A stretch of 48,571 nucleotides of DNA, from NCBI GenBank assembly GCA_937139485.1, contig CAKZQD010000009.1, positions 1 through 48,571 on the forward strand. The letters run 5' to 3'. The stretch's first letter is position 1. Every line of letters starts with the position of its first letter. The notes below the pieces were generated by a model. It worked only from the letters and a program-made list of their open reading frames with translations, was not told the DNA's origin and made no database searches. Source of the stretch: an uncultured Bacteroidota bacterium (GTDB taxonomy: Bacteria; Bacteroidota; Bacteroidia; Chitinophagales; UBA8649). Below, in pieces: positions 1-48,571 of the stretch. The translations under genes and the position numbers were made by a program.

Positions 1-280
1 GTATTATGATGACCTCCATAACCAACATAATAAGCTGTAAAATGATGATAATTAGGAAAATGACCCGCTCTTTCTTTTGATGCTTTAAAAAAATCATTTG
101 GGTTTTTTGGATCATTTGCCATCCATAAACAATTCATATCAGAAACTCTATCGTACTTTCCACCTTCATCAATAATTGTTACATCGTATTCTATTTTAAT
201 GTTTCCTTCTAATTTGTTTTTTAAATCAGCTAAAGCTCCTAAATCTCCTAAAGTTGCCTTATTAGTGTTTGAGTTCACTT
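1..280 (-). CDS. Partial gene of unknown function, running off the left edge
   Basis: An open minus-strand frame crosses the left edge without a stop. The readable part has normal composition (for example DLKNKLEGNIKIEYDV, then KYDRVSDMNCLWMANDP and FPNYHHFTAYYVGYGGHHN), rich in aromatic residues and histidine near the window edge. I do not recognise the family. The upstream (right) limit near 280 is set only by the start of PKD-like sequence on the opposite strand, because the minus frame itself does not close there. It lies downstream of, and on the same strand as, the truncated GTPase, so it could be the far part of the GTPase gene or a different gene. Confidence 0.5.
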
Positions 281-688
281 TTTTAACTGCAGGATTCCAT
301 GATGTTGAGTTAGTAGTTGAAAGTGATGCAGGATGTTACGATACAATTGTGAAAGAAATAAATGTTTTAGAATTACCAGTTGCAGATTATACTTATATTT
401 CAGAATGTGATAATGATCAAGTTATTGTTAGTTTCAGTGATGCGTCTACAGTAAATAATGATGTTATAACAAGTTGGAATTATGATTTTGGCGGACAAGG
501 GAATCAATCTGTACAGAACCCAATTACGGCTTTTAATACTGAAGGAAACTTTAGTGTAACTCAAATTATTGAAACGTTTAACGGTTGTAAGGATACGATA
601 GTAAAAATAATAAATATTCCACCTTTACCACTAGCGGGATTCACTTATGATACCGATAATGGATTGAATGTAGGTGCTGAATTTGAAA
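280..688 (+). pseudogene. Orphan PKD-repeat fragment
   Basis: The plus frame encodes the end of one PKD-like domain (TAGFHDVELVVESDAGC), one full domain (about 390-625, with SWNYDFGG and FNTEGNFSVTQ) and the start of a third (LAGFTYDTDNG). Such domains are tandem parts of long secreted Bacteroidota proteins. Here there is no signal peptide, no plausible start next to the domain and no sorting domain; the frame is interrupted on both sides by sequence that codes on the other strand. It is therefore a piece of a larger gene, either moved here or joined here by an assembly error. The nominal ATG at 199 is inside the neighbouring opposite-strand reading frame and is not a credible start. Confidence 0.6.
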
Positions 689-938
689 TTTTTTGTCTTT
701 GACCAGGAAAAACATGATACTGCAAAGTAGTAGATACTGTTTTATCTTCAAATTCTAACAATTCATTACAATATTCTAACTCAATATTTAAACTTTTTTT
801 TATGTCTTGAGCCAGTTTATTAGCCAGTTCTTGGTCTGTTACATTGTCTATTAAAAGCTTAGTTATTAAAGACTTACCTGTTGCGCCATCGCCTAATGGT
901 ATTACAGTTCCAATTGATTTTATATTTTTTTTGCTCAT
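689..938 (-). pseudogene. Small Ras-like GTPase, C-terminally truncated
   Basis: The N-terminal 83 or so residues show a P-loop GDGATGKS after a short beta strand (SIGTVIPLGDGATGKS) and, near the break, YHVFPGQRQK, which fits the W/P-G-Q switch II region of Arf/Rab-like GTPases (DxxGQ-type position replaced by FPGQ). The guanine-specificity motif NKxD, expected further on, is missing because the frame runs into the orphan PKD sequence around 688. The ATG at 938 overlaps the stop of the upstream membrane-protein gene by four bases, so the two are translationally coupled. Function is likely regulatory or signalling at the membrane; substrate and partner are unknown. Confidence 0.6.
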
Positions 939-1609
939 ATTTTATCTCCAAATATTATTCTAGATTGGTCAATAGAACGGTATGCCAAATCTCCATCGTG
1001 AATAGTTACAATTTCTCTTCTTCCTTCGGTACATTTATGCGTAGGGCGCAATATTATAGATCTTACTCCAAAAGTTGTTTGTATGTTTACACCTTTGTCT
1101 CTTACATTAGCGTGTTGGCGTACCACATCAGCAATAGAGTAAGACACTTTGCTATTACAATGCTCGCAATCAATAACAAAAGTATCGTTTAAATGAGGAA
1201 AAGTTTCACCTTTTGAACCTAGTCTTTCCAAAAAAACTTCATAAGCTTTTTCGTCTGTTAAAATTTCTCCTAAAATAGATTTAACCAATGCTTGTGTTGA
1301 AAGCATAGCTCTAATAACAAACACCGCACCAAAAAAATAAATTAAACTAACCATAAGCGCTGGGTCTACAGGAAAAGAGAACACTTCAAAAACATCTAAG
1401 GCATGAATAGTGTAGCCAATAACAAAAAAGAAGATTAAAACTATAATAAGAATCCATTGATTTCTTGGAAATTCATTTATTTTTAAAACATTCATGAATT
1501 TTCTAACTGTATTAATACTTAATACCAACATTAATACACCTAGTATTACTAGTATAAAAGTAGTAATTTGTATATAGTTTAAAGATTGTAAGTAGCTATT
1601 TATTTCCAT
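935..1609 (-). CDS. Three-helix membrane protein with a cysteine-bearing C-terminal domain
   Basis: The 224-residue product has three hydrophobic segments at about residues 13-33, 50-70 and 83-103, followed by a soluble domain of roughly 120 residues. That domain contains CEHC (about residues 148-151) and one further cysteine (THKC), so a metal-binding or redox role is possible but the usual four-cysteine knuckle is not complete. The gene ends in a four-base overlap with the start of the small GTPase, an arrangement that suggests the membrane protein anchors or is controlled by the GTPase. I do not recognise a named family. The start at 1609 gives a short cytoplasmic or periplasmic lead before the first helix and is reasonable. 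Confidence 0.7.
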   Translation of the reverse strand: MEINSYLQSLNYIQITTFILVILGVLMLVLSINTVRKFMNVLKINEFPRNQWILIIVLIFFFVIGYTIHALDVFEVFSFPVDPALMVSLIYFFGAVFVIRAMLSTQALVKSILGEILTDEKAYEVFLERLGSKGETFPHLNDTFVIDCEHCNSKVSYSIADVVRQHANVRDKGVNIQTTFGVRSIILRPTHKCTEGRREIVTIHDGDLAYRSIDQSRIIFGDKI

Positions 1610-1715
1610 TTATAAGCTGTTAGTTTTCATTTGTTTATTCGTAGTAAATTATACGTTTTTTATAAAAGAATGTTACAACTATACGTCAATTTTATTTATA
1701 AATAAATTCAATTCA

Positions 1716-2345
1716 TTAAATATTTTTAAAATAATTATTAATAAGTTTGCTAACTTCCTGTGCTTTGTCTACAATCATAAAGTGTGTTCCTTTCTCAATA
1801 ATTATAGCATTTTTACTGGGTGGAAAAAGTTTGTCTTTAGAACCACTTATTTTTAATACATTTTTTATTCTTGTAGTATTTTGCCAAGTCAATAAAGCAT
1901 TTAACGCCCATTTAGAAAAAATTGGATTAGATTCAGTAATAATGTTATTCAGTAACTTTTTCTTTTTAGTTCCAAATAAAAATTCTACAAATTGATTTGA
2001 TTTTGTGAGCAAATTATCTGGAATTAACTTAGTGAAATTTAATTTTCCACCAACTTTATATATAAGCGGCAATTCATTTTTTGTTTCTATGGAAGAAATA
2101 AGAATAGTCGTTTTTGGATTTAAAAACTTGTTCATTTCAGTTGCTATTAACCCACCAAAACTTAAACCTAAAATAGCAAATTCTTCTTCGGTATCAATTT
2201 TTTCTGCAAGCCTTTTACTATAAGATTCTATGCTTTCATTTTTATAATTATCTACCCAGTTTAAAGGAATAATCTTATAATTTAAGTCCAAAAACTTAAA
2301 AACACGTTCATCTGCACCTAGTCCACTTATTGCGTATATTTTCAT
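1716..2345 (-). CDS. Alpha/beta-hydrolase fold protein
   Basis: The 209-residue product starts MKIYAISGLGADERVF, a pattern common in small alpha/beta hydrolases of Bacteroidota. The nucleophile elbow is GLSFGG with Ser62; an acidic residue follows in SGSKDKLFPP and the likely catalytic histidine is in KGTHFMIVD near the C terminus, so the triad looks complete. The substrate (an ester or acyl compound) cannot be told. There is no signal peptide. The gene lies three bases downstream of the aminotransferase on the same strand and is probably cotranscribed with it. Confidence 0.8.
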   Translation of the reverse strand: MKIYAISGLGADERVFKFLDLNYKIIPLNWVDNYKNESIESYSKRLAEKIDTEEEFAILGLSFGGLIATEMNKFLNPKTTILISSIETKNELPLIYKVGGKLNFTKLIPDNLLTKSNQFVEFLFGTKKKKLLNNIITESNPIFSKWALNALLTWQNTTRIKNVLKISGSKDKLFPPSKNAIIIEKGTHFMIVDKAQEVSKLINNYFKNI

Positions 2346-2348
2346 AAA

Positions 2349-3527
2349 CTAAACTTCCAAACTCTCCAAAATAATTTCACAAGCTTTTCTAATTTCATTT
2401 TCAGTAATTATCAATGGTGGAGCTATTCGCAAACATTGCGGCGCAAACAAAAACCAATCTGTTATCAAACCTTTTTCTATACACTTATCAATAATAGATT
2501 TATTTTCTTCAAAATCTTCAAAATAAACTGCCATCATTAATCCAGCTCTGTTTATTTTTTTAATTCTTGGATGAACTAGAAGTTTATCAAATAATTGTCC
2601 TTTTGCTTCCACTTTTTCTAAGTGTCCTTCTTTTGTAATTATTTCCAAGGCAGCATTTCCAGCTACACAACTTACTGGGTGACCACCAAAAGTAGTAATG
2701 TGACCCAAAAAAGGATTGTCTTGAAATACTTCAAATTTTTCTCTAGAGCTTATAAAAGCACCAAGCGGCATGCCACCACCAAAAGCCTTGGCAAGTAGTA
2801 AAATATCTGGAACTACATTCTCTTTCTGAAATCGAAAAAGTGTTCCAGTTCTTCCCATTCCAGTTTGAATTTCATCAAAAATAAGTAAAGCACCTACTTC
2901 GTTACATTTTTTTCTTACCGCTTCCAAGTATCCTTTACTTGGTACACCAACGCCTATTTCTGCCTGTATAGGTTCTATCAAAACTGCTGCCGTTTTGTTT
3001 GTAATTTGCTCTAAATCTTCAAAACAATTGTAGTTCAACATTCTATTTCCAGGAATAAGCGGTCTATAATTAGACTTAAAAAATTCGTCTCCAAGTACAG
3101 AAAGTGTTCCCATTGTAGAGCCGTGATAAGAGTTTTTAAAATAAACTATTTCTGTTCTTTCGGTATATCGCTTAGCCAATTTCATAGCACCATCTGCTGC
3201 TTCTGCGCCAGAATTGGTGTAATAAACAGTTTCTAAGTTTTGTGGTAAATGTTTGGTTAAATTATTGGCATATTCTACTTGTGGCTGTTCTACAAACTCG
3301 CCATAAACCATAAGGTGCATATATTTTTCTGCCTGTGCTTTTACAGCAGCTACCACTTTTGGGTGGCTGTGTCCCACATTACTTACGGCTATTCCCGAAA
3401 TCAAATCTATATAGCTTTTGCCTGCTATATCTTTTAAATGTACACCTTTTGCACTTGTAATTTCTAGTGCAAGTGGTTCTGTACTTGTTTGTGCTATTCT
3501 GTGTAGAAAAAGTTGTCTTAAATTCAA
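2349..3527 (-). CDS. Class III (ornithine/acetylornithine-type) PLP aminotransferase
   Basis: The 392-residue length and motifs match fold-type I class III aminotransferases: NSGAEA at 105-110 binds the PLP phosphate, the cofactor aspartate is in LLIFDEIQTGMGRTG (D218), and the Schiff-base lysine is K247 in LLAKAFGGGMPLGAF. Members use ornithine, acetylornithine, 4-aminobutyrate, lysine or diamine donors; the sequence does not decide between them. No arginine-biosynthesis neighbours are present, which argues against a firm argD call. It precedes the alpha/beta hydrolase by three bases, so the pair is likely an operon. Confidence 0.88.
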   Translation of the reverse strand: MNLRQLFLHRIAQTSTEPLALEITSAKGVHLKDIAGKSYIDLISGIAVSNVGHSHPKVVAAVKAQAEKYMHLMVYGEFVEQPQVEYANNLTKHLPQNLETVYYTNSGAEAADGAMKLAKRYTERTEIVYFKNSYHGSTMGTLSVLGDEFFKSNYRPLIPGNRMLNYNCFEDLEQITNKTAAVLIEPIQAEIGVGVPSKGYLEAVRKKCNEVGALLIFDEIQTGMGRTGTLFRFQKENVVPDILLLAKAFGGGMPLGAFISSREKFEVFQDNPFLGHITTFGGHPVSCVAGNAALEIITKEGHLEKVEAKGQLFDKLLVHPRIKKINRAGLMMAVYFEDFEENKSIIDKCIEKGLITDWFLFAPQCLRIAPPLIITENEIRKACEIILESLEV

Positions 3528-3583
3528 GAAATAAATGATTTAATGAATCTCAAAATTAAGACTATTTTTCTATGATTTACATT

Positions 3584-5071
3584 TTATAAGCCATATATTT
3601 CACTATACTTTGCTTTTGCATAATCTAAGAAGTATTTAAAATTTAATGCTTCTCCAGTTGCTTTTTCGCATACTTCTTTTGCAGTAAAATATTTACCGTG
3701 TTTATGTACTTTTTCTCTCAACCAAGCCAGTAAAGAATCCATGTTTCCAGCTTCTATTTCTGCTTCTAAATTTGGAATATCTTGTTTTGCTTTATTAAAA
3801 AGTTGTGCTGCATAAAAGCTTCCTAATGAGTATGTTGGAAAATAGCCAAAACCACCATGTGCCCAATGTACATCTTGCAATACACCTTCTTTATCTGATG
3901 TAACATCTACGTTTAAATACTTCTTGTAAGCATCATTCCATATTGTTTTTAGGTCTTTTACTTCTATACTTCCTTCTATTAGTTTTTTCTCTATTTCGTA
4001 GCGAATCATTATATGAAAATGATATGTTAGCTCATCGGCATCTGTTCTTATAAAAGAAGGCTCTACTAGGTTTATTCCTTTGTAATACGCTTCAAAACTT
4101 GTATTAGATAAGTTTTCTGGAAAAATTTCTTGTAGTTTTTTATAGTTTGCTTTCCAAAATGCTTTAGATCTTCCTAAATTGTTTTCGTACAGTCTCGACT
4201 GACTTTCATGAATGCCCAATGAAATGGCTTCACCACAGGGCATTCCATATTCTTCTTCTTTTAAACCTTGCTCATATAAACCATGTCCACCTTCGTGTAT
4301 ACAGGACCAAAGCATATCGTAAAAATTTTCTTCATTTACTCTTGTAGTTAACCTTACATCTTTTACACCAAAGCTTGTAGTAAAAGGGTGTTCAGATAAA
4401 TCTTGTCTTCCAGAATCAAAATCGAAGCCAAGCTGTGCTAGAATATTCATTCCAAAATCCCATTGTTTTTTATGTTCGTAATGTTGAAACATAAATTTAT
4501 TATCTGGTTTTTCGCAAGCAAAAATTTCTTGAGTAAAAGGCGTTAGTTTTTCTTTTACATCTTTAAAAAGCGAATCTATTTCGTTTATTGTAGCGCCAGG
4601 TTCAAACTGATCCATTAATGCATTGTATGGATGCTCTTTATAGCCCAAAATTTCTGCTTTTTCTCTTTGAATGTTTACAATTTCTGTTAAAGCAGGAATG
4701 TATAGTTCAAAATTATCTGCTTCTCTAGCAGCTATCCAAGCTTGAAAAGCAGTAGATATTGCCTTAGATTCTTTCATTACAAACTCGGTAGTAAATTTTT
4801 TACTTTTTTTATAATCTTTTAAAGCAAGCTTTACATTTTTTATTTCTGTTAAAGAAAGTCTAGCATCTTGCTTTAATTTTTTTAATACTTTAGCTAGTTT
4901 TTTAGATGTAGAAAGTTTATGAGCCATACCTGCAAGCGTTGATATTTGCTGTGCTCGCCTGCTATTTCCATTTTTTGGAATATACGTTTCTTGATCCCAA
5001 TTTAATACTGCAATTGCATAATTTATGTCTGCAATTTTATGTTTAATTTCTTGAAATAATTTGTAGCTCAT
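3584..5071 (-). CDS. M32 family metallocarboxypeptidase (Taq carboxypeptidase type)
   Basis: The 495-residue product is full length for M32. It has the zinc motif HEGGH at 259-263 (an HExxH) and the family signature HESQS at 288-292, which supplies the third ligand, followed by the conserved DADELTYHFHIMIRYEIE stretch. The enzyme is cytoplasmic and removes C-terminal amino acids from peptides. There is no signal peptide. The gene ends 56 bases after (in the minus direction upstream of) the aminotransferase start and diverges from porP. Confidence 0.93.
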   Translation of the reverse strand: MSYKLFQEIKHKIADINYAIAVLNWDQETYIPKNGNSRRAQQISTLAGMAHKLSTSKKLAKVLKKLKQDARLSLTEIKNVKLALKDYKKSKKFTTEFVMKESKAISTAFQAWIAAREADNFELYIPALTEIVNIQREKAEILGYKEHPYNALMDQFEPGATINEIDSLFKDVKEKLTPFTQEIFACEKPDNKFMFQHYEHKKQWDFGMNILAQLGFDFDSGRQDLSEHPFTTSFGVKDVRLTTRVNEENFYDMLWSCIHEGGHGLYEQGLKEEEYGMPCGEAISLGIHESQSRLYENNLGRSKAFWKANYKKLQEIFPENLSNTSFEAYYKGINLVEPSFIRTDADELTYHFHIMIRYEIEKKLIEGSIEVKDLKTIWNDAYKKYLNVDVTSDKEGVLQDVHWAHGGFGYFPTYSLGSFYAAQLFNKAKQDIPNLEAEIEAGNMDSLLAWLREKVHKHGKYFTAKEVCEKATGEALNFKYFLDYAKAKYSEIYGL

Positions 5072-5166
5072 TATTATTGTATTTTCTTTTTTTTAAAAGT
5101 TTTAATGTTGTTTCGCCATAAATTTATATCTTTAAATCTTAATGTACTAATAAACTAACTAATTCT

Positions 5167-6201
5167 ATGAAAAAAAACTACATATCACTCGTTGCTTTAA
5201 TGTTACTATTTTTTTCGCTAAAGGCTCAAGATGCTCATTTTACGCAGTATTATACATTTGGGCAAGCTTTAAATCCAGCACTTACGGCAAATCATGACGG
5301 CTCTTATAAAGTATCACTTATTTACAGAAATCAGTGGAGCTCTTTTCTTCAAAAATCTGCATTTAACACACCAGGTGTTTCTGTAGACTTACCTTTATTA
5401 GAAGGTATTTTAAATGGAGATAAATTTGGAATAGGATTAATGTTCTTTAACGATAGGTTTGGAGACGGAGCAATGTCTACATTAAATACCGCTTTATCTT
5501 TAGCTTATCATAAAGGTATAGGTAAAAAGAAAAACCACAGACTTTCTTTGGGTGCTCAAGTAGCTTATGTTCAAAAAAACATAGATTCAGACGGCTATAC
5601 GTTTTACGACCAGTTTGATGTAATTAGCCATTCTGGAAGAGGAGCAAGTTCAGATTTTATAAACCTTCAAAGAGGAATGTATTATTTCTTTGATTATAAT
5701 TTTGGAATATACTGGAAATCTACTTTTGGCAAAAGAGTAAAATTACAAACAGGTTTTGCTTTTCACCATGCTGGGCAACCAAAAGAATACTTTGTAGACA
5801 AAAGCGATGAGTATTTTTTAGCTAGAAAATACACCGCAGATTTAGGTTTAGAAATTTTTATTACAGATAAATTTTCTTTTTCACCAGACGCACTTTACCA
5901 AAAACAAGGCGAAGCACAAGAAATTTTAGCTGGTGGTTCTTTTGCTTATTACTTTTCAGATGGTTTTAGAAAAAAATCGAGTGTTCATTTAGGAGCTCGC
6001 TATAGAGTTGGCGATGCGGTTTCAGCTTTGTTTTCTTTCGAAATTAGAAATATAAGACTAGGTGCCGCCTACGATGTTAATCTTTCTCAATTAAAATCTG
6101 CCTCTAAATATGGCGGTGGTTTTGAAGTTTCATTGTCATATACAGGAGAAAGTATTCGTTCATTTAAAGCAAACAAATCTTTACCTGCTAGAAGATTTTA
6201 A
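5167..6201 (+). CDS. PorP/SprF-family type IX secretion membrane protein
   Basis: A signal peptide (hydrophobic core then SLKAQ at about residue 20) is followed by DAHFTQYYTFGQALNPAL, the typical N-terminal motif of PorP/SprF proteins, and then alternating beta strands with the glycine and aromatic pattern of an outer-membrane barrel; 344 residues is the usual size. In Flavobacterium such proteins help secrete and attach SprB-like adhesins, and in Porphyromonas PorP is a type IX component. Most Bacteroidota genomes have many paralogues, so this one probably serves a subset of cargo rather than the core machine. A TATCTTTA element at 5127-5134 may be its -7 promoter box. The OmpA-family gene follows after 24 bases. 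Confidence 0.9.
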   Translation: MKKNYISLVALMLLFFSLKAQDAHFTQYYTFGQALNPALTANHDGSYKVSLIYRNQWSSFLQKSAFNTPGVSVDLPLLEGILNGDKFGIGLMFFNDRFGDGAMSTLNTALSLAYHKGIGKKKNHRLSLGAQVAYVQKNIDSDGYTFYDQFDVISHSGRGASSDFINLQRGMYYFFDYNFGIYWKSTFGKRVKLQTGFAFHHAGQPKEYFVDKSDEYFLARKYTADLGLEIFITDKFSFSPDALYQKQGEAQEILAGGSFAYYFSDGFRKKSSVHLGARYRVGDAVSALFSFEIRNIRLGAAYDVNLSQLKSASKYGGGFEVSLSYTGESIRSFKANKSLPARRF

Positions 6202-6225
6202 TACAAACACCCTAATTTACATTTT

Positions 6226-8571
6226 ATGAAAAATTTAATACTAATACTTTGTGTTTTTGTATTTGTGAGTAATTATGCTCAAATAGATAAAGAGAAAGCT
6301 TTATCGCCAAGAGCAGAATTAAAACTTGCCGATTTATTGTATGCACAAGGCTTTTATTATTCAGCAACAGAATATTATAAAGAAGCACTTAGAGCAAAAC
6401 CAAATTGGCGATATGCAAAATATTGGCTAGCTATGTCTTATGCTAAATCAAAAGATTATAAAAATGCAGAAACTTGGTTTAATAAGTTTGTAAATTATAA
6501 ACTACAACCAAAAGATAAAATAAAAAAAATAGAGCAAGAAAATAAAACCATTTTCAATAAAGCAAGATTTTACTATGCAGAAGCATTAAAAGCAAACGGA
6601 AAATATGCAGAAGCCATAAAGCAATATAAGGCTTTTAAAGCAGAATACGCTCCAGACGAAAAAAAGAAAAAAGACAAAGAAGACAAAAACTGGAACGCCA
6701 AAGCAAATATTGAAATAAAGGGAGCAGAATGGGCAATAGAACAAGCCGCTACATTCAAAAAAATAAAGCTAAAAAACATAGGAGAAAAAGTAAACTCTGC
6801 TTACGAAGAAGCCGCTCCAGTTTCAATAAATGACTCTACAATATATTTTACATCATTAGGAAAAGATAACTTAGTTTATATAAATAAAGCTAAAGAAATT
6901 CCACCTTATAAAATATTTCAATCTAAAAAAGTAAATGGCGAATGGCAAAAGGGCAAAGAATTGCCTAGTTATATTAACGATGAAAAATTATCTACAGGAA
7001 ACGCTGCAGTTTCTGAAGATGGTAAGAGAATGTATTTTTGTAAATGCTACAATAATGAAGTAGACGAAGTAATTTGTGCCATTAACTTTTCTTCTAAAAA
7101 AGAAAACAAATGGTCGAGACCAATAATGCTTAATGACCAAATTAATGACCCAAGATTTACATCTACACAGCCAGCGGTAAGAACAAGTGGCGATAATTTT
7201 GATATTGTATATTTTGTTTCAGACAGAGAAGGCGGAAAAGGCGGAATGGATATTTGGTATTTTATAAGAACAGCAAAAGGAAACTATAAAGGGCCAAGGC
7301 TTTTAAGAGGGCCAATAAATACTCAATTTGATGAGTTGACTCCTTTTTACAATAATTATGACAGTTCGTTTTATTTTAGTTCAAACGGTCACCCAAGTAT
7401 AGGCGGTTTTGATGTTTTTAAAACAATAGAAGATGACGAAGATCAATGGATAGAACCAATGAATGTAGGCGCGCCAATAAATTCTACTAAAGACGATTTG
7501 TATTATGTAAATGAGCAAGGAAAAACAAGCGGTTTTATTGTTTCAAACAGAGATGGAACATCATTAATAAGAAAAAGATATAGAGGTGATGATATTTTTT
7601 ACTTCGAAGACTTTAAGTTTGGACTAGAAGGTTTAGTAACCAAAGATGGTAAAAATGATAGCGGAGAAACACTAGTTGACGATGCTAAAGTAAAATTATT
7701 TGCTGTAAACGAATTTACAGGAAAAAAAGAATTGGTAAAAGAAGTAAACGTAAAAGACGGAGAATACTTTTTTGAATTAAAACCAGACTTGGATTACACT
7801 GTTGAAGTAATTAAACCAGGTTTTGCTTCTACTTTTGAAGAAATTTCTACCAAAAACTTAATGCAAGAAGATACTATTAGTAAAGACCTAAGTGTAGAAA
7901 AAACGAATATTATTGCTGCTGGAAGTTTATTTAATGAAGACGATTCTCTAGGAACAAATAAATTGAATGGTGCACTGGTTACTTTAAGAGAAAAACAAGC
8001 CGATGGAAGTTTTAAAACTGTTACGGCTCAAAAAATTACGAGTAGCGAACCAAATTATTATTTCAATTTAGATGTTTCGAAAAACTATGAAGTAAAAATA
8101 ACTAAAGACGGATATTTTGCAAAAACAATGGAATTTGATTTAAGTAAAGTTACTCCAGACCAAGATACTATATATAGTAATGCTATGATTTCTAAAATTG
8201 AAGTTGGAAAAGCTTATGCTTTAGAAAATATTTTGTACGAATTTGGAAAAGCAGATTTAACCAAAGAATCAGAAACAAGAGTAGCAAAATTGGCTAAAAT
8301 TATGCAAGAAAATCCATTGATTATAGTGGAGCTTTCTGCGCATACAGATGCTATTGGATCTGATGCTAGCAATTTAAAACTTTCGCAAGCAAGAGCACAA
8401 AGTTGTGTGGATTATTTAAAAAAAGTAGGAATTTCTGATGCTCGCTTGGTAGCCAAAGGTTATGGAGAAACTATTCCGGTTGCACCAAACAAAAATGAAG
8501 ACGGTAGCGACAACGAAGCAGGAAGAGCTAAGAACAGAAGGACTGAGTTTAAAGTGCTTGGTGGTTTGTAA
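6226..8571 (+). CDS. OmpA-family protein with TPR, PD40 propeller and peptidoglycan-binding domain
   Basis: After a signal peptide (ends near NYAQ, residue 19), the 781-residue product has TPR-like helices (about 25-150), a WD40-like PD40 propeller (about 185-440, with repeated YFTS/YFVSD/YFSSNG strands), carboxypeptidase-regulatory-like beta domains (about 470-640) and a C-terminal OmpA domain (about 660-781, with NILYEFGKADL and LSAHTDAIGSD). This architecture matches PorE/SprE-neighbour proteins that tie type IX outer-membrane parts to peptidoglycan. It directly follows the PorP/SprF gene, a pairing seen repeatedly in Bacteroidota, so the two are expected to work as one surface complex. 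Confidence 0.9.
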   Translation: MKNLILILCVFVFVSNYAQIDKEKALSPRAELKLADLLYAQGFYYSATEYYKEALRAKPNWRYAKYWLAMSYAKSKDYKNAETWFNKFVNYKLQPKDKIKKIEQENKTIFNKARFYYAEALKANGKYAEAIKQYKAFKAEYAPDEKKKKDKEDKNWNAKANIEIKGAEWAIEQAATFKKIKLKNIGEKVNSAYEEAAPVSINDSTIYFTSLGKDNLVYINKAKEIPPYKIFQSKKVNGEWQKGKELPSYINDEKLSTGNAAVSEDGKRMYFCKCYNNEVDEVICAINFSSKKENKWSRPIMLNDQINDPRFTSTQPAVRTSGDNFDIVYFVSDREGGKGGMDIWYFIRTAKGNYKGPRLLRGPINTQFDELTPFYNNYDSSFYFSSNGHPSIGGFDVFKTIEDDEDQWIEPMNVGAPINSTKDDLYYVNEQGKTSGFIVSNRDGTSLIRKRYRGDDIFYFEDFKFGLEGLVTKDGKNDSGETLVDDAKVKLFAVNEFTGKKELVKEVNVKDGEYFFELKPDLDYTVEVIKPGFASTFEEISTKNLMQEDTISKDLSVEKTNIIAAGSLFNEDDSLGTNKLNGALVTLREKQADGSFKTVTAQKITSSEPNYYFNLDVSKNYEVKITKDGYFAKTMEFDLSKVTPDQDTIYSNAMISKIEVGKAYALENILYEFGKADLTKESETRVAKLAKIMQENPLIIVELSAHTDAIGSDASNLKLSQARAQSCVDYLKKVGISDARLVAKGYGETIPVAPNKNEDGSDNEAGRAKNRRTEFKVLGGL

Positions 8572-8682
8572 AGTTGGTTTAAAATTTCAGTATTTAGGTT
8601 TTATTTGATCTAATTTATTAAACACGCTGCTTTTTTAAAAAAACAATATATCTTTTCATAACAGCTATTAGATTTGATTTTT

Positions 8683-8690
8683 TATATTTG
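8683..8690 (+). promoter_or_regulatory. Bacteroidota -7 box before kbl
   Basis: TATATTTG matches the TAnnTTTG -7 consensus of Bacteroidota housekeeping promoters and lies 30 bases before the kbl ATG. A clear TTTG -33 box at the standard distance is not visible, so the assignment rests on the -7 element and position. Confidence 0.4.
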
Positions 8691-8720
8691 TAATTACTAT
8701 AAAAAATCAATCCATAAATT

Positions 8721-9908
8721 ATGTACAAAAACCTAAAAGAAGCTTTTGCTCAAGAAATTCAAGAAATAAAAGATGCAGGTCTTTATAAAGAAGAGCGTGT
8801 AATTACTACACCGCAGAGTTCATCTATAAATACTACAAAAGGCAATGATGTTTTAAATTTTTGTGCAAACAATTATTTAGGGCTTTCTTCACATCCAGAA
8901 GTTTTACAAGCAGCAAAAGACACTATAGATTCTCACGGTTTTGGAATGTCTTCTGTACGTTTTATTTGTGGAACGCAAGATATTCATACCTTTTTAGAAA
9001 AGCGAATTGCTAAATTTTTAGGCACAGAAGATGCTATTTTATACGCCGCAGCTTTTGATGCCAATGGTGGTTTGTTTGAACCTTTATTAAATGCTGAAGA
9101 TGCCATAATTTCTGATAGTTTAAATCATGCATCTATAATAGATGGAATTAGACTTTGTAAAGCAAAACGTTTTAGATACGCCACTAACGATATGGCTGAT
9201 TTAGAAGCAAAACTAAAAGAAGCACAAGGAAATAGAAGAATTTTGATAGCAACAGACGGTGTTTTTTCTATGGACGGAACAATAGCACAAATAGACAAAA
9301 TTTGTGACCTTGCAGATAAATATGGAGCAATGGTAATGGTTGACGATTGTCACGCTTCTGGTTTTGTTGGAAAAACAGGAAGAGGATCTGCAGAACATTG
9401 CAACGCTATGGGAAGAGTAGATATTATTACCACAACATTTGGTAAAGCACTTGGTGGAGCTTCTGGAGGTGTTACTGCTGCAAAAAAAGAAATTGTAGAT
9501 ATATTAAGACAACGTTCTAGACCTTATTTATTTTCAAATACGCTAGCACCTTCTGTGGTAGGAGCTACTTTGGCAGTATTAGATGTGCTAGAAGAAAGTA
9601 CAGACCTTAGAGATAAGCTGCAAACCAATGCACAACATTTTAGAAAAGGAATGTCTGCTGCAGGTTTTGATTTAATACCTGGCGAACATGCTATAGTGCC
9701 TGTAATGCTATATGATGCAAAATTGTCACAGACTTTTGCAAACAAATTGCTTGATGAAGGAATTTATGTTATTGGATTCTTTTTTCCTGTTGTGCCAAAA
9801 GATTTAGCAAGAATAAGAGTTCAAATTTCTGCTGGGCATTCCATAGAACAAATAGATAAATGTGTAGCTGCATTTACTAAAGTAGGAAAGGAATTGGGTG
9901 TAATTTAA
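8721..9908 (+). CDS. kbl: Glycine C-acetyltransferase (2-amino-3-ketobutyrate CoA ligase)
   Basis: The 395-residue product is full length for the alpha-oxoamine synthase family and shows [14 protein letters not shown], the cofactor-stacking histidine region [12 protein letters not shown] (H136), the aspartate pair [10 protein letters not shown] (about 208-214) and the PLP lysine K242 in [13 protein letters not shown]. The residue pattern GRGSAEHC and GGASGG favours kbl over 8-amino-7-oxononanoate or serine palmitoyl transferases. It cleaves 2-amino-3-ketobutyrate with CoA to glycine and acetyl-CoA in threonine breakdown. The partner threonine dehydrogenase is not in the window. Confidence 0.93.
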
Positions 9909-9957
9909 TAGTTTTAAAAGAATTATGCTTTCATGAATAGCTTTTAAATACTTTATT

Positions 9958-10368
9958 ATGAAATTATGTAAGATACTCGTTTTTTGTTTATTCGCCCTTT
10001 TGCTTAATTCTAGTTGTAAAAGTAAAAAACCAAATATTGATGGTTTTTGGCTTGGAAATTTCGATGCAGATGATTTTGAAGATTTAGTTAAGATTAAAAA
10101 TGACACTATTCATATTTTAAGTACATATAATTCTGGTGTTATAAAATATCCATTTAGTATCGTTGCTGAAGAAACTATTTTAATAGATAATTTTGAAATG
10201 AACTATAAAGTTGATAATGAAAACTTTTTAAGCTTTTATAGCGAAGGCACCATTGACACTTTTCACTACATGAAAGAAGAAGTTTATAGCGTTTTTTATA
10301 ATCGCTACATAGATTATTACAATCAAAGCTTTGATGAAATGCCAGCAATAGAAGATGAGTCGTTTTAA
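9958..10368 (+). CDS. Small hypothetical lipoprotein
   Basis: The 136-residue product starts with a lipoprotein signal: a hydrophobic stretch followed by LLNSSC (Cys20) and charged residues. The mature part is acidic, contains the start IDGFWLGNFD, which resembles small secreted lipocalin-like or META-like beta proteins, and ends in an acidic tail. No family can be named. It lies 49 bases after kbl and 14 bases before the GNAT gene on the same strand. Confidence 0.7.
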   Translation: MKLCKILVFCLFALLLNSSCKSKKPNIDGFWLGNFDADDFEDLVKIKNDTIHILSTYNSGVIKYPFSIVAEETILIDNFEMNYKVDNENFLSFYSEGTIDTFHYMKEEVYSVFYNRYIDYYNQSFDEMPAIEDESF

Positions 10369-10382
10369 AATTATGATTAGCT

Positions 10383-10976
10383 ATGAAAAATCCAATTTAC
10401 AAAATAAAAATAGACAACTTAGTAATACGATGTGCTGAGTATAACGATGCAAAAGCACAAAAAGAAGCTATTGATGCTAGTTTAGAACATTTACACGAAT
10501 TTATGTTATGGTCTCATTATGAGCCAGAAAGCATAGAAAAAAAGCAAGAACGCATTAAAAGATGGCGAAAAGACTATCTGGAAAATAAAGATTATTCTGT
10601 AGTTGTATTTGATGGAGAAAAACTAGTTGCTTGTGCTGGTTTGCATACAAGATTAGAAGGAAACGCGCTTGAAATTGGTTATTGGGTAAGAGCAGATGAA
10701 GTAAAAAAAGGTATTGCAAGCAAAATAAGTGTCGCTTTAACTATTCTTGCATTAGAATATATTAAAGTTGACGAAGTAGCCATTCATCATAATATAAAAA
10801 ATACCGTGAGTGCTAAAGTTCCACAAAAATTAAACTTCCAAAGGCAAGAAAATTACTTTGCTAAAGACGATGGTCTAGAAAATGGAAGGTGGATAATGAA
10901 TCAATCTGGATACATTAAAAGCAAAAAGCATTTAAATTCTTTCTATAAAGAAATAGCTTTTTTTGAGAAAGCGTAA
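10383..10976 (+). CDS. GNAT family N-acetyltransferase (RimJ/RimL type)
   Basis: The 197-residue product has the layout of RimJ/RimL-like GNAT enzymes: an N-terminal strand with VIRCAEYNDA, the acidic motif LEIGYWVRADEVKKGIASK, in which the G-I-A-S-K stretch takes the place of the acetyl-CoA phosphate loop, and IHHNIKNTVSAKVPQKLNF, equivalent to the motif B helix. Substrates in this group include ribosomal proteins, amino-sugars and antibiotics; nothing here decides. The gene ends five bases from the convergent stop of glpK. Confidence 0.85.
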   Translation: MKNPIYKIKIDNLVIRCAEYNDAKAQKEAIDASLEHLHEFMLWSHYEPESIEKKQERIKRWRKDYLENKDYSVVVFDGEKLVACAGLHTRLEGNALEIGYWVRADEVKKGIASKISVALTILALEYIKVDEVAIHHNIKNTVSAKVPQKLNFQRQENYFAKDDGLENGRWIMNQSGYIKSKKHLNSFYKEIAFFEKA

Positions 10977-10981
10977 ACAAT

Positions 10982-12475
<1,494 letters not shown>

Positions 12476-12501
12476 TTATTATTATAGTTTAACGTTTTTT
12501 T

Positions 12502-13500
12502 TTAATTGTCTTCGGCAATAAAGCCTAGTTTTTTAGATATTTCTGTAGCCTCTTTAGCATTTTTTACAAAAAAGAAGTAATCTTCGTGTCCTTCTGTAAT
12601 GGCTTCAATTTTTGCCTGATGAGCTTTATTTCCAAGTCTATGAATAAAAATAGCGGCAATTCGTTTTGGAAACCTTTTCTTTAATTTTAAATATATGTGT
12701 GCATCTTTTTCGCCACCGTCTCCAATTAAAATAAAATTTAATTTTGGATACATTTTTAGTATTCTAATAACTTCATTTCGTTTATGATTTTCATAATCTT
12801 GAAGCGCGTCTTTTGCTTTTAAACCAAAATCTCTAAGTAAAACTGGTCCTTCTGGAAATTCGTTTATATTTAAAAATTCTTGCAAATAGTTATACAAATT
12901 CCAAGGACTATGCGAAACATAAAAAAATGGATTATTGTTGTTACCAGTTCCTTCACTTAATTTTTGATACCAAATATTAGCATCTTTTATTGGCATTCTT
13001 TTAGATGCTTTTATAAATAAAGTATTGTAAAAAATTTTCCATTTCATTGTAGACAATACATCTGTTTTTAGAATAGTATCATCAATATCACTTATTACGC
13101 CAAATTTTGCATTTTTACTTTTATAGAAAATCTTACCTTTGGCTTTTAATTCTTTATTCAGCCACTTTTTTTCAAAATCTTCGGTATTAATTTCTAACTG
13201 AATTTCTTCTACCAATCTTTTAGGAACAAAGTCTTCAAATTGGTCTTCGATTAAATAAAAACCTTCCGTGTTTGTATAAATTGTTTCTGTTTCGCCAGCA
13301 AAAGTAAATTGCATTTTTTGCCAAGGAATTTCGTCAGACTCTGCATTTTTATAAACCGAAACGGCGTGCTTTATAAAAGAATCTTCATCTGTTATTGTCA
13401 TTTCTTTATTTACCAAAACTCTGCCTAAGCAATAAATTTTATTCTTATTACCGTAGCCAGAATATGCATCTATTTTAATTTTTACTTTCGCCATTTTCAA
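12502..13500 (-). CDS. App1-family (DUF2183) phosphatidate phosphatase-like protein
   Basis: The 332-residue product holds FGVISDIDDTILKTDV (about 133-148), the DxDxT motif of HAD-like phosphatases as found in yeast App1 and bacterial DUF2183 proteins, and later FILIGDGGEKDAHIY, which supplies the C-terminal acidic residues. App1 dephosphorylates phosphatidic acid to diacylglycerol; bacterial members are little studied, so the lipid substrate is inferred. The true start may be the second Met two codons in (13494), since MAKVKIKIDAY is a more usual beginning. It sits upstream of glpK in a probable two-gene operon. Confidence 0.82.
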   Translation of the reverse strand: MKMAKVKIKIDAYSGYGNKNKIYCLGRVLVNKEMTITDEDSFIKHAVSVYKNAESDEIPWQKMQFTFAGETETIYTNTEGFYLIEDQFEDFVPKRLVEEIQLEINTEDFEKKWLNKELKAKGKIFYKSKNAKFGVISDIDDTILKTDVLSTMKWKIFYNTLFIKASKRMPIKDANIWYQKLSEGTGNNNNPFFYVSHSPWNLYNYLQEFLNINEFPEGPVLLRDFGLKAKDALQDYENHKRNEVIRILKMYPKLNFILIGDGGEKDAHIYLKLKKRFPKRIAAIFIHRLGNKAHQAKIEAITEGHEDYFFFVKNAKEATEISKKLGFIAEDN

Positions 13501-13579
13501 GAATAAAGATATTAATAAGCAGAAGAAATAATGAATTTTTTTTCGTTTTGAGCAAAATAGACTAAATTTATTTCTTTAA

Positions 13580-13873
13580 CTAACATTCATTGTTCTCGAA
13601 ATAAGTGAAGGATAAAAATAATTTGAGTTCATTATTGTTTGGGAAAATATTAATTGCCTCTAAAAATACTTGAATCGATTTTTTATAATCTTTCAGCATT
13701 CTGTATGAACTTCCTAATCCAAGAAAACAATCTGCCAATTCATTTCCAGCTAAACCGTGTTTTATAGCCAAAGTGTAGTGTTTTATAGCTTCTTTTTCTT
13801 TACCTAAGTTATCTAATAGCCAAGCATATTGATAGTGAACATTTTTTATTTTCTGTGTGTTTACGGATAGTCT
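13580..13873 (-). pseudogene. TPR-protein remnant (C-terminal part)
   Basis: The minus frame is open from about 13873 to a TAG at 13580 and reads as tetratricopeptide helices: KNVHYQYAWLLDNLGKEKEA, then ADCFLGLGSSYRMLKDYKKS and a third helix pair ending FLSFTYFENNEC. There is no credible start; TAA precedes the frame and the only alternatives are internal TTG codons. It looks like the last two-thirds of a small TPR protein of about 125 residues. The missing N-terminal part closely fits the fragment at the right edge of the window (48447-48548). Confidence 0.65.
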
Positions 13874-14027
13874 TTAAAAAATACTTATTCAAAGCATTGA
13901 GAGATGGTGATGTAATAGTTACAAATTAGTGCTTGTAAAACTATAAGCTATTGAAAAACAAATAATTAAAATAAATTAAACATGGCAATACATAATACAT
14001 AGTAATACTATGATTTAGTCTATTTTT
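13874..14027. other. Non-coding stretch between gene remnants
   Basis: No open frame with coding character was found on either strand. It contains a short palindromic AT-rich patch (CATAATACATAGTAATACTATG, about 13991-14012, imperfect) and nothing else I can name. It separates the TPR remnant from the gene tail cut by the IS630 element and probably marks an old rearrangement site. Confidence 0.4.
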
Positions 14028-14297
14028 TCAATATTTGTCATCAAAAGGTTCTACAAAACCAACTAAATCTAAATTACTTAGTTTCCATCGTATACCGTGA
14101 CCAGTTTTTACACGAACTTCGTAAACCAATTCGTGTTTATAATGAAAATAAACATTCCACCAAGTGACATTATTTAAAATTTTTTCAACTATTGTTTTCA
14201 CTTTCAGTTCTCGTATTTCTGGTGTTCCTTTTATTGTTCCCCAAAAATTGTCTTGGCTTCTACCTACATGCTTTTCCCAAGCTCTGGTTGCTTTATA
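14028..14297 (-). pseudogene. C-terminal 89-residue remnant cut by the IS630 element
   Basis: A minus-strand frame begins at the edge of the IS630 element and runs to a TGA at 14028-14030. It encodes a compact, tryptophan-rich tail: ATRAWEKHVGRSQDNFWG, VTWWNVYFHYKHELVYEVRV and KTGHGIRWKLSNLDLVGFVE. Codon use is like neighbouring genes, so it was a real gene. The family is not recognised. On the far side of the element (from 15441) the joined frame would meet a TAA at once and no matching N-terminal half is present, so the rest of the gene has been lost or moved. Confidence 0.6.
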
Positions 14298-15440
14298 CCA
14301 TTATAAAAAAAAATATTTGGTCTAATTAGCACGGCACTATTTTTTTCGTATATTAGACCAATATTAAATTCATATTATGGCATTACCAAAAGAAGTTATC
14401 GTAAAAGAAAGTAAATCTAAACTTAAACGCTTACTCAAAAAGAGCAAACCATTGTTTCGATTAAGAATACAGATGCTACTTTCAATAAAAAATTCTGATA
14501 AAGCACACTCCAAGAATGATTTGTCAAAACTTGTTCATTGCAGTGCTACTAGCATTCAGACCTGGCGAAGTCTTTATTTGAAAGGGGGATTATCTGACCT
14601 ATTATCTCATACAACCACCGCATCTCGCCCTTCTATTTTCACATCTGAAGAGCATAGCAAACTTGAGGAGAAATTACGAGACCCTAAAAATGGATTGCAA
14701 GGTTATAAAGAACTTCACAGATGGGTTACAAAGCATATAAAAACTGGTGTAAAAGAAAATTCCTTAATGGTGTATTGTCGTCAAAAATTTGGAACGAAAA
14801 TAAAAGTAGTTCGTAAATCACACGTCAAAAAAGATGAAGAAGCTGTGGAGACTTTTAAAAAAAACTTTAGTTGTCACCTTGCCAAAGATTTAAAAAGTAA
14901 ACCGCAGTATAAAAATTTCAATATATATTTTCAAGATGAAAGTCGTTTTGGGCTTTTTACTAAGAATGGAAAGTCACTTACTGCAAGCCAATCTGTTCAT
15001 TCCAACAGGTTTTTAAATCTACCTATCTTTTTAGAGATTTTTCACCAAAAGATGGCGATAGTTTATTGATGGAAATGCCATACTGCAATGCTGATTGTTT
15101 TCAGTTGTTCTTAGATGAACTTTCAACCCAAAACCCAGATGAACTCAAAATACTAATAGAAGATAATGGGGTTTTTCATAAAGCAAAATCTCTCAAAATT
15201 CAAGATAATATTCTTTTAATATTTCAGCCACCTTATTCGCCTGAATTAAATGCAGCTGAAAATATGTGGCCAAGATATAAAAGAGAATTTACCAATAAAC
15301 TTTATAAGAATTTAGACGAAGTTTCCGAGTTCATGACTAGTTTCACAAATCAATTAACTCTAGAATCTATTATGAAAACAACGGCTTTTGAATACGTTAC
15401 TTATTGCATTTTTTAGACCAGTATATATATCATAATGGTA
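14296..15440 (+). mobile_element. IS630-family insertion sequence with TA target duplication
   Basis: The ends are imperfect inverted repeats: CCATTATAAAAAAAAATATT at 14298 continues to TGGTCTAA, and the right end read in reverse starts CCATTATGATATATATACTG and continues to GTCTAA, about 23 of 28 positions equal. TA dinucleotides flank both sides (14296-14297 and 15439-15440), the target duplication of IS630/Tc1-mariner elements. The element itself is 14298-15438, 1141 bp, and holds one transposase gene with a disrupted frame. It has cut a gene on the minus strand. Confidence 0.9.
14377..15416 (+). pseudogene. IS630 transposase, frame-broken
   Basis: Part 1 (14377 onwards) has an N-terminal helix-turn-helix (CSATSIQTWRSLYLKGGLSD) and the first catalytic Asp in YFQDESRFGLF (D187). 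Part 2 carries the second Asp in LIEDNGVFHKAKSL and the catalytic Glu in PPYSPELNAAENMW. The frame is lost at about 14981-14990: in the other frame the text runs on as KPICSFQQVFKSTYLF and then SPKDGDSLLMEMPYC, the normal core of these enzymes. Residues expected between GKSLTA and KPIC are missing, so a small deletion of about ten bases is the likely cause. Part 1 is out of frame after SLTAS and ends at 15069. The transposase is almost certainly inactive. Confidence 0.88.
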
Positions 15441-15512
15441 TTAGTATCAAATTTTTAAAACTGATTTGTTTTAAAAATTCACCTTATAACTATCTGAATA
15501 TTAGGCTATAAA

Positions 15513-15549
15513 CCAAAAAAACAGCCAACAAAAAGTATTTTGTTGACTG
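15513..15549 (-). terminator. Rho-independent terminator of the large secreted protein gene
   Basis: Read on the minus strand, a 12-pair stem (CAGTCAACAAAA with TTTTGTTGGCTG, one G-U pair) closes a four-base loop and is followed by seven T residues. It lies about 60 bases past the stop of the 1522-residue gene. Confidence 0.8.
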
Positions 15550-15607
15550 TCTTATTTATTTTTTATTTAGACTTAATTTAGCTAGGCTTTACTTGATTAA
15601 AATACAT

Positions 15608-18600
15608 TTAGAATATAATAATATTTTTACATGAACTAAAGGAAACGTTATTAATTTCAACTTTATAAACTCCTTTAGGTTCTAAAGATAAGTCAATGGT
15701 AAAAAAGTTAGAATCATATATATTTTCGTAAACAACTTGTCCTAAATAGTTGAAAACTTCAATACGACAACCTACTTCTTTTGAAACTAAATTTAAAGAG
15801 AAGATACCATTTGAAGGGTTCGGGTAAATAAAAACTTCTGCCGAAAATATATCATCTTCTAATCCTTTCTGAATAAACTCTTCACTCTGCTCTTTTTTAT
15901 TATAAGATACTGTAGATCCTAGATCTCTAATTTTAGCAATAAAAGCATCATGACCACCAGCTAATGGCATATTAACCATAGGGCTAAACAAGAAATTGTT
16001 TGCCCAATAATTTCCAGAAACAAAAATCTTATCTGATGTTGGATCACCAGAAACTTGAAAAGCAACAGCTTTAGAATTACAAGTACCCTTTAAGTATGTC
16101 CAAACTAAAGTTGTACCAATATATTTTTGAATTTTTAACTCATTACAAAAATGTGTTCCACAAGTAATTAAATGATTATTAATTTGATCATAATACATTT
16201 GACCCAATTGACCCAATATTAAAGTTGAGGAAATTAAATTGCCTGCTGTATTAAAAAGTTGTAACTCTTGACCATTTTTTAAATATATTTCATCATCTGT
16301 ATTACTATACTCTAATTGAATACCATTTGTGTTAGCATTTATGGAAGAATACATATTTGAATATAGTAAAACACCCCCTGTTGTATAGGATGCAATAAAT
16401 AATCTATAGGTATCATTTGGATACATTGTAATTGAATTATTGCTATTAAATGTTATATTTCCAACAGGGCTTGGATGATCACTTGCAAAACCTGCCAAAT
16501 ATACACGATTAGTATTTTCGGCAACAACAATATCCTGAAAACCTGCGCTACCACTATTTGCTATCATATGGTCTTGCCAAATAACCATGCCTGAAGAATT
16601 AAACTTAACAATATGACCTTTAATTTTGGGGTAAACCAAGCTAGTATTAGGTCCATTTGGTGCAGTATAATCTATAATATAGGCACCATTTGCTTGTTTT
16701 ACTTTGGTGTATACATTTACTGAAGTAAGTAGATATATTTCATTTGTATTCATGTCAATATCAAAAGAAGGCATATATAAATATCTATATTGTTCTATTA
16801 CATTAGACCATAAAACACTACCATTACTATTACTAAACTTAGTCAATCTATAATTAATATCATTATCTAGTCCAGAAGTAGCATTTGTTGACATTAAAAT
16901 AGGATTACCTAGATTATCAATTTTCATTTTTGAGTTTGTTCTACCATATAAAGGCACATCTTTTATCCATAATAAAACACCACAATTGTCATATTTCGCT
17001 AAAAAAACTCCACTTTCAACAGTAGCTCCACCTTCAAAAACAATTGAACTTTCTACTATTCCATGTGCAAATACATTTCCAGAATTATCTACAACTACCG
17101 CATCAGCTTTTTCTATTAATGATGAATTTGATCCGTAGTGTTTTGGCCAAGTACAAATTGAACAATCTACAGTTACAATCATTGTGTCTTTTCTGCTACC
17201 ACAATCGTTACTTGTGATATGTACAACAGGATAGCTTCCATTGATTTGAAAGTTAAAAGAAGTTGAAGAACCTGTTGCGTCAACAGTTCCATCGTTTTGA
17301 AAATCCCACTGGTGTGTTTCTCCATTGTTTAAAGTAGTTGATTGAAAAGTAAGCTCAAAACAATTAGGCGAATTTTCAGTTGCTGTAAATGTAGCATCAT
17401 ATGGAGCATCTCCTCCTAAAACATTTACCACTACAGATTTTATATTATCCATAGCAGGAACATTATCAAATATAGCAAGCCCAGCGTTAGATAAACTTGG
17501 CATTACACGTCTTAATTCTAGGTTTATGTCACTGTAAATATTGGAAATTTCAAGAATAGAACCGTTTGCGTTTGTTGATATTACAGAATACGTTCCTAAA
17601 GGCGATGTATTTAATATAGTGTTAGCATTTGTTAACTGAATATTATTCGTCACATCCCACCATTGAAATTGCATATTTGCTACACTACATAATTCTATTC
17701 CAACACTTGTACTTACTCCGCAATCTACTATATATTCGTTTGGTATGTCTTGTAAGTGGTCCTCAATTAATTCAAATCGATCAAACTGATACACGGATAT
17801 TTCACTTTGCGAACTATATTGCGGATTAATATAAGAATTTACAGTATTCAAATATGACTCATCTACTAATCCATAAAAAGATAATAAAGAATATTGTGCA
17901 TTGTTTGGAGAGGTAAAGTTTAAAACAGTTTGTGACCAGTTTGAACTAATACTCATGTCTGTTATTAATTCTACATTCGTATTATTAAAGAATTGATTGC
18001 TTTGACTTGTTCCATTTGTAACAGTTCCAACTATTCTATTGTGCCTATATTTTAACAAGTCTGTAGTAGGTAAGTTAACATCATCAATAATATTTAAACC
18101 GACCTTGAGACCTATAGCTGGAACAATATTAGGACTTGAAGTTAAACTAAAATCAATACCATCAATTTTATGATATGATAAAATATAGTTTTTATTAGGT
18201 TGTATATTAACACTAGTAGAAGCTGCTTCACTAGTGAAGGTGTTTGTACTATTAGAAGGTGTTGCTCGTTGAGATGAAAAGAAACTTATTCTTCCACCAC
18301 TAGGATTTGGCAATAAATTTGTGTTAAAAAACGCACTTGTCCCATTAGTACAACTTGTAAAATTAACATCAGGCAACCAATCTGGAGAGAAGAATAAATT
18401 TGTCCAGCCAGGAACGTTAAAATTATCTGTTGAAGAACAATTTGAAAATGGAGCACTAAATTGAAAATAAATACACTCATCAATACCACAGTTTCCGTTA
18501 TCTATAACTTCTGGATTGCAAATTAAATTACAAGTATTTGTATTAACACAACCTAAGCCAGAACAAGATGTTATATGTATATTAACATAAGTATAATTTC

Positions 18601-20176
18601 CATAATTACCACTATTATCTAAAGGTTGGTATCTCAATTGAATGTTTCCAGGACTAGAAGGCGTATATGTAAATATTCTATTAGGAGCCGTGTTTGTAAA
18701 TGTAATTGCAGAACCGTCAAGTGCTATTAAATTTGCAACTTGTAGTGGCAAACCTAATGTAGAATTATCATTAGCTAATAAATCTGATTCTAATATTTGT
18801 ACAGTAACCCCTATACAATTATCTGAACTAAGCACATTGGCTAAATTATCAAAATCATCTATTCCTACCACTGAGGGTGTACATCCTGAATAACTAAGGA
18901 GATTACTTGAATTTGATGCCCCAATAACTGTAGCTGGATTACTGAATATTATAACATTTTGATGCCCAAAAGAACTTGATAAAGAGTACCCTAATTCACA
19001 CAACAAACCAAACTCATCAGCATGTAATCTTTTAGGACTATTTATAGCAGCTTGAGGTGTCATAATATAGTCTGAAGTTGGAAAACTACAGTTATTTCCA
19101 AGATCTATATGACTTAAACTTGAACCAAGTGAAAAGCTATCAGGTGAATATACATTACGATTATCTTCTCCTAATCTTAATACCCCAGCATTAGGGCAAC
19201 CTGTAGTTATTGTGCTTAATAATGGTGTATTAAAGTCGCCAGATTGGTCTACTAATGCAACACCAGTATTGGTATGTATCAATTGATCATAAGGAAGATA
19301 TGAAATATTGTTTTTAGGCAAGCCATTTATACCAATTCCCGATGCAAAACCAAGAGCATGCATTATTTCGTGTAAAAGTACAGAATACATATCGTAGCCA
19401 AAGCCAGGAAATGTTGGATTTATTTGTGTTCTCCAAGGATGAAAGAAATTTACTCGTATCACTCCATCCCATTCATCAGCTGCATTAGAACCCGAGTTAA
19501 TAGCATTCCACACACATCCATTAATGATTGTTCCAGAAGGTACATCATTATAATCATAATATGAAGATGCCGAACCAAGCATGTCACTATTGAAAAATGA
19601 AGACTTTAATTCAAATTTTACAGGTTCTATGACATCACCAGAAGGAACAGTTTCAATAATTAATTTTTCTAAATCTGCAAATATTTGTGCTACAACATTC
19701 CTTGCAGCAGTATTTGAAGAAAACCCAATGCCTGGTGCAGGTGGACTTTGACTATCGTTTGTTAAATAGACGGCAAATAAGCCCTCTGGGCTAATGTAGT
19801 TAGGAACTATAGGTTGGGGAATTACAGGGCCAAAAGATTGAAGCAAAAGCTCTCCTTTTATCTTAATTTGTTTTGACTTTTTTAAAGGAATTTTTTTGCA
19901 ATTTACATTACCAAATCTATCTATAAATTCGAATTTGGGGTCATGAACAAAATTAGCTAATTCATTTAAAACAAAATGCTCAGTCAAAGTGCAAGACTCT
20001 GGACTATCTAACACGCCACAATAGCCCGACAAGGAAGGCGAAGGGGTGAGTATAGGAAAAAAATAAGATAACTTTTGAGCATGCCCAAATTGTATACTTA
20101 AAATAAATACTAGAAATAGAATAAAGTGTGTTTTTCTTGATTTTATAATTGTTTTTAACATAGTTTTTTTTACCAA
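15608..20176 (-). CDS. Large secreted metalloprotease-like protein with type IX sorting domain
   Basis: The 1522-residue product begins with a signal peptide (hydrophobic core ending FGHAQ at about residue 34). HEIMHALGFASG at 269-280 is an HExxH zinc motif followed by the metzincin-like glycine; the third ligand is not at the usual +6 position, so a leishmanolysin-like layout with a distant ligand is more likely than a classic M10/M12. The middle has cadherin/Ig-like strands, a PKD-like domain (TLNNGETHQWDFQNDGTVDA, about 955-975) and a long region with repeated beta-propeller-like strands (GNVFAHGIV, VYLAGFASDHPSP, KIFVSGNYWANN). The end is a type A sorting domain (FIYPNPSNGIFSLNL, then KGVYKVEI), so the protein is exported by type IX secretion. 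A start at the internal Met (20161) is also possible. Confidence 0.88.
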   Translation of the reverse strand: MVKKTMLKTIIKSRKTHFILFLVFILSIQFGHAQKLSYFFPILTPSPSLSGYCGVLDSPESCTLTEHFVLNELANFVHDPKFEFIDRFGNVNCKKIPLKKSKQIKIKGELLLQSFGPVIPQPIVPNYISPEGLFAVYLTNDSQSPPAPGIGFSSNTAARNVVAQIFADLEKLIIETVPSGDVIEPVKFELKSSFFNSDMLGSASSYYDYNDVPSGTIINGCVWNAINSGSNAADEWDGVIRVNFFHPWRTQINPTFPGFGYDMYSVLLHEIMHALGFASGIGINGLPKNNISYLPYDQLIHTNTGVALVDQSGDFNTPLLSTITTGCPNAGVLRLGEDNRNVYSPDSFSLGSSLSHIDLGNNCSFPTSDYIMTPQAAINSPKRLHADEFGLLCELGYSLSSSFGHQNVIIFSNPATVIGASNSSNLLSYSGCTPSVVGIDDFDNLANVLSSDNCIGVTVQILESDLLANDNSTLGLPLQVANLIALDGSAITFTNTAPNRIFTYTPSSPGNIQLRYQPLDNSGNYGNYTYVNIHITSCSGLGCVNTNTCNLICNPEVIDNGNCGIDECIYFQFSAPFSNCSSTDNFNVPGWTNLFFSPDWLPDVNFTSCTNGTSAFFNTNLLPNPSGGRISFFSSQRATPSNSTNTFTSEAASTSVNIQPNKNYILSYHKIDGIDFSLTSSPNIVPAIGLKVGLNIIDDVNLPTTDLLKYRHNRIVGTVTNGTSQSNQFFNNTNVELITDMSISSNWSQTVLNFTSPNNAQYSLLSFYGLVDESYLNTVNSYINPQYSSQSEISVYQFDRFELIEDHLQDIPNEYIVDCGVSTSVGIELCSVANMQFQWWDVTNNIQLTNANTILNTSPLGTYSVISTNANGSILEISNIYSDINLELRRVMPSLSNAGLAIFDNVPAMDNIKSVVVNVLGGDAPYDATFTATENSPNCFELTFQSTTLNNGETHQWDFQNDGTVDATGSSTSFNFQINGSYPVVHITSNDCGSRKDTMIVTVDCSICTWPKHYGSNSSLIEKADAVVVDNSGNVFAHGIVESSIVFEGGATVESGVFLAKYDNCGVLLWIKDVPLYGRTNSKMKIDNLGNPILMSTNATSGLDNDINYRLTKFSNSNGSVLWSNVIEQYRYLYMPSFDIDMNTNEIYLLTSVNVYTKVKQANGAYIIDYTAPNGPNTSLVYPKIKGHIVKFNSSGMVIWQDHMIANSGSAGFQDIVVAENTNRVYLAGFASDHPSPVGNITFNSNNSITMYPNDTYRLFIASYTTGGVLLYSNMYSSINANTNGIQLEYSNTDDEIYLKNGQELQLFNTAGNLISSTLILGQLGQMYYDQINNHLITCGTHFCNELKIQKYIGTTLVWTYLKGTCNSKAVAFQVSGDPTSDKIFVSGNYWANNFLFSPMVNMPLAGGHDAFIAKIRDLGSTVSYNKKEQSEEFIQKGLEDDIFSAEVFIYPNPSNGIFSLNLVSKEVGCRIEVFNYLGQVVYENIYDSNFFTIDLSLEPKGVYKVEINNVSFSSCKNIIIF

Positions 20177-20292
20177 ATGTAACTTAAAATTTAAAAAAAT
20201 ACAAATTGGTTCTTGTTATCAATCCTTATTGTAATATAAAAAAACTTCAAATTATCTTGAACTTTCGGAACAATATTATAAAAAATTTTCAC

Positions 20293-20311
20293 TACGCAAA
20301 AATACTGCGTA
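20293..20311. promoter_or_regulatory. Palindrome upstream of rtcB, possible operator
   Basis: TACGCA and its exact reverse complement TGCGTA are separated by seven bases (20299-20305). The site ends 10 bases before the -7 box at 20322, so it covers roughly the -35 to -20 region of the promoter, where a bound regulator would control transcription. No regulator gene is adjacent. Confidence 0.5.
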
Positions 20312-20321
20312 CCACCTCCGA

Positions 20322-20329
20322 TATATTTG
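20322..20329 (+). promoter_or_regulatory. Bacteroidota -7 box of rtcB
   Basis: TATATTTG fits TAnnTTTG and is followed by a leader of about 60 bases to the ATG at 20395. A matching TTTG box at -33 is absent; the palindrome occupies that place, which suggests the promoter depends on an activator. Confidence 0.55.
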
Positions 20330-20394
20330 CATTATCAATTAACGAAGAAGGATAATTGAGTAGAAACACTTTGCTCCTTCAAAAACAAAAAATT

Positions 20395-21558
20395 ATGAAA
20401 CAGGTAGTATCAACAGAAAGATTACCGATAAAAATGTGGTTGAACGATTTAGAGCCTGGCGCTTTAGCACAAGCCAAAAACTTAGCAAATTTGCCTTTTG
20501 CGTTTAAACATATTCCTTTAATGCCAGATTCGCACCAAGGTTATGGAATGCCAATAGGAAGTATTTTGGCTACTAAAGGTGTTGTAATTCCAAACGCTGT
20601 AGGTGTAGATATTGGATGTGGTATGTGTGTTCAAAAAACAAGTTTAAAATCTATAGATAAAGACAATTTAAAGCAAGTGTTGGGCGAAGCCAGAAAATTA
20701 ATTCCATTAGGATTTAACTGGCATGATGAAGCACAAGACGAAGCCTTTATGCCTGATATGGATTTTGAAAATTTATTAATTGTAAATAGAGGAATTCATA
20801 AAGCCAGAAAACAAATAGGTTCTTTGGGTGGTGGAAATCATTTCATAGAAATTCAACAAGGTTCTGATGGTTTTATTTGGGTGATGATACATTCTGGTTC
20901 TAGAAATTTAGGGCATTCTGTAGCAACGCATTACAACAAATTAGCGACCAAAATGAATGAAAAATGGCATTCTGTTGTAACTAAAAAAATGGAATTAGCA
21001 TTTTTTCCTATTGAAACCGATGAAGCAAAAAACTACATCAAAGAAATGAAATACTGTGTGGAGTTTGCTTTAAAGAATAGAACTTTAATGATGAAAAGAA
21101 TGATGCAAGCTCTAGAAACGGTTTGTGGTGCTTTTGAAACAGACGAAATGATTAATGAATCGCACAATTTTGCGGCTTGGGAAAATCATTTTGGAGAAAA
21201 TGTATTGGTTCATAGAAAAGGCGCAACAAGAGCTTTTGATGGAGAATTGGGAATGATTCCTGGTTCTCAGGGAACAAAATCTTACATTGTAAAAGGTAAA
21301 GGAAACCCAGAAAGTTTTAATTCTTGTTCGCATGGTGCAGGTAGAAAAATGGGTAGAAAACAAGCCATTAGAGAATTAGATTTAGAAGCAGAAATTGCAT
21401 TATTGGACGAGCAAGATATTGTTCACGCCATTAGAAACAAGTCAGATTTAGACGAAGCTACAAGTGCGTATAAAGACATTGATATTGTAATGGAAAACCA
21501 AAAAGATTTAGCAGAAATAGTTGTTGAGTTAAAGCCTTTAGCGGTTTTGAAAGGATAA
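20395..21558 (+). CDS. rtcB: RtcB-type RNA-splicing ligase
   Basis: The product (387 residues from the ATG at 20395) has the family hallmarks: MPDSHQGYGMPIGS, the metal cysteine in GVDIGCGMC, GGGNHFIEIQ (metal histidine), IHSGSRNLGH, and the GTP-accepting histidine in NSCSHGAGRKMGR near the C terminus. RtcB joins RNA 3'-phosphate or 2',3'-cyclic-phosphate ends to 5'-OH ends using GTP and Mn2+, in tRNA splicing or RNA repair. I chose 20395 because family alignments start with MKQVV-type sequence; the longer frame from a TTG at 20356 lies in the leader. The archease partner is absent. Two nucleotidyltransferases follow downstream. Confidence 0.93.
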   Translation: MKQVVSTERLPIKMWLNDLEPGALAQAKNLANLPFAFKHIPLMPDSHQGYGMPIGSILATKGVVIPNAVGVDIGCGMCVQKTSLKSIDKDNLKQVLGEARKLIPLGFNWHDEAQDEAFMPDMDFENLLIVNRGIHKARKQIGSLGGGNHFIEIQQGSDGFIWVMIHSGSRNLGHSVATHYNKLATKMNEKWHSVVTKKMELAFFPIETDEAKNYIKEMKYCVEFALKNRTLMMKRMMQALETVCGAFETDEMINESHNFAAWENHFGENVLVHRKGATRAFDGELGMIPGSQGTKSYIVKGKGNPESFNSCSHGAGRKMGRKQAIRELDLEAEIALLDEQDIVHAIRNKSDLDEATSAYKDIDIVMENQKDLAEIVVELKPLAVLKG

Positions 21559-21599
21559 ATCTATTTACGATTTGATGATTTACGTATTGTTGTAGAGCT

Positions 21600-21715
21600 C
21601 CGTCATTGCGAAAATTCCAGAGAATTTGAAGCAATCTTTTAGTTTGAACAAAAAAATTAGGTTTTAAAACTAACAGATTACTTCAAAAGCAGAAAAAGCT
21701 TTTTCGTAATGACGG
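21600..21715. repeat. Intergenic inverted repeat of the CCGTCATTGCGA type
   Basis: CCGTCATTGCGAAAA at 21600-21614 is the reverse complement of 21701-21715 with one mismatch, and TTTGAAGCAATCT at 21625-21637 matches the complement of 21675-21687 with one mismatch. The two arms enclose about 116 bp and could fold into a long cruciform or hairpin. This is the type of dispersed intergenic repeat seen in many Bacteroidota genomes (CGTCATTGCGA...GAAGCAATCT). It lies between rtcB and the next gene and may be a non-autonomous miniature element or a transcript stabiliser. Confidence 0.75.
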
Positions 21716-21815
21716 TTTTTAATGAAATGAGTTGTGAAGTTAAACCAGCGTTTTTGGTTTGTTTGTTGAAGTTCAGGCTAGTAATTCTGATGGTCTGGTT
21801 TATTAAAAGAATGTT

Positions 21816-22301
21816 ATGAAAATAAAGTTTATAAATATTGTTATTGGTTTTTTCTTTTTAATTCCAATTGGAATTCTAATGTTATTACTATTACCTTTTT
21901 TAATTTTTCTTTTTCCTCTTTATTTAAATGAAAGAAAAATAATAGTAAATAAATCACAAAAAAAATTTCACATACTTGAAGGTTCTAGAGTTTTTGTTTA
22001 TAATGAAAATAAAAAACCATTGAGTTTCATAGAAAAAGAAGTTTTAAGAAAATTGCCTAAAAATATAAAGGTTTTGAAAGTTAAAAACGGTGAAATAATT
22101 AATAGTAAAGATGTTGAATATTATTCTAGTTTATTTTTTGAAATTAAAAATTGCTCTATATTTCCAATAATGATTAAAATTAAAAATGGAGAAGTCAAAA
22201 GAGTTTCTATGAATAATGAATTATTTAGATGGAAAAACCAGAGTAAAAACCCTGGTCCGTTCTTTATAAAATTGTGTACATTTTTTGAACTAAAAAACTA
22301 A
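21816..22301 (+). CDS. Small hypothetical membrane protein
   Basis: The 161-residue product has one long or two close hydrophobic segments at about residues 8-38 and a basic soluble C-terminal part of about 120 residues rich in Lys and Asn. No family is recognised. It ends three bases before the nucleotidyltransferase start, so it is probably cotranscribed with it and may tether that enzyme or its product to the membrane; this is inference from position only. Confidence 0.6.
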   Translation: MKIKFINIVIGFFFLIPIGILMLLLLPFLIFLFPLYLNERKIIVNKSQKKFHILEGSRVFVYNENKKPLSFIEKEVLRKLPKNIKVLKVKNGEIINSKDVEYYSSLFFEIKNCSIFPIMIKIKNGEVKRVSMNNELFRWKNQSKNPGPFFIKLCTFFELKN

Positions 22302-22304
22302 ATA

Positions 22305-23081
22305 ATGAGAAATAAAATAATAAAAGCTCTAAAAAATTTAGAGCAAGAAAAAAATATACGAATACTCTATGCTTGCGAAACAGGTTCTAGAGCTTGGGGA
22401 TTTGCATCAGAAGATAGTGATTTTGATGTTCGTTTTATCTATGTACATAATATAGATTGGTATTTAAGCTTAGACGAAAAGCCTGATACGATATCTATAA
22501 TGCTTGAAGATAGAGAACTTGATTTAGTAGGTTGGGAATTGAGAAAAACTTTGCGTTTAATGAAAAAATCAAATGCGAGTGTATTTGAGAAATTAGATTC
22601 ACCCGAAGTTTATATAAAAGATGATGATTTTCTAAAAGTAATCAATTCATATAAAAATGAAGTCTTTTCGCCAATAGCAGTAATGTATCACTATTTATCG
22701 ATGTGTAAAAATGTGTTCTCTAAAGTAGAAAATGAAGAAAAATATAGTTTAAAAATGCTTTTTTATTCATTAAGAACTGCTTTGGCAAGTAAATGGGTTT
22801 TAGACAAAAAATCAATACCGCCAATAGTTTTTAATACTTTGGTAAAAGAACTTGATTTTGATTTAAAACTTAAAGAAAGAATAACTTTACTTTTAGTGTT
22901 AAAAAGTTCAGTAGACGAAAAATACCTACACGATGATGAAGAAGAGTTAATAGCTTTTATAAGAGAAACTGTAGATTTATGTAATCTTAAAGCTAAAGAT
23001 TTGAGTGCGGCTAAAAACAAAAATGTTAATTTAGATTTTATTTTAAAGTCAGCAATATTTGATTCTGAGTATAAAGAATAA
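22305..23081 (+). CDS. Minimal nucleotidyltransferase (COG3541/YcgL-like), copy 1
   Basis: The 258-residue product shows the polymerase-beta type active site: CETGSRAWGF with the GS loop at 27-28, then SEDSDFDVRFIY with the metal-binding D39 and D41, and a third acidic residue in LEDRELDLVGWEL (E71 or D73). The remainder is helical (about 80-240) as in COG3541 proteins. Such enzymes transfer a nucleotide to a protein, small molecule or RNA end; the substrate of this family is not established. It follows the small membrane protein by three bases and precedes a second copy by about 110 bases. Confidence 0.85.
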   Translation: MRNKIIKALKNLEQEKNIRILYACETGSRAWGFASEDSDFDVRFIYVHNIDWYLSLDEKPDTISIMLEDRELDLVGWELRKTLRLMKKSNASVFEKLDSPEVYIKDDDFLKVINSYKNEVFSPIAVMYHYLSMCKNVFSKVENEEKYSLKMLFYSLRTALASKWVLDKKSIPPIVFNTLVKELDFDLKLKERITLLLVLKSSVDEKYLHDDEEELIAFIRETVDLCNLKAKDLSAAKNKNVNLDFILKSAIFDSEYKE

Positions 23082-23193
23082 TTAAAGGAGTATAGTTTTT
23101 TAATCTGTTAAAACACACCCCAAGCCCTCTCAAGACGGGAATTTGCAGAACCTTTTTGCTTACGCATTAATATTAGAATTATAAACAAATACA
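23082..23193. other. Spacer between the two nucleotidyltransferase genes
   Basis: No gene was found. The stretch CCCTCTCAAGACGGGAATTT (about 23131-23150) is G+C-richer than its surroundings and resembles the short interspersed CCCTCTCAAGAGGGG type sequence of Bacteroidota; its arms CCCTCTC and GACGGG pair only partly. It may be a decayed repeat. Confidence 0.35.
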
Positions 23194-24252
23194 ATGAAAA
23201 TAAATATCAATTTTTTAAAAGAAAACAACTTAATACTTTTTGAATGTATTAGCGGAAGCACTGCTTATGGTTTAAATACTGCAAGTTCAGATATTGACAT
23301 TAAAGGTGTTTTTTATTTGCCCAAAGAGCAGTTTTTTGGCTTGAATTATATTCCACAAGTTAGTGATGAGAAAAACGATGTGGTTTATTACGAAATAGGT
23401 CGCTTTATAGAATTGCTTTCTGTAAGTAATCCTAATATTTTGGAAATGATGTTTACCGATGAGCAGTTTATAAAAATAAATTGCCCACTTTTTCAAAAGA
23501 TAAAAAAAGATTTTCTTTTGTCTATAGCCTGCAAAAACACTTTTGCAGGCTATGCTTTTTCACAAATAAAAAAGGCAAAAGGTTTAAACAAAAAAATAGT
23601 AAACCCAATAGATAAAAAACGAAAAACGGTTTTAGATTTTTGCTATGTCAGTGAGTTTGGAAAGTCTATTCCTATACACAAGTATTTAGAAGCAAACAAA
23701 CTAAAACAAGAAAATTGTGGTTTAGTAAAATTGAATCATATGAAAGATGTTTTTGCTTTGTACCATAGTTTAGTTATAAATTATAGTGGAATTATAAGTT
23801 CAGAAAAAGCCAATGACATTTCTTTGAGTTCTGTAGAAAAAGGAGAAAAAGCCTTAGCTACATTTTATTTTAACAAAGATGGTTATTCGCAGTATTGTAA
23901 AGAATACAAGCAATATTGGGATTGGGTTGCAAAGCGAAATGAAGCCAGATATGAGAATACAGTTTCTAATGAAGCCAACTACGATGCTAAAAATATGATG
24001 CACACATTTAGACTTTTAAATATGGCAGAAGAAATAGCTACAGAAAGCACGTTAAATGTATTTAGAAAAGATAGAGAATTTTTACTTTCTATAAAAAATG
24101 GCGAAAGAACTTATGATGAATTGGTTCAGCTTGCAGAAAAGAAATTGAAAAAAGTACAGCTAGCTTTTGATAATTCTGACCTAAATAAAGAACCAAATAT
24201 AAAGGCTTTAGAAAATATTCTGATAGAAATAAGAACTGAATTGTATAAATAA
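23194..24252 (+). CDS. Minimal nucleotidyltransferase (COG3541-like), copy 2
   Basis: The 352-residue product has ECISGSTAYGLNTASSDIDI, giving the GS loop at 21-22 and metal-binding D33 and D35, then a long helical part with CKNTFAGYAFSQIKKAKGL and DAKNMMHTFRLLNMAEEI, which carries a conserved lysine/histidine pattern found in this family (KNMMH). It is longer than copy 1 and only distantly like it, so the pair is not a recent duplication. A strong 13-bp hairpin lies inside its coding region (23524-23553). It converges with recX with two bases between stops. Confidence 0.85.
   Translation: MKININFLKENNLILFECISGSTAYGLNTASSDIDIKGVFYLPKEQFFGLNYIPQVSDEKNDVVYYEIGRFIELLSVSNPNILEMMFTDEQFIKINCPLFQKIKKDFLLSIACKNTFAGYAFSQIKKAKGLNKKIVNPIDKKRKTVLDFCYVSEFGKSIPIHKYLEANKLKQENCGLVKLNHMKDVFALYHSLVINYSGIISSEKANDISLSSVEKGEKALATFYFNKDGYSQYCKEYKQYWDWVAKRNEARYENTVSNEANYDAKNMMHTFRLLNMAEEIATESTLNVFRKDREFLLSIKNGERTYDELVQLAEKKLKKVQLAFDNSDLNKEPNIKALENILIEIRTELYK
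23524..23553. repeat. Perfect 13-bp hairpin inside a coding sequence
   Basis: ATAGCCTGCAAAA pairs exactly with TTTTGCAGGCTAT across a four-base loop ACAC, and GCTTTTTC follows directly on the plus strand. It has the form of a rho-independent terminator but lies at about codon 111-120 of the second nucleotidyltransferase. Confidence 0.8.
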
Positions 24253-24254
24253 AT

Positions 24255-24746
24255 TTACTTATCAGGAAATTTTGCCTTTACCATATCCCAGGCAATATCC
24301 GCTTCATAACCTTTTATACGTAGCGAATCAACAATTTTTTTTCTAAACACAAAGAGTTGTTTATCTTTAAGTAAAGCTGCTTTTTTTTCAATGAGTTTAT
24401 TAATTGTTTGTTCGTATTCTTTATCATTTATTTTATTCATTGCAAAGTTGATGTCTGCACTAGATATTTTCTTTTCTCTAAGTCCTTGTCGTATTTTTAT
24501 TTTACCCCATTTGTTGTTAGAAAATTTTCCAGTTGCATAAAACCTTGCAAAACGTCTGTTGTTTAAAAACTTGTCTTTTTTAAGTAATTCTATCAGTTTA
24601 AAAGATAATTGTTCAGCAACTTCAAGTTCTTTCAGTTTATTCCAAACTTCAGATTCTGCACGCTCTCTATAAGCACAATATTTTCCAAGTTGTCTATAAA
24701 TTATCTTTTCTTGGTCGCTTGTAAGTGTTTCAATCTGTTTTGCCAT
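24255..24746 (-). CDS. recX: RecX family regulator of RecA
   Basis: The 163-residue product is all helical with the RecX three-helix repeats: YCAYRERAESEVWNKLKEL, KFLNNRRFARFYATGKFSNN and WGKIKIRQGLREKKIS are characteristic. RecX binds along RecA filaments and modulates their growth. RecA is not in the window. The gene diverges from the MFS gene. Confidence 0.85.
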   Translation of the reverse strand: MAKQIETLTSDQEKIIYRQLGKYCAYRERAESEVWNKLKELEVAEQLSFKLIELLKKDKFLNNRRFARFYATGKFSNNKWGKIKIRQGLREKKISSADINFAMNKINDKEYEQTINKLIEKKAALLKDKQLFVFRKKIVDSLRIKGYEADIAWDMVKAKFPDK

Positions 24747-24770
24747 AGCCGATTTATTGTTTTAAAAACG

Positions 24771-24778
24771 TACTTTTG
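24771..24778 (+). promoter_or_regulatory. Possible -7 box of the MFS operon
   Basis: TACTTTTG fits TAnnTTTG and lies 23 bases before the MFS start, within the short divergent region with recX. No clear -33 box at standard spacing. Confidence 0.4.
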
Positions 24779-24801
24779 CGCCGCTAAAACAAATCAAAGA
24801 T

Positions 24802-26046
24802 ATGAAAAATAAAAAGGCAATAATGTATCTATTAATTGCAAACGCAGTTTCTGGTGTTTCGCAGGGAATTAGCCTTATTTCTATCACTTGGTTTGTGAGT
24901 AATACACTTGGTAAACCTGCATTTTTTGGAACAATGTTTCTGGCTGCAACTTTGTTTTCTATTCCTTGGGGAACTTATGCTGGAACTTTGGTAGACAAGC
25001 ACGACAGAAAAAAAATCATGCTTTTTATACAAAGTTTTGGATTGATTTTAGTTTTAGGAACAGCCTTGGCTGGTTTTTATTTAGGAAGAGATGCACTTTG
25101 GATGGCAATGATTGTATATTTTAGTACCGTTGTGGCTTACAATATTCATTACCCAAATTTGTATGCCTTTGCACAAGAAATTACCGAAAAAGAAAACTAT
25201 TCTAAAATTACTTCTTGGATAGAAATTCAAGGGCAAACCTCATTTGCAATAGCTGGTGCTTTGGGAGCTATTTTGTTGGAAGGAAAAATTATGAATTTCG
25301 ACTTTGGTAAATGGTCGCTTCACGAAATATTTTTGCTAGATGCAGCTACTTATTTAGTAGCACTTTTATTCTTATTTTTAATAAAGTATGAGTCACTTGC
25401 AGAAAGAGACAAAAGCAAAGCAAATATTTTTAATAGGCTCAAAGATGGATTTGTATATCTGACTTCAAGCCCTAAAATCTTGCTTTTTGGTGTAATAACA
25501 GGTGTTATTTTTGCTGGTTCGTTAGTTACAGGAATGTATTCTTTACCTATTTTAATCAAGACTTTTATTGGAGGAACAGAAAAAGTTTATGGTTTTACAG
25601 AAGGCGCATTTGCCCTTGGTGCATTAATGAGCGGAATATTTATTTTCTCGGTGTTTTCTAAAAAGAACTTAGTTTTAGGATTGTTAATGCTTCATATTAC
25701 TGCTACAGTATGTTTTTTCTTTATGGGAATAAATCAAAACGTAATTTTACTTTATATTATATATTGCATTGTAGGTTTTACCAATGCAGGAACAAGAATT
25801 TTAAGAGTAACATACCTTTTTAACGTTATTCCAAATAAATTTATAGGAAGAGCAAACAGTATTTTTAGTGTAATAAATGCAAGTTTGCGTGTAATTTTAA
25901 TCTCTATTTTTTCATCAGCATTTTTTATAGAAGACGATAATATAAGATACGCCATGTTTATATTGAGCGCACTTGTATTTATTGGTGTTTTAGTTTTGAG
26001 TTTTAATTTTAATATTTTTAGAAAACTAAACCAATCTGCACATTAA
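24802..26046 (+). CDS. MFS transporter
   Basis: The 414-residue product has about 12 hydrophobic segments and the MFS loop 2-3 signature region LVDKHDRKKIMLFIQSFG (about 64-81), typical of MFS drug or metabolite exporters of the MFS_3/enterobactin-exporter-like type. Substrate unknown. Its stop shares one base with the start of the deaminase gene (TAATG), so the two are translationally coupled. Confidence 0.88.
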   Translation: MKNKKAIMYLLIANAVSGVSQGISLISITWFVSNTLGKPAFFGTMFLAATLFSIPWGTYAGTLVDKHDRKKIMLFIQSFGLILVLGTALAGFYLGRDALWMAMIVYFSTVVAYNIHYPNLYAFAQEITEKENYSKITSWIEIQGQTSFAIAGALGAILLEGKIMNFDFGKWSLHEIFLLDAATYLVALLFLFLIKYESLAERDKSKANIFNRLKDGFVYLTSSPKILLFGVITGVIFAGSLVTGMYSLPILIKTFIGGTEKVYGFTEGAFALGALMSGIFIFSVFSKKNLVLGLLMLHITATVCFFFMGINQNVILLYIIYCIVGFTNAGTRILRVTYLFNVIPNKFIGRANSIFSVINASLRVILISIFSSAFFIEDDNIRYAMFILSALVFIGVLVLSFNFNIFRKLNQSAH

Positions 26047-26495
26047 TGATAAAGGCAAAAACACACGAATTTTTTATGCAAAAAGCCTTGGACTTAGCAA
26101 AACAAGCTTATGAAGAAGGCGAAATTCCTATAGGCTGCGTAATAGTTTCTGGTGAAAGAATAATAGGAAAAGGCTATAATCAAGTAGAAAAACTAGGCGA
26201 TGCAACAGCACATGCAGAAATGATAGCCATTACGGCAGCATCAGATTTTTTGAATAGTAAATACTTAAAAAACTGTACACTTTATGTAACTATAGAGCCT
26301 TGTGTAATGTGTGGTGGTGCTTTGAAATGGTCACAAATAAACAAAATAGTCTACGGTGCGCCAGAAGAGAATTTTGGTTTTTGGTCTAAAGAAGTTTCAG
26401 GTATTCCTAAAAAAGTAGAAATACTTGGAGGTATAATGGAAGAAGAATGTTCAGCATTGATTTTAAATTTTTTTAAGGAAAGGCGTGAAGCTTAA
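26046..26495 (+). CDS. tadA: Nucleoside/tRNA adenosine deaminase (TadA-like)
   Basis: The 149-residue product has the zinc cytidine-deaminase-like motifs HAEMIAI (H56, E58) and PCVMCGGAL (C86, C89). The N-terminal GEIPIGCVIVSGERIIGKGYNQVEK and size fit TadA, which converts A34 to inosine in tRNA-Arg(ACG); guanine deaminase-type relatives look similar, so the symbol is probable rather than certain. It overlaps the MFS gene by one base. Confidence 0.82.
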   Translation: MIKAKTHEFFMQKALDLAKQAYEEGEIPIGCVIVSGERIIGKGYNQVEKLGDATAHAEMIAITAASDFLNSKYLKNCTLYVTIEPCVMCGGALKWSQINKIVYGAPEENFGFWSKEVSGIPKKVEILGGIMEEECSALILNFFKERREA

Positions 26496-26509
26496 ACAAG
26501 TTTATTTTG

Positions 26510-26517
26510 TATCTTTG
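26510..26517 (+). promoter_or_regulatory. Bacteroidota -7 box of the superoxide dismutase gene
   Basis: TATCTTTG is a perfect TAnnTTTG motif 38 bases before the ATG. A -33 TTTG at standard distance is not clear. Confidence 0.6.
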
Positions 26518-26554
26518 TATAAATCAATTTTTTAAAACTTTAAAAACATAAAAC

Positions 26555-27160
26555 ATGGCTTTTGAATTACCAAAATTACCTTATGCTTATGATGCATTAG
26601 AACCACATATAGACGCTAGAACGATGGAAATCCATCACTCTAAGCACCACAATGGATATACTACAAAATTAAATGCTGCCATAGAAGGCGATGAGCATAT
26701 GGCTTCTCAATCTATTGAGCATTTATTAGAAAAACATAGCGACAATACTGCAGTTAGAAATAATGGTGGCGGATTTTATAACCACAGATTATTTTGGGAA
26801 ACAATGAGTCCAAATGGTGGCGGAAATCCTACTGGAGCTTTAGCTTCTGCTATTGATAGTGCATTTGGATCTTTTGATGCTTTTAAAGACGAATTTTCTA
26901 AAGCTGCGGCTACAAGATTTGGTTCTGGTTGGGCTTGGCTTTGTGTAAAAGACGGAAAGTTAGAAGTTTGTTCTTCTGCAAACCAAGATAATCCTTTAAT
27001 GCCGGGTGTTGGTTGTGGAGGTTTCCCAATTTTAGGATTAGACGTTTGGGAGCACGCATACTATTTAAACTACCAAAACAGAAGACCAGATTACATAAAC
27101 GCATTTTTTAATGTAGTAAACTGGGATAAAGTTTCTGAGTTATTTGAAGCAAATAAATAA
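26555..27160 (+). CDS. Fe/Mn superoxide dismutase
   Basis: The 201-residue product is full length: N-terminal metal His27 in [13 protein letters not shown], second His in [12 protein letters not shown], and the C-terminal ligand motif [15 protein letters not shown]. It dismutates superoxide to oxygen and peroxide; Fe or Mn use (sodB or sodA) cannot be told reliably by eye, so no symbol is given. It is followed by a strong bidirectional terminator. Confidence 0.95.
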
Positions 27161-27181
27161 GACTTTTAATTAGAAAAATTA

Positions 27182-27217
27182 AAAAGCCCTTACAAAAATT
27201 GTTTTGTAAGGGCTTTT
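27182..27217. terminator. Bidirectional rho-independent terminator
   Basis: A perfect 16-pair stem (AAAAGCCCTTACAAAA and its complement) with a four-base loop ATTG, A-rich on the left and T-rich on the right. It ends both the superoxide dismutase gene and the convergent 120-residue gene. Confidence 0.92.
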
Positions 27218-27222
27218 ATTAT

Positions 27223-27585
27223 TTACATTTCTACCCAATTCCAATCATCAATTTCCCAATCTACGATTACGGCATAGTTTTGAAAAACAAATCGTTTATA
27301 TCTCGTTTTATTTGCCTTAACTGTTAATGATGTTTCTGCTATTGATTTTATTTCTTTAAAGCCTTTTTGTATAGCAGTTAAATTTTTTAAATCAACTATA
27401 ATGTCTTTATCTCTATTGTTTTTTGCTTTAAAAGAAACGCCATCATCATCTATTTTGTAGTAAAGCAATATATCGTCTTTTTGTTCATAAAAAGAATATC
27501 CAGCATATTCAGATATATCTATTGCAAAATTTATTGCTCCAATAAATATTGGTATTAGAATAAATAATAGATGTTTAGCACTCAT
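27223..27585 (-). CDS. Hypothetical single-pass membrane protein
   Basis: The 120-residue product has an N-terminal hydrophobic segment (about residues 5-25, ending near DISEYAGY) that could be a signal anchor, followed by a soluble beta-rich part with charged strands. It ends in EIDDWNWVEM. No family recognised. It lies 34 bases after the lipoprotein gene on the same strand and may be in its operon. Confidence 0.6.
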   Translation of the reverse strand: MSAKHLLFILIPIFIGAINFAIDISEYAGYSFYEQKDDILLYYKIDDDGVSFKAKNNRDKDIIVDLKNLTAIQKGFKEIKSIAETSLTVKANKTRYKRFVFQNYAVIVDWEIDDWNWVEM

Positions 27586-27619
27586 TTTTTTAAAAGGTTT
27601 TCTGCTATTAAAAAAATAC

Positions 27620-28165
27620 TTATTCCACTATCAAATCTATGTAAACATGAACTTCAGAAAAATCTTTTATTAATTGAATTTCTTTGTCTTCACTTGTCCA
27701 AAAAAGTATAGAACTGATTCCATTTTCACTTTCTAGGTATTTGTTTCCAAATTTATCTAAAAAAGTATCCATAAGGTCATTAAATAAAACTTGTGCTTGT
27801 TCAGAATCATTATTATCTGCAGAATCATAAACCTCTGTATCTAAACCAATTTGAGTTAGTTTATCGTCTTCAAAAATAAATGTATAATCTGAAATAGTAT
27901 AAGTATTAGAAAGTTTGTATTGCAAAAAATCATCTGCTTCTTCACTCAAGTTTTCATCATCATAAAGTGCTTTTACTTCTTTTAAAGTCATTCCAATTTT
28001 TGCTCCATTAAAATCACCTGCTTCATTAGAAATAATTTCTTTATAAACTTCAGATTTTAAATTATCTACTGCCGCAGTAGTCGTTTTTTGGCTAGTTTTT
28101 TCAGAATCACCACAAGCAGTTAGCAGCAATATTGTAAGTGGTAGTATAAAAAGTAAGTTTTTCAT
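27620..28165 (-). CDS. Hypothetical lipoprotein
   Basis: The 181-residue product carries a lipobox LLTAC (Cys18) and then a Ser/Thr-rich linker. The mature part contains GAKIGMTLKEVKALYDDE, which resembles the small periplasmic SmpA/BLIP-like or DUF-type calcium-independent beta domains (the GMTLxEV motif is common in BamE-like folds), and ends in an acidic strand. Function not known. It lies 17 bases downstream of thiL. Confidence 0.65.
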   Translation of the reverse strand: MKNLLFILPLTILLLTACGDSEKTSQKTTTAAVDNLKSEVYKEIISNEAGDFNGAKIGMTLKEVKALYDDENLSEEADDFLQYKLSNTYTISDYTFIFEDDKLTQIGLDTEVYDSADNNDSEQAQVLFNDLMDTFLDKFGNKYLESENGISSILFWTSEDKEIQLIKDFSEVHVYIDLIVE

Positions 28166-28182
28166 AAATTCAATTTTAATTA

Positions 28183-29217
28183 TTAAGCTTTCCAGCCTTG
28201 TGCTATTAGTTTGTATTCTTTATTTGAAGAGGTTACAATTACGCTATCATCTTCAACTGCTGTTATTTTACCAATTATAGAAACATCTATATCAGACATT
28301 TCTATCATTCCTTCATCTTTTGGGTTTATAGTAAATAGCAATTCGTAGTCTTCGCCACCGTTTAGTGCACAAGTCATTGGGTCTAAGTTAAATTCTATGG
28401 CTTGGTCAAAAACTTCTTTGCTTATTGGTAAGTTGGCATCATAAATTCTACAACCTACATTAGATTGCTTGGTTATATGCATCATATCTGAAGATAATCC
28501 GTCAGACAAATCTATCATAGCCGTAGGTACAATATTGTTTTCATGAAAAAATTGAATGGTCTTTTTTCTTGCCTCTGGCTTTAGCTGTCTGCTTACTATA
28601 TATTGGTGTTTGCTTAAATCTGGTTGAATATTTGGGTTTTCTAAATGAATTTGTTTTTCTCTATTTAAAACCTGAAAACCAAGATATGCGCCACCTAAAT
28701 CTCCTGTTACACAAATTACGTCACCAACTTTTGCACCATTTCTGTACGCAAGTTGCTCTTTTTTAGCACTACCAATAGCCGTTACACTAATTATTAAACC
28801 TTTGGTAGAAGAAGTAGTATCGCCACCTACTAAATCTATTTTATAGTTTTCGCAAGCCAATTCTATTCCTTGGTAAAGTTCTTCTAGTGCTTCTACCGAA
28901 AACCTATTTGAAACGGCTATAGAAATTGTAATTTGTTCTGGAATAGCATTCATGGCATATATATCTGAAATATTGGCTATAACCAATTTGTATCCTAAAT
29001 GCTTTAATGGAAAATAAGATAAATCGAAGTGAACGCCTTCTATAAACAAATCTGTAGAAACAACAGTTTCTTTATCTGCATTAGAAATTACGGCAGCATC
29101 GTCTCCAATTGCTTTTTTTGTACTTTGGTTATTGGCTTTGAAATGCTTGGTAAGTTTTTCTATTAAAGCAAATTCTCCTAAGCTATTTAACTCTGTTCTT
29201 TTTATATTTTCCGACAT
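28183..29217 (-). CDS. thiL: Thiamine-phosphate kinase
   Basis: The 344-residue product has the AIR-synthase-like fold of ThiL: IGDDAAVI (Mg-ATP binding), VVSTDLFIEGVHFD, LVGGDTTSSTKG, GDVICVTGDLGGAYLG and MIDLSDGLSSDM. It phosphorylates thiamine monophosphate to the diphosphate cofactor with ATP. No other thiamine genes are next to it. The -7 box is only four bases before the ATG, so the mRNA may be leaderless. Confidence 0.92.
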   Translation of the reverse strand: MSENIKRTELNSLGEFALIEKLTKHFKANNQSTKKAIGDDAAVISNADKETVVSTDLFIEGVHFDLSYFPLKHLGYKLVIANISDIYAMNAIPEQITISIAVSNRFSVEALEELYQGIELACENYKIDLVGGDTTSSTKGLIISVTAIGSAKKEQLAYRNGAKVGDVICVTGDLGGAYLGFQVLNREKQIHLENPNIQPDLSKHQYIVSRQLKPEARKKTIQFFHENNIVPTAMIDLSDGLSSDMMHITKQSNVGCRIYDANLPISKEVFDQAIEFNLDPMTCALNGGEDYELLFTINPKDEGMIEMSDIDVSIIGKITAVEDDSVIVTSSNKEYKLIAQGWKA

Positions 29218-29221
29218 GGCG

Positions 29222-29229
29222 CAAAGTTA
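29222..29229 (-). promoter_or_regulatory. -7 box of thiL, almost touching the start codon
   Basis: On the minus strand TAACTTTG matches TAnnTTTG and ends four bases before ATG. With transcription beginning a few bases downstream of the -7 box, the transcript would start at or next to the AUG. Confidence 0.5.
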
Positions 29230-29274
29230 TACTATTTTATTTTTTTGAATGAAATTGCCTGGCCTAAAAAAAGA

Positions 29275-31803
29275 TTAAAATTTAGGTATAAAGGCAAATT
29301 TTACTGCAAATTTCTGAACATTTTTCCCTTCAAAAATTTTATCTCTCTGTGTCAATCTCCAAACAAAATCTACTCTAAATGCCTTTAAAATGTTTTCTAT
29401 ACCAAAGCCAAGCTCTACATATACTTTTTCTTTTTCATTAAAAGTACTCATTAAAGAATTTGGCATAGCAATAATTTCTCTATTTTTTTGTCTTATATCG
29501 CCAGCCAATATTTTAAAAATAACGATACTTCTAAGTTGTAACAATTTTATTAGTGGTATTGCATTCAATATTTTTCCATCAAAATGATGATCTATCCAAA
29601 CGGCAGCAAAGCGATCGCTGGCATATTCAAACTCGCCAAGATTGTTATATGCTACACTACTATAATAAAAATTATTGTTTCCTTGGTGCATAAAAAGTAA
29701 TGGATATGGTGTTTCGCCTATTAAATATCCTGCTCTTAGCTGGTATTTAGTAAAGCCTAGTTTATGCGCCCACCTATGTTTAAGCCTTATTCTAAATTTA
29801 TGAAAAGTATGGTCGCCACCTAGTGCATCTTCTATACCAAGTTTATATTCTACTGCTAGTTCTGGTTTTCTAGAGCCTGCTCCTGTTCTATAATAATCAC
29901 TTATAAAAAAATTCTTACCAAATTCTAAACGTGCTACTAATCCTATTTCAGTAGTTGAAAACTGAGGAATAGATTTAATATTTCCATTTGGTTTTTGCCT
30001 ATTAAATTCAAATACATTTTTTATAGGAAAAAATGTTTTTCTAGATCCACTTAATTCTGTAGTAAAACCATTAATCCATTCTTTTTCATAATGAACTCTA
30101 TACTCTTCAATACGCATTATTTTTTCTAGCGGACCTCTTCTAAACAATGCCAAAAATAAATTGTCGTGATTAAATTTCTGCTCAGAATTTTCTGCTCCTA
30201 AAAAGGTAAAATCATTAAAATACGAAAAACTTAATGTGTGCCAATGGTGGTTTTTTCTTGGAAGCATTATCCGTAAGCCCACAAAGGCTTTCCATTGCTT
30301 ATCTTTAAAGCCATAAGCAGCAGAAGTAGTTAATTCAAAATCTTTTGATAAAAACCTATTTGTTCTTGCACCAAATTTCAATCGAATTCCTTCTGCACTA
30401 TTCCAACTTAAAAACTTGTATAGCTGACCTACCTCTATTGGAAATGTTTTTTTCCCAAACCTTACATATCCAGTAGTTGCAAAGTATATCGTTTTTACTA
30501 GGTCTCGGTATATTCTTTGTTTTTTTATACTATCTACTACAAAAAAGATGTTTTCTTCAACTTCTGTAAGCGGTGCTATTCGGTTTTTTTCCCACCAATC
30601 CATAGACCTAGTTCCCATACTATCTTTTTTAATTAAGGCCTCTCCTTCAAAATTTATTGGATTGTATTCTTTATTTAAATCTATATCGTTTCTTCTTATT
30701 CGTTTTTTTATAAGTATGCTTCTTCCTTTTTTAGATTTTAAAATATTTGCAGCTATATGCATTTCTTCTTCCATCAAAAACCAGTTTTTATCATCTGGTT
30801 TTTCAAAAGATTGTTTTACATAAAACTCATTTATAAAATTCAAGTTTGCCTTTGTTGGAATTCTAAATTCCATTTCTGTGATAGCATAATTTTCAGATTC
30901 TATCCAAGCATATCCATTAAAAGATATTGAATGTTTATTTATAGGAGAAAAATCTAAACGATAAAGCATTACGCCTTCATCATTTACTACACTATCTGAC
31001 AAAAAATATCTATACGTTAATAAACCCGCAGGATTAAATGGACTATTAAAAGGTTTTCCGCCTGCTTCAATTACATTATCATACATATCTATTCGTTGCA
31101 GATAATCATCTAAAATTAAAGTTGCGCTAGCATTTTCTAGCCCTGTTGCCATAGTTGCGTGAACAATTTTTTTGTTTTTTAGTGGATTTTTGTTGTAATA
31201 ATATTCGGTAATATCTTCTTGAAGCAAGGCAGGCAAAATCAAATTGCCAGACGCTGTTGTATCTACATAGTCAAATGCTACGGCAAATGGCTTCATATAA
31301 AACTGATGTTGAAGTTTTGGTTTAAATTTATATAAACTAACCTCTATTTTAGAATGTTCTTTAAAATGATAAGAATCAAGATTTTTGGGTCTATTTTCTT
31401 CTTTATTCTTTACCACTTTTCTAAATAATGCAATTGCCGGAGTGTCTTTTGGTATTTTTCTAATTCTTTTTGCTACAATTACAGTTTCATCTATTTGTAT
31501 ATCGCTAGGATACATAGTAATTTGCAAATCGTCTGTATTTTTGGCATCTACTTTATACTTTAATGTTTCATAACCAATAAAAGAAAAAGTTAAACTCTTA
31601 ATTTTTTTATCTGTTTTAATTATAAATTCGCCATCAAAGTTAGAAGTTGTTCCTTCGCCACTAGGCAGTGCCATAACGTTTACAAATGGAATAGGATCTG
31701 TACCGTTTTTTTCTAAAATTTTACCTTTTATTGTTACTTGTGCTTGCGTGCTTAATGCAAAAAACATAACAAAAAACAGATAGAAAAGATTTTTTATAAA
31801 CAT
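29275..31803 (-). CDS. DUF5686 outer-membrane protein with carboxypeptidase-regulatory-like domain
   Basis: A signal peptide (ending STQAQ, residue 21) is followed by a carboxypeptidase D regulatory-like domain (about 23-100: TIKGKILEKNGTDPIPFVNV, then TSNFDGEF and LTFSFIGYE), then the DUF5686 region to the C terminus at residue 842, which is beta-strand rich and ends in Phe, as outer-membrane barrels do. These proteins resemble TonB-linked receptors without the plug; their role is unknown. A TATTTTTG box lies just upstream on the minus strand. Confidence 0.85.
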   Translation of the reverse strand: MFIKNLFYLFFVMFFALSTQAQVTIKGKILEKNGTDPIPFVNVMALPSGEGTTSNFDGEFIIKTDKKIKSLTFSFIGYETLKYKVDAKNTDDLQITMYPSDIQIDETVIVAKRIRKIPKDTPAIALFRKVVKNKEENRPKNLDSYHFKEHSKIEVSLYKFKPKLQHQFYMKPFAVAFDYVDTTASGNLILPALLQEDITEYYYNKNPLKNKKIVHATMATGLENASATLILDDYLQRIDMYDNVIEAGGKPFNSPFNPAGLLTYRYFLSDSVVNDEGVMLYRLDFSPINKHSISFNGYAWIESENYAITEMEFRIPTKANLNFINEFYVKQSFEKPDDKNWFLMEEEMHIAANILKSKKGRSILIKKRIRRNDIDLNKEYNPINFEGEALIKKDSMGTRSMDWWEKNRIAPLTEVEENIFFVVDSIKKQRIYRDLVKTIYFATTGYVRFGKKTFPIEVGQLYKFLSWNSAEGIRLKFGARTNRFLSKDFELTTSAAYGFKDKQWKAFVGLRIMLPRKNHHWHTLSFSYFNDFTFLGAENSEQKFNHDNLFLALFRRGPLEKIMRIEEYRVHYEKEWINGFTTELSGSRKTFFPIKNVFEFNRQKPNGNIKSIPQFSTTEIGLVARLEFGKNFFISDYYRTGAGSRKPELAVEYKLGIEDALGGDHTFHKFRIRLKHRWAHKLGFTKYQLRAGYLIGETPYPLLFMHQGNNNFYYSSVAYNNLGEFEYASDRFAAVWIDHHFDGKILNAIPLIKLLQLRSIVIFKILAGDIRQKNREIIAMPNSLMSTFNEKEKVYVELGFGIENILKAFRVDFVWRLTQRDKIFEGKNVQKFAVKFAFIPKF

Positions 31804-31887
31804 AAGTTTTCAAAAATACAAAAGTGATTGTTATTTATAATCAGTTTTGACTAAATAATATTTAAGAATGATTGTTTTTTTTATTAT

Positions 31888-32772
31888 TTATTTTTTTGGC
31901 TTAATATCCTTTTTTACATAATTAAGAATATATACACCCAAAAGAATTAAAACCAAACCTGAAATATGGAAAAAACCAATATTTTCTTTATCGAAAAAAC
32001 CCCAAAATAATACTACAATTGGCATTAAAAAAGTTACAGAAGAAGCATAAATTGCAGAGGTTTTCTTTATTAAAAAATTAAAAATAACCAATGCAAATGC
32101 AGTTCCTACAATACCTAAAATAGACACAAAGCCCAGCGACAAATATGCTTCTGGTTTGGTATGCATTACTTCTAAAAAATTAGAATTAAACAACACAGCC
32201 AAAGCAAAAGGCAAAAGAATAAAAAATGTGCTTGCCGTTAAGCTTACAGAATTTATATGACTAAGCTTAGATTTTAGCACATTGGTACTTAGTCCATAAA
32301 ACATAGGTGCTAAAACGGCAATTAAGGCAAATTTATTAAAACTTAAACTTTCGCCAGAAGAACCATATAAAATAAGTAAAAGTGCTCCAGAAAAAGAAAG
32401 TAGCAAACCAAAGCCTTGAAACAATTTAATTTTTGTTTTAAATAATAAAACACCAAATAATACAGTAAAAACTGGTGTAAGAGAATTTATAATACCAGCA
32501 ACGCTACCTTCTATATGTTGAATAGCATACGGATATATAAAAGTAGGCAAGCCACTACCTAAAAATGCAATAATAAGAATATAAGGTATATCTTCTTTTT
32601 TTACTTTTCTAACAAAAGGTAATAAAACCAAGGCAGAAAAAATAATTCGTAAGGCAGCTACTTGTATTGCCGAAAAAGATACGAGACCTCTTTCCATAAG
32701 AATATAGGAGCTTCCCCAAATTAATGCAAGAAAAATTAAAGTTAAGAGGTTTTTAGTTGCTTGAGAAATCAC
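31888..32772 (-). CDS. EamA/DMT-family transporter
   Basis: The 294-residue product has ten hydrophobic segments in two EamA repeats (about 5-140 and 150-290), with LALIWGSSYILMERG and the internal GIINSLTPVFTVLFGVLLF signature. It exports or imports a small metabolite in the inner membrane; substrate unknown. Its likely start is a GTG immediately after the stop of obg (no spacer), so it is cotranslated with it. Confidence 0.85.
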   Translation of the reverse strand: MISQATKNLLTLIFLALIWGSSYILMERGLVSFSAIQVAALRIIFSALVLLPFVRKVKKEDIPYILIIAFLGSGLPTFIYPYAIQHIEGSVAGIINSLTPVFTVLFGVLLFKTKIKLFQGFGLLLSFSGALLLILYGSSGESLSFNKFALIAVLAPMFYGLSTNVLKSKLSHINSVSLTASTFFILLPFALAVLFNSNFLEVMHTKPEAYLSLGFVSILGIVGTAFALVIFNFLIKKTSAIYASSVTFLMPIVVLFWGFFDKENIGFFHISGLVLILLGVYILNYVKKDIKPKK

Positions 32773-33783
32773 TTAGTCTTTTGCATTTAAATTGTGCCAA
32801 ATAGTATCTTTAAGTCCATCTAAATTCTTAAAAGCCGCAGAAGAAAAATATACCACTTCTATAGCTTCTTTTAGCTTAGATTCTATATCTTTTTTAAGCA
32901 TTTCAAATAGTTCATCATCTAATAAATCTATTTTAGAAATAGCTAAAATTCTAGATTTTACCAGAAGTTCTGGATTAAATTTTTTCAATTCGCTTTTTAA
33001 AATTTCATATTCTGCTACTATATTTTTAGTATCTGAAGGTACAATAAAAAGTAAGCAAGAGTTTCTTTCTATATGCCTCAGAAATCTTAATCCCAAACCT
33101 TTTCCTTGCGAAGCTCCTTCTATAATACCAGGAATATCTGCCATTATAAAAGACTGATGTTCTCTATAGGCAACAATTCCTAAATTTGGCTTTAATGTAG
33201 TAAATTCGTAGTTGGCAATTTTTGGTTCTGCGGCTGTTATTGTTTTTAAAAGTGTCGATTTTCCTGCATTTGGAAAACCTACCAAACCTACGTCTGCCAA
33301 TACTTTTAGTTCTAAAACTACCCAACCTTCTATTCCTGCTTCTCCTGGTTGAGAGTATGTAGGTGCTTGCCTTACCGAGTTTACAAAGTTTACATTTCCT
33401 AGGCCGCCTCTTCCACCTTTTTTTACAATATAAGACTGTCCGTCTTCTACAATTTCAGTAAGTACTATTCCTGTTTCATCGTCTCTTACTATAGTTCCCA
33501 AAGGTACTTCTATAATTTCATCGGCTCCATCTGCTCCAGTAGATCTACTTTTACTACCGCCCATTCCATGTTCGGCTTTTATGTGTTTTTTATACTTTAA
33601 ATGCAATAAAGTCCAAAGGTGCTTGTTTCCTTTTAAAATAACGTGTCCACCTCTTCCGCCATTGCCACCATCTGGGCCACCTTTTGGTATATATTTTTCA
33701 CGCCTAAAGTGCGAAGAACCTTTACCTCCATTACCCGATTTGCAATGAATTTTAACGTGATCTATAAAGTTTTGCTTTGCCAT
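32773..33783 (-). CDS. obg: Obg-family GTPase
   Basis: From the ATG at 33783 the product has 336 residues. It begins [20 protein letters not shown] with the glycine-rich Obg fold ([19 protein letters not shown] and [10 protein letters not shown]), then the G domain with GFPNAGKST (G1), DIPGIIEGA (G3) and KIDL (G4). Obg is an essential GTPase in late 50S ribosome assembly and stress response. The longer frame from 33822 adds a hydrophobic non-family extension, so the inner start is used. The -7 box TATTTTTG at 33810-33817 lies inside that extension, which supports the choice. Confidence 0.93.
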
Positions 33784-33809
33784 GAATATTATGTAATAAA
33801 GTGAAGATG

Positions 33810-33817
33810 CAAAAATA
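33810..33817 (-). promoter_or_regulatory. -7 box of obg
   Basis: TATTTTTG on the minus strand fits TAnnTTTG and lies 26 bases before the ATG at 33783, in the region that a longer start would make coding. Confidence 0.5.
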
Positions 33818-33850
33818 CACATCTATAAAGCAAAAAAATGGCTTAAAGCT

Positions 33851-34519
33851 TTATTTGTTCCAATTTTGCTTAAATACTTTTATGTGTTTTTCTACTCTTG
33901 GAACACTTTTTATAGTCCAATCTAAAAAAAGTTCCTCTTTTTCTTTGGTAGAAAGTTGCCAATTTATATGATTTGAATTGCGTAACTTATCGGTTAAATA
34001 TTGCATAATTATTGCCGCAGATACAGAAATATTTAAACTTTCGGTAAAGCCCTGCATAGGTATTTTTAAAAAAGCATCTGCATTTTGTTTGGTTTTTTCA
34101 GAAATTCCTTTTTTTTCTGCCCCAAAGAAAAAAACAGATTTTTTAGAAATATCAAAGTCTTTAAGATCAAAATCGCCTTCATGCGGCGAAGTAGCTACTA
34201 TTTGATAGCCTTTTGCTTTTATAGTTTCAAAAGCCTTGTCAAAATCATTGAAAGATGTTCTATTTATCCATTTTATTGCTCCTTTGCTTACGCCTCTTGA
34301 AGGTTCAAAGTCGTTTATGGTTTCAATAGTATAAATATCTTGTATGCCAAAACAGTCTGCCGACCTTATTACAGCATTGGCATTGTGCGGTTGAAAAATA
34401 TCTTCAAGTGCTATTGCAAAATGTCTGGTTCTTTTTTCTAAAACTTCATGAAACAATTGCGCTCTTTTATCAGAAATAAATTGCGATAAATATTTTAAAA
34501 GTGCTTCATTAAATTCCAT
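33851..34519 (-). CDS. trmH: SpoU/TrmH family RNA 2'-O-methyltransferase
   Basis: The 222-residue product has the SPOUT motifs: ALEDIFQPHNANAVIRSADC (motif 1), FFGAEKKGISE (motif 2) and IPMQGFTESLNISVSAAI (motif 3, forming the deep knot). The layout and the C-terminal extension fit TrmH, which makes Gm18 in tRNA. Other SpoU members are possible but less likely. A TACCTTTG box is 8 bases upstream of the start. Confidence 0.85.
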   Translation of the reverse strand: MEFNEALLKYLSQFISDKRAQLFHEVLEKRTRHFAIALEDIFQPHNANAVIRSADCFGIQDIYTIETINDFEPSRGVSKGAIKWINRTSFNDFDKAFETIKAKGYQIVATSPHEGDFDLKDFDISKKSVFFFGAEKKGISEKTKQNADAFLKIPMQGFTESLNISVSAAIIMQYLTDKLRNSNHINWQLSTKEKEELFLDWTIKSVPRVEKHIKVFKQNWNK

Positions 34520-34526
34520 AACTCTG

Positions 34527-34534
34527 CAAAGGTA
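34527..34534 (-). promoter_or_regulatory. -7 box of trmH
   Basis: TACCTTTG on the minus strand matches TAnnTTTG seven bases before ATG; the leader would be very short. Confidence 0.5.
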
Positions 34535-34616
34535 ATCAAATATGTATTTTTAAATTTTAAGCAGATTTTTTTTCTTTACTAAAAAATGAGCAGTACATTT
34601 AAGCCATAAATTATTT

Positions 34617-34931
34617 ATGATGAAAAATTATATTTTACCAAGTTTACTTGTTTTTGTTTTTGTAATGAGTTCTTGTGGCTTTGATGCTACAAAATACTAC
34701 ACGCCTGCACTAGTCAATGCAGAAAAAGCGAATGTTGCTTTAGAGCAACTAGTAGCTGGAAGAACGGCTTATATAGAAAACTGCAAAGACTGCCATAGAC
34801 TTTTTAAACCAAGTAAAAATACAGCAGAAAAATGGAATAAAGAAGTGAACAGAATGCAAGAAAGAGCAAAAATTTCTAATGAGCAAAAAGCAAATATTAT
34901 AAGCTACCTTAGTTCAGAAATTAGTCAGTAA
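34617..34931 (+). CDS. Single-haem cytochrome c-like lipoprotein
   Basis: The 104-residue product has a lipobox VMSSC (Cys20), then one haem site CKDCH (56-60) in a helical domain with RLFKPSKNTAEKW, and no distal Met is obvious except M84 (MQER), which is a candidate sixth ligand. It would be an outer-surface or periplasmic electron carrier anchored by lipid. It may start at either of the two ATG codons. Its end overlaps the convergent methyltransferase by 11 bases. Confidence 0.75.
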   Translation: MMKNYILPSLLVFVFVMSSCGFDATKYYTPALVNAEKANVALEQLVAGRTAYIENCKDCHRLFKPSKNTAEKWNKEVNRMQERAKISNEQKANIISYLSSEISQ

Positions 34932-35577
34932 TTTGTTTTTTTAATGTAAATACATAATAAGAAAATATAAATTCTTTCTTTTTTAGTTTTATTGCTTCTA
35001 TTTTAAAGCCAGCAGCTTCTATTTTGGCTTTGTACTCTGCCAAAGTATATTGGTGCGGGTGTAATATATCAAAAGGCAAGGTATACAAAATCCACTTTAG
35101 AAACTTATAGTTGTGTGCATCTGTAGACAAAATTAAGTTTCCATCGTTTTCCAAAATTTTGAATAGTTTTTTTAAGTTTTTGTCTAGGTTTATAAAGTGA
35201 TTTATAGCATTTATACAAAAAATAGTATTGAAAGAGTGTTTTGGTTTATAGTCTTCAAAACTCACATTTTCAAAATTTACATTTGGGTACTTTTTGGGTT
35301 TAAATATTTCTAAACCTTGGTAGTTTTTTAAAAGAGGATCTACAGCTTTCCATTTTGAATTTGTATTTTCAGAAAGTATAAATATACCTGCTGGTCCGCA
35401 GCCAATATCTGCACATTGCTTACCAATAGCTGTAATAGGAAATTTTATTTCTTGTAGAAAAGAAACCCAATAAGCTTTCTTCCATTTTAGGTACTTATTG
35501 GGTTCTTTATTTTTAAGGTAGTTGTTCCACCACCACTTTTCAAAAAACTGAGCTATAGCCCATCTTGTTTTTTTCAT
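34921..35577 (-). CDS. SAM-dependent methyltransferase
   Basis: The 218-residue class I methyltransferase has motif I ADIGCGPAGIFILSE (about 57-71), the acidic loop after it and a motif IV-like FNTIFCINAINHFINLD, as in Methyltransf_11/25 enzymes. Substrate unknown. Its start codon shares a base with the stop of the GyrI-like gene, so the two are coupled. Confidence 0.8.
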   Translation of the reverse strand: MKKTRWAIAQFFEKWWWNNYLKNKEPNKYLKWKKAYWVSFLQEIKFPITAIGKQCADIGCGPAGIFILSENTNSKWKAVDPLLKNYQGLEIFKPKKYPNVNFENVSFEDYKPKHSFNTIFCINAINHFINLDKNLKKLFKILENDGNLILSTDAHNYKFLKWILYTLPFDILHPHQYTLAEYKAKIEAAGFKIEAIKLKKKEFIFSYYVFTLKKQITD

Positions 35578-36095
35578 TATTGCTTTAAGTTTACATAAGT
35601 GATTTTAGTTAACCATTTATTTGGGTTTGGCTCAGAAGCAGGATCTGTTACATATTCTTCAATGGCTACATATTCTCCTTCTAGTTTGTTATCTATTAAA
35701 TAATTGTTTAAAGTGGTGTGAGCTGGTTCCATATCGGCATAGCTTCCATAATAATCTATGTAAATACATTTACTTTCGGCTATTTCTATAAGTTCAAAAC
35801 CATCATTAATATCTGTAGGTTTTTCTTCAAGTGGCATAGCAACTGCCATGTCTGTTGTGCCATTGTCTACATCCCAAACATAATAAAGTGCAGATGGCAT
35901 TCCGTTTCCAAACTTAGCTTTCTGACTAGCAATTTTTCCATAGTTTTCAGCAAAAAACTCGCCTGTTACTTTATTCATTTCTAATCCATTGTGTTTTGTA
36001 GCTAAATACATTTTAGGAGCAAAAATATCTGTTTTTACTTCAAAAACAGGTGCTTTTGGTTTGCTTTCTATTACTTTTTTAAGATTTTCTATCAT
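35577..36095 (-). CDS. GyrI-like small-molecule-binding domain, probably 5'-truncated
   Basis: From the ATG at 36095 the product has about 172 residues with a GyrI/AraC-effector-binding-like fold: GKIASQKAKFGNGMPSALYY, FELIEIAESKCIYIDYYGSY, and GEYVAIEEYVTDP near the C terminus. In Bacteroidota such domains are often the C-terminal half of SRPBCC-GyrI proteins; the first residues MIENLKKVIESKPK look like the linker before that half, so the N-terminal half seems to have been lost. The nominal frame opens at 36119 inside the IS4 left end, giving MRLFYRTL, which is insertion-sequence DNA. The gene overlaps the downstream methyltransferase by one base. Confidence 0.75.
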   Translation of the reverse strand: MIENLKKVIESKPKAPVFEVKTDIFAPKMYLATKHNGLEMNKVTGEFFAENYGKIASQKAKFGNGMPSALYYVWDVDNGTTDMAVAMPLEEKPTDINDGFELIEIAESKCIYIDYYGSYADMEPAHTTLNNYLIDNKLEGEYVAIEEYVTDPASEPNPNKWLTKITYVNLKQ

Positions 36096-36107
36096 TAGTG
36101 TCCGATA

Positions 36108-36134
36108 AAAAAGCCTCAAAAGCTGAGGCTTTTT
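36108..36134. terminator. Hairpin with T-run in the IS4 left end
   Basis: AAAAAGCCTC pairs with GAGGCTTTTT across a seven-base loop. Such hairpins stop outside transcription from entering the transposase gene. On the minus strand it also has a T-run, so it can act both ways. Confidence 0.75.
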
Positions 36135-36174
36135 GGTAATATAGCTGAATTAATTCTTCACCAAAAATTCAACT

Positions 36175-37453
36175 ATGAGCAAAAGTACAACTTTTTTCGG
36201 ACAGCCGATATTTAGTCAAATGATAAATTTACTAGATAAGAACAAAGTAAACGCACGTGCTTCATCACACAAATCCGATCATTATTGCAAGCGTTTTTCT
36301 ACATTTCAACACCTTATTTCTATGATTTATGGTGTAACTTCAGGTTGCAATTCATTACGTGAACTCTGTGGTGGCATAGTAAGTTATGGCGATAAGATAT
36401 CACATTGGAAGTTTGATTACTCGCTAAAACGAAGCACCATATCTGACGCCAATAAAAGAAGAGACTGTATTGTCTTTGAACATATTTATGACGACTTAGT
36501 TACCGAGTTTCTACCTAGTTTAGCGGACAGCCAAAAGCAGCTAGTTATAGATAAAAAAGTATATGCTATAGATTCTACTACAATAGCTCTTTTTCAGCCG
36601 ATTTTTGAATGCGTAGGACGAAATTCTCATAATGGAAAAAGAAAAGGAGGTATAAAAAGTCATCAAAAACTAGATATGCAAGTAGGAATACTAGTGAAAG
36701 TATACCATAGTAATGCTCGTGAACACGATTCTTTATTTATAAAAAAAAAGAAGGTGTAATGAACAAAGGAGATGTTGCTCTCTTTGATAAAGCGTACCAT
36801 AACTATGCGCTCTTTGACCAATGGAATAAAGATGAAATTTACTTTGTTACCCGCTTAAAAAATAATGCTAAAGAAACACTTTTAGAAGAATTTGATTTGA
36901 CAGAAGCAACGCCAGATAATATTTTAAGAGATGCTAAAATTGCACTTAAATACAAGGACGCCAATGGAAAGGAAAATCAAGTTGAATTGCGCTTGGTAAG
37001 CTTTTATCACGAAGAAAAAAAAACAAGGCGTACTACTTTCTTACCAAGCTTTTTGATTTAACAGCAGAACAAATAGCATTGCTTTATAAAAAACGATGGG
37101 AAATAGAGTTACTCTTCAAAAAAATAAAACAAAACTTTCCATTGCAGTATTTTTATGGAGATAATAAGAATGCTATACAAATACAAATTTGGTGTACACA
37201 TATTTTTTTACTACTTATTAGTTTAATGAAAAAGAGGCTAACAAAACCTTGGAGTTTTTCTAATTTGGTTAGTTTGCTACAAAAACATCTGTTTAGTTAT
37301 GTCAATTACGAAGAAACACCAAATATGCCTGCTGGCTATGCTGGTATGATATTACTAAGTTTTGTTTCTCCTCTATGGTTTTTTGTTATGAATAAAAAAC
37401 TAGAACAATTAGAAAACTCAATCAATGAAGATTTTTCTATGGATAGTTTTTAG
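36175..37453 (+). pseudogene. IS4-family transposase (DUF4372 + DDE), broken by two -1 shifts
   Basis: Three frames join to one transposase of about 425 residues. Part 1 has the DUF4372 N-terminal domain and the first catalytic Asp in VYAIDSTTIALF; part 2 has the second Asp in VALFDKAYHNYALF; part 3 has the catalytic Glu in YKKRWEIELLFKKIKQNF. Both joins need a -1 shift at a run of nine A: 36741-36749, where A AAA AAG is in the right phase and the original frame stops two codons on, and 37015-37023. Single missing bases in A-runs, real or from sequencing, would give the same picture. If both shifts are real the product is not made or made at very low level. Confidence 0.85.
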
Positions 37454-37557
37454 ATAAATTTAAGCACTAAAAACACTTAGAAAGACTAAAATTTTAAGGT
37501 AAATTTTGAAATTAATATGAATTGTTGTCACATTAAATTATTCGCTCATTAAAAAAT
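37454..37557. other. AT-rich spacer right of the IS4 transposase
   Basis: No frame and no inverted-repeat match to the IS4 left end was found. The stretch TAAGCACTAAAAACACTTA is a weak imperfect palindrome. No trace of the N-terminal half of the GyrI-like gene is present. Confidence 0.4.
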
Positions 37558-38250
37558 TTAATCTCTTCTGCCTAATGCTAAAGAAATGTAGTATAGCAAA
37601 GTTGCAAGTGAAGACAATGCCGCTACTACATAAGTCATAGCTGCTGCTCCAAGAGCATCAGAAACACCTGCATGTTCTTGTGAAGTTGTTAAATTACTAT
37701 CGTTTAACCAAGCTTTTGCTCTATTTGTAGCATCAAATTCTACTGGAAGTGTCACAAAAGAAAAAAGTGTTGTTGTTGCAAACATTCCAATACCAATCCA
37801 TAATAATGCTGGGAAAGATGAAAACACAAAAAAACCAATTAAAATAACCCACTGCATATACTTTGATGAAATACTGATAATTGGAACTAATTTGCTTCGC
37901 ATACCTAAAAAAGCATAAGACTTTGCGTGTTGAATAGCATGCCCGCATTCGTGCGCTGCAACTGCTGCTGCCATTACACTTCTTCCAGAATACACTTCTG
38001 GACTTAGGTTTACGGTCTTGTCCATTGGGTTGTAATGGTCTGTAAGTCTTCCTTGTACAGAAAGTATATCTACATCTTGAACACCGCTTTCTCTAAGCAT
38101 TTTTTCTGCTACTTCTTTTCCAGACATTCCGCTTCTAAGTGGTATTTGGGTGTATTTCTCAAATTTTCTTTTCAAATTCCATTGTACCAGCCAGCTTACC
38201 AGCATAATACTACCAATCATTATCCAATATGGCATTCCAATTCCTAGCAT
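37558..38250 (-). CDS. YugP-type zinc metallopeptidase (Zn_peptidase_2)
   Basis: The 230-residue product has an N-terminal membrane helix (about 7-24), the zinc motif HECGHAIQH (100-108; HExxH plus another His) and two or three helices at about 120-145, 150-170 and 205-225. This is the layout of YugP/Zn_peptidase_2 membrane proteases of unknown substrate. It is near lemA and a holin-like membrane protein on the same strand. Confidence 0.88.
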   Translation of the reverse strand: MLGIGMPYWIMIGSIMLVSWLVQWNLKRKFEKYTQIPLRSGMSGKEVAEKMLRESGVQDVDILSVQGRLTDHYNPMDKTVNLSPEVYSGRSVMAAAVAAHECGHAIQHAKSYAFLGMRSKLVPIISISSKYMQWVILIGFFVFSSFPALLWIGIGMFATTTLFSFVTLPVEFDATNRAKAWLNDSNLTTSQEHAGVSDALGAAAMTYVVAALSSLATLLYYISLALGRRD

Positions 38251-38303
38251 AATTTATTTTTTAAGTACTATTTATTTATAAAAAATAGCATGTGTTTTTA
38301 ATT

Positions 38304-38870
38304 TTAGTTATTTCCAAATAGTGCTTTTGCATCTACATTCTTTTTTTCTACTTCAGCAATTTCAAAAAACATTCTTGGTTGCAATTTCATCATATTGGCA
38401 ACTATACTACTCGGAAACATTTCTATAGCATTATTTAGAGTAAGTACAGCACTATTATAGTACACTCTTGCACCAGAAATTTCTTCTTCTATATTTTCCC
38501 AAGAATCTTGAAGTTTCAAAAAGTTTTGATTTGCCTTAATATCTGGATAGTTTTCTACAGCTACCATTATACCGCCCATTGTAGAACTTATTTCATTATT
38601 TAAAGCTACTTTTTCGTCAGCAGATACATTAGGATTCATTGCTTTTGCTCTTAATTCGGTAACTTTTACCAACAAATCTTTTTCGTGTGTCATAAAAGCT
38701 TTAACAGTTTCTACCAAGTTAGGAATAAGGTCGTAACGTTTTTTTAGCATAATGTCCATTCCAGAAAATGCACTTTCTACATTGTTTTTCTTTACAATTA
38801 GTCCATTATACATAGATATAAATGCAAAAATAAGTACGATTACAACTCCAAGAATTATAAATAAAGGCAT
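38304..38870 (-). CDS. lemA: LemA family protein
   Basis: The 188-residue product has an N-terminal transmembrane helix (about 3-22) and a coiled, four-helix extracytoplasmic domain with VKKNNVESAFSGMDIMLKKR and YDLIPNLVETVKAFM, the LemA signature. LemA proteins occur beside membrane peptidases; function is unclear. It lies 53 bases upstream of the YugP-type peptidase. Confidence 0.92.
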   Translation of the reverse strand: MPLFIILGVVIVLIFAFISMYNGLIVKKNNVESAFSGMDIMLKKRYDLIPNLVETVKAFMTHEKDLLVKVTELRAKAMNPNVSADEKVALNNEISSTMGGIMVAVENYPDIKANQNFLKLQDSWENIEEEISGARVYYNSAVLTLNNAIEMFPSSIVANMMKLQPRMFFEIAEVEKKNVDAKALFGNN

Positions 38871-38919
38871 GTTTTTTGTTTTTGTGAATTAACGAAATTA
38901 AAGATTTTATTATTCAAAT

Positions 38920-39390
38920 TTAGTCTTTTTCAATAATAATAGTCTTTTTACCATTTTCTACTTTTATTCTATTACCAGAAACAGTGGTAGAACTATTGTC
39001 GCTGGCTATAAAACCTCTTCGAGAATTTACATTTACTGTTCTAGTTTCTTGATGTAGTAAAGTTTTGTGTAAAAAAGAATTTATCATCGACAATAATGCA
39101 CTAAACAATAATGCCCACCAGAAATTATCTACAGTAAAACCATCTAAAAACCAATCTGCAGCAAGAATTACAAAAGCATTAATTACCCACATAAACAAAC
39201 CTAAGCTTAAAATTGTTGCTGGTAAGGTAAGCAGCACCAATAAAGGCTTTAAAGTAGAATTTAAAATAGCGATAACTATGGCAACCAAAATAGCATAAAA
39301 ATAACTTTCTTCTATAGAAACACCTGGTAAAAGCCATGAAATAAAAAATACAGCCACAGCAGATAATAAGGTTTTAGCAATCCAATTCAT
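38920..39390 (-). CDS. Phage holin-like four-helix membrane protein (Phage_holin_4_2)
   Basis: The 156-residue product has four hydrophobic segments within residues 1-115, with ILNSTLKPLLVLLTLPATIL typical of the Phage_holin_4_2 family (conserved also in non-phage genomes), then a charged tail to EKD. In Bacteroidota this is a chromosomal gene, not a sign of prophage. Confidence 0.85.
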   Translation of the reverse strand: MNWIAKTLLSAVAVFFISWLLPGVSIEESYFYAILVAIVIAILNSTLKPLLVLLTLPATILSLGLFMWVINAFVILAADWFLDGFTVDNFWWALLFSALLSMINSFLHKTLLHQETRTVNVNSRRGFIASDNSSTTVSGNRIKVENGKKTIIIEKD

Positions 39391-39447
39391 TTTTATTTTT
39401 TTTTAATTAGTTTAATATCCTTATTACATCATAAACTATTCCAAGGA

Positions 39448-39476
39448 TTTGAAACTGCCAAAATTGCTTATATTTG
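39448..39476 (+). promoter_or_regulatory. Bacteroidota promoter of the DinB gene
   Basis: TTTG at 39448-39451 and TATATTTG at 39469-39476 are separated by 17 bases; the two match the -33/-7 consensus with slightly short spacing. The ATG follows 22 bases later. Confidence 0.65.
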
Positions 39477-39498
39477 TTCGAGTTAATTATCCTAAAAT

Positions 39499-39993
39499 AT
39501 GTCTAATACAAAAGTTCAAAGTCTCAAAGAAGTTATAGAATTTCAACATCAACTTATGGTTTGGTATGCAAGTCTTTTAAAAAATACCGACCCAAATAAA
39601 TGTTTCGAAATAGAAGGAAAAAAAATGAATAGTTTGTACTGGATTGTAGCGCATTTGGCTAATTCTGAAGATGGTTTACTTGCTAAGGCTTTAGGAAAAA
39701 AAGGCAATGAATTAAAATGGCTAAAAAAATATAAACTTGGTGCTAGCCAAGATATTCCAAACGAAGTTTCTTATGCAGAATTAGTTTCTATAGCAAAAAA
39801 AATACACGAAAACTGTATGAAAATATTAGACGAATTGACAGACGAAGATTTGAAAAAAGACAATTCGTTAGGTTTTACCTTTGCTGGCGACCAATCTATT
39901 CATGCTATAATTATGCATCATATTAGGCATGAAGGTGTGCATACTGGTCACTTGAGTATTTTATGTAAACTTAACGGTATAAAAACAGTATGA
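39499..39993 (+). CDS. DinB family protein
   Basis: The 164-residue product is a DinB-type four-helix bundle: YWIVAHLANSEDGLLAKALG supplies the first metal His and HHIRHEGVHTGHL the second and third. Members include thiol S-transferases and stress proteins; the biochemical role here is not known. Confidence 0.85.
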   Translation: MSNTKVQSLKEVIEFQHQLMVWYASLLKNTDPNKCFEIEGKKMNSLYWIVAHLANSEDGLLAKALGKKGNELKWLKKYKLGASQDIPNEVSYAELVSIAKKIHENCMKILDELTDEDLKKDNSLGFTFAGDQSIHAIIMHHIRHEGVHTGHLSILCKLNGIKTV

Positions 39994-40012
39994 TATGTTG
40001 AAGTGGAATTAT

Positions 40013-40197
40013 AGTCTTGTGTTTGTTTTTTAAATTTTGAATTTACTTCTGCTCATATTTTTGATTCCAAAGGAAGTTTAGTTTCTAACCAAACCAGCAA
40101 AGTTTTAAATGTCGTACAATTGGAAAAAGGGATATATTTTGTAATTTTAAATAATAAACACAATGAAAAGAAAAGTTTTCAATTCGAAAAACATTGA
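40013..40197 (+). pseudogene. Orphan type IX sorting-domain tail
   Basis: The frame from about 40013 to the TGA at 40195-40197 encodes AHIFDSKGSLVSNQ and LEKGIYFVILNNK, then KSFQFEKH. This is the last half of a type A C-terminal sorting domain (usual form xIYDxxGxLV...LxxGxYFVxI). No start codon, signal peptide or upstream body is present. It is a leftover of a lost cargo gene, now between dinB-like and CNNM genes. Confidence 0.6.
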
Positions 40198-40242
40198 TAT
40201 TTATTGTTGAAAAATGTTCTAATTTTACATTTTTAATTTAAT

Positions 40243-41508
40243 ATGGAAATTTACATTATACTCATAGCTGCGTTAGTTCTTTCTGGTTTATTTTCAGGAA
40301 TAGAAATAGCTTATGTTTCATCAAATAAATTTAAAATAGAACTTGGCAAAGAAAGTAACTCACTTTCTGATAGAATACTTTCTAAATTTGCCTTTAATGA
40401 CTCTGTTTTTATAACTTCTTTACTTATAGGAAACAATATTGTACTCGTTGTGTTTTCTTATTTTATATCCGAAGTTTTTGTAAGAGATTTTGGCATAGTT
40501 GAAGAAACTTTAAACTCTTTATTATTACAAACTGTTATAACTACGGTTGTTGTTTTAATTTTTGGGGAATTTTTACCTAAAACCTTATTTACCATAGCAC
40601 CAAATAAAATTTTGAAGTATTTTGCCATACCAATAAACCTTATTGCATATATTCCTTTTAAATATATTGCTATGTTTTTTGCTTTTATTTCTAGTAAAAC
40701 TATTGGTATTTTTACTCAAGTAGACGAAATAGACGAAAACCTAGACCAGTTTTCATCTACAGATTTAAAACACTATATAAAAGGCTTGGTAGATGAAGAA
40801 AATGAAGATGGAGATGATGATGAAATAAATTCTGAACTTTTTGAAAAAGCCTTAGAATTTAAAGAAATTCGAGTAAAAGAATGTATGGTGCCAAGAACAG
40901 AACTTAAAGCCGTAAACCAAGATATAAGCATTCCAGAATTAATTAAAGAATTTATAAATTTAAAGCATTCTAGGCTTTTAGTTTACAATGAAAGCATTGA
41001 TGATATAGTTGGTTACGTTCATCATTTCGATTTATTTAAAGAACCACAATCTGTAAAAGAAATAATGTTTGAAGTAGTTTCTGTACCAGACACTATGAAT
41101 GCGAGAGATTTGCTGACCTTGTTTACCAATGAAGACAAAAATATTGCTTATGTTTTTGATGAATATGGCGGAACAGCAGGAATAGTAACACTTGAAGACT
41201 TGATAGAAGAAATTTTTGGAGAAATAGAAGACGAGCACGATGACACAAATTACGAAGAAGAGCAAATTTCTGAAAACGAATTTATTTTCTCAGCCCGCTT
41301 AGAAGTAGACTATATTAATGAAAAATATGGTTTAGAAATACCAGAAGGTGAGTTTGAAACACTTGCAGGTTTTATTGTAGTACATAATGAAGATATTCCA
41401 AAAGCAGGTGAAGAGATAGTAATAGACAATTTTATTATTAAAATACTATTGGCAGAAAATAATAGAATTGAAAAAATAAAAATTAAAAAAGTAATTTTAG
41501 CTAACTAA
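40243..41508 (+). CDS. CNNM/CBS-domain membrane protein (hemolysin C/CorC family)
   Basis: The 421-residue product has the CNNM (DUF21) transmembrane domain (about 1-190, with SGLFSGIEIAYVSSNK and GEFLPKTLFTIAPNK), a CBS pair (about 205-325, with VKECMVPRTELKAVN and YGGTAGIVTLEDLIEEIFGE) and a CorC_HlyC domain at the end. Family members move or sense Mg2+/Co2+, and Bacteroidota GldE is a relative. It is probably a divalent cation exporter. Confidence 0.88.
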   Translation: MEIYIILIAALVLSGLFSGIEIAYVSSNKFKIELGKESNSLSDRILSKFAFNDSVFITSLLIGNNIVLVVFSYFISEVFVRDFGIVEETLNSLLLQTVITTVVVLIFGEFLPKTLFTIAPNKILKYFAIPINLIAYIPFKYIAMFFAFISSKTIGIFTQVDEIDENLDQFSSTDLKHYIKGLVDEENEDGDDDEINSELFEKALEFKEIRVKECMVPRTELKAVNQDISIPELIKEFINLKHSRLLVYNESIDDIVGYVHHFDLFKEPQSVKEIMFEVVSVPDTMNARDLLTLFTNEDKNIAYVFDEYGGTAGIVTLEDLIEEIFGEIEDEHDDTNYEEEQISENEFIFSARLEVDYINEKYGLEIPEGEFETLAGFIVVHNEDIPKAGEEIVIDNFIIKILLAENNRIEKIKIKKVILAN

Positions 41509-41512
41509 ATAT

Positions 41513-42307
41513 TTAGTTGTTTTTTGCATTGTCGCCTAGTAAATATACTTCTGGAAACTCAATTTTTGTCCCGTCGTTACCTGTTACTACAAATCTATAA
41601 TAAGAATCCAACTGGCGAGATTCTGGATATTTATCTAAAAATACTCTTTCGCCCTGAAGTATAGCTTCTTTATCATCACCATAGATAGTTTTTACTTTTC
41701 TAAATGTAGCTAATGGTTTTGCTGATTTTCTTTCTATACTAAACTCTCCTTTCAAGTTAGGATTATTTACAGAAATAGTTACTAGCACTTTTATATCTTC
41801 TCTTTTTACTTTAAATACAATGCCGTATTCTTCATAAGTAGGAAAAATCATTTCTTCTTCATTGTCAAATAAAGAAGATTCTTTTTGATGATCGCCAAAA
41901 GTAACAGCGTTTTCTGAAGATGAACGTGCTAAGAATATAGCAGGCAATGTTCTTAAAACACCTTCATTTGTAGAATATGTAAGTCTGTAGTAAGAATCTA
42001 ACTGGCGAGATTCAGGAAAGTTATCACTCAAGTAAAGTTTTCCTTTCTCTTTTAGAATTGCTAATTTTTTACCATCAATTGTTAAAGCAGTTCTATAGGT
42101 AGATAATGGTGCGGTAGATTTTCTTTCAATTGTTATTAAATTGGGCAATTCTGAGCCCTCAGACATTATAGTAACAAGCACTTTAGCACCCTTACGCATA
42201 ATAAACATTTCTACATCTATATTGTTTTGATAAGCAGTAGGATTTGCTATTAATAAACTAGGTGTAATTAAAGATACTAATAGTAAAAAAGTAATTATTC
42301 TTTTCAT
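41513..42307 (-). CDS. Secreted protein made of two internal repeats
   Basis: From the ATG at 42307 the product has 264 residues with a signal peptide (MKRIITFLLLV..., ending near LLIANP). Two copies of a beta module follow at about 34-127 and 165-257. Both contain IERKS, a TIxG turn, and the identical PESRQLDSYYR about 40 residues later, so one module was duplicated. It has no sorting domain or lipobox, so it is periplasmic or released. Family unknown; the modules resemble fibronectin/Ig-like folds. The nominal start at 42328 would precede the promoter box at 42326, so the inner start is preferred. Confidence 0.75.
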   Translation of the reverse strand: MKRIITFLLLVSLITPSLLIANPTAYQNNIDVEMFIMRKGAKVLVTIMSEGSELPNLITIERKSTAPLSTYRTALTIDGKKLAILKEKGKLYLSDNFPESRQLDSYYRLTYSTNEGVLRTLPAIFLARSSSENAVTFGDHQKESSLFDNEEEMIFPTYEEYGIVFKVKREDIKVLVTISVNNPNLKGEFSIERKSAKPLATFRKVKTIYGDDKEAILQGERVFLDKYPESRQLDSYYRFVVTGNDGTKIEFPEVYLLGDNAKNN

Positions 42308-42325
42308 GGTTGCTATTTTGGGCTG

Positions 42326-42333
42326 CAAAGGTA
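42326..42333 (-). promoter_or_regulatory. -7 box of the repeat-protein gene
   Basis: TACCTTTG on the minus strand fits TAnnTTTG and is 18 bases before the ATG at 42307. Confidence 0.55.
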
Positions 42334-42337
42334 AATA

Positions 42338-44095
42338 TTATTGACTTAAAAGAAATTGATTTTCGTAGAGTTCTTTAAAAATTCCGTTCATTTCCAATAA
42401 GTCTTCTCGTTTTCCATATTCAACTATTGTGCCATTATTTAATACCATAATTTTATCAGCGTTTTGAATAGTGCTTAGTCTGTGCGCAATAATTATAGAA
42501 GTTCGGTCTTCTACCATCTTATCTATTGCTTTCTGAATAATTTGCTCAGTTTCTGTATCTACAGAAGAAGTAGCTTCGTCTAGCACCAAAATAGTTGGTT
42601 CTTGTACCAATGCTCGCACAAAAGAAATTAATTGTCTTTGCCCCAGAGAGAGCGTTGCGCCCCTTTCCATAACTTCATATTTGTAAGCATTTGGAAGGCT
42701 TTCTATAAACTCATTTGCACCAATTAATTCTGCTGTTTTTTTTATTTTTTCACTAGAAATAGCTTTATCTAAGAGTCTAATATTATCTTCTATGGTTCCA
42801 GAAAACAAAAATACATCTTGTAAAACGGTACAAATTTGTTTTCTCAAAAACTCAATATCATAATCGTCTATATTAATATCATCTAGCAATATTTCACCTT
42901 TGTTTATATTGTAAAGCCTAGAAAGAATATTTATAATAGTACTCTTGCCAGAACCAGTAGAACCAACAATAGCAAGCGTTTCTCCTTCTTTTATTTCAAA
43001 ACTAATGTCGTGAAGCACTTGTTTTTCTTCGGTATAACTAAAAGATACGTTTTTAAATTCTATTTTTCCTTTAATGTCAAGGTCTTTTACAGAACCTTCG
43101 TTTTTCATGGCATTTGGTTCATCTATCAATTTGAAAACACGTTCTGCCGCAACCAATCCCATTTGTAAAGTATTAAACCTTTCAGCCAAAAAACGTATTG
43201 GTCTAAAAAGCATATTTATCCATAAAATGAAAGAAATAATGAGACCTTCTGTAACGCCCGGAGTTTCTTTTAAAATAAAACTTGCGCCCATCCAAACCAT
43301 AAAACCTATGGCAATAGATAGCAATATTTCAACAGCAGGAAAAAACAAAGAATAATACCAAATTGTGTTTACATTAGCATCGGTATGTTCTTGGTTAATT
43401 TTGGTATATTTTTCAAATTCTTGCTTTTCTACCCCAAAAATTTGTACTATTTTCATACCAGTAATATGTTCTTGTAAGAAGGCATTTAATTCTGAAACCT
43501 TTGTTCTTACTACTTGAAAGGTCCCTTTTACTTTTTCTTTAAAAATATAACTTACATAAAGTAAAAGCGGTAAAGTAGAAATACTTACCAAAGCCAACAA
43601 TGGACTTTTCCAAAACATAAAAAACAATAAGAAAAAAATGGTAGAAACATCTGCAATAATCTGAATAAAACCTTGTGTAAAAATACTGTTTATAGTCTCT
43701 ATATCGTTTACTGTTCTTGTAGTAGAAGTTCCTATTGGTGTTTTATCAAAATAAGATAATTTCAGCTTTATAATATGCGAAAAAACTTTTACACGTAAAT
43801 CTTTAACTACAGCTTGACCAAGCGTTCTAGAAATATAAATAAACAAATACCTAAAAATCGATTCTAAAATAATAACAGCCACAATTACTAAAGACATTAA
43901 AACCAAGCCATTATAATCATATTTTTGAATAGCATCATCAATAGCTTGTTGAACTAACACTGGTCTAAAAGGCCCAAGAATAGCCAAAGCTATTGAAAAG
44001 AATAAAGAACTGTACAACAACCATTTATGTGGTTTTGCAAGCTTTAAAACACGTTTTAAAATCTCGAAATCTATATTTTTTTTCTTCTTTGTCAT
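42338..44095 (-). CDS. ABC exporter, fused permease and ATPase
   Basis: The 585-residue product has six membrane helices (about 25-320) and a C-terminal ATPase with Walker A GSTGSGKST, signature LSLGQRQ, Walker B ILVLDEATS and the H-loop IIAHRLS. It is a MsbA/MdlB-type half-transporter that forms a dimer and exports lipids, drugs or peptides. It lies nine bases after truA and may be in its operon. Confidence 0.92.
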   Translation of the reverse strand: MTKKKKNIDFEILKRVLKLAKPHKWLLYSSLFFSIALAILGPFRPVLVQQAIDDAIQKYDYNGLVLMSLVIVAVIILESIFRYLFIYISRTLGQAVVKDLRVKVFSHIIKLKLSYFDKTPIGTSTTRTVNDIETINSIFTQGFIQIIADVSTIFFLLFFMFWKSPLLALVSISTLPLLLYVSYIFKEKVKGTFQVVRTKVSELNAFLQEHITGMKIVQIFGVEKQEFEKYTKINQEHTDANVNTIWYYSLFFPAVEILLSIAIGFMVWMGASFILKETPGVTEGLIISFILWINMLFRPIRFLAERFNTLQMGLVAAERVFKLIDEPNAMKNEGSVKDLDIKGKIEFKNVSFSYTEEKQVLHDISFEIKEGETLAIVGSTGSGKSTIINILSRLYNINKGEILLDDINIDDYDIEFLRKQICTVLQDVFLFSGTIEDNIRLLDKAISSEKIKKTAELIGANEFIESLPNAYKYEVMERGATLSLGQRQLISFVRALVQEPTILVLDEATSSVDTETEQIIQKAIDKMVEDRTSIIIAHRLSTIQNADKIMVLNNGTIVEYGKREDLLEMNGIFKELYENQFLLSQ

Positions 44096-44103
44096 CTAAT
44101 CGC

Positions 44104-44847
44104 TCAAATATACGGATACTTTATAGAGTGTAAGAATAAACCATGTGACGGGACGGTATCATTTCTTTTTAAAAGCGTATTGTTTTGCATAGCTTCTTCA
44201 AGTTCCTTTACGCTAAGTTTTCCTTGTCCTATGTTTAGCAATGTACCTAGCATACGTCTTATTTGATTATGCAAATATCTGTTTGCGGTTACTTCAAATA
44301 CCGCTTTGGTTTTTGTTTCGTTTACTGTAAAAATAGCTTTACTTACCATAGAATGATAATTGTTTAAGGTATCATTCTTTTTACTTAAAGGTTCATAATT
44401 CTTTTCTTGAACAAAAATTTTACACGCTTCCTCAATCGCTTCGAAGTTTAAGTTTTTCAATTTTGTAGCTAAGCTAAATTGTCTATTAAAAATATCTTTT
44501 CCGTGATGCAAATAGTAAGTATAACTTCTTTCTGTAGCATCAAAGCGAGAATGTGCTTCATTGCTAACTTTATGAATTGCCAAAAGTGAAATATCTTCAG
44601 GAAACATTAATCGCAAACTATTTTCAAGCTTTTCTCTATGAAAAGGCGCATCAAAATGTGTAAAATATTGCTTGGCATGAACGCCTGTATCTGTTCTGCC
44701 ACAACCAACTATTTTTATTTCTTGGTTGTAAAATTGCGATAATACTTTTTGTATGGCTTCTTGTACAGAAATTTGCTTTGGCTGTATTTGCCAACCAAAA
44801 TAATTGCTTCCATCATAAGCTATTTCTAGAAAATATCGTTGTTTCAT
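44104..44847 (-). CDS. truA: tRNA pseudouridine synthase A
   Basis: The 247-residue product has AYDGSNYFGWQIQP at 10-23 and the catalytic Asp53 in GCGRTDTGVHAKQY, followed by the YLHHGKDIFNRQFS and NQIRRMLGTLLNIGQG motifs. TruA makes pseudouridine at positions 38-40 of many tRNAs. Confidence 0.95.
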   Translation of the reverse strand: MKQRYFLEIAYDGSNYFGWQIQPKQISVQEAIQKVLSQFYNQEIKIVGCGRTDTGVHAKQYFTHFDAPFHREKLENSLRLMFPEDISLLAIHKVSNEAHSRFDATERSYTYYLHHGKDIFNRQFSLATKLKNLNFEAIEEACKIFVQEKNYEPLSKKNDTLNNYHSMVSKAIFTVNETKTKAVFEVTANRYLHNQIRRMLGTLLNIGQGKLSVKELEEAMQNNTLLKRNDTVPSHGLFLHSIKYPYI

Positions 44848-44855
44848 CGCTAGTG

Positions 44856-44863
44856 CAAAGTTA
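44856..44863 (-). promoter_or_regulatory. -7 box of truA
   Basis: TAACTTTG on the minus strand matches TAnnTTTG, eight bases before the ATG of truA. It directly follows the duplicated NUDIX tail. Confidence 0.55.
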
Positions 44864-44864
44864 A

Positions 44865-44923
44865 CTAATCATCTTCTCTTATACTGATGTATTTTGCTAA
44901 TGAATGATTCTTTTCTAAATAAG
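44865..44923 (-). pseudogene. Duplicated 3' end of the NUDIX gene
   Basis: On the minus strand the frame reads KNHSLAKYISIREDD and stops; the intact NUDIX gene at 47126 ends KNHSLVKYISLREEGF. The 51 bases 44873-44923 match 47137-47187 at 46 positions in the same orientation. Nothing of the NUDIX body is present here. Confidence 0.8.
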
Positions 44924-45143
44924 GGTAATTTTATTTAAGTAATGAAAACTACAAAGTTTTTCAATTTTATAAAAATAAAAAACGCTACAAACTAAATTAA
45001 CTGTTAAATTTTTTGGTTTTTACGATATATATATATATATATGCATCCAAATAAAATTGGAATACTAGTAACCCAGTTTAATTTTTGGGAAATAAATCTT
45101 TACTAACCCTATTTAAAATGTGTAAAGTGTAAAATTTAATACA
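44924..45143. other. Leader of the surface module with an (AT)9 tract
   Basis: No gene was found. The region holds the dinucleotide run at 45025-45042 (nine AT units), a poly-T patch before it and the start of the lipoprotein gene at its end. No TAnnTTTG box could be placed with confidence. Confidence 0.5.
45025..45042. repeat. (AT)9 microsatellite
   Basis: Eighteen bases of pure AT repeat, 101 bases before the lipoprotein start. Dinucleotide runs of this length in bacteria can change length by slippage and alter nearby promoter spacing. Confidence 0.85.
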
Positions 45144-46214
45144 ATGAAAACAATAAATTTTAAAGTATTGCTAGTTTTATTTATTCTAGCTACTGTTGGT
45201 TGTTCAAAAGAACTTAGCAATGAAAGCATAGATGAAACGGCTTCAGATGTGAACTTAGAAGCTACACATGTCCCTAATAGCAAAATGGATTATGGAAGTT
45301 TTGAAGTAAAAAATGGAATTATTTATTTTGAAGACACTAAAGACCTAGTTAACACATTAAAAGCTTTAGCTAACAATGTTGAGTTTGATATTATAAATTA
45401 TCAAAACAAAATTGATAAAAATTTAAGTGAAGAAGAAGTTTTAGCTTTTTTGGATGTTGAAAAATGGGATGAAAATCAAACATTTATAGATTTTGAAAAT
45501 GAACATAATTTTCAATCATTACGACCTATTTATGAAGAAAAGCTAACACTTTGGGGCGAAGCTGGTTTAATTGAATCTGATGTAAACAACCCTGCAAACT
45601 GTTTGCCTTTTGAATCTTTACCTGTATTAACAGTATTAAACCAAGATGCAATATTAGGCGTAGGCAACAAGTTATATAAATTTCTAAACAATGGTGTTAT
45701 TTATGAAATAGTAGATGGAAACATAAACACTGCTGCACAAATAAATGAAAACCACAACGATGGCTCTTTTTCGCAAACAAATGTAAAAGTTTTAAATCTT
45801 GATATTTTAGATGCCAACAAAACGAATGCTTATTGCTACGATAGGGGCAATAAAAATAAAGACTATTATACAGTATCTAATCAAAAAGCTAATGACAGAA
45901 TTAAAATGGTTAACGCAGGAAGTTTATTTTCATTTGTGGAAGCTAAAGTGATTAATTGGAAAAAAGTTGGCTCAAGATATAAAAAATTTAAACGAAATAC
46001 TCGTACTGGGGTTTGGAACACTAATGTCAATTTTTGTGGCGCTCATGGTAAAGTAGCAACAAACACAAATTCTATGAAATATGTTAAAGTAAGGACATAT
46101 ACAGACTTCACAAGCCCAGGGCAGTCAGCTTTAAAAGCTGGAACAGGCTATTTGTACACAAATAGTTTAGTATATTCAAGTTATTACCATAGTTTTTTTA
46201 CACTTTTAAGGTAA
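45144..46214 (+). CDS. Hypothetical lipoprotein of the surface module
   Basis: The 356-residue product has a lipobox TVGC (Cys20) followed by SKELSNES, so it is exported and lipid-anchored. The mature part has an acidic helical section (about 60-140) and a later section with GTGYLYTNSLVYSSYYHSFF at the end, rich in Tyr and Asn, plus three Cys (including NFCGAHG) that could form a disulfide. No family is recognised. It is four bases upstream of the outer-membrane barrel gene and forms a pair with it. Confidence 0.65.
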   Translation: MKTINFKVLLVLFILATVGCSKELSNESIDETASDVNLEATHVPNSKMDYGSFEVKNGIIYFEDTKDLVNTLKALANNVEFDIINYQNKIDKNLSEEEVLAFLDVEKWDENQTFIDFENEHNFQSLRPIYEEKLTLWGEAGLIESDVNNPANCLPFESLPVLTVLNQDAILGVGNKLYKFLNNGVIYEIVDGNINTAAQINENHNDGSFSQTNVKVLNLDILDANKTNAYCYDRGNKNKDYYTVSNQKANDRIKMVNAGSLFSFVEAKVINWKKVGSRYKKFKRNTRTGVWNTNVNFCGAHGKVATNTNSMKYVKVRTYTDFTSPGQSALKAGTGYLYTNSLVYSSYYHSFFTLLR

Positions 46215-46217
46215 ACA

Positions 46218-47129
46218 ATGAAAAATAATATTAATACATTAATCAATCCACACCAATTTATATTGGTGTGGATTTTTTGCTTAACTTTCAGCAGTTTTTC
46301 TTATGCTCAAGAAGTGGAGTATGCAACTGAAAAAAGTGTTGTAAAACACAATTACGAGCAAATATTCAAAAAAAGATATTGGAATTTTTTTATTCGGCCT
46401 TTAATGTCTATTCAAAAAGGAGTTTATTACAAAGATGATAACTTATTATTCCGTTTAAATCCAGCACCTGGTTTTCAATTTGGAGGTATGATAAATTTTG
46501 GCTTACCAAAACATTTTTCTATACAAACAGGTTTAAATATCGAAGTAAATTATTTTAGTTTTATGTATAGAATGGAAGAGAACTATATGTTTAATAATTT
46601 TTTAGTTGATACTAAGATAAGCTGGTTTAATTATATGGCTTATGTCCTACCAATTTATGCAGGCTATAAAATTCCTTTTTCAAATAAAAAGAATAATTTT
46701 TTCATTGAAACTAAATTAGGTTTTGATCTTAAGTTTGGAGGGGCTTCTTTATATAGTTCAGAATCTTATTCTGGAGTACCAGGTGATCCTAATACTAAAC
46801 TTTTGGTATTTCTCACTAATGACTGGTCTAATCCAAAATTTGGCAGAAATATGCAGTTTACAAGTTCAATAGTAGCAGCCATTGGTTTTAATTATATTTT
46901 AAAAGATCAGCGAGTTATAAATTTTCAAATTATAGGTTCTTATAATCCATTTATTGTTGATAAAGGAACAATTACTTTTTTACCAGATACACAACAAGAA
47001 AAAATAATCCCTTTTAGAAACTATTTCAACACGCTTGGTTTGGAAATTAATTATATGTTTTCTAAAAGACCAAATCATATTTCTAAAAGAAAAAGAAAAC
47101 AAATGGAAGCTTTAAAAGGTATAAATTAA
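46218..47129 (+). CDS. Outer-membrane beta-barrel protein (OMP_b-brl-like)
   Basis: The 303-residue product has a signal peptide (hydrophobic core FILVWIFCLTF, ending SYAQ near residue 31) and then strands such as FGGMINFGLPKHFSIQTGLN and MAYVLPIYAGYKIPF, the pattern of PorT-like or OMP_b-brl_2 barrels. The C terminus is basic (KRKRKQMEA), unusual for a barrel end. It starts four bases after the lipoprotein gene. Its stop overlaps the convergent NUDIX stop. A terminator-like hairpin lies within its signal-peptide codons. Confidence 0.75.
   Translation: MKNNINTLINPHQFILVWIFCLTFSSFSYAQEVEYATEKSVVKHNYEQIFKKRYWNFFIRPLMSIQKGVYYKDDNLLFRLNPAPGFQFGGMINFGLPKHFSIQTGLNIEVNYFSFMYRMEENYMFNNFLVDTKISWFNYMAYVLPIYAGYKIPFSNKKNNFFIETKLGFDLKFGGASLYSSESYSGVPGDPNTKLLVFLTNDWSNPKFGRNMQFTSSIVAAIGFNYILKDQRVINFQIIGSYNPFIVDKGTITFLPDTQQEKIIPFRNYFNTLGLEINYMFSKRPNHISKRKRKQMEALKGIN
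46245..46278. terminator. Terminator-like hairpin inside a signal-peptide sequence
   Basis: AATCCACACCAAT pairs perfectly with ATTGGTGTGGATT across the loop TTAT and is followed by a run of T (46273-46278). It lies 30 bases after the stop of the lipoprotein gene and at codons 10-20 of the barrel gene. It may stop much of the transcription after the first gene. Confidence 0.75.
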
Positions 47130-47590
47130 AAACCCTCTTCCCTTAAACTGATGTATTTTACTAAAGAATGATTCTTTTTTAAATAAGATGCTATGTTTTG
47201 TGTTGGGTAAACACGCAAATCTTTAAGCGCATTTATAGGCAACCATTCCAAAGCAATTTGATATACGTCCATAGCTTTAGCCTCTTGTTTTGCTTTGTTT
47301 TTATCTAATTTACATTTAAAAATCAATTCTATTTGATGAATTCCGTTTTTAAAAACTTCAACATCTGGTATTTTTTTAATAAATTCTTTTACTAAAACTA
47401 ATTCTTCAACTTTTACGCTATAACCTGTTTCTTCAATACATTCCCTTAATACTGCTTCTTCTGCCAGTTCGTTGGTTTCAATTTTTCCGCCAGGTAATAC
47501 ATAAAAAACACCATTGCTGTCTTTACATTTTGAAAATAAAATGTGTCCTTCATCTTCTATAAGTGCTCTTGCTGCTGTTCTTGTTTTCAT
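47126..47590 (-). CDS. NUDIX hydrolase
   Basis: The 154-residue product has the NUDIX box beginning GGKIETNELAEEAVLREC (34-51) and closing IEETGYSV, with the REUxEExGU spacing conserved. It hydrolyses a nucleoside diphosphate linked to another group, such as 8-oxo-dGTP or a sugar nucleotide. It shares four bases with the upstream methyltransferase and overlaps the convergent barrel gene by four. Confidence 0.9.
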   Translation of the reverse strand: MKTRTAARALIEDEGHILFSKCKDSNGVFYVLPGGKIETNELAEEAVLRECIEETGYSVKVEELVLVKEFIKKIPDVEVFKNGIHQIELIFKCKLDKNKAKQEAKAMDVYQIALEWLPINALKDLRVYPTQNIASYLKKNHSLVKYISLREEGF

Positions 47591-48327
47591 TTTTTCTTTT
47601 TCAAAACCAAAATCTGTGTTTCTGAATCATTTTCAAATGGCGTAAAATCAAAATCTCCAAATTTATCTACTATTTCAAAGCCACAAAACTGTACAATATA
47701 TTCTAACTCTTTTGGATAATAAACTCGCTGCGACCAGTTTTCTATAGATTCTTCTTCGCCTTCTTTTTCAAAAAACCATTTTAAATAGTTTATTTGTGTT
47801 TCTTCATCATAAAAACTATTTTCTGAAAGCGAAATTATTTTATCTGAAAACGGATCTTTAAAAGTTTTCAGCGGAAACTTATCGTTTGGATCTCTTGTAA
47901 AAAAGAAAAAATCTGGATTGAAAACTTGAAGTATAAAAGTGCCATCGTCTTCCAAATGTTCAGAAACATTGCTAAAAAATTGTTTAACGTTTTCAAAACC
48001 ATCTATATGTGAAAAAGAATTGTGAACACAAAAAATGAAATTGAATTTTTCATTTAAATCAAAATCTAATAAATCTTTCAAATGAAAATCTACATTTAAG
48101 CCTAGTTTTGTTGCTTTTTCTTCTGCTAAAGCAATCATTTCTTCAGCATTATCTATTCCTGTTATTTTTACACCTTCTTTTGCTAGTGGAATCGTTAATC
48201 TTCCTGTTCCGCAAGCCAATTCTAGCACATTCCCACCTTGTTTTTGAGCAAAATCAATAAAAAAATCGACATCAAAATCAAAATCGTTTATACAATCGTA
48301 GTAATGTGCTTTTTTGTAGATGTTCAT
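47587..48327 (-). CDS. Class I SAM-dependent methyltransferase
   Basis: The 246-residue product has motif I VLELACGTGRLTIPLAKEG (about 34-52), an acidic loop VKITGIDNAEEM and a motif IV-like FNFIFCVHNSFSHI. This is a Methyltransf_25-type enzyme; acceptor unknown. It starts with ATG at 48327 and its stop overlaps the NUDIX start, so both are cotranscribed. Confidence 0.85.
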   Translation of the reverse strand: MNIYKKAHYYDCINDFDFDVDFFIDFAQKQGGNVLELACGTGRLTIPLAKEGVKITGIDNAEEMIALAEEKATKLGLNVDFHLKDLLDFDLNEKFNFIFCVHNSFSHIDGFENVKQFFSNVSEHLEDDGTFILQVFNPDFFFFTRDPNDKFPLKTFKDPFSDKIISLSENSFYDEETQINYLKWFFEKEGEEESIENWSQRVYYPKELEYIVQFCGFEIVDKFGDFDFTPFENDSETQILVLKKKK

Positions 48328-48446
48328 TTTTTAATGATAGAATGTGAAAATGATTGAATGATAAAATTTGGTGTGAAGATACGATGTGATTTTAATTTGT
48401 TAAATTTGGTTGGAATATTATCGAGAAAAGAATAAGTAATAATTTG

Positions 48447-48548
48447 ATGGAAGAACTAAAAAAGGCAATAGCATTTCGTGAAAAGAGTGAATTTTCAAAA
48501 GCAGAAAATATTTTTAAAGAATTAATAAAAAACAATGACTGTCCGTAA
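48447..48548 (+). pseudogene. N-terminal 33 codons of a TPR-like gene, broken at the window edge
   Basis: The frame starts at ATG 48447 (MEELKKAIAFREKSEF, then AENIFKELIKNND) and stops at TAA 48546-48548, so it is short. It is one TPR helix pair. The sequence around the stop, GACTGTCCGTAAA, occurs as GACTATCCGTAAA next to the TPR remnant at 13580-13873, whose missing N-terminus this supplies. The following bases up to 48571 do not look coding and could be the end of a mobile element. Confidence 0.55.
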
Positions 48549-48571
48549 AGTTACCTAAACATAAATCGAGT

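Follow-up and report, generated by a model that had tools for sequence, protein, structure and literature searches.

What controls the RNA ligase gene rtcB in a bacterium that appears to lack RtcR, its regulator in Proteobacteria? The question is raised by a 48,571-nucleotide stretch of DNA from an uncultured Bacteroidota bacterium (the window, below), in which a palindrome covers the -33 region of the rtcB promoter. Our analysis indicates that this palindrome is a predicted operator, very probably bound by a WYL-family protein that regulates many kinds of RNA-repair genes across Bacteroidota and replaces RtcR.

The rtcB promoter and its locus

The original prediction described an exact palindrome over the -33 region, ahead of the -7 box TATATTTG, and we could confirm it: TACGCA-N7-TGCGTA at 20293-20311 is the sole copy free of mismatches, whether in the window or across the 3.0-Mb genome (242 contigs). 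With up to three mismatches allowed, neither the window nor the genome shows enrichment of the pattern, its counts staying at background level. Degenerate copies are thus uninformative at three mismatches, which leaves conservation as the deciding test. Other near-matches in the same genome (C16, C46, C73, C149, C195, C200) are intragenic or in unrelated places, do not show the promoter layout and were discarded.

No TTTG is found at the -33 position of the rtcB promoter in the window, again as predicted. Such an absence is common, however: in sampled pieces of the same genome, a -33 TTTG is present at 2 of 28 intergenic TAnnTTTG boxes. Because -33 boxes are this rare, a missing one argues only weakly for activation, and we dropped it as stand-alone proof of an activator. 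The spacing between palindrome and -7 box in the window (10 bp) is the minority value. The rtcB leader gave no credible Rfam match for an RNA element, and translation of rtcB likely starts at ATG 20395 rather than at TTG 20356. The divergent gene for a T9SS-sorted protein is probably outside the regulon.

Downstream of rtcB lie a 161-aa ORF and two RlaP-type genes, a content that identifies an RNA-repair locus (Table 1). The first of these RlaP genes is possibly in one operon with rtcB; in other loci (for example, L202, L193 and L204), RlaP pairs are placed directly under the same operator. We also observed, at 21590-21720 of the window, a strong REP/MITE-like inverted repeat (CGTCATTGCGAA...TTCGTAATGACGG) that separates rtcB from the RlaP-side genes and may act as a divider of transcription units.

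Table 1. Features of the rtcB locus in the window, with the candidate regulator and a newly linked protein family
Feature	Position	Strand	Remarks
Operator palindrome TACGCA-AAAATAC-TGCGTA	20293..20311	+	Left flank reaches CACTACGCAA, in agreement with the family consensus ACTRCGCAA
-7 box TATATTTG of rtcB promoter	20322..20329	+	10 bp downstream of palindrome; TTTG offset kept across the family
Predicted transcription start region	20334..20338	+	Inferred from the -7 box; start expected about 7 nt past TATATTTG
TTTG-N20-TACATTTG promoter of divergent T9SS-sorted protein gene (ATG 20161)	20174..20205	-	Contrasts with the rtcB promoter
rtcB, RNA ligase RtcB	20395..21558	+	387 aa; Pfam RtcB, E=2.6e-110
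161-aa ORF 3' of rtcB	21816..22301	+	No Pfam match
RlaP, RNA-repair-associated nucleotidyltransferase	22305..23081	+	Pfam RlaP, E=2.3e-72
Second RlaP-type nucleotidyltransferase	23194..24252	+	Pfam RlaP, E=1.8e-21
HTH-WYL-WCX regulator, same genome	L071:6364-7941 (G000:C18)		WYL E=2e-9, WCX E=7e-8, both passing curated cut-offs
MXAN_6230/SCO0854-like family	L127:6775-8940, L128:7213-9378, L121:3374-5542		No Pfam match; homologs in L167, L175, L201, L219

Conservation of the element

The palindrome is real and widely conserved. Compiled sites define a family element, ACTRCGCAA-N5-YTGCGYAGT, with an A/T-rich tract upstream. Its range ahead of rtcB relatives extends from Saprospiraceae to Bacteroidales of the rumen and includes Aureispira, other Saprospiraceae, one Flavobacteriales MAG and several Bacteroidales; it lies either immediately 5' of rtcB or 5' of a slipin-rtcB unit. 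In 65 rtcB-derived loci (382 kb), 31 sites were observed, compared with 0-1 expected from first-order Markov sequences.

Position is conserved together with sequence. The TTTG of the -7 box occupies a fixed place in 33 of 38 compiled sites, and the gap between the palindrome and TAnnTTTG is 9 bp in most sites, 9-10 bp being typical. A pooled set of 190 distinct oriented palindromes gives TTTG offsets of 13 nt (n=82), 14 nt (n=32) and 12 nt (n=7), although this set was partly selected by the spacing in the search pattern and the 38-site compilation is the cleaner test. A TTTG -33 box is seen in none of 121 promoters of the pooled set. Loss of the palindrome beside a surviving promoter box, the outcome named as damaging to the original prediction, did not occur; the two are kept together at fixed spacing.

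A WYL-family gene accompanies the operator

An HTH-WYL protein is the product of the divergent gene next to the site in many loci. In the genome of the window, the full promoter pattern occurs at exactly two sites: besides the perfect copy at rtcB, a genome-wide search of the kind originally proposed yielded one in the interval between a WYL gene and a slipin gene. This second site (G000:C18:12979-12997) is located 39 bp from the start of the WYL-WCX gene, and its opposite side faces slipin. The two promoters are closely similar, from the palindrome to the -7 box and the subsequent CATTATCAAT. In this genome, the predicted regulon comprises rtcB and possibly the two RlaP genes downstream of it, slipin with its Y-RNA-like/tRNA-like leader RNA, and perhaps the regulator itself.

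Across rtcB loci, the site is present in 18 of 18 with a WYL ortholog and in 10 of 47 without one (p=2.6e-9). Several of these 10 belong to Aureispira, where a WYL gene with its own copy of the site is found a few kilobases away. No site precedes rtcB in genomes where the nearest WYL protein is about 30-36% identical (G184, G270, G199, G144, G326, G002 and G004, the last two having no rtcB). In most loci the site is immediately 5' of the WYL gene, whatever the accompanying repair gene (rtcB, TROVE, Hen1-Pnkp, F722 or slipin). One genome, G389, is a partial exception: its rtcB has a site while its WYL gene has none directly in front.

An AlphaFold model of one member of this WYL family reached a pLDDT of 74.5 and low full-length TM scores, and its domain arrangement is uncertain. 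Its best match in the PDB is DriD bound to DNA, followed by PafBC, then BrxR and CapW, with the helical N-terminal domain aligning to DriD. A profile search with the regulator likewise ranks PafB and DriD first; a single-sequence search of the PDB with it gave no match. The regulator of the window's genome and some of its relatives are extended versions (520-577 aa) that carry an additional domain of about 190 aa at the C-terminus (L071:6364-6930, L010:1839-2390); this domain has no Pfam match and appears faintly oxygenase-like by eye.

A predicted regulon recovered from the promoter pattern alone

We searched 395 genomes of the class for the pattern TRCGCAAN6TGCGYA N12-14 TTTG. This produced 83 matches in 50 genomes, compared with 2 for a reversed-pattern control. 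Matches mostly adjoin a WYL gene and precede genes for RtcB, slipin, TROVE, RlaP, Hen1, Pnkp or T4-type RNA ligase. Among 60 regions fetched, a known RNA-repair gene is present in 45 and a WYL ortholog in 38; neither occurs in 13, part of which are probably chance matches. Among immediate targets, RtcB (two subfamilies; n=16), slipin (n=12) and TROVE (n=9) are the most frequent, followed by a family of MXAN_6230/SCO0854-like proteins of about 720-750 aa (n=6) and RlaP (n=2). Pfam searches added Hen1_N, a DUF2828/vWA protein and, in two genomes, a T4-type RNA ligase. In G173, one site separates the WYL gene from a Hen1-Pnkp operon and another precedes TROVE, and in several loci a single site is common to two divergent promoters. 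Both operator and regulon are well supported. That unrelated repair chemistries should come under a single operator favors an RNA-damage response over a quirk specific to rtcB.

The MXAN_6230/SCO0854-like genes have tRNA-like RNAs nearby in several loci, and their products are candidates for a new partner protein of the Ro60/slipin kind. Further operator-linked genes were noticed at L119:2578-3570, L118:3470-4765, L120:3812-4792 and L214:4556-5098; they encode a PLD-like protein whose C-terminus resembles Hsp70, two unknown proteins and an exonuclease similar to RNase T, all possible effectors of the same response. At L180:4779-5507, the operator is 5' of a gene of a MoxR-vWA-beta-propeller (bpX4) ternary system, with an operator-linked rtcB a few kilobases downstream.

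Activator or repressor

The WYL-family regulator DriD of Caulobacter crescentus activates an SOS-independent DNA damage response and recognizes ATACGAC-N7-GTCGTAT; its sites, which overlap -35 and are centered on it, keep a constant distance from -10. They match the -35 sequence poorly, and sigma domain 4 is flanked by the DNA-binding domains of DriD (PMC12340889). The candidate regulator shares the wHTH-WYL-WCX composition of DriD, and its putative site contains the same TACG-N11-CGTA within a palindrome of about 20 bp, likewise over -35/-33 and at a fixed distance from -10/-7. The half-site is TACGAC for DriD and TACGCA here, identity in the structural alignment is about 15%, and DriD, whose ligand is ssDNA, serves DNA-damage genes rather than RNA-repair genes. 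The mycobacterial PafBC is an activator that works by sigma adaptation (PMC11804915). It too replaces -35 recognition, and PafB ranks among the best profile hits for our regulator; PafBC, however, is a heterodimer acting on a -26 motif, whereas the present element is a palindrome at -33. Activators of the DriD/PafBC type are switched on by single-stranded nucleic acid that occupies their WYL domain.

CapW and BrxR, on the other hand, are WYL repressors that bind palindromes of about 20 bp near promoters, the CapW site overlapping -10 (PMC9122588). These homodimers act on the promoter of a neighboring operon and are the model for a reading in which the same WYL protein on the same operator blocks the promoter until released by its ligand. 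The overlap of the site with the zone of sigma domain 4, and its sharing by divergent promoters in several loci, would suit such a mode. The targets of CapW and BrxR are the phage-defense systems CBASS and BREX rather than RNA repair, and CapW covers -10, while the site here is strictly at -33, stops 10 bp short of the -7 box and leaves that box free. As the TACG half-site, its spacing and its placement agree with those of DriD, and the closest structures are those of activators, activation by the WYL protein is the better reading and repression seems rather unlikely. The activator-dependent promoter of the original prediction is therefore better supported, by analogy with DriD and PafBC, with repression still a rival.

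Readings that dispense with the WYL protein fare less well. Another dimeric regulator might bind the palindrome, the WYL gene being a passenger of RNA-repair islands. The link does rest on co-occurrence, and the WYL gene of G389 agrees with a passenger role; yet the site fronts the WYL gene in most loci despite differing repair genes, and is missing at rtcB in genomes without this WYL subfamily, so that we regard a passenger role as improbable. Control by RtcR and sigma-54, as in Proteobacteria, would fit the shared target rtcB. An RtcR domain search that succeeded in E. coli, however, gave no match in the window's own assembly (92% complete), and no sigma-54-like site (-24/-12) occurs at up to three mismatches from 19902 to 20521. 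On this 92%-complete assembly, such control is hardly credible, and we rejected it. The original suspicion of a different regulator thus holds, with an HTH-WYL-WCX candidate that adjoins the second palindrome and co-occurs with the site elsewhere. As for a chance palindrome or an RNA hairpin devoid of regulatory role, the background frequency of three-mismatch versions would be in keeping with it, but sequence, spacing and gene context are all conserved and the element, 5' of the -7 box, falls outside the predicted transcript; its probability appears negligible.

We thus consider it likely that the palindrome serves as operator for a homodimeric HTH-WYL-WCX activator, encoded at L071:6364-7941 in the window's own genome, that runs an RNA-repair regulon. 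RNA damage would produce a ligand of this protein. The natural guess, with RtcR and its response to damaged tRNA (PMC7790460) as the analogy, is a broken-RNA product. The ligand-bound dimer would sit on the two TACG half-sites around the place where sigma reads -33 and would retain sigma domain 4 on a promoter devoid of a -33 box; repair genes would then be turned on from the TTTG-type -7 box. This geometry would be that of DriD in Caulobacter, the functional parallel being RtcR acting via sigma-54 in Proteobacteria. RtcR is a dedicated regulator of rtcB, a Ro60-like protein and Y RNAs (E. coli rtcBA, Salmonella rsr-yrlBA-rtcBA), although as a CARF-AAA+ protein it differs from the HTH-WYL-WCX candidate. 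By these analogies, the system would work like DriD and resemble RtcR in its targets. A broader proposal, to which we assign about an even chance, is that of a dedicated RNA-damage response in Bacteroidota, in which a WYL activator built like DriD senses broken RNA and co-regulates RtcB, T4-type ligase, Pnkp-Hen1, RlaP, TROVE/Y RNA and slipin/tRNA-like RNA via one conserved -33 operator.

A probable regulator and operator are now at hand for rtcB in a phylum in which we found no RtcR control. The motif is searchable and places numerous families of RNA-repair genes in one predicted response; it also offers a way to find new repair components by promoter alone, as illustrated by the MXAN_6230-like family beside tRNA-like RNAs. 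The arrangement seen with DriD, a WYL protein over the -35 box, would be extended from DNA damage to RNA damage, and the question of the RNA-damage signal in these bacteria becomes directly testable.

RNA partners

SPFH/Band-7 proteins, a tRNA-like molecule and RtcB/RlaP were reportedly identified as components of RNA-repair systems by Burroughs and Aravind in 2016. As those cassettes have RtcB, slipin, RlaP and tRNA-like RNA in common with the present loci, the gene content of the latter is probably already known. The open literature searched, which did not cover the 2016 survey, yielded no description of this operator and none of rtcB under WYL control.

Permuted tRNA-like modules, made of a T arm, a closed acceptor hairpin and a D arm, adjoin slipin, TROVE and MXAN_6230-like genes. 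Between the second site of the window's genome and slipin, L071:8191-8253 resembles positions 23-85 of YrlA (RF02553) at 39.4 bits (E=4e-7; curated score, 69 bits). The likeness covers the tRNA-like module alone, with no match at the Rfam gathering threshold, and no TROVE gene was detectable in this genome. The whole slipin leader (L071:8100-8720, G000:C18) appears as a structured RNA in which a hairpin whose UUUCUGUAUAG loop is invariant precedes the permuted module. Leaders of the same type precede slipin in ten other loci (L011, L012, L013, L015, L168, L184, L198, L200, L212 and L218), and their UUUCUGUAUAG-loop hairpin has no match in Rfam. In L013, two tRNA-gene matches, one of them a tRNA of 94 nt, lie close to a second palindrome site in the interval from WYL to slipin (978-1860); they are possibly spare or decoy tRNAs of the repair regulon.
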